Shown here piece after piece: positions 1 to 42,022 of a DNA stretch of 42,022 bases. The DNA comes from an uncultured Schlesneria sp. (lineage in GTDB: Bacteria; Planctomycetota; Planctomycetia; Planctomycetales; Planctomycetaceae), in contig CAILLA010000122.1 of assembly GCA_903834925.1 (NCBI GenBank), positions 1-42,022 on the forward strand, in the 5' to 3' direction. The position numbers were made by a program, and so were the translations under genes. The notes under the pieces were generated by a model. The model did no database searches. It was not told the origin of the DNA and saw only the letters and a list, made by a program, of their open reading frames with translations. Every line of letters starts with the position of its first letter. The first letter of the stretch is position 1.

Positions 1-927
1 CATGCGGATCAAAATCGGGTTACGATCAATCCTCGTGACGTGCTGTGGAAATACAAGTGGATTCTGAATGCGCTGCCAGGACTCCCCCAGATTCCGAAGG
101 CGAAGATTCTGGACATGATTTCGGATTTGAGCCGCCGAGTCGAAGCCGCAGGCTATAGCCAACGACCGGTGTTTTACAGTCGCTGGCATACGCATAGCGA
201 GATGGGTGACTTTGAAGCTGCAGCGGCCGAAATGCAGAAGTGGCGGTCCGCAGTGAAAGACGGATTGCAGGATTGCGAAGCGTGTGAGACCAACGGTGAG
301 GTCAGTTTCTTGGCAGAGACTTTTAACAATGAAAAAGCGCTGGAAATTGCCCGGCCGATCCTCGAAGGAAAGCTGAGTTGCACGTCAATTCCACAGCACA
401 CGCTTGGTAACATTATTCGCCCTTTAATGCGTCTGGGGCGGATTGATGAAGCTGTGAAAGTCGCCGAAAAGTGTTACCGGTTGACTTCTAAAAACGAAGT
501 GTATCTCTATAAAGTGTGCGAGTGTCTCTTAGTTGCCACGCACACGAACGCACTGGTACGGGCAAAGAGAATCTTTAGTAAGCATGCAATCTGGGCGTTG
601 AAGACGGGATTTCACGCGCGGCGATTGCGGTTCAATTCAGTCGCCTCAGCGTTTCTTAAAAAACTCGCTCAAGGAAAACTGAAGGAAACATCGAGCGAAG
701 TTTCGGAAGGCAAAAAAAGGAAAGCAAAAAGTTCTGTTCGACTCCAGCTTCCATCGGAACATCCGCTGTACCAGCCAGATGCCAAGTATGACATTTCCCT
801 ACTTGCCACCTGGTATCAGGACGAAGCCGAAAAACTCGCCCTCCAATTTGATCAACGAAATGGCAATCGTTACGTCACGCGGTGCATGAAGGAAACGTTC
901 GAACTTGCTGGTGTTACAGAAGAATGA
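1..927 (+). CDS. Helical-repeat (TPR-like) hypothetical protein, 5' end outside window
   Basis: The reading frame is open from the first base of the window, so the GTG at 40 is probably internal and the gene begins upstream. The visible 309 residues are soluble, with no signal peptide or membrane segment. They look like stacked helix pairs: one segment (about residues 155-170 of the visible part) has the alternating Gly-Arg-Ile-Asp-Glu-Ala pattern of a tetratricopeptide unit ('LGRIDEAVKVAEKCYRL'). A lysine-rich linker (about residues 230-245, KGKKRKAKSS-like) separates the helical part from a C-terminal segment. A scaffold or protein-binding role is inferred from the fold type only; I do not recognise a named family. 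It ends about 60 bases before the next small gene on the same strand, so the two may be cotranscribed. Confidence 0.7.
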   Translation, partial: HADQNRVTINPRDVLWKYKWILNALPGLPQIPKAKILDMISDLSRRVEAAGYSQRPVFYSRWHTHSEMGDFEAAAAEMQKWRSAVKDGLQDCEACETNGEVSFLAETFNNEKALEIARPILEGKLSCTSIPQHTLGNIIRPLMRLGRIDEAVKVAEKCYRLTSKNEVYLYKVCECLLVATHTNALVRAKRIFSKHAIWALKTGFHARRLRFNSVASAFLKKLAQGKLKETSSEVSEGKKRKAKSSVRLQLPSEHPLYQPDAKYDISLLATWYQDEAEKLALQFDQRNGNRYVTRCMKETFELAGVTEE

Positions 928-989
928 TGATTATGGCCGGACAATCAGCCGCGTCCCGGAAATCGTAACGACGTGTCGTGTCAAGGCAA

Positions 990-1259
990 ATGAGCTCAAA
1001 CAGTGATAACGATGATCGATATCTTCGCGTCATTCGCAAGATGAATACGTTCGTATGCGAACTTTGTTACGTCGAAGAATTACGGACACATCCGACGCTT
1101 GGAGATGTATGGACCACGGAATGGTATGCAGAATTGGCGCAGCTCGCCCGGGAACAGGGGTGGTTGATGGTGTCAGTTGAAACCGAAAGACCGAGTTGGT
1201 TTTTTCCAGACTTCCAGGTCATCGGACCAAGGTGTGCAGCTCATCGAACCGGGTCGTGA
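990..1259 (+). CDS. Small hypothetical protein
   Basis: An 89-residue acidic protein starting at ATG 990, with AAGG just upstream; an in-frame GTG at 978 is the alternative. It has four cysteines (two as CELC near residue 25) and is rich in Trp, Tyr and Glu. There is no signal peptide or membrane segment. It follows the helical-repeat gene by about 60 bases on the same strand and may share its transcript. The CxxC pair could bind a metal or form a disulfide, but I do not recognise a family. The existence of the gene rests on an ordinary codon pattern and lack of a better competing frame. Confidence 0.5.
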   Translation: MSSNSDNDDRYLRVIRKMNTFVCELCYVEELRTHPTLGDVWTTEWYAELAQLAREQGWLMVSVETERPSWFFPDFQVIGPRCAAHRTGS

Positions 1260-1445
1260 TCGGAAAATCACAGGACTAATTTGTCCAAGTAAAGGAATAC
1301 CTGCACGACCTCTATGAAATGTTCACTGTAAACGGTACACGCCGACGTCTCAGTTTATCGGCACTTTGGTAGCGCCGAATACGACGATCCTGCCCAATGG
1401 AGTTCCGTCGACTGACCATTGATTGTTGATAGCGCGCGGCCCTCT

Positions 1446-2456
1446 TCACCCACCAATCGAGTACATCGGTCGTTCAGGTTGGATGAAGCGGGCGGTGTTG
1501 ATTTCGTGGCCTTCTTTCTTGGCTGCGACACTGGAACGGATTGCGTTTGCGATCTGATCGTCCGGGGCCTGACCACGCAACAGGCTGCGGACGTCTGTCT
1601 CTTCCATGCTGAAGAGGCAGTTACGCAGTTTCCCGTCGGCGGTGATTCGTATCCGGTTGCAACTCATGCAAAAGGGCTGGCTAACGGATGCAATGAATCC
1701 GATCCGACCGACTCCGTCGTCGAATTCAAATTCGGTCGCTGGTCCGCCGTGCCCGCTGGCTGATTCCTCTTCGATCGGTCTCAGCGGCATGATCGACGAA
1801 GAAAGAGTTTCGATGATCTCGTGGGCGAACAATACCTTGCCCCGTTCCCAGGCATTGTCGGCGTCGAGTGGCATGTATTCGATGAAGCGGACTTCGACTC
1901 CCGTTTCACGGGCGAAATGACCGAACGGGACGATTTCGTCCTCCGTCATTCCGCGAACGGAAACGGCGTTGATTTTCACCGGATCAAAACCGGCTCGCTG
2001 TGCCGCGCGGATTCCTTCGATCACCTGTTCGAATCCGTCTCGACGAGTGAACTTCTTGAATTTCTCGGGAGTCAACGCGTCCAGACTGACGTTGATCCGG
2101 CGCAAGCCCGCGTCGTACAAGCCCTGAGCCTGTTGGGCGAGCATAATTCCATTCGTCGTCAGGCCGATGTCTTTCACGCCGGGAATCGACGCCAGTTTGG
2201 CGACGAGTGTATTCAACTCGCGGCGGACGAGGGGTTCGCCTCCCGTCAGTCGCAGCTTGTCGATTCCCATTGGGACCGCCACGCGGACAAACCGCTCGAT
2301 TTCTTCAAACGTCAGCAGTTCTGATTTGTCCATGAACTGCACGTCTTCGGCAGGCATGCAGTAAAAACAACGAATGTTGCAGCGATCCGTGACGCTGATT
2401 CGCAGGTTGTTATGCAACCGCCCGAAGGAATCGATGAGTGGTAATTGTGCGCTCAT
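1446..2456 (-). CDS. moaA: GTP 3',8-cyclase MoaA (molybdenum cofactor biosynthesis)
   Basis: Radical-SAM enzyme for the first step of molybdenum cofactor synthesis: GTP to 3',8-cyclo-7,8-dihydro-GTP, which MoaC then converts to cyclic pyranopterin monophosphate. The N-terminal SAM cluster motif is CNIRCFYC (Cys26, Cys30, Cys33), followed by the SAM-binding GGEPLVR. The C-terminal second [4Fe-4S] cluster site is present as CMSC with a later Cys in GKLRNCLF. The protein ends in the Gly-Gly tail typical of active MoaA. Length (336 residues) is normal. The ATG start is about 18 residues before the first conserved strand, as in homologues. No other moa/moe gene is adjacent, so the pathway is scattered in this genome. 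Identification is firm. Confidence 0.97.
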   Translation of the reverse strand: MSAQLPLIDSFGRLHNNLRISVTDRCNIRCFYCMPAEDVQFMDKSELLTFEEIERFVRVAVPMGIDKLRLTGGEPLVRRELNTLVAKLASIPGVKDIGLTTNGIMLAQQAQGLYDAGLRRINVSLDALTPEKFKKFTRRDGFEQVIEGIRAAQRAGFDPVKINAVSVRGMTEDEIVPFGHFARETGVEVRFIEYMPLDADNAWERGKVLFAHEIIETLSSSIMPLRPIEEESASGHGGPATEFEFDDGVGRIGFIASVSQPFCMSCNRIRITADGKLRNCLFSMEETDVRSLLRGQAPDDQIANAIRSSVAAKKEGHEINTARFIQPERPMYSIGG

Positions 2457-2605
2457 TAAATGTTACGAAAGGAAGGTGGGGCGAAATTCGTAGAAAATTG
2501 TCTGGTCCGATATTCTACGCCATCCGATGGGGATTTTCGTCCCGATTCTGGAATTTGCTTAATATCGAGTCGATAAATCGTGACTGGTGCTGGTTCAAAG
2601 TCCCG

Positions 2606-2701
2606 TTAACGAGCGCCCCTGGGAACGGTCTTGTTAATGTTATTTGTGGCCGACGCGATATTTTCCCAAAACGTGAAACCCTCGATTTGATTGCGCTTCA
2701 T
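2606..2701 (-). CDS. Possible 31-residue peptide upstream of moaA
   Basis: An ATG preceded by GAAAGGAA at a six-base spacing opens a 31-codon frame on the moaA strand, ending about 150 bases before moaA. The product is polar, with a basic C-terminus, and has no signal or membrane segment. It could be a small protein, a leader peptide for moaA, or chance. The ribosome-binding site is the main support. Confidence 0.25.
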   Translation of the reverse strand: MKRNQIEGFTFWENIASATNNINKTVPRGAR

Positions 2702-2990
2702 CGTAGATTCCTTTCTACCCCGATCGTGGCTGGTTCGGGTATTTCCAGCTTCGTGTTGAACGCGATCAAGGGAAGACCAATTCCTGGCCAATTGGGGTGG
2801 CCACTTTCTGGCCACATCTCTGGTTTCGGATGACTCAAAATGGCCAAATGAATCCTGACGGAAGTTTTAGGTATTCGCGGCACATTGCCGACTCCGCATT
2901 GTAACACATTTCCCTGAAATGAGTTATGACGACGCATCCTAGCTAAACACGTCTCATGGACATCGACGTGCCGCGTTCCAGATCGGCATT

Positions 2991-3006
2991 CGGCATAAGG
3001 TCTGCA
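2991..3006 (+). promoter_or_regulatory. Weak sigma-54-like promoter before the SulP cluster
   Basis: The site CGGCATAAGGTCTGCA keeps the invariant GG and GC dinucleotides at the correct -24/-12 spacing but departs from consensus at several flanking positions. It would start transcription near 3017, about 57 bases before the first gene of the cluster. It is listed mainly because the sbtA transcript downstream has a better site of the same type. Confidence 0.3.
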
Positions 3007-3073
3007 TTCATTTAAGGAATGTCCGCTCGAATCGAACTAAACACATAAAACATCACTGCTGCGGAATTTGAAA

Positions 3074-3352
3074 ATGTCGATCGAATCATTATTTGCGATG
3101 ATCAATCAAGAGTTTCAGCCGCCGCAGTTGTTCTGTGCTGGCCTGCTTGCGTCGGTCGTCTGTTGCCTGATTGCCCTAATCGTCGAGTCCAAGTTTCGTC
3201 GACGGGAACTTCACCGGATCATTCCTCCGGGAAGTGAACTCGCCTATCGACAATTTCTTTCCGAACTGAATTCGGCACCTCGTCACATTGGCTTCGCCGG
3301 AGGTGAGGTTTACGACCTGGACGATTGCGATTTCCCTGCCAAATCCAACTGA
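3074..3352 (+). CDS. Small single-pass membrane protein at head of transporter cluster
   Basis: A 92-residue protein from ATG 3074; a TTG two codons upstream is the alternative start. One hydrophobic helix (about residues 18-38, 'FCAGLLASVVCCLIALIV') follows a short N-terminus and is followed by a basic patch (KFRRRELHR). This suggests a short N-terminus outside and a soluble C-terminus of about 50 residues in the cytoplasm. The tail is acidic at its end. It is unlike the three paralogous two-helix proteins of the cluster. It sits 49 bases before the next gene and is probably cotranscribed. A role as an accessory subunit or regulator of the SulP permease is inferred from position only; no family recognised. 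Confidence 0.6.
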   Translation: MSIESLFAMINQEFQPPQLFCAGLLASVVCCLIALIVESKFRRRELHRIIPPGSELAYRQFLSELNSAPRHIGFAGGEVYDLDDCDFPAKSN

Positions 3353-3401
3353 TTTCTAAAAGCTTTCCATCGAATACCCATTCATTCCAAGGAAATTCAA
3401 T

Positions 3402-3758
3402 ATGTCACGCGACTCACAAACTTCCAGCCGACCAGAATTGAACTCGACCAGCAAGATGTCGTTTGCCGTCGCAGCATGTGCCCTAGGTGCTGCCGCGATT
3501 GGATTGTTGATCAATCAGTGGATGACGGGCTGGATGGCCGTGGGTGGCATGGCGGGCTTGGGGTTATTTTATCTGGCGATTGGACTGCTGAATCTCGGTT
3601 CCGCGGAACCGTTATTTACTCATGAAAGCGATCTGATTGAGACCGCATCACATCGATTGTCGGGTGCAACAAACGTTGACGATCTGGCAACGAAACGACC
3701 GGAGGAAGCAGGGGTTGGCTCGCGATCCGACAAGCTGGCCAATGCCCACACGTCATGA
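3402..3758 (+). CDS. Two-helix membrane protein, paralogue 1 of 3
   Basis: 118 residues; ATG with AAGGAA at a good spacing. After a polar Ser/Thr-rich N-terminus come two hydrophobic segments (about residues 20-40 and 44-66) separated by a short Trp-containing turn with the motif GWMAVGGM, then GLFYLAIGLLNL. A polar tail of about 50 residues follows. The core is about two-thirds identical by eye to the gene at 8151 and clearly related to the one at 5679. The tail is the least conserved of the three and has lost most of the DNLxAEAV motif shared by the other two. The gene lies 180 bases before the SulP permease. The repeated pairing of this family with anion permeases suggests an accessory subunit; that is inference. 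Confidence 0.75.
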   Translation: MSRDSQTSSRPELNSTSKMSFAVAACALGAAAIGLLINQWMTGWMAVGGMAGLGLFYLAIGLLNLGSAEPLFTHESDLIETASHRLSGATNVDDLATKRPEEAGVGSRSDKLANAHTS

Positions 3759-3938
3759 CGAATCCGAGTTGCCAGAACAAGGATGTTGGCGAAAGGGATC
3801 GGTTTCCCTCGGATTCAATTTTGTTCTCCACGCGGAACTTTGTTGACTGACGAATGAGAGTTTTTTCTTTTTGCAACTCGTCGTCACAGCCTTCCGAATC
3901 GAACTGCAAAGTTCAAATACGCATTAAAGGATTTATGA

Positions 3939-5639
3939 ATGTCTTCTGACCATGTCGAATTGAACGAAAAGCCGCAGAATGGAATCGCGGGCTTGAAACA
4001 CCTGCGTAGCGATATTCTCTCTGGAATCGTTGTCTCGCTGGTCTCACTGCCGCTATCGTCGGGGATTGCGATTGCATCGGGTGTCCCACCAATCGTCGGA
4101 TTGATTTCCGCAATTATTGCAGGGTTTATCTTCCCGTTTATCGGCGGAGCGTACATGACGATCGCCGGACCAGCTGCCGGTCTGGCGCCTGCGATTATGG
4201 CCGTGATGATCGCACTGGGCGGAGCGGGCGACGCCGAACATGTCGGTGAAGGTTATAAGTTCCTGCTCGTCGTGATCTTTATCGTCGGCCTGTTGCAGGT
4301 GATCCTCAGTCTGCTCAAGCTGGCCCGGTTTGCCGCAATCATTCCTGTAACGGTTGTTGAAGGGATGCTCGCTTCGATCGGTCTGCTGATTATCGTGAAA
4401 CAACTTCCGAAGTTTTTCGGTTTCACCGGAAAGGTTCATGCTCATGAATTTATGGAATTCGTTACGGGCGTGCCGGAATATGCACAAGGGATGACAACAA
4501 AGGCATTTGCAGTGGCCTTTGCGAGTCTTGTCATGCTGTTCGTTTTCGGTTCATTGAAGAAATACAAGTTCTTTCAGATTGTTCCACCTCAGTTACTGGC
4601 CGTGATTTTTGGTGTGATCCTGGGTCAGATTGTTCACATTGGTGACCTCGGGCCAGGATTCTTGATCAAGCTTCCGGATAACCCATTTCACGGAATTCAT
4701 TCACCTGATTTCAGTGCGTTGCTGGCTCGTAGCGATTTGTGGCAGGCAGCGGCAGTTGGTGTGATCATGCTGACCATGATCGATGGTGTTGAATCGCTTG
4801 CCACGGCGATGGCGATTGACCGGATTGATCCTTACCATCGGAAATCCGATGCGAATCGGGTCTTGCTGGCGATGGGTGTATCCAACGTCGCTTCGAGTCT
4901 CGTTGGCGGTTTGACAATCATCCCCGGTGGGGTCAAGAGCAAGGCGAATATCGCGGCTGGGGGTCGTACCCTGTGGGCTAACTTCACAAACGCGGTTTGC
5001 CTGGTGATCTATCTGCTGTTCGGTGCGGCTTGGATTAACATGATCCCTCTCGGTGTGTTGGCTGCCGTTCTGATTTATACCGGTTGGAAGATGTGCGAGC
5101 CGCTGGTCTGGCGACACATGGCACACATCGGGAAAGAACAGGTTGTGATCTTCTCGTTCACCATCATCGTGACACTACTGACCGATCTGCTGGTTGGGAT
5201 CGCCGCAGGGGTCGCAGCAAATTTCGTACTGAGTACGTTGTTCTGTCGACATGCGATTTCCACTGCAACCGCGAGTGGCGTGAAGAATCTTTCGCTGGCG
5301 AAATGCATGGGAGACTTCTTCCGTAATCCGGTCGTCAACCGCGAATACTGTGATGGTGTTTATCATATGTACGTCGACAAACCGCTAGTCTGTTTCAATA
5401 CCATGCAACTTTCGGAAGAACTCGACGAGATTCCATCAGACGTCAAAGCCGTTCAAGTTCATCTTGACGAACGAGTCACGTTGATTGACCACACCGCTGC
5501 TGAAAACTTGATGCATGCCATCAAGGAATATTCACACTCAAACGTCCCGGTTGAAATCGTTGGAATTGACCACCTCGAACCGTTGTCACACTACGACGCT
5601 TGTGTGCGAGTCGCCTCGCCGACAGCTCAATCTGCATAA
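3939..5639 (+). CDS. SulP family inorganic anion permease (BicA-like, candidate bicarbonate transporter)
   Basis: 566 residues; ATG preceded by AAAGGA. This is a SulP/SLC26 secondary transporter of the cytoplasmic membrane: about 12 hydrophobic segments (residues 25-430) with the family's first-repeat signature (SGIAIASGVPPIVGL, then a GPAAGL turn) and the later DPYHRKSDANR and VKSKANIAAGG stretches. A STAS-like C-terminal domain (about residues 475-555) contains LIDHTAAENL, matching the usual nucleotide/regulatory loop. SulP members carry sulfate, bicarbonate or other anions; bicarbonate is favoured here because an SbtA-type permease follows in the same cluster. No carbonic anhydrase is fused or adjacent. 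It resembles the second SulP at 28381 but is clearly diverged from it. Confidence 0.88.
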   Translation: MSSDHVELNEKPQNGIAGLKHLRSDILSGIVVSLVSLPLSSGIAIASGVPPIVGLISAIIAGFIFPFIGGAYMTIAGPAAGLAPAIMAVMIALGGAGDAEHVGEGYKFLLVVIFIVGLLQVILSLLKLARFAAIIPVTVVEGMLASIGLLIIVKQLPKFFGFTGKVHAHEFMEFVTGVPEYAQGMTTKAFAVAFASLVMLFVFGSLKKYKFFQIVPPQLLAVIFGVILGQIVHIGDLGPGFLIKLPDNPFHGIHSPDFSALLARSDLWQAAAVGVIMLTMIDGVESLATAMAIDRIDPYHRKSDANRVLLAMGVSNVASSLVGGLTIIPGGVKSKANIAAGGRTLWANFTNAVCLVIYLLFGAAWINMIPLGVLAAVLIYTGWKMCEPLVWRHMAHIGKEQVVIFSFTIIVTLLTDLLVGIAAGVAANFVLSTLFCRHAISTATASGVKNLSLAKCMGDFFRNPVVNREYCDGVYHMYVDKPLVCFNTMQLSEELDEIPSDVKAVQVHLDERVTLIDHTAAENLMHAIKEYSHSNVPVEIVGIDHLEPLSHYDACVRVASPTAQSA

Positions 5640-5678
5640 CTTCAATTTCAAAACCAATACTGTTTCCGTCCCAAATTC

Positions 5679-6026
5679 ATGAAAGTTAAGACAATGTCTC
5701 ACAATGTTCAGTCCGCCACACGCCTTTCAATGAACCCCGTTGCCTTAAGCAGCATTTCGGTTGCGATTTGTTCGTTCGGTGCTGCCGTGCTTGGCCTCCC
5801 TTTCAGCCACTGGCCAGCCGGGGGACTCGCAGGAGTTGGAGCGTTCTATCTTGTCGTGGGCTTGGTCAGTTGGGCGACTTCGAAATCCGCTGGTCACGAG
5901 ACCGGAATTGAAACCAGTCACATAACAGCAGGTGCAGATAACCTGGTTGCCGAAGCCGTCGGAAACACTCGTGAAACGGCATCCCCAGCACGACGTGCTC
6001 ATGAGCTTGTTGGTGCTCAACACTAA
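5679..6026 (+). CDS. Two-helix membrane protein, paralogue 2 of 3
   Basis: 115 residues, starting 39 bases after the SulP stop, so almost certainly in its operon. ATG 5679 is used; a second ATG at 5694 is possible. Two hydrophobic segments (about residues 24-45 and 47-68) contain the same core as the sister genes, here HWPAGGLAGVGAFYLVVGLV. The tail carries DNLVAEAV, which recurs as DNLYAEAV in the gene at 8151. It is the most diverged of the trio in its first helix. A strong hairpin 110 bases downstream ends the unit. Function unknown; partner of the SulP permease by position. Confidence 0.72.
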   Translation: MKVKTMSHNVQSATRLSMNPVALSSISVAICSFGAAVLGLPFSHWPAGGLAGVGAFYLVVGLVSWATSKSAGHETGIETSHITAGADNLVAEAVGNTRETASPARRAHELVGAQH

Positions 6027-6138
6027 GCCTTACATCGCAAAACGCGTATGCTTCAGCCATCATGCAACATATATCGTCAGTGCTCGGCTTGGTGCTGTCA
6101 GCGCTGAAGTAGATCCAAGAATTCTGTCGATACGTAAA

Positions 6139-6183
6139 AAATGACAAGCAGCCAGTGGGTAAACCGCTGGCTGCTTGTCATTT
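6139..6183 (+). terminator. Strong hairpin after the SulP operon
   Basis: A perfect 17-bp stem (6139-6155 pairing with 6167-6183; arms AAATGACAAGCAGCCAG and its complement) with an 11-base loop. A run of six A precedes it but only three T follow, so it would end transcription more readily on the minus strand or act as a 3' stabiliser. It separates the SulP operon from the sbtA promoter region. Confidence 0.7.
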
Positions 6184-6275
6184 GCATTAATGGTATGACG
6201 GCAATTTGGCTTCTATGAATGGACCTCAGCTGTCTCACGTTTCACGACGTCTTTCGTGCCAGCAGACAAAGCACG

Positions 6276-6289
6276 AATTGCGCGCAATT
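6276..6289. promoter_or_regulatory. Palindrome, candidate upstream activator site for sbtA
   Basis: AATTGCGCGCAATT is a perfect 14-bp palindrome, about 200 bases before the predicted transcription start of sbtA. Sigma-54 promoters need an enhancer-binding activator whose sites usually lie 100-200 bases upstream. The assignment to such a site is inference. Confidence 0.35.
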
Positions 6290-6459
6290 TCCGAAATGCT
6301 TTGGGGTTTACGCAAGAAATCGCCCGTCTGTTCTAAGCGGTTGTTGAATTCGATTTCTGTCGTAAGTTTCTTTGTATAAGCTGGTTGCGTCAATCATTGC
6401 GTGTTTTCAGTAGATTTTTTATCGCAGCGTTCCCTGACGACTTAGACAGATTTCGGATA

Positions 6460-6475
6460 TGGCACAAGTCGTGCT
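6460..6475 (+). promoter_or_regulatory. Sigma-54 promoter of sbtA
   Basis: TGGCACAAGTCGTGCT matches the RpoN consensus TGGCACG-N4-TTGCW with the invariant GG and GC at exact spacing; the mismatches are G to A at the seventh position and the first T of TTGC. Transcription would start near 6486, giving a leader of about 74 bases before the GTG start of sbtA. Confidence 0.6.
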
Positions 6476-6559
6476 TTCGTCTTCCCGAAACCCTGTGACT
6501 CCTACTTTTGTTGTTGAGTCATCGTCCTGGGGATTTGTTTCTTGTTTGGAGAAGGCGCC

Positions 6560-8011
6560 GTGCTTCACGAGTTCATTGATAATTTCACCCACAATCTGTT
6601 TAAACCGCTGTTGCTGTTTTTCTATGCCGGGTTCCTGATTCCCATGTTTCATGTGAAGCTCGAATTCCCCAAGGCGGTTTATCAAGGTCTGACAATTTAC
6701 TTGCTCTTGGCGATTGGTTGGAAAGGTGGCGAAGAACTGGCTGGCCTTGAGCCTGAGCTTTACGGGCAGGCTGCAGGTTTCATGATCATCGGATTCTTCA
6801 CGAACTTTGCGATCGGTATCGCGGCTTACACTGCACTGCGATGGACTACGAAAATTCGCCAGGTTGACGCTGCCACAGTCGCAGGTTACTACGGCTCTGA
6901 CTCGGCTGGTACATTCGTGACGGCAATGGGGGTTCTGACGGCTGGTCACATCGCGTTCGCTCCCTACATGCCGGTTTTGCTGGCTGTGATGGAAATTCCT
7001 GGTTGCCTTGTTGCTCTTTATCTCGTCGCGAAAATGCGTGAGAAGGGAATGGATGCCGCCGGGAACATGCCAGGTGAAACCGGTTACAATCGGTTCCGTG
7101 AAGCGATGATTGCTTCGCCACGTCACGTTGGTACCGATGAAGAACATGACGAATATGATCACGAAGAGTTCTCGGAAGAAGAGCTCGAAGAAGAGTTAGT
7201 GACCGCCGGTGCAGGGAATGGCAAAGTTCGGGCTGCTCGATCGAATTCGACGATCATTCGTTCGTCTGGTGGTTCTGCCGGTCGAGGTGGTTCAAAGGCA
7301 TCTCACGGTTCCGGATCAAACGGAAATGGTTCAGCAGGCGCTGGTTCTCTTAGTGGATCCACCAGCGATGACGAAATGGACGCGATGCTCGCTCTTCAGG
7401 AAGTTAATCTTAACAAAGGTGGCGAGTCTGCAAAGAAAAAGGGTGGCTCTTTCCTCAATCCTACATTGTTGCATGAAGTCTTTTTGAACCCAGGGATCTT
7501 CCTGCTATTTGCCGGAATCACCATTGGTTTCATTTCGCGATTGCAAGGTGAAAAAGTGACTCAGACGGACGATGCATTGTTCGTCCACTTGTTCCACGGT
7601 TTGCTATGTATATTCCTGCTCGAAATGGGGATGACCGCTTCGAAGAAGCTGAAGGACCTTGGGAACGCGGGATGGCAGTTCGTAACCTTCGCCCTTGTTG
7701 CCCCTAACTTGTTTGCAACTTGTGGCATGCTGATCGCGCACGGATACAGCATGGTGCTGGGACAACCCTTTGAGATTGGTACCTACGTCCTGTTCGCCGT
7801 GTTGTGCGGTGCCGCATCCTACATCGCTCTTCCCGCAGTACAGAGACTGGCGATCCCTGAAGCCAGCCCCACCCTTCCTTTGGCTGCTTCGCTAGGGGTG
7901 ACCTTCAGTTACAACGTCACGATCGGTATTCCCGTTTACATGATGATTGCGACAATCTTAACCAAGTATGCACCTGTTGCTGTTACCGCCGCTGCCGCAG
8001 TGGCGTCGTAG
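6560..8011 (+). CDS. sbtA: SbtA-type sodium-dependent bicarbonate permease with long central loop
   Basis: High-affinity Na+/bicarbonate symporter family (Sbt_1), in the cytoplasmic membrane. GTG 6560 is chosen because GGAGAAGG lies five bases before it; a TTG at 6542 is in frame but without a ribosome site. Two inverted membrane halves are clear. The first carries AGYYGSDSAGTFVTAMGVL (about residue 105). The second carries CGAASYIALPAVQRLAIPEA and GVTFSYNVTIGIPVY near the C-terminus, both hallmark substrate/Na+ regions. The halves are joined by about 105 residues (190-296), first strongly acidic (EEHDEYDHEEFSEEELEEEL), then Gly/Ser/Asn-rich. This makes 483 residues against about 370 in cyanobacterial SbtA. 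No SbtB (PII-like) gene is adjacent. Transport of bicarbonate is by family; not tested. Confidence 0.9.
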   Translation: MLHEFIDNFTHNLFKPLLLFFYAGFLIPMFHVKLEFPKAVYQGLTIYLLLAIGWKGGEELAGLEPELYGQAAGFMIIGFFTNFAIGIAAYTALRWTTKIRQVDAATVAGYYGSDSAGTFVTAMGVLTAGHIAFAPYMPVLLAVMEIPGCLVALYLVAKMREKGMDAAGNMPGETGYNRFREAMIASPRHVGTDEEHDEYDHEEFSEEELEEELVTAGAGNGKVRAARSNSTIIRSSGGSAGRGGSKASHGSGSNGNGSAGAGSLSGSTSDDEMDAMLALQEVNLNKGGESAKKKGGSFLNPTLLHEVFLNPGIFLLFAGITIGFISRLQGEKVTQTDDALFVHLFHGLLCIFLLEMGMTASKKLKDLGNAGWQFVTFALVAPNLFATCGMLIAHGYSMVLGQPFEIGTYVLFAVLCGAASYIALPAVQRLAIPEASPTLPLAASLGVTFSYNVTIGIPVYMMIATILTKYAPVAVTAAAAVAS

Positions 8012-8033
8012 TCGACCCTCGACGAGTTGATTT

Positions 8034-8072
8034 CTGGCCGGGTACATATGGCTGTCGTATGTACCCGGCCAG
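8034..8072 (+). terminator. Hairpin after sbtA
   Basis: A perfect 15-bp stem (8034-8048 with 8058-8072; arm CTGGCCGGGTACATA) and a nine-base loop, starting 23 bases after the sbtA stop. There is no T-run, so it may stabilise the sbtA 3' end and lower expression of the small gene downstream rather than stop transcription fully. Confidence 0.55.
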
Positions 8073-8150
8073 TATCACGTTGACAGTTCATGCCCCCAAT
8101 GATTCGACCCAAATGGGTTTTGAAGATTTTTCGACTGTGAGTCTAATTAA

Positions 8151-8507
8151 ATGCCTAAGTTGGCCAAATCAAATTCTGAACTCCCAATGAGTCCTGCGAG
8201 CCAGATGTCGTTCGCAATTTCAGCCTGTGCATTCGCTGCGGCCGGAATCGGGACCGTTGTTAATCACTGGCTGACAGGCTGGATGGCCGTCGGAGGAATG
8301 TCTGGTGTTGGACTGTTCTACCTGGCTGTGGGAATTCTGAACCTTCGGTCACACAATACCTTTGATGACGAAGAATCGATGACAAGTGTTAGTCAACGAA
8401 CCGCAAGATCGGATAACCTTTACGCAGAAGCGGTTTCACGGCCAAGAAATGATGCGGCATCGAAACCTGAATCATTCACTTCGATCAAAGTGAACCAGAA
8501 TCACTGA
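8151..8507 (+). CDS. Two-helix membrane protein, paralogue 3 of 3
   Basis: 118 residues from ATG 8151, with no clear ribosome site. It shares the two-helix core with the gene at 3402 almost throughout (QMSFAISACAFAAAGIG, then TGWMAVGGMSGVGLFYLAVG), and the tail motif DNLYAEAV with the gene at 5679. It follows sbtA by 139 bases, with a hairpin between. The conserved core lies at the second helix and the turn before it, suggesting that this face binds a partner. Placement after SbtA, as the sister genes flank SulP, argues for a shared accessory role; the function itself is unknown. Confidence 0.75.
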   Translation: MPKLAKSNSELPMSPASQMSFAISACAFAAAGIGTVVNHWLTGWMAVGGMSGVGLFYLAVGILNLRSHNTFDDEESMTSVSQRTARSDNLYAEAVSRPRNDAASKPESFTSIKVNQNH

Positions 8508-8550
8508 AGGAAAGTCGTCACTCGTTTCAGCCTGACTGATCGCTCCGAAT

Positions 8551-8590
8551 AAAAAAAGGCCCGTGTGAAATTTCACGCGGGCCTTTTTCT
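8551..8590. terminator. Bidirectional terminator between transporter cluster and suf operon
   Basis: A-run, long GC-rich stem, T-run: AAAAAGGCCCG (8553-8563) pairs with CGGGCCTTTTT (8578-8588), and the interior GTGAAATTTCAC is itself self-complementary. The symmetric A and T runs let it act on both strands, fitting its place between convergent transcripts. Confidence 0.9.
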
Positions 8591-8606
8591 ATTGATTAAT
8601 CCGGTT

Positions 8607-9137
8607 CTAAAAAATTCCCAGTTGGTCGCGGGCATCGTCCGTCATACGATCCGGTGTCCACGGGGGTGACATCGTCAGCTTGATTTCGGCGACATCGATC
8701 CCCGAGATCTTCTCCAGGGCCATTTTTGCCTGTGAAATGATCTGGGGGCCGGCGGGGCAAGCGGGGCTGGTTAATGTCATCTCGACCAGCGCCTTACGTT
8801 CAGTATGATTGATCGAGTAGACCAACCCCAAATCAACGATGTTAATCATCAGCTCCGGATCAATAACTGTGCGCAACGCGTCGATCAGCGTGGCATCGTC
8901 CGGTGTACCCGTCTCATCAGAGGCAACAGCGTCAGCTGCGGGAACTTGTCCGCTCGAACAGCTTTCCGCTTGCGAGGTCGCGGCAGCAGTCGATGCGGTC
9001 GAGCCTGAATGACAGCAGGCTTCCGTGTCGGTCGTAGGAGCTGCACTGACGATCGGAAGCGCGTCGGCTTTCGCCGCAGTTTCGGAACAGCATCCCGTCG
9101 CGGGAGCAATCGGAATCGATAGAGTTTCAGAGGTCAT
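8607..9137 (-). CDS. sufT: SufT-like DUF59/MIP18 iron-sulfur assembly protein with Cys-rich N-terminus
   Basis: 176 residues. The C-terminal half (about 78-176) is a DUF59/MIP18 domain: VIDPELMINIVDLGLVY, then LTSPACPAGPQI with the conserved Cys, and a terminal TPDRMTDDARDQLGIF. In Bacillota and actinobacteria such SufT proteins assist Fe-S maturation. The N-terminal 75 residues are low-complexity Ala/Thr/Ser with CC pairs at 16-17 and 41-42 and Cys60, unlike standard SufT. It is the last gene of the suf operon and overlaps the Rieske gene by four bases (ATGA), so translation is coupled. The extension may hold a cluster or metal; that is inference. Confidence 0.88.
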   Translation of the reverse strand: MTSETLSIPIAPATGCCSETAAKADALPIVSAAPTTDTEACCHSGSTASTAAATSQAESCSSGQVPAADAVASDETGTPDDATLIDALRTVIDPELMINIVDLGLVYSINHTERKALVEMTLTSPACPAGPQIISQAKMALEKISGIDVAEIKLTMSPPWTPDRMTDDARDQLGIF

Positions 9138-9448
9138 GGTCGGGGTCTCACAAAAATTTCGCCGTCACGAACTTGAACTTCAAATGTTGAAATGGGTTCA
9201 ATCGCGGGCATACAGAGCGGCCGGCCTGTGCTCAGATCGAACCTTGCACCATGTCGTGGACACGTGATCGAACAGTGATCAACCGGGCCATTCGTTAATG
9301 GCTGGCCATCGTGCGAACAAACATCTTCGACCGCAAAAAACTCGTCACCAATACGAATCAACAACGAGGGAATATCGTCAATGAGGATCGATAACCGGCC
9401 GTCGGACGGGATTTCACTGATGGCGGCAACTCGTTCAAAGTCTGGCAT
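9134..9448 (-). CDS. Rieske-type [2Fe-2S] ferredoxin
   Basis: A small soluble electron-transfer protein of the non-haem Rieske type. The two ligand boxes are CSHDGQPL (Cys-x-His) and CPRHGARFD (Cys-x2-His), 18 residues apart, as in NirD/aromatic-dioxygenase ferredoxins. ATG 9448 (104 residues) is preferred over a TTG three codons earlier. It lies 23 bases after sufD and overlaps sufT by four bases. Such Rieske proteins are often found inside suf operons between SufD/SufS and SufT in other bacteria, where they may supply electrons for cluster assembly; the partner is not visible here. Confidence 0.92.
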   Translation of the reverse strand: MPDFERVAAISEIPSDGRLSILIDDIPSLLIRIGDEFFAVEDVCSHDGQPLTNGPVDHCSITCPRHGARFDLSTGRPLCMPAIEPISTFEVQVRDGEIFVRPRP

Positions 9449-9471
9449 GCAAGGCAATACTTTCCGTCAGC

Positions 9472-10788
9472 TCAGGAGATTCCGAGCTTTTTTTCCACGG
9501 CCTGACCCAATGTCTCGCGAACGATTTCGACAGGAATGCGGTCATAGACCCGCTGGAAGAAACCTTCCACGATCAGATGCATCGCTTCCACTCGCCTGAG
9601 TCCCCGGCACATACAATAAAAGAGCTGTTCCTCATCGACCTGACCGCACGTTGCACCATGAGTACATCGAACGTCGTCGGCTTCAATTTCCAGGCCAGGG
9701 ATGGCATCGACGCGGCAGGTTTCGCTCAATAGCAGGCTGTCGTTTCTCTGATAGCCGTCCGTTTTCTGGGCATCGATTGCGACCTTGATCATCCCGCGCC
9801 AGACGCACCGAGCATGGTCCCGGACGACGTCTTTGTACAACAGGTCGCTTCGCGTATTCGGAGCATTATGCGTTTGCTGGGTGTAGTACGAGATCATTTG
9901 CTTTTCGCTGGCAAACGTGACCCCATTTACTTCCGCAGCAGCTCCTTTTCCGTCAAGAAAAACTTCCTGATGGATATGAGCCAGTTTGGCACCAATCGCA
10001 CCAGCTGTCCATTGGAGTGATGCACTGGCTTCGACTCGCCCCGCTTGATGAGCAAAGTGCCAGACTTTGTCGTTCCAGTTCTGCAGTTGGACATAGCAAA
10101 GATTTGATCGATCGGCCAGCAACAGTTCAACGGCACCAACATGAAGTCCGGCTGCGGTTGGCGTCGCCGAGGCTGTCTCTTCAAGTAATGTGGCCGATGC
10201 ACCTTCTTCCAGGATGATCAACGTATGACTGAAATCGGCAGCTCCGTCCGTCGCCATGCCAATCAAGCTGTGCAACGGTTTTTCGATTTGGACATTACGT
10301 GGTACGTACAAAACCGTTCCACCAGTCCAGAACGCGGCATGCCAAGCGGCAAAGCGATCGGCATCGGGCGTAACCGCCCGAGTCATCAGGTGGGGCATTA
10401 AAATGTCGCCGTGCGTCTGAACAATCTCGCTGAGGCTTCCAAACAGGACCCCTTGACGAGCCAATTCTTCGTCCAGTTTTGGTTGAGAACTGACTGTGTC
10501 AATATGGGTGATGAAGCCCGCAAATTCCGCTCGATCGGCGAGCAGGGTATCGAACGTGGCAACGGACTTCGTCAATGTCGGGATCGAGAACTTCTCGGGC
10601 CGAAATGCACGAATATCGACACGTTTCCATTCTTCAGGGTCAAGTTCTGTCATAAGCAGTTCGCGATAGATCTCGAACGCATTGCGGCGCAGATCAGTCA
10701 CCCATTCGGGCTCGCGTCGCGAGGCAATAAATTGCTCAAAGGCATCGGCATCAAACGCATTGGTACGGGAGGGCGTCACGGTCAACAT
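9472..10788 (-). CDS. sufD: Fe-S assembly scaffold subunit SufD
   Basis: 438 residues, the SufD partner of the SufBCD scaffold complex in the cytoplasm, which builds [4Fe-4S] clusters with ATP hydrolysed by SufC. The N-terminal helical region (1-120) precedes a right-handed beta-helix core; the C-terminal portion carries the SufB/SufD signature (RSDLLYKDVVRDHARCVWRG, then CTHGATCGQVDEEQLFY), including the conserved His used in cluster formation. It starts 12 bases after sufB and so is translationally close. Compared with sufB it is more diverged at the N-terminus, as expected for SufD. Confidence 0.95.
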   Translation of the reverse strand: MLTVTPSRTNAFDADAFEQFIASRREPEWVTDLRRNAFEIYRELLMTELDPEEWKRVDIRAFRPEKFSIPTLTKSVATFDTLLADRAEFAGFITHIDTVSSQPKLDEELARQGVLFGSLSEIVQTHGDILMPHLMTRAVTPDADRFAAWHAAFWTGGTVLYVPRNVQIEKPLHSLIGMATDGAADFSHTLIILEEGASATLLEETASATPTAAGLHVGAVELLLADRSNLCYVQLQNWNDKVWHFAHQAGRVEASASLQWTAGAIGAKLAHIHQEVFLDGKGAAAEVNGVTFASEKQMISYYTQQTHNAPNTRSDLLYKDVVRDHARCVWRGMIKVAIDAQKTDGYQRNDSLLLSETCRVDAIPGLEIEADDVRCTHGATCGQVDEEQLFYCMCRGLRRVEAMHLIVEGFFQRVYDRIPVEIVRETLGQAVEKKLGIS

Positions 10789-10800
10789 GGCTTCGGAAAT

Positions 10801-12219
10801 TTACCCGACACTCCCTTCCATCTGCAGTTCGATCAATCGGTTCATTTCGACCGCGTATTCCATCGGCAATTCTTTGACGAGCGGTTCGATGAAGCCGGTT
10901 ACGATCATTGCAGATGCTTCGGTTTCGCTCATACCGCGGCTCATCAGATAGAGCAGCTGTTCTTCCGCTATCTTCGAGACCGACGCTTCATGTTCGATCG
11001 TCAGGTTGTCGTGATTGACTTCGATGTAGGGATACGTATCGCTTCGACTGTGTGAATCGAGGATCAATGCGTCGCAGACGACGTTACTCTTGCAGTGATG
11101 AGCGTCGTGAGTCGCTTTGACCAGCCCACGGTAGCCAGCCCGGCCACCATCCTTCGAGATGCTTTTCGAAATCACTCGGCTGGAGGTATACGGGGCACAG
11201 TGGACCATCTTGGCCCCGGCGTCCTGATGTTGTCCTTTACCAGCGAAGGCAATCGACAGAGTTTCGCCGCGGGCACCCGGTTCCATTAGGTAAATCGCCG
11301 GATACTTCATCGTCAGCTTCGAGCCGAGATTTCCGTCAACCCATTCCATCAGCGAATCGCCATAGGCTTTCGCTCGCTTCGTCACGAGGTTGTAAACGTT
11401 ATTCGACCAGTTCTGGATTGTCGTATACCGACATCGACCACCTCGTTTGACGAGGATTTCGACGACGGCCGAATGCAGGCTGTCGCTGCTGTAGGTTGGA
11501 GCCGTACAGCCTTCGACATAGTGAACCGAAGCCCCTTCGTCGACGATGATCAGCGTTCGCTCGAACTGACCCATATTCTGAGTGTTGATCCGGAAATAAG
11601 CCTGTAGCGGGAATTCGATCTTCACCCCTTTCGGGACGTAGATGAATGACCCACCCGACCAGACCGCAGAATTCAACGCCGCAAATTTGTTATCGGCTGA
11701 CGGGATCACGGTGCCGAAGTATTCGCGAACCAGATCGGGATAGTCTCGAACGGCTGAATCGGTATCAGTGAAGATCACACCCTGTTTCGCCAAGTCTTCC
11801 TGAAGACTGCCGTAGACGACTTCGGATTCGTACTGAGCCTTCACGCCCGCCAGGTATTTCTTTTCCGCTTCTGGAATCCCAAGTCGATCGTACGTCTTTC
11901 GGATATCGTCAGGAACGTCATCCCAGGATTTTTCCTGACCCTGTGACGCCTTCACGAAATAGAACATGTTTTGAAAATCGAGTTCCGACATGTCGCCGCC
12001 CCACGTGGGCATTGGCTTACTGTAGAACAGATCGAGTGCTTCGAGTCGGAACTCGCGCATCCACATCGGCTCGTTCTTCATTTCCGAGATCTGATGGACG
12101 ATGTCACGATCAAGACCTCGTCGGCTTTTGAAGACATACTTATCGGTTGGATCGTGAAATCCATACTGATAATCGCCTACGCCAATTTCGTCATCAAGAA
12201 CTGGTACATCAGTCGTCAT
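10801..12219 (-). CDS. sufB: Fe-S assembly scaffold subunit SufB
   Basis: 472 residues, normal for SufB. Diagnostic segments are [17 protein letters not shown], the core [20 protein letters not shown], and the C-terminal [20 protein letters not shown]. The glutamate-containing [10 protein letters not shown] is the standard SufB family signature. SufB binds the nascent cluster and works with SufC and SufD. The gene is third to fourth in the operon, 108 bases after sufC. No intein or insertion is present. Start at ATG 12219. Confidence 0.97.
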
Positions 12220-12327
12220 AATGGGTGGATATCCCTACCGCGAATTGATTGTCTGTGCTTTTGTTCGTTTACAGTCTTCGACAGCCGTGGTTCTAATTCC
12301 GTCTGCGACTGTCGTCGCAGAAGATTT

Positions 12328-13158
12328 TTACTTTGCGATAGCTGCAACTTTTGGGGCAACCTTCTGATGTTCCTGTTCTTCAGCCGCTTCGGCAGGATGT
12401 CGCTGGCGAACAGCGGCATAACCGTGATTGTGAAGTTCATGGGCCAGCGAGGCATCGCCGGTTTCGACGATTCGTCCGGCCAGAATCACATGCGTGAATT
12501 GCGGAACATTGTATTCCAGCAATCGCTCATGATGCGTAATGATCAGGACACCCATTTGAGGTCCAGCCAGCTTTCGCAGACCTTCGCTGACAACACGCAC
12601 GGCATCGCTGTCCAGGCCGCTGTCGGTCTCGTCAAGAATCGCAAACTTGGGCTGGAGCATCGCCAGTTGCAGAATCTCCATCCGCTTCTTCTCGCCGCCG
12701 GAAAAACCTTCGTTCAAATATCGTCGGGCGAATTCAACATCCATCCCCAGTTCTTCCATGCGATCTTTTAATTCCTTGCGGAAATCTCGCATCGGAATAA
12801 GACTTTCGCCTTCTTTGCGGGCTGGGTTTCGAATGTTCGTGACGGCATGCCGAAGAAAATCCGCCACCTTCACGCCGGGAATCGTGACCGGATATTGGAA
12901 CGCCAGAAACATCCCGAGTCGTGCTCGCTCACAAGGATCAAGATCGTTGAGAGGGACTCCGTCGATTTCGATTGAGCCGCTGGTGACTTCATACTTGGGA
13001 TGGCCCACAAGGGTGTAGGCAAGAGTACTCTTGCCCGATCCGTTCGGACCCATCAAAGCATGAATTTCACCCTGGCGGATTTCGAGACTAACCCCTTTTA
13101 AAATGGGCTTTTCATCGACAGAGACATGCAGATCGGTAATTTTCAGCAGGCTGGACAT
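12328..13158 (-). CDS. sufC: Fe-S assembly ATPase SufC
   Basis: ABC-type ATPase of the SufBCD complex. Start at ATG 13158, where the protein begins MSSLLKITDLHV as in other SufC; the frame extends 32 codons upstream but those residues are basic and unconserved. Walker A is GPNGSGKST, the SufC-type signature is FSGGEKKRMEIL, Walker B is FAILDETDSGLD, and the switch His follows in IITHHERLL. There is a short Ala/Glu/Lys-rich C-terminal extension of about 28 residues. 276 residues in total. 88 bases separate it from nuoB upstream, on the same strand. Confidence 0.97.
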   Translation of the reverse strand: MSSLLKITDLHVSVDEKPILKGVSLEIRQGEIHALMGPNGSGKSTLAYTLVGHPKYEVTSGSIEIDGVPLNDLDPCERARLGMFLAFQYPVTIPGVKVADFLRHAVTNIRNPARKEGESLIPMRDFRKELKDRMEELGMDVEFARRYLNEGFSGGEKKRMEILQLAMLQPKFAILDETDSGLDSDAVRVVSEGLRKLAGPQMGVLIITHHERLLEYNVPQFTHVILAGRIVETGDASLAHELHNHGYAAVRQRHPAEAAEEQEHQKVAPKVAAIAK

Positions 13159-13246
13159 TTTTTCAAACTCTTTTCGCTTGCGTCTGGCGCGGGATTTAAC
13201 TGCCCCACACCATTGACGCAACACAGACGGCACTTCAGGCAAACGT

Positions 13247-13810
13247 TCAAACAACTTCGGTCAGATTTTGAATAATCGGCAACGAGACTCGACCCGTATG
13301 GTGCGGGATTGGAAGAATTTCTTGTGATCGAGTGATCTTCTTCGCCTTGATCTTATCTTGAATTCGCATCAATCCTTCGAGCAGCGCTTCAGGTCGTGGC
13401 GGGCAACCCGGAACATAAACATCGACGGGAACAACCAGATCAACACCCTTCACAACATGATAGCCGTACTTGAAGTAGGGACCACCACCAACGGTGCAGG
13501 CACCCATCGCGATGACATACTTGGGATCGGGCATTTGTTCGTAAAGGCGGCGAACGCGGCTGGCCATTTTATAGGTCACCGTCCCGGCGACGATCATCAA
13601 ATCAGCTTGCCGAGGCGTTGCACGGAAAGCACCAGCACCAAATCGATCCATATCGTATCGGCTTGCGCCGGCAGCCATCATTTCAATCGCACAACAGGCC
13701 AGACCGAACGTCATCGGCCAGATACTCGATTGTCGAGCCCAATTCATCGCCTGCTCAAGCGATGTCGTGATGACGTTCTCTTCAAACCGGCCTTCAATCC
13801 AAGTTGTCAT
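13247..13810 (-). CDS. nuoB: NADH-quinone oxidoreductase subunit B (NuoB), lone copy inside the suf operon
   Basis: 187 residues. NuoB holds cluster N2, the last Fe-S centre before quinone in complex I. All four ligands are in place: Cys39 and Cys40 (GLACCAIEM), Cys105 (MGACTVGGG) and Cys136 ([14 protein letters not shown]). The family's [28 protein letters not shown] stretch is intact, so it should be functional. It is not beside nuoA, nuoC or other subunits; it lies 123 bases after sufR and 88 before sufC, all on one strand. The genome probably holds the other nuo genes elsewhere. Start ATG 13810. Confidence 0.95.
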
Positions 13811-13933
13811 GATCGTTCCGTCCGTTTCTTATCTCATTGGTGGAATTGAGTTGAGACACTTCTCCAAAGCCCAAACTCTACCAGCATTCGTTCCGTGTTT
13901 CACCCGACAAGCTATCAAAACCTTGCTTCAGGA

Positions 13934-14560
13934 TCAGTTCGCTCTTGCGGGATGAAACTCGCAGCAATTGTCCCCGTCTCGACAACATGAAGCGAGCGTC
14001 AACGGAACCCCCAAAACCTGCTCGAATACCTGCTGTTCTAATTCACAAATCCCCGAATCGTGCTGGGCCAGATCGTGGTACGGACAGTGGTTTTCTCGCA
14101 AAATCGGGAGCGTTTCGTCCATACCGATTTCCACGGAAAACCCGCGTTCCGAAAGAGCAACACCCAGTTGAGCAAACCGGTCTGTCAGCACGGAACCTCG
14201 AACATTTGCACCGTACTGCTTAACCATCGCGTCTCGAATCCGTCCCGTAACACGTTGACGAACATCGATCTCGTCGATTTTCTGAAGCTCGCTCCACAAT
14301 AGTCGAGCCAGTTCCGAGTAGTTATCCCCCAGTTGCCGCTGCCCCTGGTCCGTGATTTTGTATGTGTGGTGTGGCCGACCCCGACCTTCGCGAATCGTTT
14401 GACGGTCGACAAAACCCATTGACTGCAAACGACTTAATCGCAGCCGAACTGCTGTCGCGGTCACCCCGGCAGCTGTACACAATTCTTGAACGGTCCCCGC
14501 TCCAAGCCGTTGCAGGCTCAGCAGAAACTGTTCGTCATCGTGTTCCAAAGTTGCCTTCAT
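13934..14560 (-). CDS. sufR: SufR-type iron-sulfur transcriptional regulator
   Basis: 208 residues. The N-terminal winged helix-turn-helix (about 10-75) has TVQELCTAAGVTATAVRLRLSRL as recognition region and a wing GRGRPHHTYKIT. The C-terminal part has Cys159, Cys172 (spacing x12, as the first SufR pair), then Cys192/193 and Cys199/200, positioned to hold a [4Fe-4S] cluster. In cyanobacteria SufR with cluster represses suf, and cluster loss derepresses it. It is first in this operon (same strand, 123 bases before nuoB), so it probably controls its own transcript and that of nuoB. The spacing of its later cysteines is not identical to cyanobacterial SufR. Confidence 0.9.
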   Translation of the reverse strand: MKATLEHDDEQFLLSLQRLGAGTVQELCTAAGVTATAVRLRLSRLQSMGFVDRQTIREGRGRPHHTYKITDQGQRQLGDNYSELARLLWSELQKIDEIDVRQRVTGRIRDAMVKQYGANVRGSVLTDRFAQLGVALSERGFSVEIGMDETLPILRENHCPYHDLAQHDSGICELEQQVFEQVLGVPLTLASCCRDGDNCCEFHPARAN

Positions 14561-14699
14561 CGAACCTATTTCCAGTCGAAAGATCGTTAAGTCGCCATGC
14601 GGATTGTATCCCCACAGGCAATTAAAACAATAGTCGCTGTCAAAAGTGCGGCAATTTCTCGGGAACGAGAAGCGCTATCATGGCGAGCGTCAATCCGTA

Positions 14700-14719
14700 G
14701 CATGGGCTTCAGCCCATGC
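14700..14719. repeat. 20-bp dispersed palindrome
   Basis: GCATGGGCTTCAGCCCATGC is a perfect inverted repeat except for a central TTCA turn region. A near-copy (one change) occurs at 30297-30316. Both are intergenic. Confidence 0.7.
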
Positions 14720-14975
14720 AGCAAAACAACCGCAATTGGCTGGAATCAGTCAAAGCAAACGCCAGCAACGTCGTTAAAGGGGATATCGATTTGGTCGAAT
14801 TCAGGCGCGGAACGAGAGAAACTTCGTTTCGACTCACAAAGGGAAGGAGCCTTCAACCTCTGTGCACCAGAATACATCGAAGAGGGGCCGATGATTTGTT
14901 TGGACGAAGCGAGTCAAGAAATTGGCTATTCATAGCCGAGGATCGTCGATTTCTATGCGTATGCTCGGGTCGAAA

Positions 14976-14993
14976 GGTGGGACTTGTCCCACC
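14976..14993 (-). terminator. Short hairpin downstream of lipoprotein gene
   Basis: GGTGGGACTTGTCCCACC gives an 8-bp stem with a two-base turn, 12 bases after the stop of the minus-strand lipoprotein gene. No T-run follows. It may be a weak terminator or another dispersed repeat. Confidence 0.35.
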
Positions 14994-15005
14994 CTACATG
15001 AACTG

Positions 15006-16553
15006 TCACTTCAGCACGAAGTTCAGCGAGTTTGAGACTCGTTTGCGGCTCAGTTCGTCGACGATCGTCAACTTCAGCACGTACGCTCCAGTCGAAAGAT
15101 CTTCGGGGATGTAGAATTGATAGTTGTGGAAATAGTCACGACGGGGGTTACGACAGAAATCTTCCGTCGATGGAAATCCCTTGGTCCAGACGATCTTTCC
15201 TTTGGAATCGGTGATCTCAATCAATGACTTGAGCGTTGTGCGGTATTCTCCGTCGACAGTCGGAGCGCTGACAAAGTTCTCGATTTCCGTGTACAGCAGC
15301 ACTTCGTGTCCCGGAGTGAATTCATTTCGTGGAAAACGATCGTAATTGCCGAAATACGAGATCTTGCGGCAAAACGTCATGTTCTTGATCGTCAAGGCAG
15401 ACTGTTCACGCATCTGTCTTAGCGCCGCTGCGAGCGGTGCCACCGTTTGAGCTGCACGTTCGGTCGTTTCTGGAAATTGAACTGTGTCGAGTGAATTCGA
15501 CATCGCCCAGATCAATTGCTGCCAATATTCTTGTTCGTAACTTTCGACGCCGGGAATCGCAGTCAATGCCTCTTCTTGCCGCTGCGCCATCAAATAGAGA
15601 AGCCGCAAATGAGCCTGCTTGCGCAGGTATTCGCTCTGCCCACTTCCTGGTGGTTCCGGCTTGGATGAAGCGAGATCTCGTTCGACGCGAGCGATCAATT
15701 GTTCCAGGTCCGCTTGCCAAGGAAGCAAAGGGAGCAGGGTTGAAGATTTTTGGCTCGGAGCGCGAGTCGACTCACTCTGGCCCGCCTGCTGAACCTGAGA
15801 AGAATACTTTGAGTCCGGCTTTTTTACCAGCGGAGTTATTTCCGAAACGCTGTCCTTCGGACGATCTGCCCACATTGGGATCGATGAAGATGGATTTATT
15901 CTTGATGGTTCAGCTTGAACAATAGGTGTATTTCTTGTCGGTGCTTGAGGGGGTGATTCGTCCCAGTTCAATGGACGAGATGCAGTTGGCTGGGAATCAG
16001 TCACTTCCTCTTCCAAGCCAACCAGTTCGACGCGAGGTTTTCTTTGGTCCTCACTCACACGGTAATCCGCGTGATTGACCATCGGCGTTTCGGAATCGGC
16101 TTCAGAAAAGGAGTCCCGGTTGATTCCGGAAATGACATCCTGTTTTTTTGCAGTGGAATTCCCAACATTTGAAGGGAGATCATCTAATGTGGGTGGCGCA
16201 GAGTCTGTCTCGGTGATGTCGGATGACTGTTCGAAATCGGAAGAATGTCCCGCGATGAATTTTTGTGGACTCGTAACGAGTTTGTCAGCTTTGTAGTTGA
16301 CCAGATTGATTGATGTGCTGGCCTCTGTTCCTGGCATATCGACTTCGTTCTGAATCGATTCTCCGGGCAGATTTGGCGAACCGAACGCAAGGGAACGATT
16401 CGATGTCGCGATCTGCGATCCCTTAGACGAAGGAAATCCTTTCGGCCGAAACCTGAGATCTTCAGACCGGCTGAGGGATCGATCGGGCAACGCGCAACCG
16501 ACCGCAATCAGCGGAATAAGCCCGAATAACAGCGGACCGATGACGGATCGCAT
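15006..16553 (-). CDS. Predicted lipoprotein, unknown function
   Basis: 515 residues from ATG 16553; a TTG four codons upstream is less likely because the signal peptide begins cleanly at MRSVIGPLLFG. A lipobox (AVGC, Cys20 by this start) predicts lipid attachment to a membrane. Residues 25-270 are polar, low in order and rich in Ser, Pro, Asp and Glu, like a flexible stalk. Residues from about 285 onward form a helical part and then a beta-rich C-terminal domain of about 120 residues (YFGNYDRFPRNEFTPG to the end), resembling a carbohydrate- or surface-binding sandwich. No enzymatic motif is visible. It is divergent from proS, with about 240 bases between. Function unknown. Confidence 0.8.
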   Translation of the reverse strand: MRSVIGPLLFGLIPLIAVGCALPDRSLSRSEDLRFRPKGFPSSKGSQIATSNRSLAFGSPNLPGESIQNEVDMPGTEASTSINLVNYKADKLVTSPQKFIAGHSSDFEQSSDITETDSAPPTLDDLPSNVGNSTAKKQDVISGINRDSFSEADSETPMVNHADYRVSEDQRKPRVELVGLEEEVTDSQPTASRPLNWDESPPQAPTRNTPIVQAEPSRINPSSSIPMWADRPKDSVSEITPLVKKPDSKYSSQVQQAGQSESTRAPSQKSSTLLPLLPWQADLEQLIARVERDLASSKPEPPGSGQSEYLRKQAHLRLLYLMAQRQEEALTAIPGVESYEQEYWQQLIWAMSNSLDTVQFPETTERAAQTVAPLAAALRQMREQSALTIKNMTFCRKISYFGNYDRFPRNEFTPGHEVLLYTEIENFVSAPTVDGEYRTTLKSLIEITDSKGKIVWTKGFPSTEDFCRNPRRDYFHNYQFYIPEDLSTGAYVLKLTIVDELSRKRVSNSLNFVLK

Positions 16554-16792
16554 ACCGATATCCAAATGAATGGCAATGAAATCGGCCAGAAGAGCCGTAG
16601 CTCAACGGGTTTGATGGGAAACAACGAGTTGAAGTGCGACGGGAGGAGCGGAAACTAGCCGAATCCGCCGAATCGAACAAGACCGATTCCAAACGGCTCA
16701 CATATCAACCGACGGGTTATGCTTCACTCTCTGGTGAACTCGGAATACACTCTGCGCTTACTACCGAACGATTGTTTTGAAAGGAGTCTCCC

Positions 16793-18541
16793 GTGCGCTG
16801 GTCTCAGACATTTATCCCGACGATGAAGGAAATCCCGTCGGATGCCGAAGTACCGAGCCATCAATTGATGCTGCGAGCCGGCTTCATACGACAGCTGATG
16901 GCAGGCGCTTATACGTATCTGCCACTGGGCGTGCGTGCTTTGAAAAAGGCAGAAGCCATTGTCCGTCAAGAAATGGATGCTGCCGGAGCACTCGAAATCC
17001 TGATGCCCGCACTTCAACCGATCGATCTGTTCGAACGGACTGGACGTAAAGAAGCTTTCGGAAACGTACTGATTAACTTTAACGTCCGGCGCGGGGACCG
17101 AAATGTTCATATGGCGTTGGGGCCGACACACGAAGAAGTTGTCACCGATCTCATGTCGCGGCATATTAGCAGCCATCGTCAAATGCCGCTGACGGTTTAT
17201 CAGATTCAAACCAAATTCCGAAATGAAGAACGACCCCGGTTTGGAATTCTGCGAACCAGCGAATTTCTGATGAAAGATGCTTACAGCTTTCATTCATCGC
17301 TGGAATCTTTGAACGATGTTTATCAGAAGATGTATCGCGCCTACTGTCGGATCTTCTCGCGATGTGGCCTGGAATTCCTGCCGGTTGAAGCGGAAAGCGG
17401 TCCAATCGGGGGGGATGCGTCGCACGAATTCATGATCCCCGCGGCCAATGGCGAAGACCGGATTGTCTTTTGCAAAAAGACAAATTATGCGGCGAATCTT
17501 GAGCGGGCCGAAACCGGTCGCAAACCCCCGGTGATCTCCACATCCGCTGATGCAAAGCCGGTCGCCAAATTGCATACGCCCAACGTTGGCAGCATCGAAA
17601 CGGTCTGCAAGCTGTTGAAGTGTAAGCCCGAGAAACTGGTGAAGACCCTGATTTACGTTGCCGATGGAAAACCGGTCGCAGTCCTTTTGCGGGGTGACCA
17701 TGAAGCCAACGAAGGCAAAATTCGCAGGGCGCTTGCCGCAAAGAGTCTGGAGATGGCTGATCCTGCCGTGATTCTCCAGGTGACTGGCGCACCTGTCGGG
17801 TTCGCCGGACCGGTTGGAATCAAGTGTTCGATCGTCGCAGATCACGATGTACCGTTGGTTGTAAACGCCATCACCGGGGCGAACGAAGCGGACTATCATC
17901 TTGCCAATGTCAATGTTGGACGAGACTACGAACTGACCACGACATTTGATCTCCGCAACGCTGCCGCAGGTGACCCCAGTCCGCGTGGTGAAGGGACGCT
18001 GGAACTAGTTCACGGAATCGAAGTCGGGCACGTCTTCAAGCTGGGGACGAAATACAGCGTTTCGATGGACGCGTTGTATGACGATGAAACCGAAAATCGC
18101 CAGCCGATCATCATGGGTTGTTATGGTATCGGAGTGAATCGCATTCTGGCGGGACTCGCGGAAACAAAGCATGATGAGCAAGGGCTGATTTGGCCGCTGT
18201 CGATCGCTCCGTACGAAGTCATCGTCAGTGTGATTGGGGCAAACGAGCCCGAGACGATGACGGCTGCCGAACAACTTTACGGGGAACTTAAATCGGCTGG
18301 CGTGGATGTTCTGCTGGACGATCGAGATCTTCGACCGGGAGTAAAGTTTAAAGACGCCGACCTGATCGGAATCCCGTTACGAGTCAATTTCGGTGGTAAA
18401 GGATTGAAAGAGGGAATTGTCGAATTGAAGTGGCGAACCTCTGCGGATTCAGAGAGGGTCGCAATTGCCGATGCCGTTAAGACAGTCCTTGAGCATCTTG
18501 GCGCTCGACGGAAAGCCGATTTGGCAGTCCTGCCAGATTAG
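16793..18541 (+). CDS. proS: Prolyl-tRNA synthetase
   Basis: Class II aminoacyl-tRNA synthetase of the bacterial type, 582 residues, charging tRNA-Pro with proline in the cytoplasm. GTG 16793 is supported by AAGGAG six bases upstream (16781-16786). Class II motif 1 is near residue 55; motif 2 includes [25 protein letters not shown]; motif 3 is [13 protein letters not shown]. Between motifs 2 and 3 lies the INS editing domain (about residues 240-380, [27 protein letters not shown]), so mis-charged Ala-tRNA can be hydrolysed. The anticodon-binding domain is at the C-terminus. All parts look complete. Confidence 0.97.
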
Positions 18542-18553
18542 CCAGTAACGCCC

Positions 18554-18732
18554 GAAGAGATCGGCTGGACGCCAAACGCCTGCGCCGCAGTCATCTTATC
18601 GTTTAACCGCGCCTCACAGTGAAGCGGCGGAACTGCCATCAGCCGAGGCGTCATTCCTCGTTGGGGCGTTGCGAAAAGTCGAGGCTGGGGCAACGGTTGA
18701 AGAAATCGGCTGGACGCCGATCCCCTGCGCCG
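18554..18732. repeat. Pair of 34-bp direct repeats, 145 bp apart
   Basis: Two near-identical units (18554-18587 and 18699-18732) share ATCGGCTGGACGCC and a later CCTGCGCCG, with four or five differences between copies. The spacer is GC-rich, with partial self-complementarity. Confidence 0.6.
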
Positions 18733-18797
18733 ATGGCTGCGGGTTAAACTAAGGAACTCGCGTCGTCGTTTAAGATCACTTTGGTGCCAAAAATGAA

Positions 18798-18833
18798 AAC
18801 AGCCTGGCAGTGGCTTTGCACTGCCAGGCTGTT
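18798..18833. terminator. Strong hairpin between convergent proS and TPR-like genes
   Basis: A perfect 15-bp stem, AACAGCCTGGCAGTG (18798-18812) with its complement at 18819-18833, and a six-base loop. The T-run is short. It lies 11 bases from the stop of the minus-strand gene and could serve both. Confidence 0.7.
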
Positions 18834-18843
18834 GGACCGTCAA

Positions 18844-19284
18844 TCAGTTCTGATCTTTAGAAATCCGTTGACCAGCAGCTTTTGAAACATGGAAAATTGG
18901 TAGAATTACCAACTTTCCATTCGTATCAACATCGTCCGGCATCTCAAGCGCAGCAGCCGTTTCATCGGCCAATTTGATCTGCCCGTCGTGCCGGTAACAG
19001 TTACTCAGTGCCAGCAGCGCTCTCTGGTTGAACGGTGCAGGAAACATTTGTGCGGCCCGATTGAGTGGCTCAATCGCATCCGCATATTTTTCCTGAGCCT
19101 GTAAGGCTTCACCACGAAACAACTCGGCTATCGGAGCGAAAGGGCCTGCATCTGGCACAGTGTTCAACTCTGCTATCGCGTAATTAGGCAGACCTATTTC
19201 GAGATAACCCTCAGCGGCAGCCAGCCGTCGAACAATAATTTGCGGATTCAGAACCTTCCCAGATCCAGCGTCTTCAGTACTCAT
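18844..19284 (-). CDS. Small tetratricopeptide-like protein
   Basis: 146 residues from ATG 19284, chosen because GGGAGGGAGG lies five bases upstream; the frame extends 13 codons further but without a ribosome site. Helical pairs are visible (YLEIGLPNYAIAELNTV, then YADAIEPLNRAAQMFP and ALLALSNCYRHDGQIKLA), fitting two or three TPR units. No signal peptide or membrane segment. A near-consensus sigma-54 promoter lies 78 bases upstream. TPR proteins mediate protein contacts; a specific partner is not indicated by the neighbours. Confidence 0.8.
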   Translation of the reverse strand: MSTEDAGSGKVLNPQIIVRRLAAAEGYLEIGLPNYAIAELNTVPDAGPFAPIAELFRGEALQAQEKYADAIEPLNRAAQMFPAPFNQRALLALSNCYRHDGQIKLADETAAALEMPDDVDTNGKLVILPIFHVSKAAGQRISKDQN

Positions 19285-19891
19285 CGCAGCCTCCCTCCCA
19301 AGGGGTAGAAGACCAAAACACATCGCAGCAAGTTTCTCGCCAACACGGCGAACAATTCAGATGCACCAACCGTGCCAAAAGTTTCAGCAGTTTTTCAAAA
19401 ACCGCCATAGTGAAGAATAGGCGTAACTTAGGACACGTCAACCCCGCCTTGGTTCAGAATTATTAGTTGTCAAAATGACAAATTGATTCTTCGAGCTACG
19501 ACGGAAAATCGAATGTTGATTTTTTTAGGAAAACGCCATGTGCCTACGTGAAGACGCTTTCGTGATGTTAAAAAAATCTCAATCGCCATGAACTGCCAAA
19601 AATGATCAGAATTCAATTTTGCCTGTTGATTAGGTGATGTCTGCTGTATTTTCTGGCACAATTGGGACATTGAAGGGCGGCGAAAGCGGCCTGAGTCACT
19701 CATTCCGTCGGGATTCGATGTTGCCTGGCAAACTTCAAGCAGCAAAAGATCGGCGGCAAAGTCGTAAATAGTTGTCACAAGCGGGGGCTTGTTCGGTACG
19801 ACAATCCAAATTCAGCCTTGTCAGCCCTCCAAGTCTATGCCAAACTGATTTCGAATCGGTCGCTTCTTATTGAAATGGAAAGGGTTCGTTC
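19285..19891. other. 607-bp intergenic region before the secreted protein at 19892
   Basis: It holds the sigma-54 promoter of the TPR-like gene (19362-19377) and nothing else I can support. A 102-codon frame at 19470-19778 (minus) has a Leu/Lys-rich, unstructured look with no ribosome site. Confidence 0.5.
19362..19377 (-). promoter_or_regulatory. Sigma-54 promoter of the TPR-like gene
   Basis: Read on the minus strand the site is TGGCACGGTTGGTGCA, matching TGGCACG-N4-TTGCW except for the first T of TTGC. Transcription would begin near 19351, giving a leader of about 67 bases to ATG 19284, which also carries a strong ribosome site. Confidence 0.68.
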
Positions 19892-20785
19892 ATGCGGGGA
19901 CTTCTCTTAAGGAACTTGACGTTGGAAGTGTCGCCAAAGTTCCTTGGGGTCATGGAGTGGAAGCTCCTGGCGAACCGCCTTCGGCGGCTCACGACTGCGG
20001 TCGCGGGAATTGCCTGCATGTTGGGGAACATCTGCTTCGGTCAGGGGCTTGTCAGCCAGTTGCCAGCAGACGGCGCCTGGGTTCGGTTCGAGGGTACGTA
20101 TTCTCAAGTCGAAATCCGACCGGAAACAGCTGCGGGCAAGGTTGAAATTGATCCCTGGATCGAGCACGTGACCATCAAGTCTGTTGGGGAAGAGTCGGCA
20201 GAATATCGCGGCGAGACGGTTCCTTGCCGATGGATCGAAATCAAGATCGAACGTGGTCGGGAGCGTGACGGTAAAGTTGATACGGGCCTGACCGGCCTCG
20301 AAATCTACAAAGTCCTGATTCCTGAAGCCGCAGTCATCGCAGACAACGTTGACGCCGACGGGGTTCCCATCAGCTTTTTGCCACTTGTCAAAGGTTTTCG
20401 AAAAGTTGGCAAGGCTGACCCCAAACCGTTGACTGAACCAGCATTGCAGCTTTACCCTTTAGGGATTCTCGTCGGTTATTATCGCGAGATGAAGGTTGTT
20501 GGCGAAGATGTTGATGCAGATGTTGGAGTCGGTGCAATCAAAGCAACGCAACTTCAAGGGATCATCAAAATCGAAAGGCCAAATAGCCGAACGGTTCAGG
20601 AATCGACAATCTGGAAAAGTAAAGACGTCGCCTTTGGGGTCGCTCGCTGGTCAGCCAAAATGATTCGCGAGAGGAAAGACGATCAATCGCCTCGCAGTGA
20701 TTTTAAGCCTGCTTCCGAAGTCACGATCGAAATGCAAGCCAAAGAAACAGGTCAGGATGCGAAAAGTGAGCTGAGTGTCCCGTGA
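19892..20785 (+). CDS. Secreted hypothetical protein whose start overlaps a dispersed repeat
   Basis: 297 residues as drawn from ATG 19892. The better start may be ATG 19952: it gives a signal peptide with a basic n-region (KLLANRLRRL) and a hydrophobic core (TTAVAGIACMLGNICFGQG), whereas the first 20 residues are encoded by a repeat. The mature part is beta-rich (WVRFEGTYSQVEIRP, then WIEIKIERGRERDGK), with no catalytic motif seen. It is a probable exported protein of unknown function. The next gene, a cytochrome/DUF1553 protein, starts 53 bases later on the same strand and may be cotranscribed. Confidence 0.7.
   Translation: MRGLLLRNLTLEVSPKFLGVMEWKLLANRLRRLTTAVAGIACMLGNICFGQGLVSQLPADGAWVRFEGTYSQVEIRPETAAGKVEIDPWIEHVTIKSVGEESAEYRGETVPCRWIEIKIERGRERDGKVDTGLTGLEIYKVLIPEAAVIADNVDADGVPISFLPLVKGFRKVGKADPKPLTEPALQLYPLGILVGYYREMKVVGEDVDADVGVGAIKATQLQGIIKIERPNSRTVQESTIWKSKDVAFGVARWSAKMIRERKDDQSPRSDFKPASEVTIEMQAKETGQDAKSELSVP
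19898..19990 (+). repeat. 93-bp dispersed repeat, copy 1
   Basis: About 80% identical by eye to 40211-40304; both run from GGACTTCTC to GGCGGCTC and both end a few tens of bases before a signal-peptide-bearing reading frame. Here the repeat supplies the first codons of the gene at 19892. Confidence 0.75.
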
Positions 20786-20837
20786 CCGGGTCATCTCACG
20801 GTATCGCCTTGACCGGGATTAGAGCTTCGAGGGGCGT

Positions 20838-23800
20838 GTGAACCGAAAACTCACCCTGAACCTGTGCTTGTTTTGTGTCACCTTCCTGGCGACAGGATCG
20901 CGAAGCGTCTGGACTGAAGACAAGATTCCGCCGAAGAATCAGTTCCCTCCTGCGGCAACTCGGCCAATAAACTTTGCAAACGATATTCAGCCGATCTTCC
21001 AAAAAGCCTGCGTTCGTTGTCACGGCCCTGAAAAGCAAAAAGGGGACTATCGACTCGACGTTCGAGAAGCGGCTTTAAAGGGTGGCGAATCTTTCGCACC
21101 GAATATTCTCGTGGGCAAAAGCGAAAGCAGCCCATTGGTTCGATTTGTTGCTGGCGCAGATGATCTTGTTATGCCGCCGGAGGGCGACCGCCTGACGTCC
21201 GATGAGATCGGACTGCTGCGAGCATGGATTGATCAGGGGGCGTCCTGGCCAGATGACTTTGCGGGAATTGCTCAGGATAAAAACGATTTATGGTCGCTGA
21301 AACCACTCATCCGACCAATTGTCCCACGTCGCCAGAAGTCCATCGATCAGCCGGATCAAGAACCTTCGATCGATGCTTTTATTGAGGCTAAGCGGATCGA
21401 AAAGAACTTTCTCTCCGTCGGCCCGGCGGATCGACGAACTTTGATTCGCCGAGTGACATTCGATTTAATCGGCCTTCCCCCGACTGCCGACGAGGTCGAT
21501 CACTTCATTGCCGATCCCGATCCATATGCGTATGAGGCACTTGTCGATCGCTTGTTGAAATCACCTCGGTACGGCGAACGCTGGGCACGGCACTGGCTTG
21601 ATGCGGCTCACTTCGCCGAGACGCACGGCAATGATCAGGACCGAATCCGCGAGCATGCCTGGCCGTATCGTGATTACCTGATCAAATCCTTGAACGATGA
21701 TAAACCCTATTCACAATTCGTTGAGGAACAAGTCGCCGGGGACGTTCTTTTTCCAGACGATTCCGCTGCCACCGTTGCACTTGGATTTCTTGCCGCCGGG
21801 CCGTGGGACGAGAGTTCATTGCGAGATATCCGCGAAGATACACTCGACCGTCAGGTCGCCAGATACCTCGATCGTGACGATATGCTGTCGAATGTGATGA
21901 ACAATTTTTGCAGCCTGACAGTCCAGTGTGCGCGCTGTCACGACCATAAGTTCGACCCGATCAGCCAGCGTGATTACTACTCGCTGCAAGCGGTCTTCTC
22001 CGGGGTCGAACGAGCCAATCGCCGATACGATGCCGACCCAGAAGCCCATCGTCAACGAACGGAATTGTCACGACGCAAACGCGACATCGAGCAACGTTCA
22101 CCGTCAGAAGTCGAACGTTTGATGTCCAGCGAAGTTCAGCAAAAAGTTGCGATCTGGGAGCAAAGCCGAGTCTCCCAATCGATCGATTGGCACGTCATCA
22201 ATGCCGAGTCTTTCACATCATCGGACGGAGCAGTGCTCGAAAAACTGGCTGATGGTTCGATTCTCTCTAAGGGGCCTAGGCCCGAAATAGACACAGTGAC
22301 GATCGTATCGGCACCACTGCTAAATCAGCAGTCGACGGCAGAAACTACGGACAAAGAAAATCACATATCCCAAGATCCGATTCCGGAAAAAAGGGAAGAT
22401 CGGAAATTCGACCGAATTACAGCGATTCGCCTGGAAGTTCTTACTCACGAAAGTTTGCCACATCGTGGCCCAGGGCGACAACCGGATAATGGCAACTTGC
22501 ATCTCTCGGAATTCGAAGTCTATTTCGAAGGAACGAACCAGAAACTGACGCTTGTGAATCCGACTGCCGACTTCAATCAGCAGGACTGGGATATCGCGAA
22601 GGCAATTGATCAGAACGAGCCTACGGCGTGGGGTATCCATCCCAAAGAAGGGATGTCGCATCACGCGGTTTTCGAACTGAAAGAGCCAGTCCGACTCGGC
22701 AACGACGACAGCACAAACCTCAGTAAATCAGAGGCTGACGCCACGCCTGCCGAATTGAAGGAACCAATTCGACTTCGGTTTGTCCTGAAGCAGCGGCACG
22801 GCCGGGGGCATTTGATCGGCAGGACTCGGCTTTCGCTGACAGGGTCAACCCCTCCTGTTCGGGTTGATGCGATTCCTGACGCCATCGCGGACATCTTGGC
22901 GATCCCGCAATCCCAGCGCAACGATGCGCACCGATTGGAACTTGCGAGTTATCAGCAACTGGATGAGGTAACTCGCTCGCTCTCCTTACTTCCCAAGCAG
23001 AATCTTATCTACGCGGCGGCGGCGGATTTCGAACCGGATGGATCGTTACGACCACCGCCGGGGCCGAGAGCAATTCATGTCCTGCATCGCGGTGATATTC
23101 GTCATCCGAAAGAGGAAGTCACGCCTGGAGCGTTAGCTTGTATCACGGCTGTCGCAACTCGATTTGAAATTCCTGCCAACGCGCCGGAATCCGCGCGACG
23201 AGCGGCGCTGGCGCGGTGGCTGACGAATCCCGATAATCCACTCACATGGCGATCGATCGTCAATCGAGTCTGGCAGCATCACTTTGGACGCGGACTGGTG
23301 GGAACGCTCAACGACTTTGGACACATGGGTGAAAAGCCGACTCACCCTGAATTGCTCGACTGGCTGGCAGTAGAATTCCGTGACGGCGGTCAGTCACTGA
23401 AGACATTACATCGACAGATCGTGACGAGCCAGACATACTGTCAAAAGGTGGAAAATCCATCATCGAAAAGCGGTGCGTCATTGGGCGATCTCGCAGATCA
23501 GGATCTGCGGCTCTCTCTAGACGCTGACAATCGTTTCCTCTGGCGAATGAACCGAACTCGACTGGATGCAGAGTCGATTTGGGATGCCATTCTGGCGATT
23601 TCCGACCGTTTGGACCTTCGCATGGGTGGGCCGTCAGACCGACAATTCGATCTTCAACCGGGAATTCATGTCACACCTCGTGTCGACTATTCAAAGTTTG
23701 ACTTGAGCACGGATTTAGGCAGGCGGAGAAGTGTTTATCGTTTCCTTTTTCGCACACTGCCCGACCCCTTTATGGAGTCGCTCGACTGTCCCTCTGGCGA

Positions 23801-24101
23801 CCAGATCACTCCGGCGAGAACGAACGGAGTCACCGTCCAGCAGGCGCTGTCACTTTGGAATGACAAGTTTATTTGTCAACACTGCGAGTATATTGCCGCT
23901 CGAATCGATCGCGAAATTGCAAATCCAACGGAAGCGGTTCCGAACGTAGAATCGGAAGTCAGCCAGGCATTCCGTTTAATCCTTTGTCGATATCCCAATC
24001 GTGTCGAAACGGTTGAAGCCACCGCTTTTACGGACCGGCACGGACTGGCAAATTTCTGCCGATTGCTGCTGAACAGCAATGAGTTCCTGTTTGTAAATTG
24101 A
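20838..24101 (+). CDS. Planctomycete cytochrome c plus DUF1549/DUF1553 secreted protein
   Basis: 1087 residues with an N-terminal signal peptide (start GTG 20838, GAGGGG just upstream). Domains in order: a planctomycete cytochrome c (PSCyt1) with haem motif CVRCH at 58-62 and MPP as possible axial-ligand region near 118; a DUF1549 region (about 175-395) with a second CxxCH, CARCH, at 364-368 next to DHKFDP; a middle beta-rich segment (490-680); and DUF1553 (about 785-1060) with ALARWLTNPDNPLTWRSIVNRVW. Such proteins are abundant in planctomycetes and often stand beside sulfatases or DUF1501 genes. Here no DUF1501 partner follows. Substrate and electron acceptor are unknown. Confidence 0.92.
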   Translation: MNRKLTLNLCLFCVTFLATGSRSVWTEDKIPPKNQFPPAATRPINFANDIQPIFQKACVRCHGPEKQKGDYRLDVREAALKGGESFAPNILVGKSESSPLVRFVAGADDLVMPPEGDRLTSDEIGLLRAWIDQGASWPDDFAGIAQDKNDLWSLKPLIRPIVPRRQKSIDQPDQEPSIDAFIEAKRIEKNFLSVGPADRRTLIRRVTFDLIGLPPTADEVDHFIADPDPYAYEALVDRLLKSPRYGERWARHWLDAAHFAETHGNDQDRIREHAWPYRDYLIKSLNDDKPYSQFVEEQVAGDVLFPDDSAATVALGFLAAGPWDESSLRDIREDTLDRQVARYLDRDDMLSNVMNNFCSLTVQCARCHDHKFDPISQRDYYSLQAVFSGVERANRRYDADPEAHRQRTELSRRKRDIEQRSPSEVERLMSSEVQQKVAIWEQSRVSQSIDWHVINAESFTSSDGAVLEKLADGSILSKGPRPEIDTVTIVSAPLLNQQSTAETTDKENHISQDPIPEKREDRKFDRITAIRLEVLTHESLPHRGPGRQPDNGNLHLSEFEVYFEGTNQKLTLVNPTADFNQQDWDIAKAIDQNEPTAWGIHPKEGMSHHAVFELKEPVRLGNDDSTNLSKSEADATPAELKEPIRLRFVLKQRHGRGHLIGRTRLSLTGSTPPVRVDAIPDAIADILAIPQSQRNDAHRLELASYQQLDEVTRSLSLLPKQNLIYAAAADFEPDGSLRPPPGPRAIHVLHRGDIRHPKEEVTPGALACITAVATRFEIPANAPESARRAALARWLTNPDNPLTWRSIVNRVWQHHFGRGLVGTLNDFGHMGEKPTHPELLDWLAVEFRDGGQSLKTLHRQIVTSQTYCQKVENPSSKSGASLGDLADQDLRLSLDADNRFLWRMNRTRLDAESIWDAILAISDRLDLRMGGPSDRQFDLQPGIHVTPRVDYSKFDLSTDLGRRRSVYRFLFRTLPDPFMESLDCPSGDQITPARTNGVTVQQALSLWNDKFICQHCEYIAARIDREIANPTEAVPNVESEVSQAFRLILCRYPNRVETVEATAFTDRHGLANFCRLLLNSNEFLFVN

Positions 24102-24244
24102 CTTCTAACATTGAGTTACGAATCCGGACTTTCGTGGCTTCAAGTCAAAGTTTGCGGCCTGGAGAACGCTTAACGCATTTTCTCGTTTTCGCTCGTCAGC
24201 CGGTTCAGGAATGATTCGAATACGAAAAATTCAGCCCCTCTTGC

Positions 24245-24272
24245 TTGCATGGGGAAGGACAGGGCGTATGAT
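24245..24272 (+). promoter_or_regulatory. Sigma-70-type promoter for the polyketide synthase
   Basis: TTGCAT, 16 bases, TATGAT. Both hexamers are close to consensus. The predicted start is near 24280, leaving an unusually long leader of about 257 bases. Confidence 0.45.
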
Positions 24273-24391
24273 ATCCTATCGGTTTAGTCGACTTTATCGC
24301 GCGTCGAATTGTTAGGCTTCACCGTCAGAAGACTTAATAAAGAGTAGTCCCGACCGGAACAGGGAACTTGTTACTGAGTAAGCTGGTGTGA

Positions 24392-24431
24392 CCGAACCAA
24401 ATGTTGAGTTCGGACATACTGGTTTTTTTTT
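24392..24431 (+). promoter_or_regulatory. Attenuator-like overlapping hairpins in the polyketide synthase leader
   Basis: Hairpin A pairs CCGAAC (24392-24397) with GTTCGG (24408-24413). Hairpin B pairs ACCA/ATGT (24396-24404) with ACAT/TGGT (24414-24423) and is followed at once by T24423-T24431 (nine T). The two cannot form together because bases 24396-24397 are shared. Hairpin B plus T-run resembles an intrinsic terminator and hairpin A an antiterminator. Confidence 0.4.
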
Positions 24432-24536
24432 GCTCGCCCGAACATCATGACGATGATCTCGCCTAACGCGGGACGACGGCGAATCCTGGAAAAATGCGAA
24501 TCGGCACACCGCCGAATTCGACAGAGGTTTAACACG

Positions 24537-25652
24537 ATGGCAATGTTGATCACGGGGCTTGGAACTGCTGTACCAGCAGGGAGTGTCGAACAGAATCTCG
24601 CCTATGAGGCGATGCATTCATTATGCTGTGATTCCGACGAACATCGCCGTGTGATGCAAATGATCTATCAAGGTGCCGGAGTCAACGAACGAGGCACCGT
24701 GTTGCTTCAGGAACACAACGGGATTCCCGCAGAACTTTCAGAAGGTTTTTTCCAGCCACGCGTTGATGAAGATGATCGTGGTCCGACAACTCATGCTCGT
24801 ATGGAAAAATACGAAGAACATGCCCTCGCCCTGGCGATGGAATCGTGCGAGGCCGCTCTCGCACATGCCGATCAGGATGTCTCAGAGATCACTCATCTGA
24901 TCACCGTTTCGTGCAGTGGGTTCTATGCGCCCGGTTTCGACATCGGCCTGATTCAGCAGTTAGGTATGTCGCCAGATACGGCACGAACTCATGTTGGGTT
25001 TATGGGATGCCATGGGTCGTTTAATGCGTTGCGAGTCGCTAAGGCGTTCGTTGAAGCTGATCCAAAAGCCGTGGTTCTGATCTGTTCCGTTGAATTGTGC
25101 AGTCTACACCATCACTACGGCTGGTCGACTGAAAAGGTCATCGCCAACGCCCTGTTCGCTGACGGTTCAGCAGCCGTCGTCTGCCGATCGGCTCCTGAAG
25201 GCCAAAGTCCGATTCAGTCGAAGTACGAGATGATTCGAAGTGGATCTCATCTTCTGGCAGGAACGCTTGGAGCGATGAGCTGGAAAATTGGCGACCACGG
25301 ATTCGAAATGACCTTGTCGCAAAAGGTGCCCGGGTTGATTGAAAAGAATCTGGAACCTTGGCTGACGTCGTTCCTGGCGAAAGAAGATCTGACGATTCAG
25401 GACGTTAAGGGCTGGGCGATTCATCCCGGCGGCCCGCGAATTTTGGATTCAGTTTTGGCTGCGCTCTCGCTGTCGAGTGAAGATGTTGCACCGGCTCGGG
25501 AAATTCTCGCTCAGTATGGAAATATGTCGTCTGCCACTGTCCTGTTCCTGCTGAACCGGATTCAGGCAGAACCACGACGAGGTCCGGTTGTCGCCTTAGG
25601 ATTCGGACCTGGTTTGACGATCGAAGCCATGTTGCTGAATTCGGAAATCTAA
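24537..25652 (+). CDS. Type III polyketide synthase (chalcone synthase-like)
   Basis: 371 residues from ATG 24537 (AGAGG 11 bases upstream); an earlier ATG at 24447 adds an unconserved basic stretch and is not preferred. The catalytic triad is present: Cys158 in GFMGCHGSFNALRVA, His296 in GWAIHPGGPRILD, and Asn329 in YGNMSSATVLF. A GFGPGLTIE loop closes the C-terminus as in other type III synthases. Such homodimeric enzymes condense an acyl-CoA starter with malonyl-CoA to give pyrones, resorcinols or phloroglucinols. The usual tailoring genes (methyltransferase, oxidoreductase) are absent; only a small membrane protein follows. Product not predictable. Confidence 0.94.
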   Translation: MAMLITGLGTAVPAGSVEQNLAYEAMHSLCCDSDEHRRVMQMIYQGAGVNERGTVLLQEHNGIPAELSEGFFQPRVDEDDRGPTTHARMEKYEEHALALAMESCEAALAHADQDVSEITHLITVSCSGFYAPGFDIGLIQQLGMSPDTARTHVGFMGCHGSFNALRVAKAFVEADPKAVVLICSVELCSLHHHYGWSTEKVIANALFADGSAAVVCRSAPEGQSPIQSKYEMIRSGSHLLAGTLGAMSWKIGDHGFEMTLSQKVPGLIEKNLEPWLTSFLAKEDLTIQDVKGWAIHPGGPRILDSVLAALSLSSEDVAPAREILAQYGNMSSATVLFLLNRIQAEPRRGPVVALGFGPGLTIEAMLLNSEI

Positions 25653-25668
25653 AACGATTGAACGTCCT

Positions 25669-26040
25669 TTGGTAAAAATCTTCCTGGCAATGGTCGGATT
25701 TGCCTACATCGGGTTGGCCGGCTGGTGCTCGTTGCAACCAGAAAAAACGGCGAAGGGAGTTGGCTTCTCCCTTCAGCCGGGTTCGGGGCAATCTGAATTT
25801 CTGGTGGTCTACGGCGGGCTTGAGCTGGCCTTAGGTCTGATTTTTCTCTGGCCCCTGTACCGACCTGAAGAGTCAGCGTTTCCGCTTTTTGCATGTCTGG
25901 TGATTCACGCCTGCCTCGTCCTGTTTCGGACGATCAGCTTTTTTCTTTACAACGGAATCGAATCGACCACGTCGTACCTGGCTGCGACAGAGTGGCTGAT
26001 TTTTCTTGCGTCTGCCTATTTTTTCCTGCGCAAGGCATAA
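25669..26040 (+). CDS. Small multi-pass membrane protein downstream of polyketide synthase (DUF4345-like)
   Basis: 123 residues, four hydrophobic segments (about 3-20, 43-63, 72-95, 101-119). TTG 25669 starts right before the first helix; an ATG seven codons later is possible. The pattern (Gly-rich first helix, QPE turn, then GGLELALGL) resembles DUF4345-type membrane proteins, although I am not certain of that assignment. It lies 16 bases after the polyketide synthase stop, so the two are probably one operon. It could serve in export or in the membrane insertion of a lipid product; that is inference. Confidence 0.7.
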   Translation: MVKIFLAMVGFAYIGLAGWCSLQPEKTAKGVGFSLQPGSGQSEFLVVYGGLELALGLIFLWPLYRPEESAFPLFACLVIHACLVLFRTISFFLYNGIESTTSYLAATEWLIFLASAYFFLRKA

Positions 26041-26173
26041 GGCGACACTCGATTTACATTGGGCAACGCCCTGAGTATTTTCATTGGGGCGGGCGAGGAT
26101 GGCCTGACAAAATGGCCAAACTGGCGTAATGAAGTCTGTTTCACCTGATTATTGGAACATCGGTCGGAACTCA

Positions 26174-26275
26174 GGGTGCCACGGTTTTGGAGTCTTCGAT
26201 AAGGCCGTGTCTTCGCAATTCGATAAAGCATCCGAAGAGCACGGCCTAACCGAAGACGGTCGGACCGTGGCACCC
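26174..26275. repeat. Approx. 100-bp inverted-end repeat, copy A
   Basis: GGGTGCCACGG at the left end is the perfect complement of CCGTGGCACCC at the right end. The interior has GTCTTCG and GGCCGTG near the left and CACGGCC and CGAAGAC near the right, so the whole unit folds on itself. It lies between convergent genes, four bases after the crcB stop. Confidence 0.85.
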
Positions 26276-26278
26276 ATT

Positions 26279-26668
26279 TCAAGCGATTGGAATCGGGCGA
26301 GCCAGATAAGCTCCCAACCACACGGCAACCAGACCAAGCAACACATTTGCGGTCATGTGCCCCAAACTTACCGCGATCCCCCCACCAGGATTATTGGCGA
26401 TAAAAAACGTTTCGTACGCCAGTGAAGAAAATGTCGTTAAGCCACCAAGCACGCCAATAACAAAAAACAGCCGTATGGACTCGGCAACGCTTTTCGAATC
26501 ATGAGGCCCACCCAGAACGTAACCGATCGCCAATGATCCAATCACGTTAACGATCAGTGTTCCCGCTCCGATATAGCCGGGAAACCAAGCCTTCATCATC
26601 GTGCTGATCCCGTATCTCAGCATCGCACCCAGGCCACCACCCGTTCCGACTAACAACAAATTCCACAT
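26279..26668 (-). CDS. crcB: Fluoride ion channel CrcB/FluC
   Basis: 129 residues, four membrane helices, dual-topology fluoride exporter that protects against cytoplasmic fluoride. Family motifs are GGGLGAMLRY (residues 10-19), GTLIVNVIGSLAIG in helix 2, and GVLGGLTTFSSLAYE in helix 3, with the Phe-box TTFSS. ATG 26668 follows the propeller stop by three bases, so it is translated from the same transcript. No fluoride riboswitch is seen near it, because the upstream gene abuts. A single gene is normal for the homodimeric form. Confidence 0.95.
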   Translation of the reverse strand: MWNLLLVGTGGGLGAMLRYGISTMMKAWFPGYIGAGTLIVNVIGSLAIGYVLGGPHDSKSVAESIRLFFVIGVLGGLTTFSSLAYETFFIANNPGGGIAVSLGHMTANVLLGLVAVWLGAYLARPIPIA

Positions 26669-26671
26669 ACG

Positions 26672-27886
26672 TTACTTTGCCGAAATCTTCCAAAGGTTTT
26701 GATCGCTGCGAACGTAAATGGCACCATTGGAAACGGCTGGTGTACACAAGAAAACTTCTCCATCAAGGTTTCCCGTGTGGACTACCTCGCCAGCGTCGTC
26801 ACCCAGCTTAACGCAGTGTCCTTCGCCTTTTTCGTTGAAAACGTAAAGGTGACCTCCTGATGCGACGGGAGAACCGCTGAAAGGACCGGCCACTCGAGTT
26901 TGCCACTTGATATCGCCCGTCTTCAGGTCGGCAGCAAGCAAGACTCCCGCCCCGTTGATTGAATATAGCCGACCTTTGTAAACAAGCGGGCTGATTGTGC
27001 GAGGATCAAGTTTGTTCGTTTGCCAGATCTTTTCCAGACTTGCGCTTTCCCCTGGTGGTTTGAGAGCCGTGATCCCCTTTGATGCGGCATAAAGAATTCC
27101 ATCAGATGCAACCGAAGAACTGATCGTTGAGGCACCGTCTGTGAATTTCCAGACGACATCGCCGGTCATCGGTCGGACGGCTGCAATTCCCTCGGATGAC
27201 TGCAACAGCGCCAGATCTTCGTGGCCACCGTACCGTTTCGGCCAGATAATCGCTGAAGTCCAGTTCGCCTTTTTCGGACGAGCCGAAGTCCAACGAGAAA
27301 CTCCCGTCGCCACGTCGATCCCCGTTGCCAGAGATTCACTGTCGTTTTCAATTTGAGTGATCAGCGTCGTTCCGACGACGATCGGTGATGACGCCATGCC
27401 AAGACTGTTGGAGGCGTTCGGGTGGTCGTATGTCAGACCACGAAACCATTCCAGATTTCCATCAAGATCAAGACAGACCAGGTCATTGCTTGAGAACAAC
27501 GCGAAGACCCGCTGGCCGTCGCTGACCGGTGTCGACGAAGCAACACAGGTCTTTTGATGGTGTGACGTCCGGCCCGTCGCCGAGAACTGCCGCTCCCACC
27601 GCTTCGACCCATCGGCAACGTTAAAGCAAAGCACATGTAATCGATCGCCCCGATACCCGCTCGAACTGGTCACAAAGACCCGATCACCCACCACAATCGG
27701 CGATGAGAGACCGCGACCCGGAAGGGAACTTTTCCAACCGATATTTTCGGTGGCTGACCAACTGGTCGGGGGTGCAATATCGTCGCCGAGTCCGTTCGAT
27801 TCGCTGCCACGGAATTGACGCCAATCGCCCGCCTGGACGATCGAAGCCCATCCGATCCACGCACAGATGACAATCAAACTTCGCAT
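26672..27886 (-). CDS. Secreted PQQ-type beta-propeller protein
   Basis: 404 residues with a signal peptide (MRSLIVICAWIGWASIVQA, then GDWRQFRG). Repeated blades begin with patterns like SSPIVVGDRVFVTSSSG, ASSPIVVGTTLI and SPLVYKGRLYSINGAG, and the WRQFRG opening is common in planctomycete PQQ-like propellers. No dehydrogenase catalytic Asp/Glu pair or clear PQQ-binding disulfide was identified, so it may be a scaffold rather than an enzyme. crcB follows within three bases, suggesting an operon by convenience rather than by pathway. It resembles the propeller at 38694 in general design. Confidence 0.85.
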   Translation of the reverse strand: MRSLIVICAWIGWASIVQAGDWRQFRGSESNGLGDDIAPPTSWSATENIGWKSSLPGRGLSSPIVVGDRVFVTSSSGYRGDRLHVLCFNVADGSKRWERQFSATGRTSHHQKTCVASSTPVSDGQRVFALFSSNDLVCLDLDGNLEWFRGLTYDHPNASNSLGMASSPIVVGTTLITQIENDSESLATGIDVATGVSRWTSARPKKANWTSAIIWPKRYGGHEDLALLQSSEGIAAVRPMTGDVVWKFTDGASTISSSVASDGILYAASKGITALKPPGESASLEKIWQTNKLDPRTISPLVYKGRLYSINGAGVLLAADLKTGDIKWQTRVAGPFSGSPVASGGHLYVFNEKGEGHCVKLGDDAGEVVHTGNLDGEVFLCTPAVSNGAIYVRSDQNLWKISAK

Positions 27887-28380
27887 GAACGGCTCCCATC
27901 TGGTATCAAACTAGTCTCCCCCTCGCTGTCATCGCCAAATGTCATTCAGGGGCGTCCGAATATCGTGGCAGCAATTCGGCCGGAACTCAATACACGGCAC
28001 TGAAAACTAAAACGAAGCCCCATCTTCCCGGCGGATGTGGTTAGCTGGGATTTGCGCCAGGAATTTTCATTACATCGCGACTCGCGCTCGTGCAATGACT
28101 CGTTAACCACCGCCGCAAGAGCGTTGGGGATTCGTCTTGGATTGTAGTTTTTTCTTGTTTTTCTGGCGAAAAACTTGGTCGTGGCGTTGGCGGGTTCGAC
28201 GAAACCTTCACCGCGTCTGCATTTGGTTCGATAGGTCGTATTAGCCCTATTCTTTTAATACGGTTCAAGCCGAAAAGGCTGGAAAGCGGGTTATGAATGT
28301 AGAACCTAGAAAGGGAGGGAAATTGAAGTCAGCGCAACAACGAACTTGCAGCCTCCTCATGGTTTGACTTTGAATTGTCA
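27887..28380. other. 494-bp intergenic region, nothing recognised
   Basis: It lies between the propeller start and the 3' end of the second SulP gene, both on the minus strand. A 75-codon minus-strand frame at 28041-28268 is Pro/Ser-rich without motifs and is treated as chance. It should contain the propeller promoter; I could not place it. Confidence 0.4.
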
Positions 28381-30000
28381 CTATCCGGCCGTTTTTCGCT
28401 GGGCTGAATGAGGGTGATTTGACAGGCCCGCGTGCGAGTCCAGGCCACGGATCAGGAGTTTGCGGTTCTTTTGTTCGAAGTCCAGTTGAAGCTCGTGTAA
28501 CTTTTCCATGACAGTGTGGTCAACGAGACGGGTTTCTGACAGGTCCAGGATGACCGATCGATTCGGATTGATTGAGAGGAGTTTTCGGCGAAGTCCAATC
28601 CACGTGCTGAAGACGGCTGAGTTCTTAACATGAACCAGAGTCGTCGAGCTGTCGGGTTCGGTAATCTCAATATTTGGCGTGAACAGCGACCCGATGGGTG
28701 CTCCGTTCCAGATGTGGAATGCGGCTTTGACTGCGATGCCGATGCCAACGCCGATCAACAGGTCCGTGGCCAGGACGCCCAGGATCGTCGCGACGAAAAT
28801 GGCGAGTTGTTCTCGTCCGACTTTGTACATATGAATGAACTCATGCGGCGATGCCAGTCGATATCCGGTAAAGACCAGCATGGCCGCGAGAGAGGCATTC
28901 GGAATCATCTTGATCAGGCCGGGCAGCATGGATACGAACAGCAGTAGAAACAGGCCGTGAAACAGATTGGCAAATCGACTGCGAGCTCCGTTATCAATGT
29001 TGGCTTTACTGCGGACAATCTCGGAAATCATGGGGAGTCCGCCGACGCACGACGCGAGCGTATTGGCGATCCCGATACCAAGCAGGTCGCGGTTATAGTC
29101 GGTCTTTCGCCGATAGGGGTCGAGCAAGTCAACCGCTTTCGCACTGAGCAGCGATTCCAGCGTACCGATCAGCGAGAACATGAGGACATACTGTAACGCA
29201 TGATAAAGATGGCTTTGACTGAACGCGCCTTGAAAGTCGGGGAATGCGATCCCCTGACGAATATCATTAGGAACATTCACGTATGCCGTCGGATCTAATT
29301 TGGCGGCGAAAACATAGCCAAGCAGGATTCCCATACCGACGACGATCAATTGAGCCGGAGCTTTTTTGATCCACGCCAGTTTTTTTGGCATCATGGCCCA
29401 GACAATCATGATCCCCAGGCAGGTCAATCCAATCGTGGCGACTTCCGGTTTGAGATGCTGGATCGCTTCCGGGATCGCTTCAATTACCTTCAGTGGTTCT
29501 TTTTCTTTTGTGGGGTTACCGATCATGGCGTGGAATTGCTTGGATGCAATCATGATTCCGATCGATGCCAGCATGCCATGAACGGCGGCGGTCGGAAAGA
29601 ATTCGCTAAGGATGCCTGATCGGACAATTGCCAGTCCGATCTGAACCAGTCCGGCAACGACTCCAACCGCCAATGCCATCTGATAAGCGAGATTATCGGC
29701 GACCTTGTCTTCGCCACCAGTAAAACCAAATCCATCGACACAGCCCAGGACGATGACAATCAACCCGGCGGCCGGGCCTTTGATGGTGAGTTCAGAATTA
29801 CTGATCCAGGGGACGAGCAGACCACCAATAATTGCGGTGAAGATCCCAGCAATGGGTGGATAGCCGCTGGCTTTTGCAATTCCCAGGCAAAGCGGCATCG
29901 CGATGAGAAAGACGAGGAACCCTGATTTGATGTCAGCCGAAAAGTTTTCACGGAGCCCGGACAGGCCTGGCTTGGGAACTGACTTACTGGCATAAGACAT
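28381..30000 (-). CDS. Second SulP family anion permease
   Basis: 539 residues. The first repeat signature is GIAKASGYPPIAGIFTAIIGG, followed by TIKGPAAGLIVIVLG; later come LLDPYRRKTDYNRDLLG and VRSKANIDNGARSRFANL. About 12 hydrophobic segments precede a STAS domain (about residues 445-530) with SVILDLSETRLVDHTVMEKLHEL. The Asp-His in the STAS loop and order of motifs match the SulP at 3939, but the proteins are only moderately alike. Sulfate, bicarbonate or other anions are possible. None of the small two-helix proteins or sbtA lies near this copy. Start ATG 30000. Confidence 0.9.
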   Translation of the reverse strand: MSYASKSVPKPGLSGLRENFSADIKSGFLVFLIAMPLCLGIAKASGYPPIAGIFTAIIGGLLVPWISNSELTIKGPAAGLIVIVLGCVDGFGFTGGEDKVADNLAYQMALAVGVVAGLVQIGLAIVRSGILSEFFPTAAVHGMLASIGIMIASKQFHAMIGNPTKEKEPLKVIEAIPEAIQHLKPEVATIGLTCLGIMIVWAMMPKKLAWIKKAPAQLIVVGMGILLGYVFAAKLDPTAYVNVPNDIRQGIAFPDFQGAFSQSHLYHALQYVLMFSLIGTLESLLSAKAVDLLDPYRRKTDYNRDLLGIGIANTLASCVGGLPMISEIVRSKANIDNGARSRFANLFHGLFLLLFVSMLPGLIKMIPNASLAAMLVFTGYRLASPHEFIHMYKVGREQLAIFVATILGVLATDLLIGVGIGIAVKAAFHIWNGAPIGSLFTPNIEITEPDSSTTLVHVKNSAVFSTWIGLRRKLLSINPNRSVILDLSETRLVDHTVMEKLHELQLDFEQKNRKLLIRGLDSHAGLSNHPHSAQRKTAG

Positions 30001-30333
30001 GTCTTCTGTTCTTTCCGTTCGGACGAGGCGATCTCTAGGAATCGAGTCCTGTTGAACTCACACTGACGCGGAAGACGATTGTCGCGAGTTCCCGAAACGG
30101 TGTAACCTCACAATTGGCTGAAAAGCTCTTAAGAATCGTTCCGTGAATGACTTTGGATTACCCGGTGACAGTCGGGATAGAAACAAAAATCAAGCTTTGC
30201 AGCATCAAGAATTTGAAGATCGTTCGAAAATACGGGGGGGGGGGGGAGTAGCCCGTTTTTGTCGTATTGGGTTAAGACAGCACACGATGCTTTGGGGCAC
30301 GGGCTGAAGCCCATGCTCCGGTTTTACTTCGCA
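30001..30333. other. 333-bp intergenic region with G13 tract
   Basis: It lies upstream of the second SulP gene and downstream of nothing on the same strand except the DUF1294 gene start's far side. It holds a 13-G run at 30234-30246 and a near-copy of the 20-bp palindrome at 30297-30316. No gene was seen. Confidence 0.5.
30297..30316. repeat. 20-bp dispersed palindrome, second copy
   Basis: GCACGGGCTGAAGCCCATGC, the reverse-strand version of the element at 14700-14719 with one change. It lies about 18 bases from the end of the DUF1294 gene and may serve as its terminator. Confidence 0.65.
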
Positions 30334-30780
30334 CTAAATCCCGAGCAGATTTCGGACAGCTTCAAATGGCCAGCCCGACCAGATTCCCCAGGCGATGATT
30401 GCCAGATGGAAGGTCACGGTGATCCAGAATACCAGTCGAAAGCTGATTTTCAGCGTTTTATGCCGGAACAGTCGCTGAGCGAGATGTGCCCCTGGCCAGC
30501 CACCGAGAATACTTAAGAGATGAAGTGTTCGTTCGGAAATTCGTGGCTCGTTTTTCACAGCACGGCGCTTGTCGATTCCGTACATGACGAAAGCGATTGC
30601 ACTACAGGCGACGGTCAAAAGCAGGTAAATCGCAAAAAATGCGGAGACTTTGGCACTTTCGCGGGCCAGTGCGAGAATCAGCAACGCGGTGGTTCCGGCC
30701 AGCCAGAAGAAGGCCGCGGTGGTAAACCAACGCTGGATCCAGGCAAACGGGTTCAGTCGAGATGTCCACGATCGTGTCAC
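30334..30780 (-). CDS. DUF1294 family small membrane protein
   Basis: 148 residues; GTG 30780 with AAAGGACG at a good spacing. Three or four hydrophobic segments surround the family motif block: MYGIDKRRAVKNEPRISE, then LLSILGGWPGAHLAQRLFRHKTLK, and a final membrane helix. DUF1294 proteins are widespread and of unknown function, in some lineages fused to cold-shock domains, which is not so here. The gene lies about 200 bases after the 3' end of the HExxH protein on the same strand. Confidence 0.9.
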   Translation of the reverse strand: MTRSWTSRLNPFAWIQRWFTTAAFFWLAGTTALLILALARESAKVSAFFAIYLLLTVACSAIAFVMYGIDKRRAVKNEPRISERTLHLLSILGGWPGAHLAQRLFRHKTLKISFRLVFWITVTFHLAIIAWGIWSGWPFEAVRNLLGI

Positions 30781-30988
30781 GGGAAACGTCCTTTCGCAGT
30801 CTCAACTTTCAAGAGTCTCAAACCCCAAAGCCCGCTTGGTACTGGCGAATCCGTTGATCTGCCAATCTCTTTCAACGTTTCCCGATTCATCCCGGATCAC
30901 TGGCAAACGAAAATGAACGCCAATGCACATGCCAAACTTTAGCCAAATCGCGAAAATCCGTTCTCAATTCTGCAAGAACATGCCATGT

Positions 30989-32269
30989 TCAGGGGGCAGA
31001 TTTGAATTTCACAGTCACGGCTCCTTGATTATCGGCAATTTCACACCAATCGTCCCGACACCGAACGAACAAATTCCCATCCATTTGTGCTTCGTACTCG
31101 CCACTTGATCCAAGATCAAACGGTTCAGAAAGTCGATAGTCTGTAAAAAGCACACCTTCCAGCCGACCACGCCCAGCCTCATCACCGTCTGGCCCAACTT
31201 TCGAATTGCTTTTAGCGAGTTCCCATTCACCCGTTGCCGAGTACGAAATCTTATCACCTTCTTTGACCATGACTCGCGACGCCTGCCAGCCTCGGTTTGC
31301 GGCGACCTTAACCTGAGCGGTGGCGGTTCCTCGCAGTCGTTGAGATTTTGTTTTCCAATCCCAAGCGCACAGGTCACTGCGATACCCCTGGTTCATGTGC
31401 TTGAGGAAGAACAGGTATTCAAACGAGATCTCCTTTGACATGGGACCATAGACATCTTCAAAGCTTGTTCGATGATCGTTCATTAGCCCCATGCCGAGCG
31501 GTTTGAATCGGGGAGCGTAATTAGGGTTGGTGGACAATAAGTGGCACAGCGCCCATCTCCAGGCATAATTCCGCCAGTTATCACCCGTTTGTTGTCCGGG
31601 TGCGGTGATCTCGAGTAAATCTTTCGGTTGCGAGTTTTTAAGATACTTCATGACTTCATCGTGAATTTGGATCCCGTCATTCGTCTCGCGCCAATATTGA
31701 CCGAGTTCAGCCATCCCTTCTGCGTACCAGGTTGGGCCTGTTCGTCCAAAGTTCTGATGACAATAGGCATGAACCGCTTCATGCTGCGGGACACCTCGCT
31801 CAGAAACGGCCCACACGATCGATTTTGCAGCCGCAATCTGCTTTTCGCCGAGGCCATTGTGCTGCGTTAAGGTCAAACTGAGTGTGATCCCAGCGTCGTT
31901 CAAAATGCTGTTGATTGCTTCATCAGGAATCGACCCGGGTGGCCAGCGTTTTTTATCGTGAACAACGTTCATTTCGATGATTTGCGAGTTCGGTTTTCCG
32001 TAATACTTTGAAACGCGAACAAGCATCTTCTCAAGACGACTCAGCAACTCCTTCGAAGCGTCGGCAGAAAGGTCTGTCCGAATCACAAAGTTTTTTGACG
32101 AATACTCATGAATTCCACGGGGCAGTTCATCGCCTGTGTCATTGATTTTCGGGTTCGGCTTGGCTTTTGTGACATTCTTAGAAGATTGAGAAAGTGATTC
32201 GGCTGGTTTGAACGTCAAAAAAACACAGAGACCTAAACAGACCACTAATGCTCGATGAAAGTCGCTCAT
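30989..32269 (-). CDS. Secreted HExxH (gluzincin-type) protein with C-terminal beta domain
   Basis: 426 residues from ATG 32269, where AAAGGAA precedes and a signal peptide begins (MSDFHRALVVCLGLCVFLTF); the frame extends 25 codons further without support. A zinc-site motif HEAVH lies at residues 163-167, followed by TWYAEGMAELG (Glu184 or Glu188 as third ligand), the arrangement of DUF1570/peptidase-MA-like proteins. The last 110 residues (ATAQVKVAANRGWQASRV onward) form a separate beta-rich domain resembling the LecA-type fold seen in many planctomycete surface proteins. Protease activity is by motif, substrate unknown. Confidence 0.8.
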   Translation of the reverse strand: MSDFHRALVVCLGLCVFLTFKPAESLSQSSKNVTKAKPNPKINDTGDELPRGIHEYSSKNFVIRTDLSADASKELLSRLEKMLVRVSKYYGKPNSQIIEMNVVHDKKRWPPGSIPDEAINSILNDAGITLSLTLTQHNGLGEKQIAAAKSIVWAVSERGVPQHEAVHAYCHQNFGRTGPTWYAEGMAELGQYWRETNDGIQIHDEVMKYLKNSQPKDLLEITAPGQQTGDNWRNYAWRWALCHLLSTNPNYAPRFKPLGMGLMNDHRTSFEDVYGPMSKEISFEYLFFLKHMNQGYRSDLCAWDWKTKSQRLRGTATAQVKVAANRGWQASRVMVKEGDKISYSATGEWELAKSNSKVGPDGDEAGRGRLEGVLFTDYRLSEPFDLGSSGEYEAQMDGNLFVRCRDDWCEIADNQGAVTVKFKSAP

Positions 32270-32594
32270 GGTTTGTTTCCTTTGATCGCGAAAATGTCCG
32301 TCTGCGATTGTACCGATGATAAGAAGAGATTGCCCGCAATTCATCCAAATCCTGCTGAATGCGCAAGCAGAGATTGTTACGTAAAACTGAATTCCTCGTT
32401 AAGTCTAGGCCATTCAATCTTGGCTTCATGTTGGGGTACTACAATTGCGTTGATGAATCGAACTCGTTGCGGAAAACAGAGGGTTACAGAATGTTCAAAA
32501 CCTTTTCGCAATAGTCGGATTTATCTGAAAAGCGGGCTGCCAATGAATCGAAAGATACCGCTTTGAAAAACACAGGATTTCGAAAGGATTTAAA
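32270..32594. other. 325-bp divergent promoter region
   Basis: It lies between the HExxH gene (minus) and the surface-polymer operon (plus), so both promoters are expected here. No convincing -35/-10 or -24/-12 pair was found. No gene is visible. Confidence 0.45.
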
Positions 32595-32723
32595 ATGAAT
32601 GTTATGCTCGCTTACTTTGATCCGAGTGCTGGAAGTCTTCTACTTCAGGCATTGGTTGGTGGCTTCGGCGGAATTATGGTTGTTGGGCGATATCTATGGA
32701 TGCAATTACGCGGCCACGAATGA
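32595..32723 (+). CDS. 42-residue membrane peptide (DPSAGS type) heading the surface-polymer module
   Basis: The ATG at 32595 follows AAAGGA at a six-base spacing. The peptide begins MNVMLAYFDPSAGSLLLQ, then a glycine-rich hydrophobic helix (ALVGGFGGIMVVGRYLW) and a short basic-polar end. Its stop overlaps the next start in ATGA (32720-32723), indicating coupled translation. From general knowledge, small proteins beginning with a DPG/SxGS turn and one helix precede methyltransferases of this kind in other bacteria, but I cannot name a family. It was easy to miss because of its length. Confidence 0.75.
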   Translation: MNVMLAYFDPSAGSLLLQALVGGFGGIMVVGRYLWMQLRGHE

Positions 32724-34180
32724 ACACAAGCGGTACTTTGGCGGTGACAGGAAATTCCGATTCCAACCCAGTTCCATTCGCGATGAACTTCGATTCCGGT
32801 TCGTTTCGTGACCGTTCGGCGCGTGTTTTTACGTCTGGGGATCAGGTTTACCGCGCGATGTCTGCCGAGGCATTCATTAACTGGCAGCAGGTTTCGAACC
32901 AGGCATTCTTTCAAAAGAGAAGTTTGAACGGGCAGATTGTCGGGACTGAAGAGATCTCCGCAATTGAGCGTGCAAAGCTCTCGATTCCCAATCACGTCGC
33001 GGCGGTACTCAAGCATGAGCGGATAACTTTTATTTCGTATCCCTATGAATGGTCGTTCGGGATGTTGCGGCAGGCTGCGCTACTTCATTTGGAAATCCTG
33101 ATTGATGCCGTTACTTCGGGACAGATTCTGAAAGATGCCTCACCGTATAACGTTCAGTTTCGCGGATCACAGCCCGTATTTATCGATATCGGTTCGTTCA
33201 CTCCGTTAGTGCCTGGCGAGCCGTGGTTGGCTTATCGGCAGTTCTGCGAGATGATGCTGTTTCCACTGCTACTTCAGGCTTACCGTGGAGTCGACTTTCA
33301 AACAATCTTGCGGTCACAATTGGAAGGAATTCCGGCGCGTCAATTTATCCAGTGGATGCGGTGGACGGATCTGTTCCGGCCCGGTGTCTTCACGAATGGC
33401 TGGCTGCAAGCCAAATTGGAACAAAAGACCCAGGCGACACAAACGAGTACGGTTCGGGATCTTCAGTCGAGCGGATTTAATTCGCAATTCATCCAGCGGA
33501 TGTTAAAGAATCTCAATCGAATCATTGAACGACTGAAATGGGCCCCCAGACGGACTCAGTGGATGTCCTACAACGACACTCTTCCACATGTGGCCCAGGA
33601 TGGCCAGGCTAAATCCGAGTTCGTTCGTCATGTATGTCAGACGAGTCACCCTCGGATGGTTTGGGATCTTGGATGCAATGACGGTCGGTACTCGAAGATC
33701 GCCAGCGAGCATGCATCCGTAGTCGTTGCGATGGACCAGGATCACGCTTGCGTCGAACGACTATTTAATACATCGTTCGAATCCCGATCGAATATTCTGC
33801 CGCTTTGTATTGACCTTGCGAATACATCACCCGCACAAGGTTGGCGAGGCCGTGAACGAAAACGACTTGAAGACCGGGGACGACCGAATTTGGTAATCTG
33901 TCTGGGGATCATTCATCACCTTGTGCTGGCTGCGAATATCCCTCTTCCTGATGTCATTGATTGGCTGGCCAGTTTGGGTGGTGACTTGATCCTGGAGTTC
34001 CCGTCCAAGCAGGATGCCATGGTTCGGGCATTGTTGAGGAATAAACGCGATCAGTACGAGGATTATTCGCTCGAACATCTGGAGTCAGAACTGCAAAAAC
34101 AATTTCGCATTCAACAGCGTCAATCGCTTCCATCCGGGGCACGAACGCTGTTTCACGCCATACCGATTCATCCTGTGTAA
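32720..34180 (+). CDS. SAM-dependent methyltransferase of a surface-polymer module
   Basis: 486 residues from ATG 32720, which overlaps the preceding stop by four bases; an upstream in-frame ATG at 32696 would overlap the small gene and is rejected. The C-terminal half holds a class I methyltransferase domain: WDLGCNDGRYSKIA (Trp315, DLGCNDG 316-322) as SAM loop, VVVAMDQD as acidic end of strand 2, and NLVICLGIIHHLV as post-core region. The N-terminal 300 residues contain ISYPYEWSFGMLRQAALLHLEIL and DASPYNVQFRG, a block typical of large methyltransferases next to polysaccharide genes. Substrate not identifiable; possibly a glycan or lipid precursor. Confidence 0.88.
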   Translation: MNTSGTLAVTGNSDSNPVPFAMNFDSGSFRDRSARVFTSGDQVYRAMSAEAFINWQQVSNQAFFQKRSLNGQIVGTEEISAIERAKLSIPNHVAAVLKHERITFISYPYEWSFGMLRQAALLHLEILIDAVTSGQILKDASPYNVQFRGSQPVFIDIGSFTPLVPGEPWLAYRQFCEMMLFPLLLQAYRGVDFQTILRSQLEGIPARQFIQWMRWTDLFRPGVFTNGWLQAKLEQKTQATQTSTVRDLQSSGFNSQFIQRMLKNLNRIIERLKWAPRRTQWMSYNDTLPHVAQDGQAKSEFVRHVCQTSHPRMVWDLGCNDGRYSKIASEHASVVVAMDQDHACVERLFNTSFESRSNILPLCIDLANTSPAQGWRGRERKRLEDRGRPNLVICLGIIHHLVLAANIPLPDVIDWLASLGGDLILEFPSKQDAMVRALLRNKRDQYEDYSLEHLESELQKQFRIQQRQSLPSGARTLFHAIPIHPV

Positions 34181-36373
34181 ATGGAATCGATTTCAATGCC
34201 GCCAATATCGGCACAATCACAGTCCACCGCGAAAGAGAACTCCAGGGTACGGACATTACATCTCTTTACGCTTTGTACGTTCGGTATTACACAACCGTTA
34301 CTGGCAACACTTGTGCAACAGACGGTTTATCTCCATGACCAGCAGTTCAGCTGGGTCGAAATCAGCATCGTCCTTGCGGTGCTTTCCATCGCCTTACCGC
34401 TTTGCGTTGTTGGCGCGGACATGATTCTCCGCCGGTTGTCAGCCAAGTGTTATGGCATAGGTCGCAACACAGTCATGATCGTTCTTATGACCCTCGTCAT
34501 CTTATCGCTGTGTCGCCCCTATTTGCGTGATGATAACTACCGACTGAAGGGCTACACGGGAATATTTGAACCTGCCGCCGTATTCGCCTTTTCGTTTGCG
34601 CTGGTGTTCATCTACGAGCGAAAGTCATGGCTGAAGTCATGGCTGACACTGACGTCAATCGGTTTGATCCTGTCTCCAGCCCTCTTTCTTTTTCAGTTCG
34701 AACGAATTCGCATGAAAGAGAATGAGATCGGTGAAACCATCCGGGCCAAGAATCCGATCCCAATTGTTTTCATTATTTTCGATGAACTTAGCGGAAACAC
34801 GCTGCTCAATGAAAAGATGGAAATCGATTCCGATCGATTTCCGCGATTTTCGCGACTTGCCGAGACATCGACCTGGTATCGCAACGCGACGACGGTCAGT
34901 CCTCGAACGGATATTGCAGTCCCTGCAATCTTGTCTGGTCGATTTCCAACAGACGAATTACCACCGCTGGCCGCTCACTATCCGGGAAATCTTTTTCAAG
35001 TCATCGAAGCGACCAAATCCTTCGAGATGGTCGTGTTTGAACCGATAACCCGCTTGTGCCCAACGTCGATCAGGCCTTCGTCATTGCCAAAGTATTCCCG
35101 CACCAAGAAATGCACTGATCTTTGTTGGGCACTCTTCACGGTGTATCCACATTTGATCATTCCGAGCGATACGCCAATCTGGCTACCGGCGATGCCCAGG
35201 GAGTGGTTTGGTCTTCCGCCAGTTGAAATCGCTGAAGCTGCAACCGTAGAAAACAGCAAGGGACTGATACAATATCCCGGCACAGAAAGCCGTGACCACC
35301 AGCTAAAGCACTTTTTAGAAGTCTTGAGTCCTGTTGAATTACCCCCCTTTTATTTCTTACACATGGTATTGCCTCACTATCCGTGGACCTTTTTGGCTTC
35401 AGGTGAAAAATATCAATCAGAATTTGGGTTGCCACGAACACCAATTGGAGCTCGTGGTGATTTGGGCGAAAATTGGGACGATGATCCAGCAACCGTAATT
35501 CGAAATGAATTCCGGTATCGCCAGCAGGTCGGTTATGTCGACCGATTTATTGGCCAGGTCATGGACCGGCTGCAAGAGACGAACTTGCTGGACCGCTGCC
35601 TGCTGATCGTGACCGCAGATCATGGCGTTTCCTTTCGTCCTGGGCATTCACGACGTCTTCCTGACAACGATAACCTGGCAGATATCCTGACCGTACCGTT
35701 ATTCATTAAGCTCCCCGGTCAATCGACAGGAGCAATTGACGACCGAAATATCGAGTCGGTCGATCTGCTTCCGACAATTGCGGACATCATCGGAGTGACG
35801 CTTCCAGAGCCCGTCGATGGGATAACGATTTCCCAAGAAGTCCGGCGTCCCCGAAAGTCGCTTTATTATCAAAAGACAATGACGGTCTGCGAACCCGATG
35901 TACCGCAGCGGCGAAATTCCATTCGCCACCAACAAGAGATTTATGGAACTGACACAATTGATCGACTGCCAGTTGTCGTTGCGAGACATCCTGAGTGGCA
36001 CGGTCGTTCCATCAATCAATTTATCATTGACGAACAGGTGATTCCTGCCGAGTTTTTCAGCAGTCAAAACCGACGTGGCAAAGTTAAAATTCCGGGAGAA
36101 CACGTCAATGACTCAAGATTCATTGACGGAATTCTCGACATCGATGAATTTCCCGCCTTGCCAGCGGAAATCGTGCTCGCCATCGACGGCATCGTACGCG
36201 ACACCAGCAAAACTGTTGTCGTCACACCTCAGGAGCACCGTTTCGAATTCTTGATTCCGGAATCGATTGCGCCCGGTTCGGTCGGAAAGGTTGAGCTGTT
36301 TGTGGCGGATTTGAAACGAACAGAGATCAGGCTTAGTCGTTTGAAGAATATAAACCAATCGAAAAATGAATGA
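34181..36373 (+). CDS. Membrane-bound sulfatase/alkaline-phosphatase superfamily protein
   Basis: 730 residues; ATG 34181 follows the methyltransferase stop with no gap. Five or so membrane helices occupy residues 25-190, then a periplasmic catalytic domain: FIIFDELSGNTLL (metal Asp201) near the start, a Thr/Ser nucleophile region near TTVSPRTDIAVPAIL (Thr is the expected position, as in phosphoethanolamine and glycerol-phosphate transferases), and TADHGVSF (Asp480, His481) with a later GHSRR. The layout matches LtaS/EptA-type phospho-transferases or membrane sulfatases rather than soluble sulfatases with a CxPSR site. It is the last gene of the module and probably modifies a surface polymer. 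Confidence 0.85.
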   Translation: MESISMPPISAQSQSTAKENSRVRTLHLFTLCTFGITQPLLATLVQQTVYLHDQQFSWVEISIVLAVLSIALPLCVVGADMILRRLSAKCYGIGRNTVMIVLMTLVILSLCRPYLRDDNYRLKGYTGIFEPAAVFAFSFALVFIYERKSWLKSWLTLTSIGLILSPALFLFQFERIRMKENEIGETIRAKNPIPIVFIIFDELSGNTLLNEKMEIDSDRFPRFSRLAETSTWYRNATTVSPRTDIAVPAILSGRFPTDELPPLAAHYPGNLFQVIEATKSFEMVVFEPITRLCPTSIRPSSLPKYSRTKKCTDLCWALFTVYPHLIIPSDTPIWLPAMPREWFGLPPVEIAEAATVENSKGLIQYPGTESRDHQLKHFLEVLSPVELPPFYFLHMVLPHYPWTFLASGEKYQSEFGLPRTPIGARGDLGENWDDDPATVIRNEFRYRQQVGYVDRFIGQVMDRLQETNLLDRCLLIVTADHGVSFRPGHSRRLPDNDNLADILTVPLFIKLPGQSTGAIDDRNIESVDLLPTIADIIGVTLPEPVDGITISQEVRRPRKSLYYQKTMTVCEPDVPQRRNSIRHQQEIYGTDTIDRLPVVVARHPEWHGRSINQFIIDEQVIPAEFFSSQNRRGKVKIPGEHVNDSRFIDGILDIDEFPALPAEIVLAIDGIVRDTSKTVVVTPQEHRFEFLIPESIAPGSVGKVELFVADLKRTEIRLSRLKNINQSKNE

Positions 36374-36401
36374 CATCACGTCAACGTCAACGCGATGTCA
36401 T
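36370..36401. terminator. Weak hairpin between convergent sulfatase-like gene and lepA
   Basis: ATGACATC (36370-36377) pairs with GATGTCAT (36394-36401), an 8-bp stem that includes the stop codon of the sulfatase-like gene, with a 16-base loop. No T-run. Confidence 0.3.
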
Positions 36402-36470
36402 ACATGCATTCCTGGATGGCTCAATCACGCGAAGTCGGTCTAGGTTGACATGGACGTTCGAAAGATCCGT

Positions 36471-38276
36471 TCAATCATCCTTGTTGGCATCAAGTACCGA
36501 CAAGAATGCCTTTTGCGGGATTTCGACCTGGCCGAACTGCTTCATCCGCTTCTTACCTTCTTTTTGCTTTTCGAGCAGTTTGCGTTTTCGGCTGATGTCA
36601 CCGCCGTAGCATTTGGCCGTCACGTCTTTTCGGACTGCTGATATCGTTTCGCGTGCGATAATACGTGCGCTGAGTGCAGCTTGAATCGGAATTTCGAACT
36701 GGTGTCGTGAGATCTCTTCTTTCAGCTTTTTGCAAAGTGCTCGACCCCGGCGTTCGGCCTGTGCCCGATGGACGATACAGGCGAGAGCATCGACTTTCTC
36801 GCCTTTGACCAGAATGTCCATTTTGACGAGGTCAGCAGGACGATAGCCGATCACTTCGTAATTCATCGTGCCATAACCGGCCGTGATACTTTTCAACTTG
36901 TCGTACATGTCGAAGACGATTTCAGCGAGCGGCAGTTCATAGATGACTTGAGCTCGTTTCGGACCCAGGAATTCGGTGGTCTTGTAGACACCTCGCCGGT
37001 CAGCGCAAAGTTGCATGATCGGCCCGATCCGGTCCGACGGAAGAATGAATACCACTTTGGCGATCGGTTCGCCAAACTCTTCGATGTTGCCACCTTCGGG
37101 AACTTGTTGAGGATTATCGACGAACTGGGTTTCACCGCTTCGCAGTTTCAATTGATACGTTACGTTTGGTGCTGTCTGAATCAGGTCAACGTTGGCTTCT
37201 TCTTCGAGTCGCTGCTGGATGATCTCCATATGCAACATTCCGAGGAATCCACAACGGAAGCCGAACCCGAGTGCCTCAGATGTGTCTGGAGCAAACGAGA
37301 AGCTCGCATCATTGAGACTCATCTTCTGCAATTCTTCGCGCAGCCGTTCGAAGTCGGTCGCGTCGATGGGATACATCCCGCAAAAGACCATTTGCTGAGG
37401 GATTTCGTAGCCCGGCAGAGGGGTAGGTGTGCGATTGTGGAAGTCGGTGACGGTATCACCCACGTGAACATTACCCAGCACTTTGATACCGGTGACGATG
37501 TATCCTACTTGACCAGGACCAAGCTCGTCGCAAGCAACCATATCGGGTCGGAACTGACCGAGCTCCAGGACTTCGTGCGAAGTCCCTGCCTTCATGAAAT
37601 AGACTTTTTGGCCTTTACGGATTGAGCCTTCTTTGATTCGGACGTAGGTGACCACGCCGCGATAGTGATCGTATTTACTGTCGAAAACCAACGCTCGCAG
37701 CGGATCAGTCGGGTTCCCTTTTGGTGCGGGAATCCGATCAATAATGGCTTTGAATACGCTTTCAATACCGATGCCCGCTTTACCGCTGACTCTCAGACAT
37801 CCCTCAGTGTCCAGTCCGACGACCGATTCAATTTCGTCAAGGACTTCATCGACGCGAGTCACGGGCAAATCGATTTTGTTCAGTACCGGAATGATTTCCA
37901 GGTCGGATTCAATCGCCGCGTAGGCATTGGCAACGGTTTGAGCCTGCACGCCCTGGAAGGCGTCGACCAGCAACAAAGCCCCTTCGCAAGCGGCCAGACT
38001 ACGCGAAACTTCGTAATGGAAGTCGACGTGTCCCGGCGTATCGATCAGGTTCAACTCATACTTTTGACCGTCGAGGGTATAATTAATCGCGACGGCGCGT
38101 GCCTTAACCGTGATCCCTCGTTCACGCTCGACCTTCAGGTCATCAAGGATTTGTTCACGGAATTCTCGCTGCGTAATGGCCCCGCTCTTCAGCAGCAACT
38201 GGTCTGCGAGAGTGCTTTTGCCGTGGTCAATATGGGCGATAATCGAAAAATTACGAATAAACCGCTGGTCAAACAT
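36471..38276 (-). CDS. lepA: Elongation factor 4 (LepA)
   Basis: A translational GTPase that back-translocates stalled ribosomes and helps initiation-complex assembly. 601 residues from ATG 38276; a TTG two codons earlier gives the longer form. G-domain motifs: AHIDHGKST (14-22), DTPGHVDF and NKIDLP. The LepA-specific C-terminal domain is complete, ending with [23 protein letters not shown] and [11 protein letters not shown]. Nothing unusual. The gene is convergent with the sulfatase-like gene and divergent from the propeller at 38694. Confidence 0.98.
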
Positions 38277-38693
38277 GGGCAATCAAAACAGGAAGGAGGA
38301 GTCTGGCAGGAAATGCTCGCGATCGTCAAAATGAGACCGATCGGTTAAACGGTCGAGCACCCTGATTCTATAGTGAAACCGGCCCAACCGGAATAGAGAC
38401 CTCATTTTGGGAATGCCAAGAACGATTTTTCTTCGAGAAAACACTGATTCTACTGAAAACTGTGCCACTGCTTGACGGTCCTCCGTCAAGCAGTGCCGAG
38501 CGATTCAACGAACTTCGATCTCAAGCCACTGCTTCTCCGAAGACTGTGAAGTATTGGCACATGAAGACAAAAGCAAAAGAAGAATCCTGGCGTTGCCTGC
38601 CGGTGTGGTTCGGTTTCGATTGATGCAGGACTTTGTATAGTGGCGTTTCCTGGAAATTCATTTTCAAACACCATTCATAGGATTTCAACTGCG
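38277..38693. other. 417-bp divergent region with a repeat
   Basis: It separates lepA and the second propeller gene and must hold both promoters. A full copy of the approx. 100-bp inverted-end repeat lies at 38461-38561. A TATAGT at 38636-38641 could be a -10 for the propeller, without a good -35. Confidence 0.45.
38461..38561. repeat. Approx. 100-bp inverted-end repeat, copy D
   Basis: TGTGCCA at the left and TGGCACA at the right. The left half folds into a strong hairpin (CACTGCTTGACGG, four-base loop, its complement, 38466-38495); the right half has CACTGCTTCTCCGAAGAC. It is distinct in interior from copies A and B but shares their ends and words. Confidence 0.65.
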
Positions 38694-39983
38694 ATGCCCA
38701 ATACGCGTCTGATTCCGGCGGCTTGCCTGGTTTTCATATCAATCCAATCGGTGTTTGCCGCAGACCTTTTAGACTGGCGATCCTGGCGCGGTCCGCTGGG
38801 AAACGGGAGCATAGAACAGGGGAATTATCCGGTGAAATTTGGTGCGGACCAATACCTATGGCGCACGGAACTACCGGGCAAGGGTTGTTCGACTCCTGTG
38901 ATTCTCAACGGGATGATTTTCGTCACGTCTGCTGCCGACGGAAATGACGCTCTGCTTTGCTATGACTTCGACGGGAAAGAGAAATGGCGGCGGGCATTTG
39001 GCGGCGAGAACCCAGGAAAGCACCGCCACGGGTCCGGAAGTAATGCGTCGCCCATCACCGATGGATCGGCAGTGTTTGTCTTCTATAAGAGCGGAACATT
39101 CGCTGCGGTAAACCTCGATGGAACAGTGCGATGGAAGACTGACCTTGTTGAGCGATTCGGGAAGGATACGTTGTATTGGGATCACGGTATTTCACCCGTG
39201 CTGACCGAAAAATACGTGATCATGGCTCGTATGCATGAAGGGGAATCCTGGCTGGCTGCCTTCGACAAGCAATCGGGAGAAATTGTCTGGAAGGTTGCTC
39301 GAAATTACTCGACCCCGCAGGAATGCGATCACGGCTATTCGACTCCTTTGGTGATTCAGCACCAGGGGAAAGAATCGATCTTGGTCTGGGGGGCCGAACA
39401 TTTGACGATCCATAATGCAACCGACGGACAGGTGGCTTGGTCGTGCGGAAACTTCAATCCAGGTGCGAATAAGTTGTGGCCTGCGATTGCGACACCTGTC
39501 ATCGTCGGTGACATGGTGGTGATTGCCTATGGTCGTAACGATCGAGGAATTCCGCGATTGCACGGGATTCGACTGACAGGAAACGGCGATGTCACTCAGA
39601 CCAATCACGTCTGGGAGCGAACCGATATCGGGACATTCGTGCCAACTCCCGCCGCGTACAAAGGTCGAGTGATCCTCGTTCGAGACCGGGGCGAAGTGGT
39701 CAGCATTGACCCGGCCACGGGCAAGACGGTATGGGAGGGAGCATTTCCCAAGCATCGCACAAACTATTACGCATCGCCCCTGATCGCAGGAGACAAGCTG
39801 TTTGCCCCGCGTGAGGATGGGGTTGTATTTGTTGCGAGTATCGCAGGGGACAAGTTTGAATTGCTTTCGGAAAACGATATGGCCGAATCGGTGATCGGTT
39901 CACCAGTTCCGGTCGCGAACCGCATCCTGATCCGGGGCGAAAAACATCTGTTCTGCGTCGACGCGGCGCAAGCTGCGAAGTGA
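38694..39983 (+). CDS. Second secreted PQQ-type beta-propeller protein
   Basis: 429 residues from ATG 38694, which begins a signal peptide (MPNTRLIPAACLVFISIQSVFA); upstream in-frame residues to 38640 are not supported. Blades show WRSWRGPLGNG, LLCYDFDGKEKWRRAFGG, FAAVNLDGTVRWKTDL, AAFDKQSGEIVWKVA and VSIDPATGKTVWEGAF, the Trp-docking repeat common to PQQ-like propellers. As in the first propeller no catalytic dehydrogenase residues were found. The gene appears to stand alone, with repeats on both sides. A role in cell-surface or periplasmic binding is inference. Confidence 0.87.
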   Translation: MPNTRLIPAACLVFISIQSVFAADLLDWRSWRGPLGNGSIEQGNYPVKFGADQYLWRTELPGKGCSTPVILNGMIFVTSAADGNDALLCYDFDGKEKWRRAFGGENPGKHRHGSGSNASPITDGSAVFVFYKSGTFAAVNLDGTVRWKTDLVERFGKDTLYWDHGISPVLTEKYVIMARMHEGESWLAAFDKQSGEIVWKVARNYSTPQECDHGYSTPLVIQHQGKESILVWGAEHLTIHNATDGQVAWSCGNFNPGANKLWPAIATPVIVGDMVVIAYGRNDRGIPRLHGIRLTGNGDVTQTNHVWERTDIGTFVPTPAAYKGRVILVRDRGEVVSIDPATGKTVWEGAFPKHRTNYYASPLIAGDKLFAPREDGVVFVASIAGDKFELLSENDMAESVIGSPVPVANRILIRGEKHLFCVDAAQAAK

Positions 39984-40009
39984 TTGGACAAACTTCGAAA
40001 TCATGACTT

Positions 40010-40106
40010 TGTGCCACTGCATCGGAGTCTTCGGAGACGCAGTGTCTTCTCTTCTTTTGTTGGTCGAAGAGCACTGCTTGACCGAGGACGGGCAACCAGT
40101 GGCACA
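40010..40106. repeat. Approx. 100-bp inverted-end repeat, copy C
   Basis: TGTGCCACTG at the left end is the complement of CAGTGGCACA at the right; the interior has GCAGTGTCTTC and GAAGAGCACTGC, again complementary. It starts 27 bases after the propeller stop. Confidence 0.8.
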
Positions 40107-40210
40107 TCGTTTCGGACATCAACAACGCATTCGATCTCAACAGCCTGGCGGTGAATCACCGGGACGATATTGACGTAACAGGCTTGGTTGATAGCATCCG
40201 GACACATCAC

Positions 40211-40304
40211 GGACTTCTCCTGAGAAACTTGACGTCGAAATTGTTGGCAAAAATTCCTTGGGTTCATGGAGCGGGAGCTCCTGGCAAACCGCTTGTGGCG
40301 GCTC
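40211..40304 (+). repeat. 93-bp dispersed repeat, copy 2
   Basis: 94 bases (one insertion relative to copy 1 at 19898-19990) with the same ends, GGACTTCTC and GGCGGCTC. It lies 20 bases before the decayed gene at 40325, in the same relation as copy 1 to its gene. Confidence 0.75.
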
Positions 40305-40324
40305 TCGATCAAAAGTGAGATCGT

Positions 40325-40757
40325 ATGTTTACGAGGCAACGGATTGCTTTCACCGGATGGGCTTTGATCACCACAGGGATTTTTGGAATCGCCTCCAACG
40401 ACGGTCGCGCGTCAGACAACAAGGTGATTTTCGATATTCCGAGCAAAATTGAATGCCGCGACGTCACTCCTGAAAAATGTGCGAAAGCACATCCGACGAT
40501 GAAAGTGATCGAAGCCCGATTCCGTATCTCGGCGGGCTTCGTTGAGGGTGACGAATCGAGTATCGAAGATTTTGGAATTGCTGCATGAAACCCCTTCAGG
40601 CCAGCTTTTGAAGTTTTCCACGCCCTACTGGTTAAAGCGAACGTCAAAACCCAAGCCATCGTCCAAGGAATTGTCGCTGGAAACGGCAAGAACGAAATTG
40701 CTCGATATTCAAGAAAAGTTAGAACGTCTGTCGGGTTCAGCTGACCATACTCACTGA
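40325..40757 (+). pseudogene. Decayed gene for a signal-peptide protein
   Basis: The first frame (40325-40588) begins with a good signal peptide (ITTGIFGIASNDGRAS) and a structured start (KVIFDIPSKIECRDVTP, then KVIEARFRISAGFVEG), but stops after 87 residues. The next frame (from about 40590 to 40757, shifted by one base) continues with KELSLETARTKLLDIQEKLERL, which looks like the charged helix ending of a longer protein. Together they suggest a gene with a frameshift and an internal deletion. The alternative is one true 87-residue secreted protein with unrelated downstream DNA. From general knowledge the start resembles a planctomycete secreted family, but I cannot confirm that here. Confidence 0.4.
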
Positions 40758-40922
40758 CTTGTTGATCAACTCGATTGCAACTGTCTCCTTGGGAGCCAGG
40801 GATTCAGATGCAATCGAGTTGTGGTCCAGACGTGCCAACGTCATCTCATGGTCAGATGAAAAGACCAAACAGGTGTCCGGTAATTCTGTTGCGCGTTATG
40901 AGCCGAATAACGGTCGAAACAC

Positions 40923-41026
40923 GGGGTTCCACGGTTTTGGAGTCTTCGACAAGGCCGTGTCTTCATGGCTCGATAACGCGTCCGAAGAGCACGGCCTTAC
41001 CGAAGACGGTAAAACCGTGGCACCCC
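40923..41026. repeat. Approx. 100-bp inverted-end repeat, copy B
   Basis: About 90% identical by eye to copy A at 26174-26275. Ends are GGGGTTCCACGGTTTT and AAAACCGTGGCACCCC, with one mismatch. Interior GTCTTCG/CGAAGAC and GGCCGTG/CACGGCC pairs are kept where copies differ, suggesting structure is maintained. Confidence 0.85.
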
Positions 41027-41390
41027 TTTTCGCAACTTTTTGTCTCAATAGCACTTCGTCCCTCGCAACCCACACGTCCCATCTTCGGGACGATTCACCA
41101 GGCATGTCTTCCCCATTTGTCAATTTGGCCAACGCAGCCCGGGGCAAAACGCCAGCCGGGAAGAATTGACAACAGTTTACATCACTTCGATGACACCCAG
41201 CAAAAATGCTTGTCGTTTTCGCGCGTGACAAATACGTAATCTTCCGTTCCTGAAGAACCCGACATCTATTGGGAATCGCTTGTTTTTATGGGTTTTGACG
41301 AAGTTAAAGTGCTGGAAAGTTCCGTGAATTGTGGTAATTCATGTGATCGAATTCATGGCTTCGGACCATTCGAAATCGGTTTTCGAGATT

Positions 41391-41406
41391 TGGCACGGTG
41401 CATGCA
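41391..41406 (+). promoter_or_regulatory. Sigma-54 promoter of the secreted His/Gly/Tyr-rich protein
   Basis: TGGCACGGTGCATGCA matches TGGCACG-N4-TTGCW at all positions but one (A for the first T). Transcription would begin near 41417, about 48 bases before ATG 41465. Confidence 0.7.
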
Positions 41407-41464
41407 TTTTCCTTTCCCATGTGAATGAGGAACGTTCAAACGGATTCAGTGAAAGGGAAAGATC

Positions 41465-41779
41465 ATGTTACGAAAAACAATTGTTGGCCTGGTTGCGGTA
41501 ACAAGTCTATTGATTGCTTCAGCGGGATCGGCATCAGCCCATGGCCATTACGGACATCACCATGGCGGTTATGGGCATGGCGGTGGATTTCGAGGTGGAT
41601 ACGGTTATGGCGTCTACGCACCACGAGTGATCGTTCCAGCTCCTCCAGTTTATGCCTACCCGCCAGTTGTTGGTTATGGTTATGGCGTCCAACCGGGATA
41701 TGCTCCCGGCTATGGATACGGTTATGCACGACCAGGAATTGGCATTTCGACACCGGGCTTCGGTCTGTATGTCAGGTAG
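41465..41779 (+). CDS. Small secreted His/Gly/Tyr-rich protein
   Basis: 104 residues; ATG with AAAGGGAAAG upstream. A clear signal peptide (VGLVAVTSLLIASAGSASA) precedes a mature part of about 79 residues that is low-complexity: HGHYGHHHGGYGHGG, then RGGYGYGVYAPR, a Pro/Val/Tyr block (APPVYAYPPVVGYGYG) and a Gly/Tyr block (PGYGYGYARPG). The His-rich start could bind metals; the Gly-Tyr repeats resemble structural or adhesive proteins. It has its own sigma-54 promoter and terminator, so is a single-gene unit under a dedicated activator. Function unknown. Confidence 0.85.
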   Translation: MLRKTIVGLVAVTSLLIASAGSASAHGHYGHHHGGYGHGGGFRGGYGYGVYAPRVIVPAPPVYAYPPVVGYGYGVQPGYAPGYGYGYARPGIGISTPGFGLYVR

Positions 41780-41789
41780 TTACAAACGC

Positions 41790-41828
41790 TCGACCCCCGC
41801 GATGCCAATCACGATACGCGGGGGTCGA
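41790..41828 (+). terminator. Hairpin after the secreted His/Gly/Tyr-rich protein
   Basis: A perfect 12-bp GC-rich stem, TCGACCCCCGCG (41790-41801) with its complement at 41817-41828, and a 15-base loop, 11 bases after the stop. No T-run follows. Confidence 0.7.
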
Positions 41829-41880
41829 TCAGGATTTGATTCAAAAAACGTCAGGCGTTTTGTCAATCTTTCGAATTCAA

Positions 41881-41961
41881 ATGAGCACTGCTTGACCGTC
41901 TTCGGCCAAGCAGTGCTCATTTGACGGAAGAAGGAAAAGACACTGCTTCTCCGAAGATTCC
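41881..41961. repeat. Partial copy E of the approx. 100-bp repeat family
   Basis: It starts with a near-perfect 40-base palindrome (41881-41920, arm ATGAGCACTGCTTG, loop TCTT) and continues with CACTGCTTCTCCGAAGA, the same order as in copy D. The outer TGCCA/TGGCA ends are not recognised here. Confidence 0.55.
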
Positions 41962-42022
41962 AGGGAGGCTTCGCCTCAGACCAAAGTAGCCATCATCGCT
42001 CCGCGTGATGAGCATTGTTCGA

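Follow-up and report, generated by a model that had tools for sequence, protein, structure and literature searches.

A family of small two-helix membrane proteins is conserved and, in the genomes searched, encoded almost only beside genes for SbtA or SulP transporters. Three of its members, the previously undescribed sm1, sm2 and sm3, are encoded at positions 3074–8507 of the window, i.e., the whole 42,022-nucleotide stretch of DNA analysed here, which comes from an uncultured Schlesneria sp., a freshwater planctomycete. Relatives in other genera also lie beside such transporters, and these proteins are therefore probably shared helper or control subunits. The best explanation, to which we give somewhat better than even confidence, is that they would be membrane subunits that tune bicarbonate-type transporters and act like SbtC of cyanobacteria.

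Organization of the gene block

The features of the block are as follows.

3074–3352, forward strand: orf92; one predicted helix, then an SbtA-loop-like stretch Y..F......APRHIG
3402–3758, forward strand: sm1; two-helix small membrane protein, 5′ of SulP
3939–5639, forward strand: SulP family permease; 566 aa, PF00916 E 4e-53
5694–6026, forward strand: sm2; two-helix protein, 3′ of SulP, with a short turn and the tail DNLVAEAV
6139–6183, forward strand: strong hairpin 3′ of sm2; −38 kcal/mol, z −8.7, 0 of 200 shuffles
6542–8011, forward strand: SbtA family permease; PF05982 E 2e-93, start at TTG 6542 or a later codon
7004–7132, forward strand: helix end and cytoplasmic loop start of SbtA (…GYNRFREAMIASPRHVG); the segment that orf92 resembles
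8034–8072, forward strand: hairpin between SbtA and sm3; −35.6 kcal/mol, z −8.0
8151–8507, forward strand: sm3; two-helix protein, 3′ of SbtA, with the tail DNLYAEAV
8553–8588, forward strand: intrinsic-terminator-like hairpin with a T run; similar hairpins in 3 clusters compared

An alternative ATG for sm2 is present further 5′, at 5679. Apart from the corrections given below, the genes, their order and their motifs are as in the preliminary description (a SulP permease, an SbtA permease and three paralogues), and, as it also stated, neither SbtB nor carbonic anhydrase was seen to be encoded in the block. Its inventory of small genes was right in the three paralogues but left a fourth small gene, orf92 (3074–3352), undescribed.

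The six-gene order orf92-sm1-SulP-sm2-SbtA-sm3 is common to five of 15 same-genus genomes, the window's own included, and the five clusters probably go back to a single inheritance rather than to five separate events. In its layout the block resembles a pair of transcription units, orf92-sm1-SulP-sm2 and SbtA-sm3; the hairpin at 6139–6183 is possibly the end of the first, and that at 8553–8588 possibly the end of the second. Hairpins in the sm2-SbtA gap were also found in L112 and L113, and a weaker one in L114. The hairpin between SbtA and sm3 was found in all four clusters compared, with weak covariation; it was rejected as a covariation-supported RNA because, though conserved, its score was reached by 130 of 500 shuffles. 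Rfam at gathering scores gave no match in 2400–9200.

Sequence and conservation of the small proteins

Each of sm1, sm2 and sm3 has two hydrophobic stretches with G..G.G.FYL in the second, and sm2 and sm3 are 36% and 42% identical to sm1, respectively. The core that all three had been said to share holds for the FYL-type second helix, but the GWMAV turn is absent from sm2 (SHW-PAGG), where the alignment has five columns deleted. The tail DNLxAEAV, as described, is found in sm2 and sm3, and sm1 instead carries NVDDLATKRPEE. The dN/dS values were 0.04–0.28 across the four small genes (orf92, sm1, sm2 and sm3), and sm1–3 are paralogues under purifying selection. This selection, together with retention of the cluster in five genomes, ruled out chance similarity of sm1–3, and a profile built from the three proteins recovered same-genus relatives at E values down to 1e-53.

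Known small families were rejected as the identity of sm1–3, since comparisons with Pfam, NCBIfam and PDB sequences gave no convincing match. DUF202 scored 11.9 bits, below its cut-off of 23.4, and DUF4345 and Phage_holin_3_6 each matched 3 of 13 members (best E 0.03 and 6e-4, respectively). The small proteins gave no match to the P-II profiles in Pfam and NCBIfam; PF00543 did recognise two SbtB-like proteins encoded beside other SbtA genes, which served as a positive control. An hhalign comparison of SbtA-linked with SulP-linked members gave a score of 65.8, and none of 60 local column shuffles scored higher than 41.8; by sequence the two groups look like one family. A membrane protein of ~190–230 aa, encoded 3′ of window-type SulP in other genera, was considered as a distant relative and rejected, as it showed no relation (hhalign 19.5 and 18.7, probabilities about 2%).

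Genomic distribution of the family

The preliminary description had proposed an accessory subunit shared by the two transporters and distinct from SbtB, and had held that it would be refuted by a family lying mostly away from transporters. This did not turn out to be so: among 170 genomes of the window's taxonomic family, the third profile matched 25 places at E ≤ 1e-4, of which 24 adjoin SbtA or SulP. As an association, though not directly as physical contact or an effect on transport, the proposal therefore has good support, and none of 61 SbtA genes is followed by both a small protein and an SbtB-like gene. The transporter-adjoining members come from seven genera and two transporter families and are gene-adjacent on the same strand. 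Besides the five genomes with the window's gene order, three genomes encode the small protein directly 3′ of SbtA, and seven encode it directly 5′ of another SulP type (SulP37-type). Note that one of these seven is a split copy (G115, E 9e-4).

The sm1–3 profile alone detected members beyond the clusters in G130 (E 5e-17), G025 (5e-11), G104 and G084 (0.002 each); the next iteration added G043, G115 and G090, and the one after that G149, G001 and G046. New members from the iterated profiles sit beside SbtA or SulP transporters, with the exception of G095 (2e-5). Of the 43 places on the third-profile list, 25 had E ≤ 1e-4. The other 18 were weaker; two of them were the split G115 copy, six were looked at and 10 were left out. 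No transporter adjoins the weaker places G063, G166, G149:C284, G109:C113, G105 and G057, the weak match G000:C57 (E 0.12), the sm1–3 profile matches G023, G033 and G055 (E 0.004–0.009, all looked at), the second-profile matches G003 and G097 (E 0.003–0.007; the neighbourhoods of G022 and G128, in the same range, were left out), or the phylum search matches G449 (3e-4) and G528 (6e-4). The phylum search scored 11 candidates per genome, so that rare members outside the taxonomic family may be missed. All weak matches away from transporters had E values of at least 8e-4, except G095:C11 (2e-5), G449 and G528.

In the window's SulP clade, 17 of 17 loci examined outside the five clusters have no small protein (some end at contig edges). 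The same is true of 26 of 33 SulP37-type loci, one of which (L254) has hardly any upstream sequence; these 33 were looked at out of 52 places. Among SbtA rows of the clade described below, 13 of 20 are without it. Most relatives of both transporters thus lack the small protein, which is therefore optional. This absence from most homologous loci examined is what one would expect if the small genes were neighbourhood passengers with no functional link to the transporters, but the near-constant, same-strand adjacency in seven genera and two transporter families, together with the purifying selection, already makes that very unlikely. Another reading that we consider rather unlikely is a role in assembly or stability, in which the small proteins would act in folding, oligomerisation or escape from proteolysis and not regulate flux. 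Two short helices with no recognisable ligand-binding fold would suit such a role, and MgtU is a known small membrane protein that only stabilises its transporter (PMC10710835, available part); on the other hand, an obligatory assembly factor would hardly be optional beside close transporter relatives, and a separate copy per transporter with conserved tails suggests specific interactions, neither point being decisive.

SbtA, SbtB-like genes and the small protein

The window's SbtA matches the SbtA/Sbt_1 superfamily (PF05982) over its full length, with 313.5 bits against a cut-off of 27, and the solved SbtA 7cye at E 7e-19. The loop segment between its halves is charged, Gly/Ser-rich and 167 aa long, compared with 38–55 aa in short SbtAs; this long charged loop lies where the cyanobacterial structure is without Ser166–Trp212 (PMC8352866).

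Downstream of 61 SbtA genes, we found an SbtB-like gene in 27 cases, the small protein in 7 and neither in 27. These 61 comprise 50 genes with flanks, one from G169 and 10 added from loci with 1.5 kb flanks (5 SbtB-like, 5 neither); of the 75 SbtA places, 11 short pieces, the window's own gene and three full-length places were left out. Counting the window's own, the small protein adjoins eight SbtA genes, on the downstream side. The seven small-protein SbtAs all fall within a single clade, which covers 20 of the 49 tree rows, is without SbtB and has a support of 94/95, just under the tool's star. Because no SbtB gene follows SbtA in this clade, the small protein may fill the position of SbtB in it. 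It is no SbtB replacement in every genome, since in G130 a short SbtA is accompanied by an SbtB-like gene and a long one by the small protein, and in the cluster genome G096 a SulP protein ends in an SbtB-like domain. In G000, G034, G109 and G118 no SbtB-profile match was better than E 1e-8, and the matches there were taken for general PII proteins. The SbtB-like gene of L072, a locus outside the small-protein clade, has an open frame that extends far upstream.

SbtB is a soluble trimeric protein of the PII fold and a PII-like regulator of SbtA. Like SbtB, the small protein is encoded directly 3′ of SbtA; unlike SbtB, it is a two-helix protein with no PII match and never follows the same SbtA as an SbtB-like gene. 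Besides SbtA, SbtB reportedly interacts with BicA and CmpC (available part of PMC13249358), and the small family likewise occurs beside unrelated bicarbonate-type transporters.

Substrate of the transporters

The bicarbonate residues of SbtA are S114, Y140, S324 and S327 (PMC8352866). In the window's SbtA, two of the four differ from the cyanobacterial type (Y140 to L and S327 to A), S114 and S324 being kept, and the pattern S, hydrophobic residue, S, A is found in all 50 aligned rows, including those associated with SbtB-like genes. The window's SulP shares PF00916 with the BicA-type SulP/SLC26 bicarbonate transporters (181.1 bits, cut-off 23.2), and its best solved match is 6ki1 (E 2e-29), which is BicA in the cited literature and a low affinity sulfate transporter in the depositors' naming. 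It scored 158.8 bits with the NCBIfam BicA equivalog, far under the cut-off of 880, and 168.9 bits with the NCBIfam sulP subfamily, below 380.45; the Pfam search of this protein reported no STAS match. The ligand residues given for BicA in the available part of PMC13249358 (T69, D258, T262, G300 and A301) are mostly changed: with chain numbering taken as shifted by one, only T262 is kept, and T69, D258, G300 and A301 align with A, E, P and G.

These substitutions and the low BicA score would fit import of another anion, sulfate by SulP and some other solute by the SbtA-family protein, with the small proteins as non-carbon accessories. We regard this as unlikely, given that the same SbtA pattern occurs in rows with an SbtB-like gene and that a carbonic anhydrase gene (PF00484) lies upstream in 16 of 33 SulP37-type loci. 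Such a gene is found 5′ of the small-protein SulP37-type in G104, G043 and G115, and none was seen nearby in the other four of these seven loci. Bicarbonate, the substrate originally proposed, is indirectly favoured by the carbonic anhydrase context of the other SulP type, and it is the most likely cargo of both transporters, although their binding residues for it are conserved only in part.

orf92 and the SbtA loop

orf92 is the first cluster gene in all five genomes that have it, with dN/dS of 0.16–0.28. It was rejected as a fourth small-family paralogue (hhalign probability 0.1%); instead, the SbtA loop profile was matched at 96.8% in hhalign. The score for likeness to the start of the SbtA cytoplasmic loop was reached in 0 of 2000 shuffles, and that of the soluble half of orf92 alone in 1 of 2000. 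Judged from these alignments, orf92 resembles the start of the loop, a likeness previously unreported. Recognition of the PRH motif by the small protein was also considered. The motif is present in three SbtA genes (L087–L089) with no adjoining small protein, L034 and L038 have the small protein with no motif, and L033 has the variant LPRHG; the pairing is therefore unsupported across SbtA loci.

Discussion

In Synechocystis PCC 6803, the small membrane protein SbtC modulates SbtA (Walke et al. 2026). Some species carry its gene beside sbtA, and SbtC reportedly co-migrates with both SbtA and SbtB and limits uptake as well as leak (available part of the commentary PMC13360264). The genes studied here likewise encode small membrane proteins adjoining SbtA. 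By description, SbtC has one possible helix and is encoded 5′ of sbtA and with SbtB, whereas the present family has two helices, lies 3′ of SbtA without an adjoining SbtB, and also occurs beside SulP. Compared likewise by description, MgtS, MgtR, MgtU and AcrZ are also short membrane proteins with a transporter. MgtS, MgtR and MgtU have a single helix each. All four (28–49 aa) bind and tune their transporter, and AcrZ is a single helix (PMC10710835, available part).

In the SbtC-like explanation that we prefer, each unit would combine one bicarbonate-type transporter with at least one two-helix protein, whose hairpin would pack against the transporter in the membrane. Its soluble tail would change transport by limiting uptake or back-leak, or would steady the complex, and its task would be that of SbtB and SbtC in cyanobacteria. 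On the SulP side, orf92 may present the docking site of the SbtA loop to a shared partner. More tentatively, and on the doubtful side, the block may represent a third control of bicarbonate uptake beside SbtB and SbtC, with two-helix subunits on both folds and orf92 in trans under the same signal. orf92 would then be the SbtA regulatory loop copied as a separate protein, and Planctomycetaceae would have evolved the two-helix subunits, with SbtA and SulP answering to one signal.

In the literature searched, we found no paper on the control of bicarbonate uptake in the planctomycete phylum. The SbtC commentary asks whether species without SbtC have an alternative protein (PMC13360264). The small family offers one concrete candidate of this kind and connects two unrelated transporter families. 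The likeness of orf92 to the SbtA loop gives a direct handle on the role of that loop, and a single subunit, if it can serve the SbtA and SulP folds alike, would be a useful component in the engineering of bicarbonate uptake.

Organization and conservation of the six-gene block

The window is the contig C122, part of a genome of 9.0 Mb, and its host is taken to belong to Schlesneria (Planctomycetaceae) or to be closely related to that genus. As listed below, six plus-strand genes occupy 3074-8507.

3074-3352 (+), orf92, separate protein with one hydrophobic stretch
3402-3758 (+), sm1, small-family membrane protein with two hydrophobic stretches
3939-5639 (+), SulP permease
5694-6026 (+), sm2, small-family membrane protein with two hydrophobic stretches
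6542-8011 (+), SbtA permease
8151-8507 (+), sm3, small-family membrane protein with two hydrophobic stretches

SulP and SbtA were assigned to their families by Pfam. The two hydrophobic stretches of the small proteins are separated by a short turn, which is five columns shorter in sm2 in the alignment. Since a hairpin of -38 kcal/mol lies 3' of sm2 and a terminator-like hairpin 3' of sm3, the block was read as two units, orf92-sm1-SulP-sm2 and SbtA-sm3, that would be transcribed separately. No match to a sigma-70-type promoter was found within window 2400-8700. A further 17-pair hairpin without a T run (8034-8072, between SbtA and sm3) is kept in four clusters and is possibly a processing or stability element. 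The window also has a second SulP gene (28381-30000, minus strand; 37% identity to the first), near which the profile search found no small-protein match.

All six genes were found in the same order in 5 of 15 same-genus genomes (G000, G034, G096, G109 and G118). Orthologous copies were 76-87% identical between the window and G034, G109 and G118, whereas paralogues compared across the same four were 31-48% identical, indicating that the duplications predate these species. The dN/dS values, each from six pairs, were 0.04-0.09 for sm3, 0.08-0.14 for sm1, 0.08-0.18 for sm2 and 0.16-0.28 for orf92 (0.04-0.28 overall). Thus, the small genes are real, and the paralogous family noted in the preliminary description is confirmed. 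The small proteins had no convincing match in Pfam, NCBIfam or PDB sequences, and the window proteins had none in PHROGs.

Association of the small family with SbtA and SulP

The small family was searched for in three passes, starting with the three window proteins and widening the profiles with each set of finds. Beyond the five clusters, pass 1 (150 genomes) gave G130 and G025, then G084 and G104 at E 0.002 each, and weaker matches in G023, G033 and G055 (E 0.004-0.009). The small gene lies directly downstream of SbtA in G130, G025 and G084, and between a carbonic anhydrase gene (PF00484) and a SulP of a different type (SulP37 type) in G104; the three weaker matches adjoin neither transporter. 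Pass 2, covering all 170 genomes of the taxonomic family, added G043, G115 and G090, and pass 3 added G149, G001 and G046, all six with the small gene directly upstream of a SulP37-type gene. A carbonic anhydrase gene precedes the small gene in G043 and G115; the G115 copy of the small gene runs over two frames. Pass 3 also gave a match beside neither SbtA nor SulP (G095). At E<=1e-4, 24 of the 25 places in pass 3 adjoin SbtA or SulP. A phylum sample of 392 genomes (11 candidates scored per genome) returned the window's genome and G025 and, besides these, two weak matches, neither with a transporter nearby. When the SbtA-linked and SulP37-linked groups were aligned separately, their match score was 65.8, compared with at most 41.8 in 60 column shuffles within 7-column windows. 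The putative accessory role proposed earlier is therefore strongly supported as an association.

The small protein is not a constant neighbor. Downstream of 61 SbtA genes, we found an SbtB-like gene in 27, a small protein in 7, neither in 27 and both in 0; the window's own SbtA is one more small-protein case. In a tree of 49 of these SbtAs, the 7 with a small protein group in a single clade of 20 genes (support 94/95), in which no SbtB-like neighbors occur, and the label requires five changes on the tree, indicating that gain or loss was repeated. Among 33 SulP37-type loci (30 from a SulP37 search and three from pass 3 neighborhoods), the small protein is present at 7 and an upstream carbonic anhydrase gene at 16; three of the 7 have both. 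In the window's SulP clade, 0 of 17 loci examined outside the clusters have it. These absences indicate an optional partner.

Several other arrangements were seen. A second long-loop SbtA of G000, the window's own genome (L035, G000:C305:76098-77411), adjoins neither an SbtB-like gene nor a small protein. At L170 (G169:C670, same genus), SbtA and SulP lie about 2 kb apart on the same strand, and no small-family match was found between them. In three other genera (L166, L167, L168, L169 and L172), another protein comes after the window's SulP type. It has about 190-230 aa, one or two helices and a soluble region, and is possibly a second companion; profile comparison found no relation of this protein to the small family.

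SbtB-like genes

Among 28 chosen genomes searched for SbtB, G000, G034, G109 and G118 gave weak matches only (E ~1e-8), which are probably general PII proteins. In G096 a SulP open frame ends in an SbtB-like stretch, and in G130 an SbtB-like gene adjoins its short SbtA, so that the small protein tracks a particular SbtA and not always a genome-wide loss of SbtB. The label "SbtB-like" is based on gene place and PII profile, with two cases confirmed by Pfam. Apparent SulP-SbtB fusions, SulP open frames of 666-691 aa with an SbtB-like PII match at the C-terminal end, were as follows.

G104:C98, apparent SulP-SbtB fusion
G115:C23, apparent SulP-SbtB fusion
G135:C1, about 7012508-7014421, apparent SulP-SbtB fusion
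G096:C20, about 415223-417136, apparent SulP-SbtB fusion

Upstream of a G043 gene related to the window's SulP (46% identity) is a PII-like gene (L177, about 4320-4683), which matched the first SbtB profile at E 8.5e-12 and the second at 4e-8.

Likeness of orf92 to the SbtA loop

Between its two halves, the window's SbtA carries a long loop, with an aligned segment of 167 aa compared with 38-55 in short SbtAs; it sits where residues are absent from the cyanobacterial SbtA structure (PMC8352866). The beginning of the loop, following a helix, has GYNRFREAMIASPRHVG, and orf92 has a helix followed by LAYRQFLSELNSAPRHIG at the same spacing. Profile comparison of orf92 with the loop gave 96.8%; none of 2000 shuffles reached the direct score, whether in the window or in the most distant of the five clusters (G096), and 1 of 2000 reached that of the soluble half alone. 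Thus, orf92 either is a free copy of the helix and the beginning of the loop or closely mimics them. The loop motif also occurs in L087-L089, three more SbtA genes that lack a small protein, and among SbtA genes with one it is absent in L034 and L038 and variant in L033. This distribution speaks against the small protein as a simple partner of the motif.

Substrate and relation to known systems

The preliminary description proposed bicarbonate as the substrate. SbtA keeps 2 of 4 bicarbonate residues, and the remaining two show the same differences in 50 of 50 aligned rows, including SbtB-like-linked ones; the window's SulP keeps 1 of 5 BicA ligand residues. Because carbonic anhydrase genes lie upstream of some SulP37-type genes and after the SbtB-linked SbtA gene at L073, bicarbonate is a likely substrate of the transporter group, and the window's SulP and SbtA may carry it as well. 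At L073, L074 and L077, an SbtA and SbtB-like pair is followed by carbonic anhydrase (PF00484 by Pfam for L073) whose start resembles a Tat-type leader, as judged by eye.

A literature search covering mainly open-access papers found no prior description of the small family. SbtC, a small Synechocystis protein whose gene adjoins sbtAB, was reported in 2026; according to a commentary (PMC13360264), it reduces both uptake and leak by SbtA and co-migrates with the complex. SbtB is reported to interact with SbtA, BicA and CmpC (PMC13249358), which is a precedent for one regulator of unrelated bicarbonate transporters. The small family is new, and its kind has one recent precedent; in our reading, it may work like SbtC.
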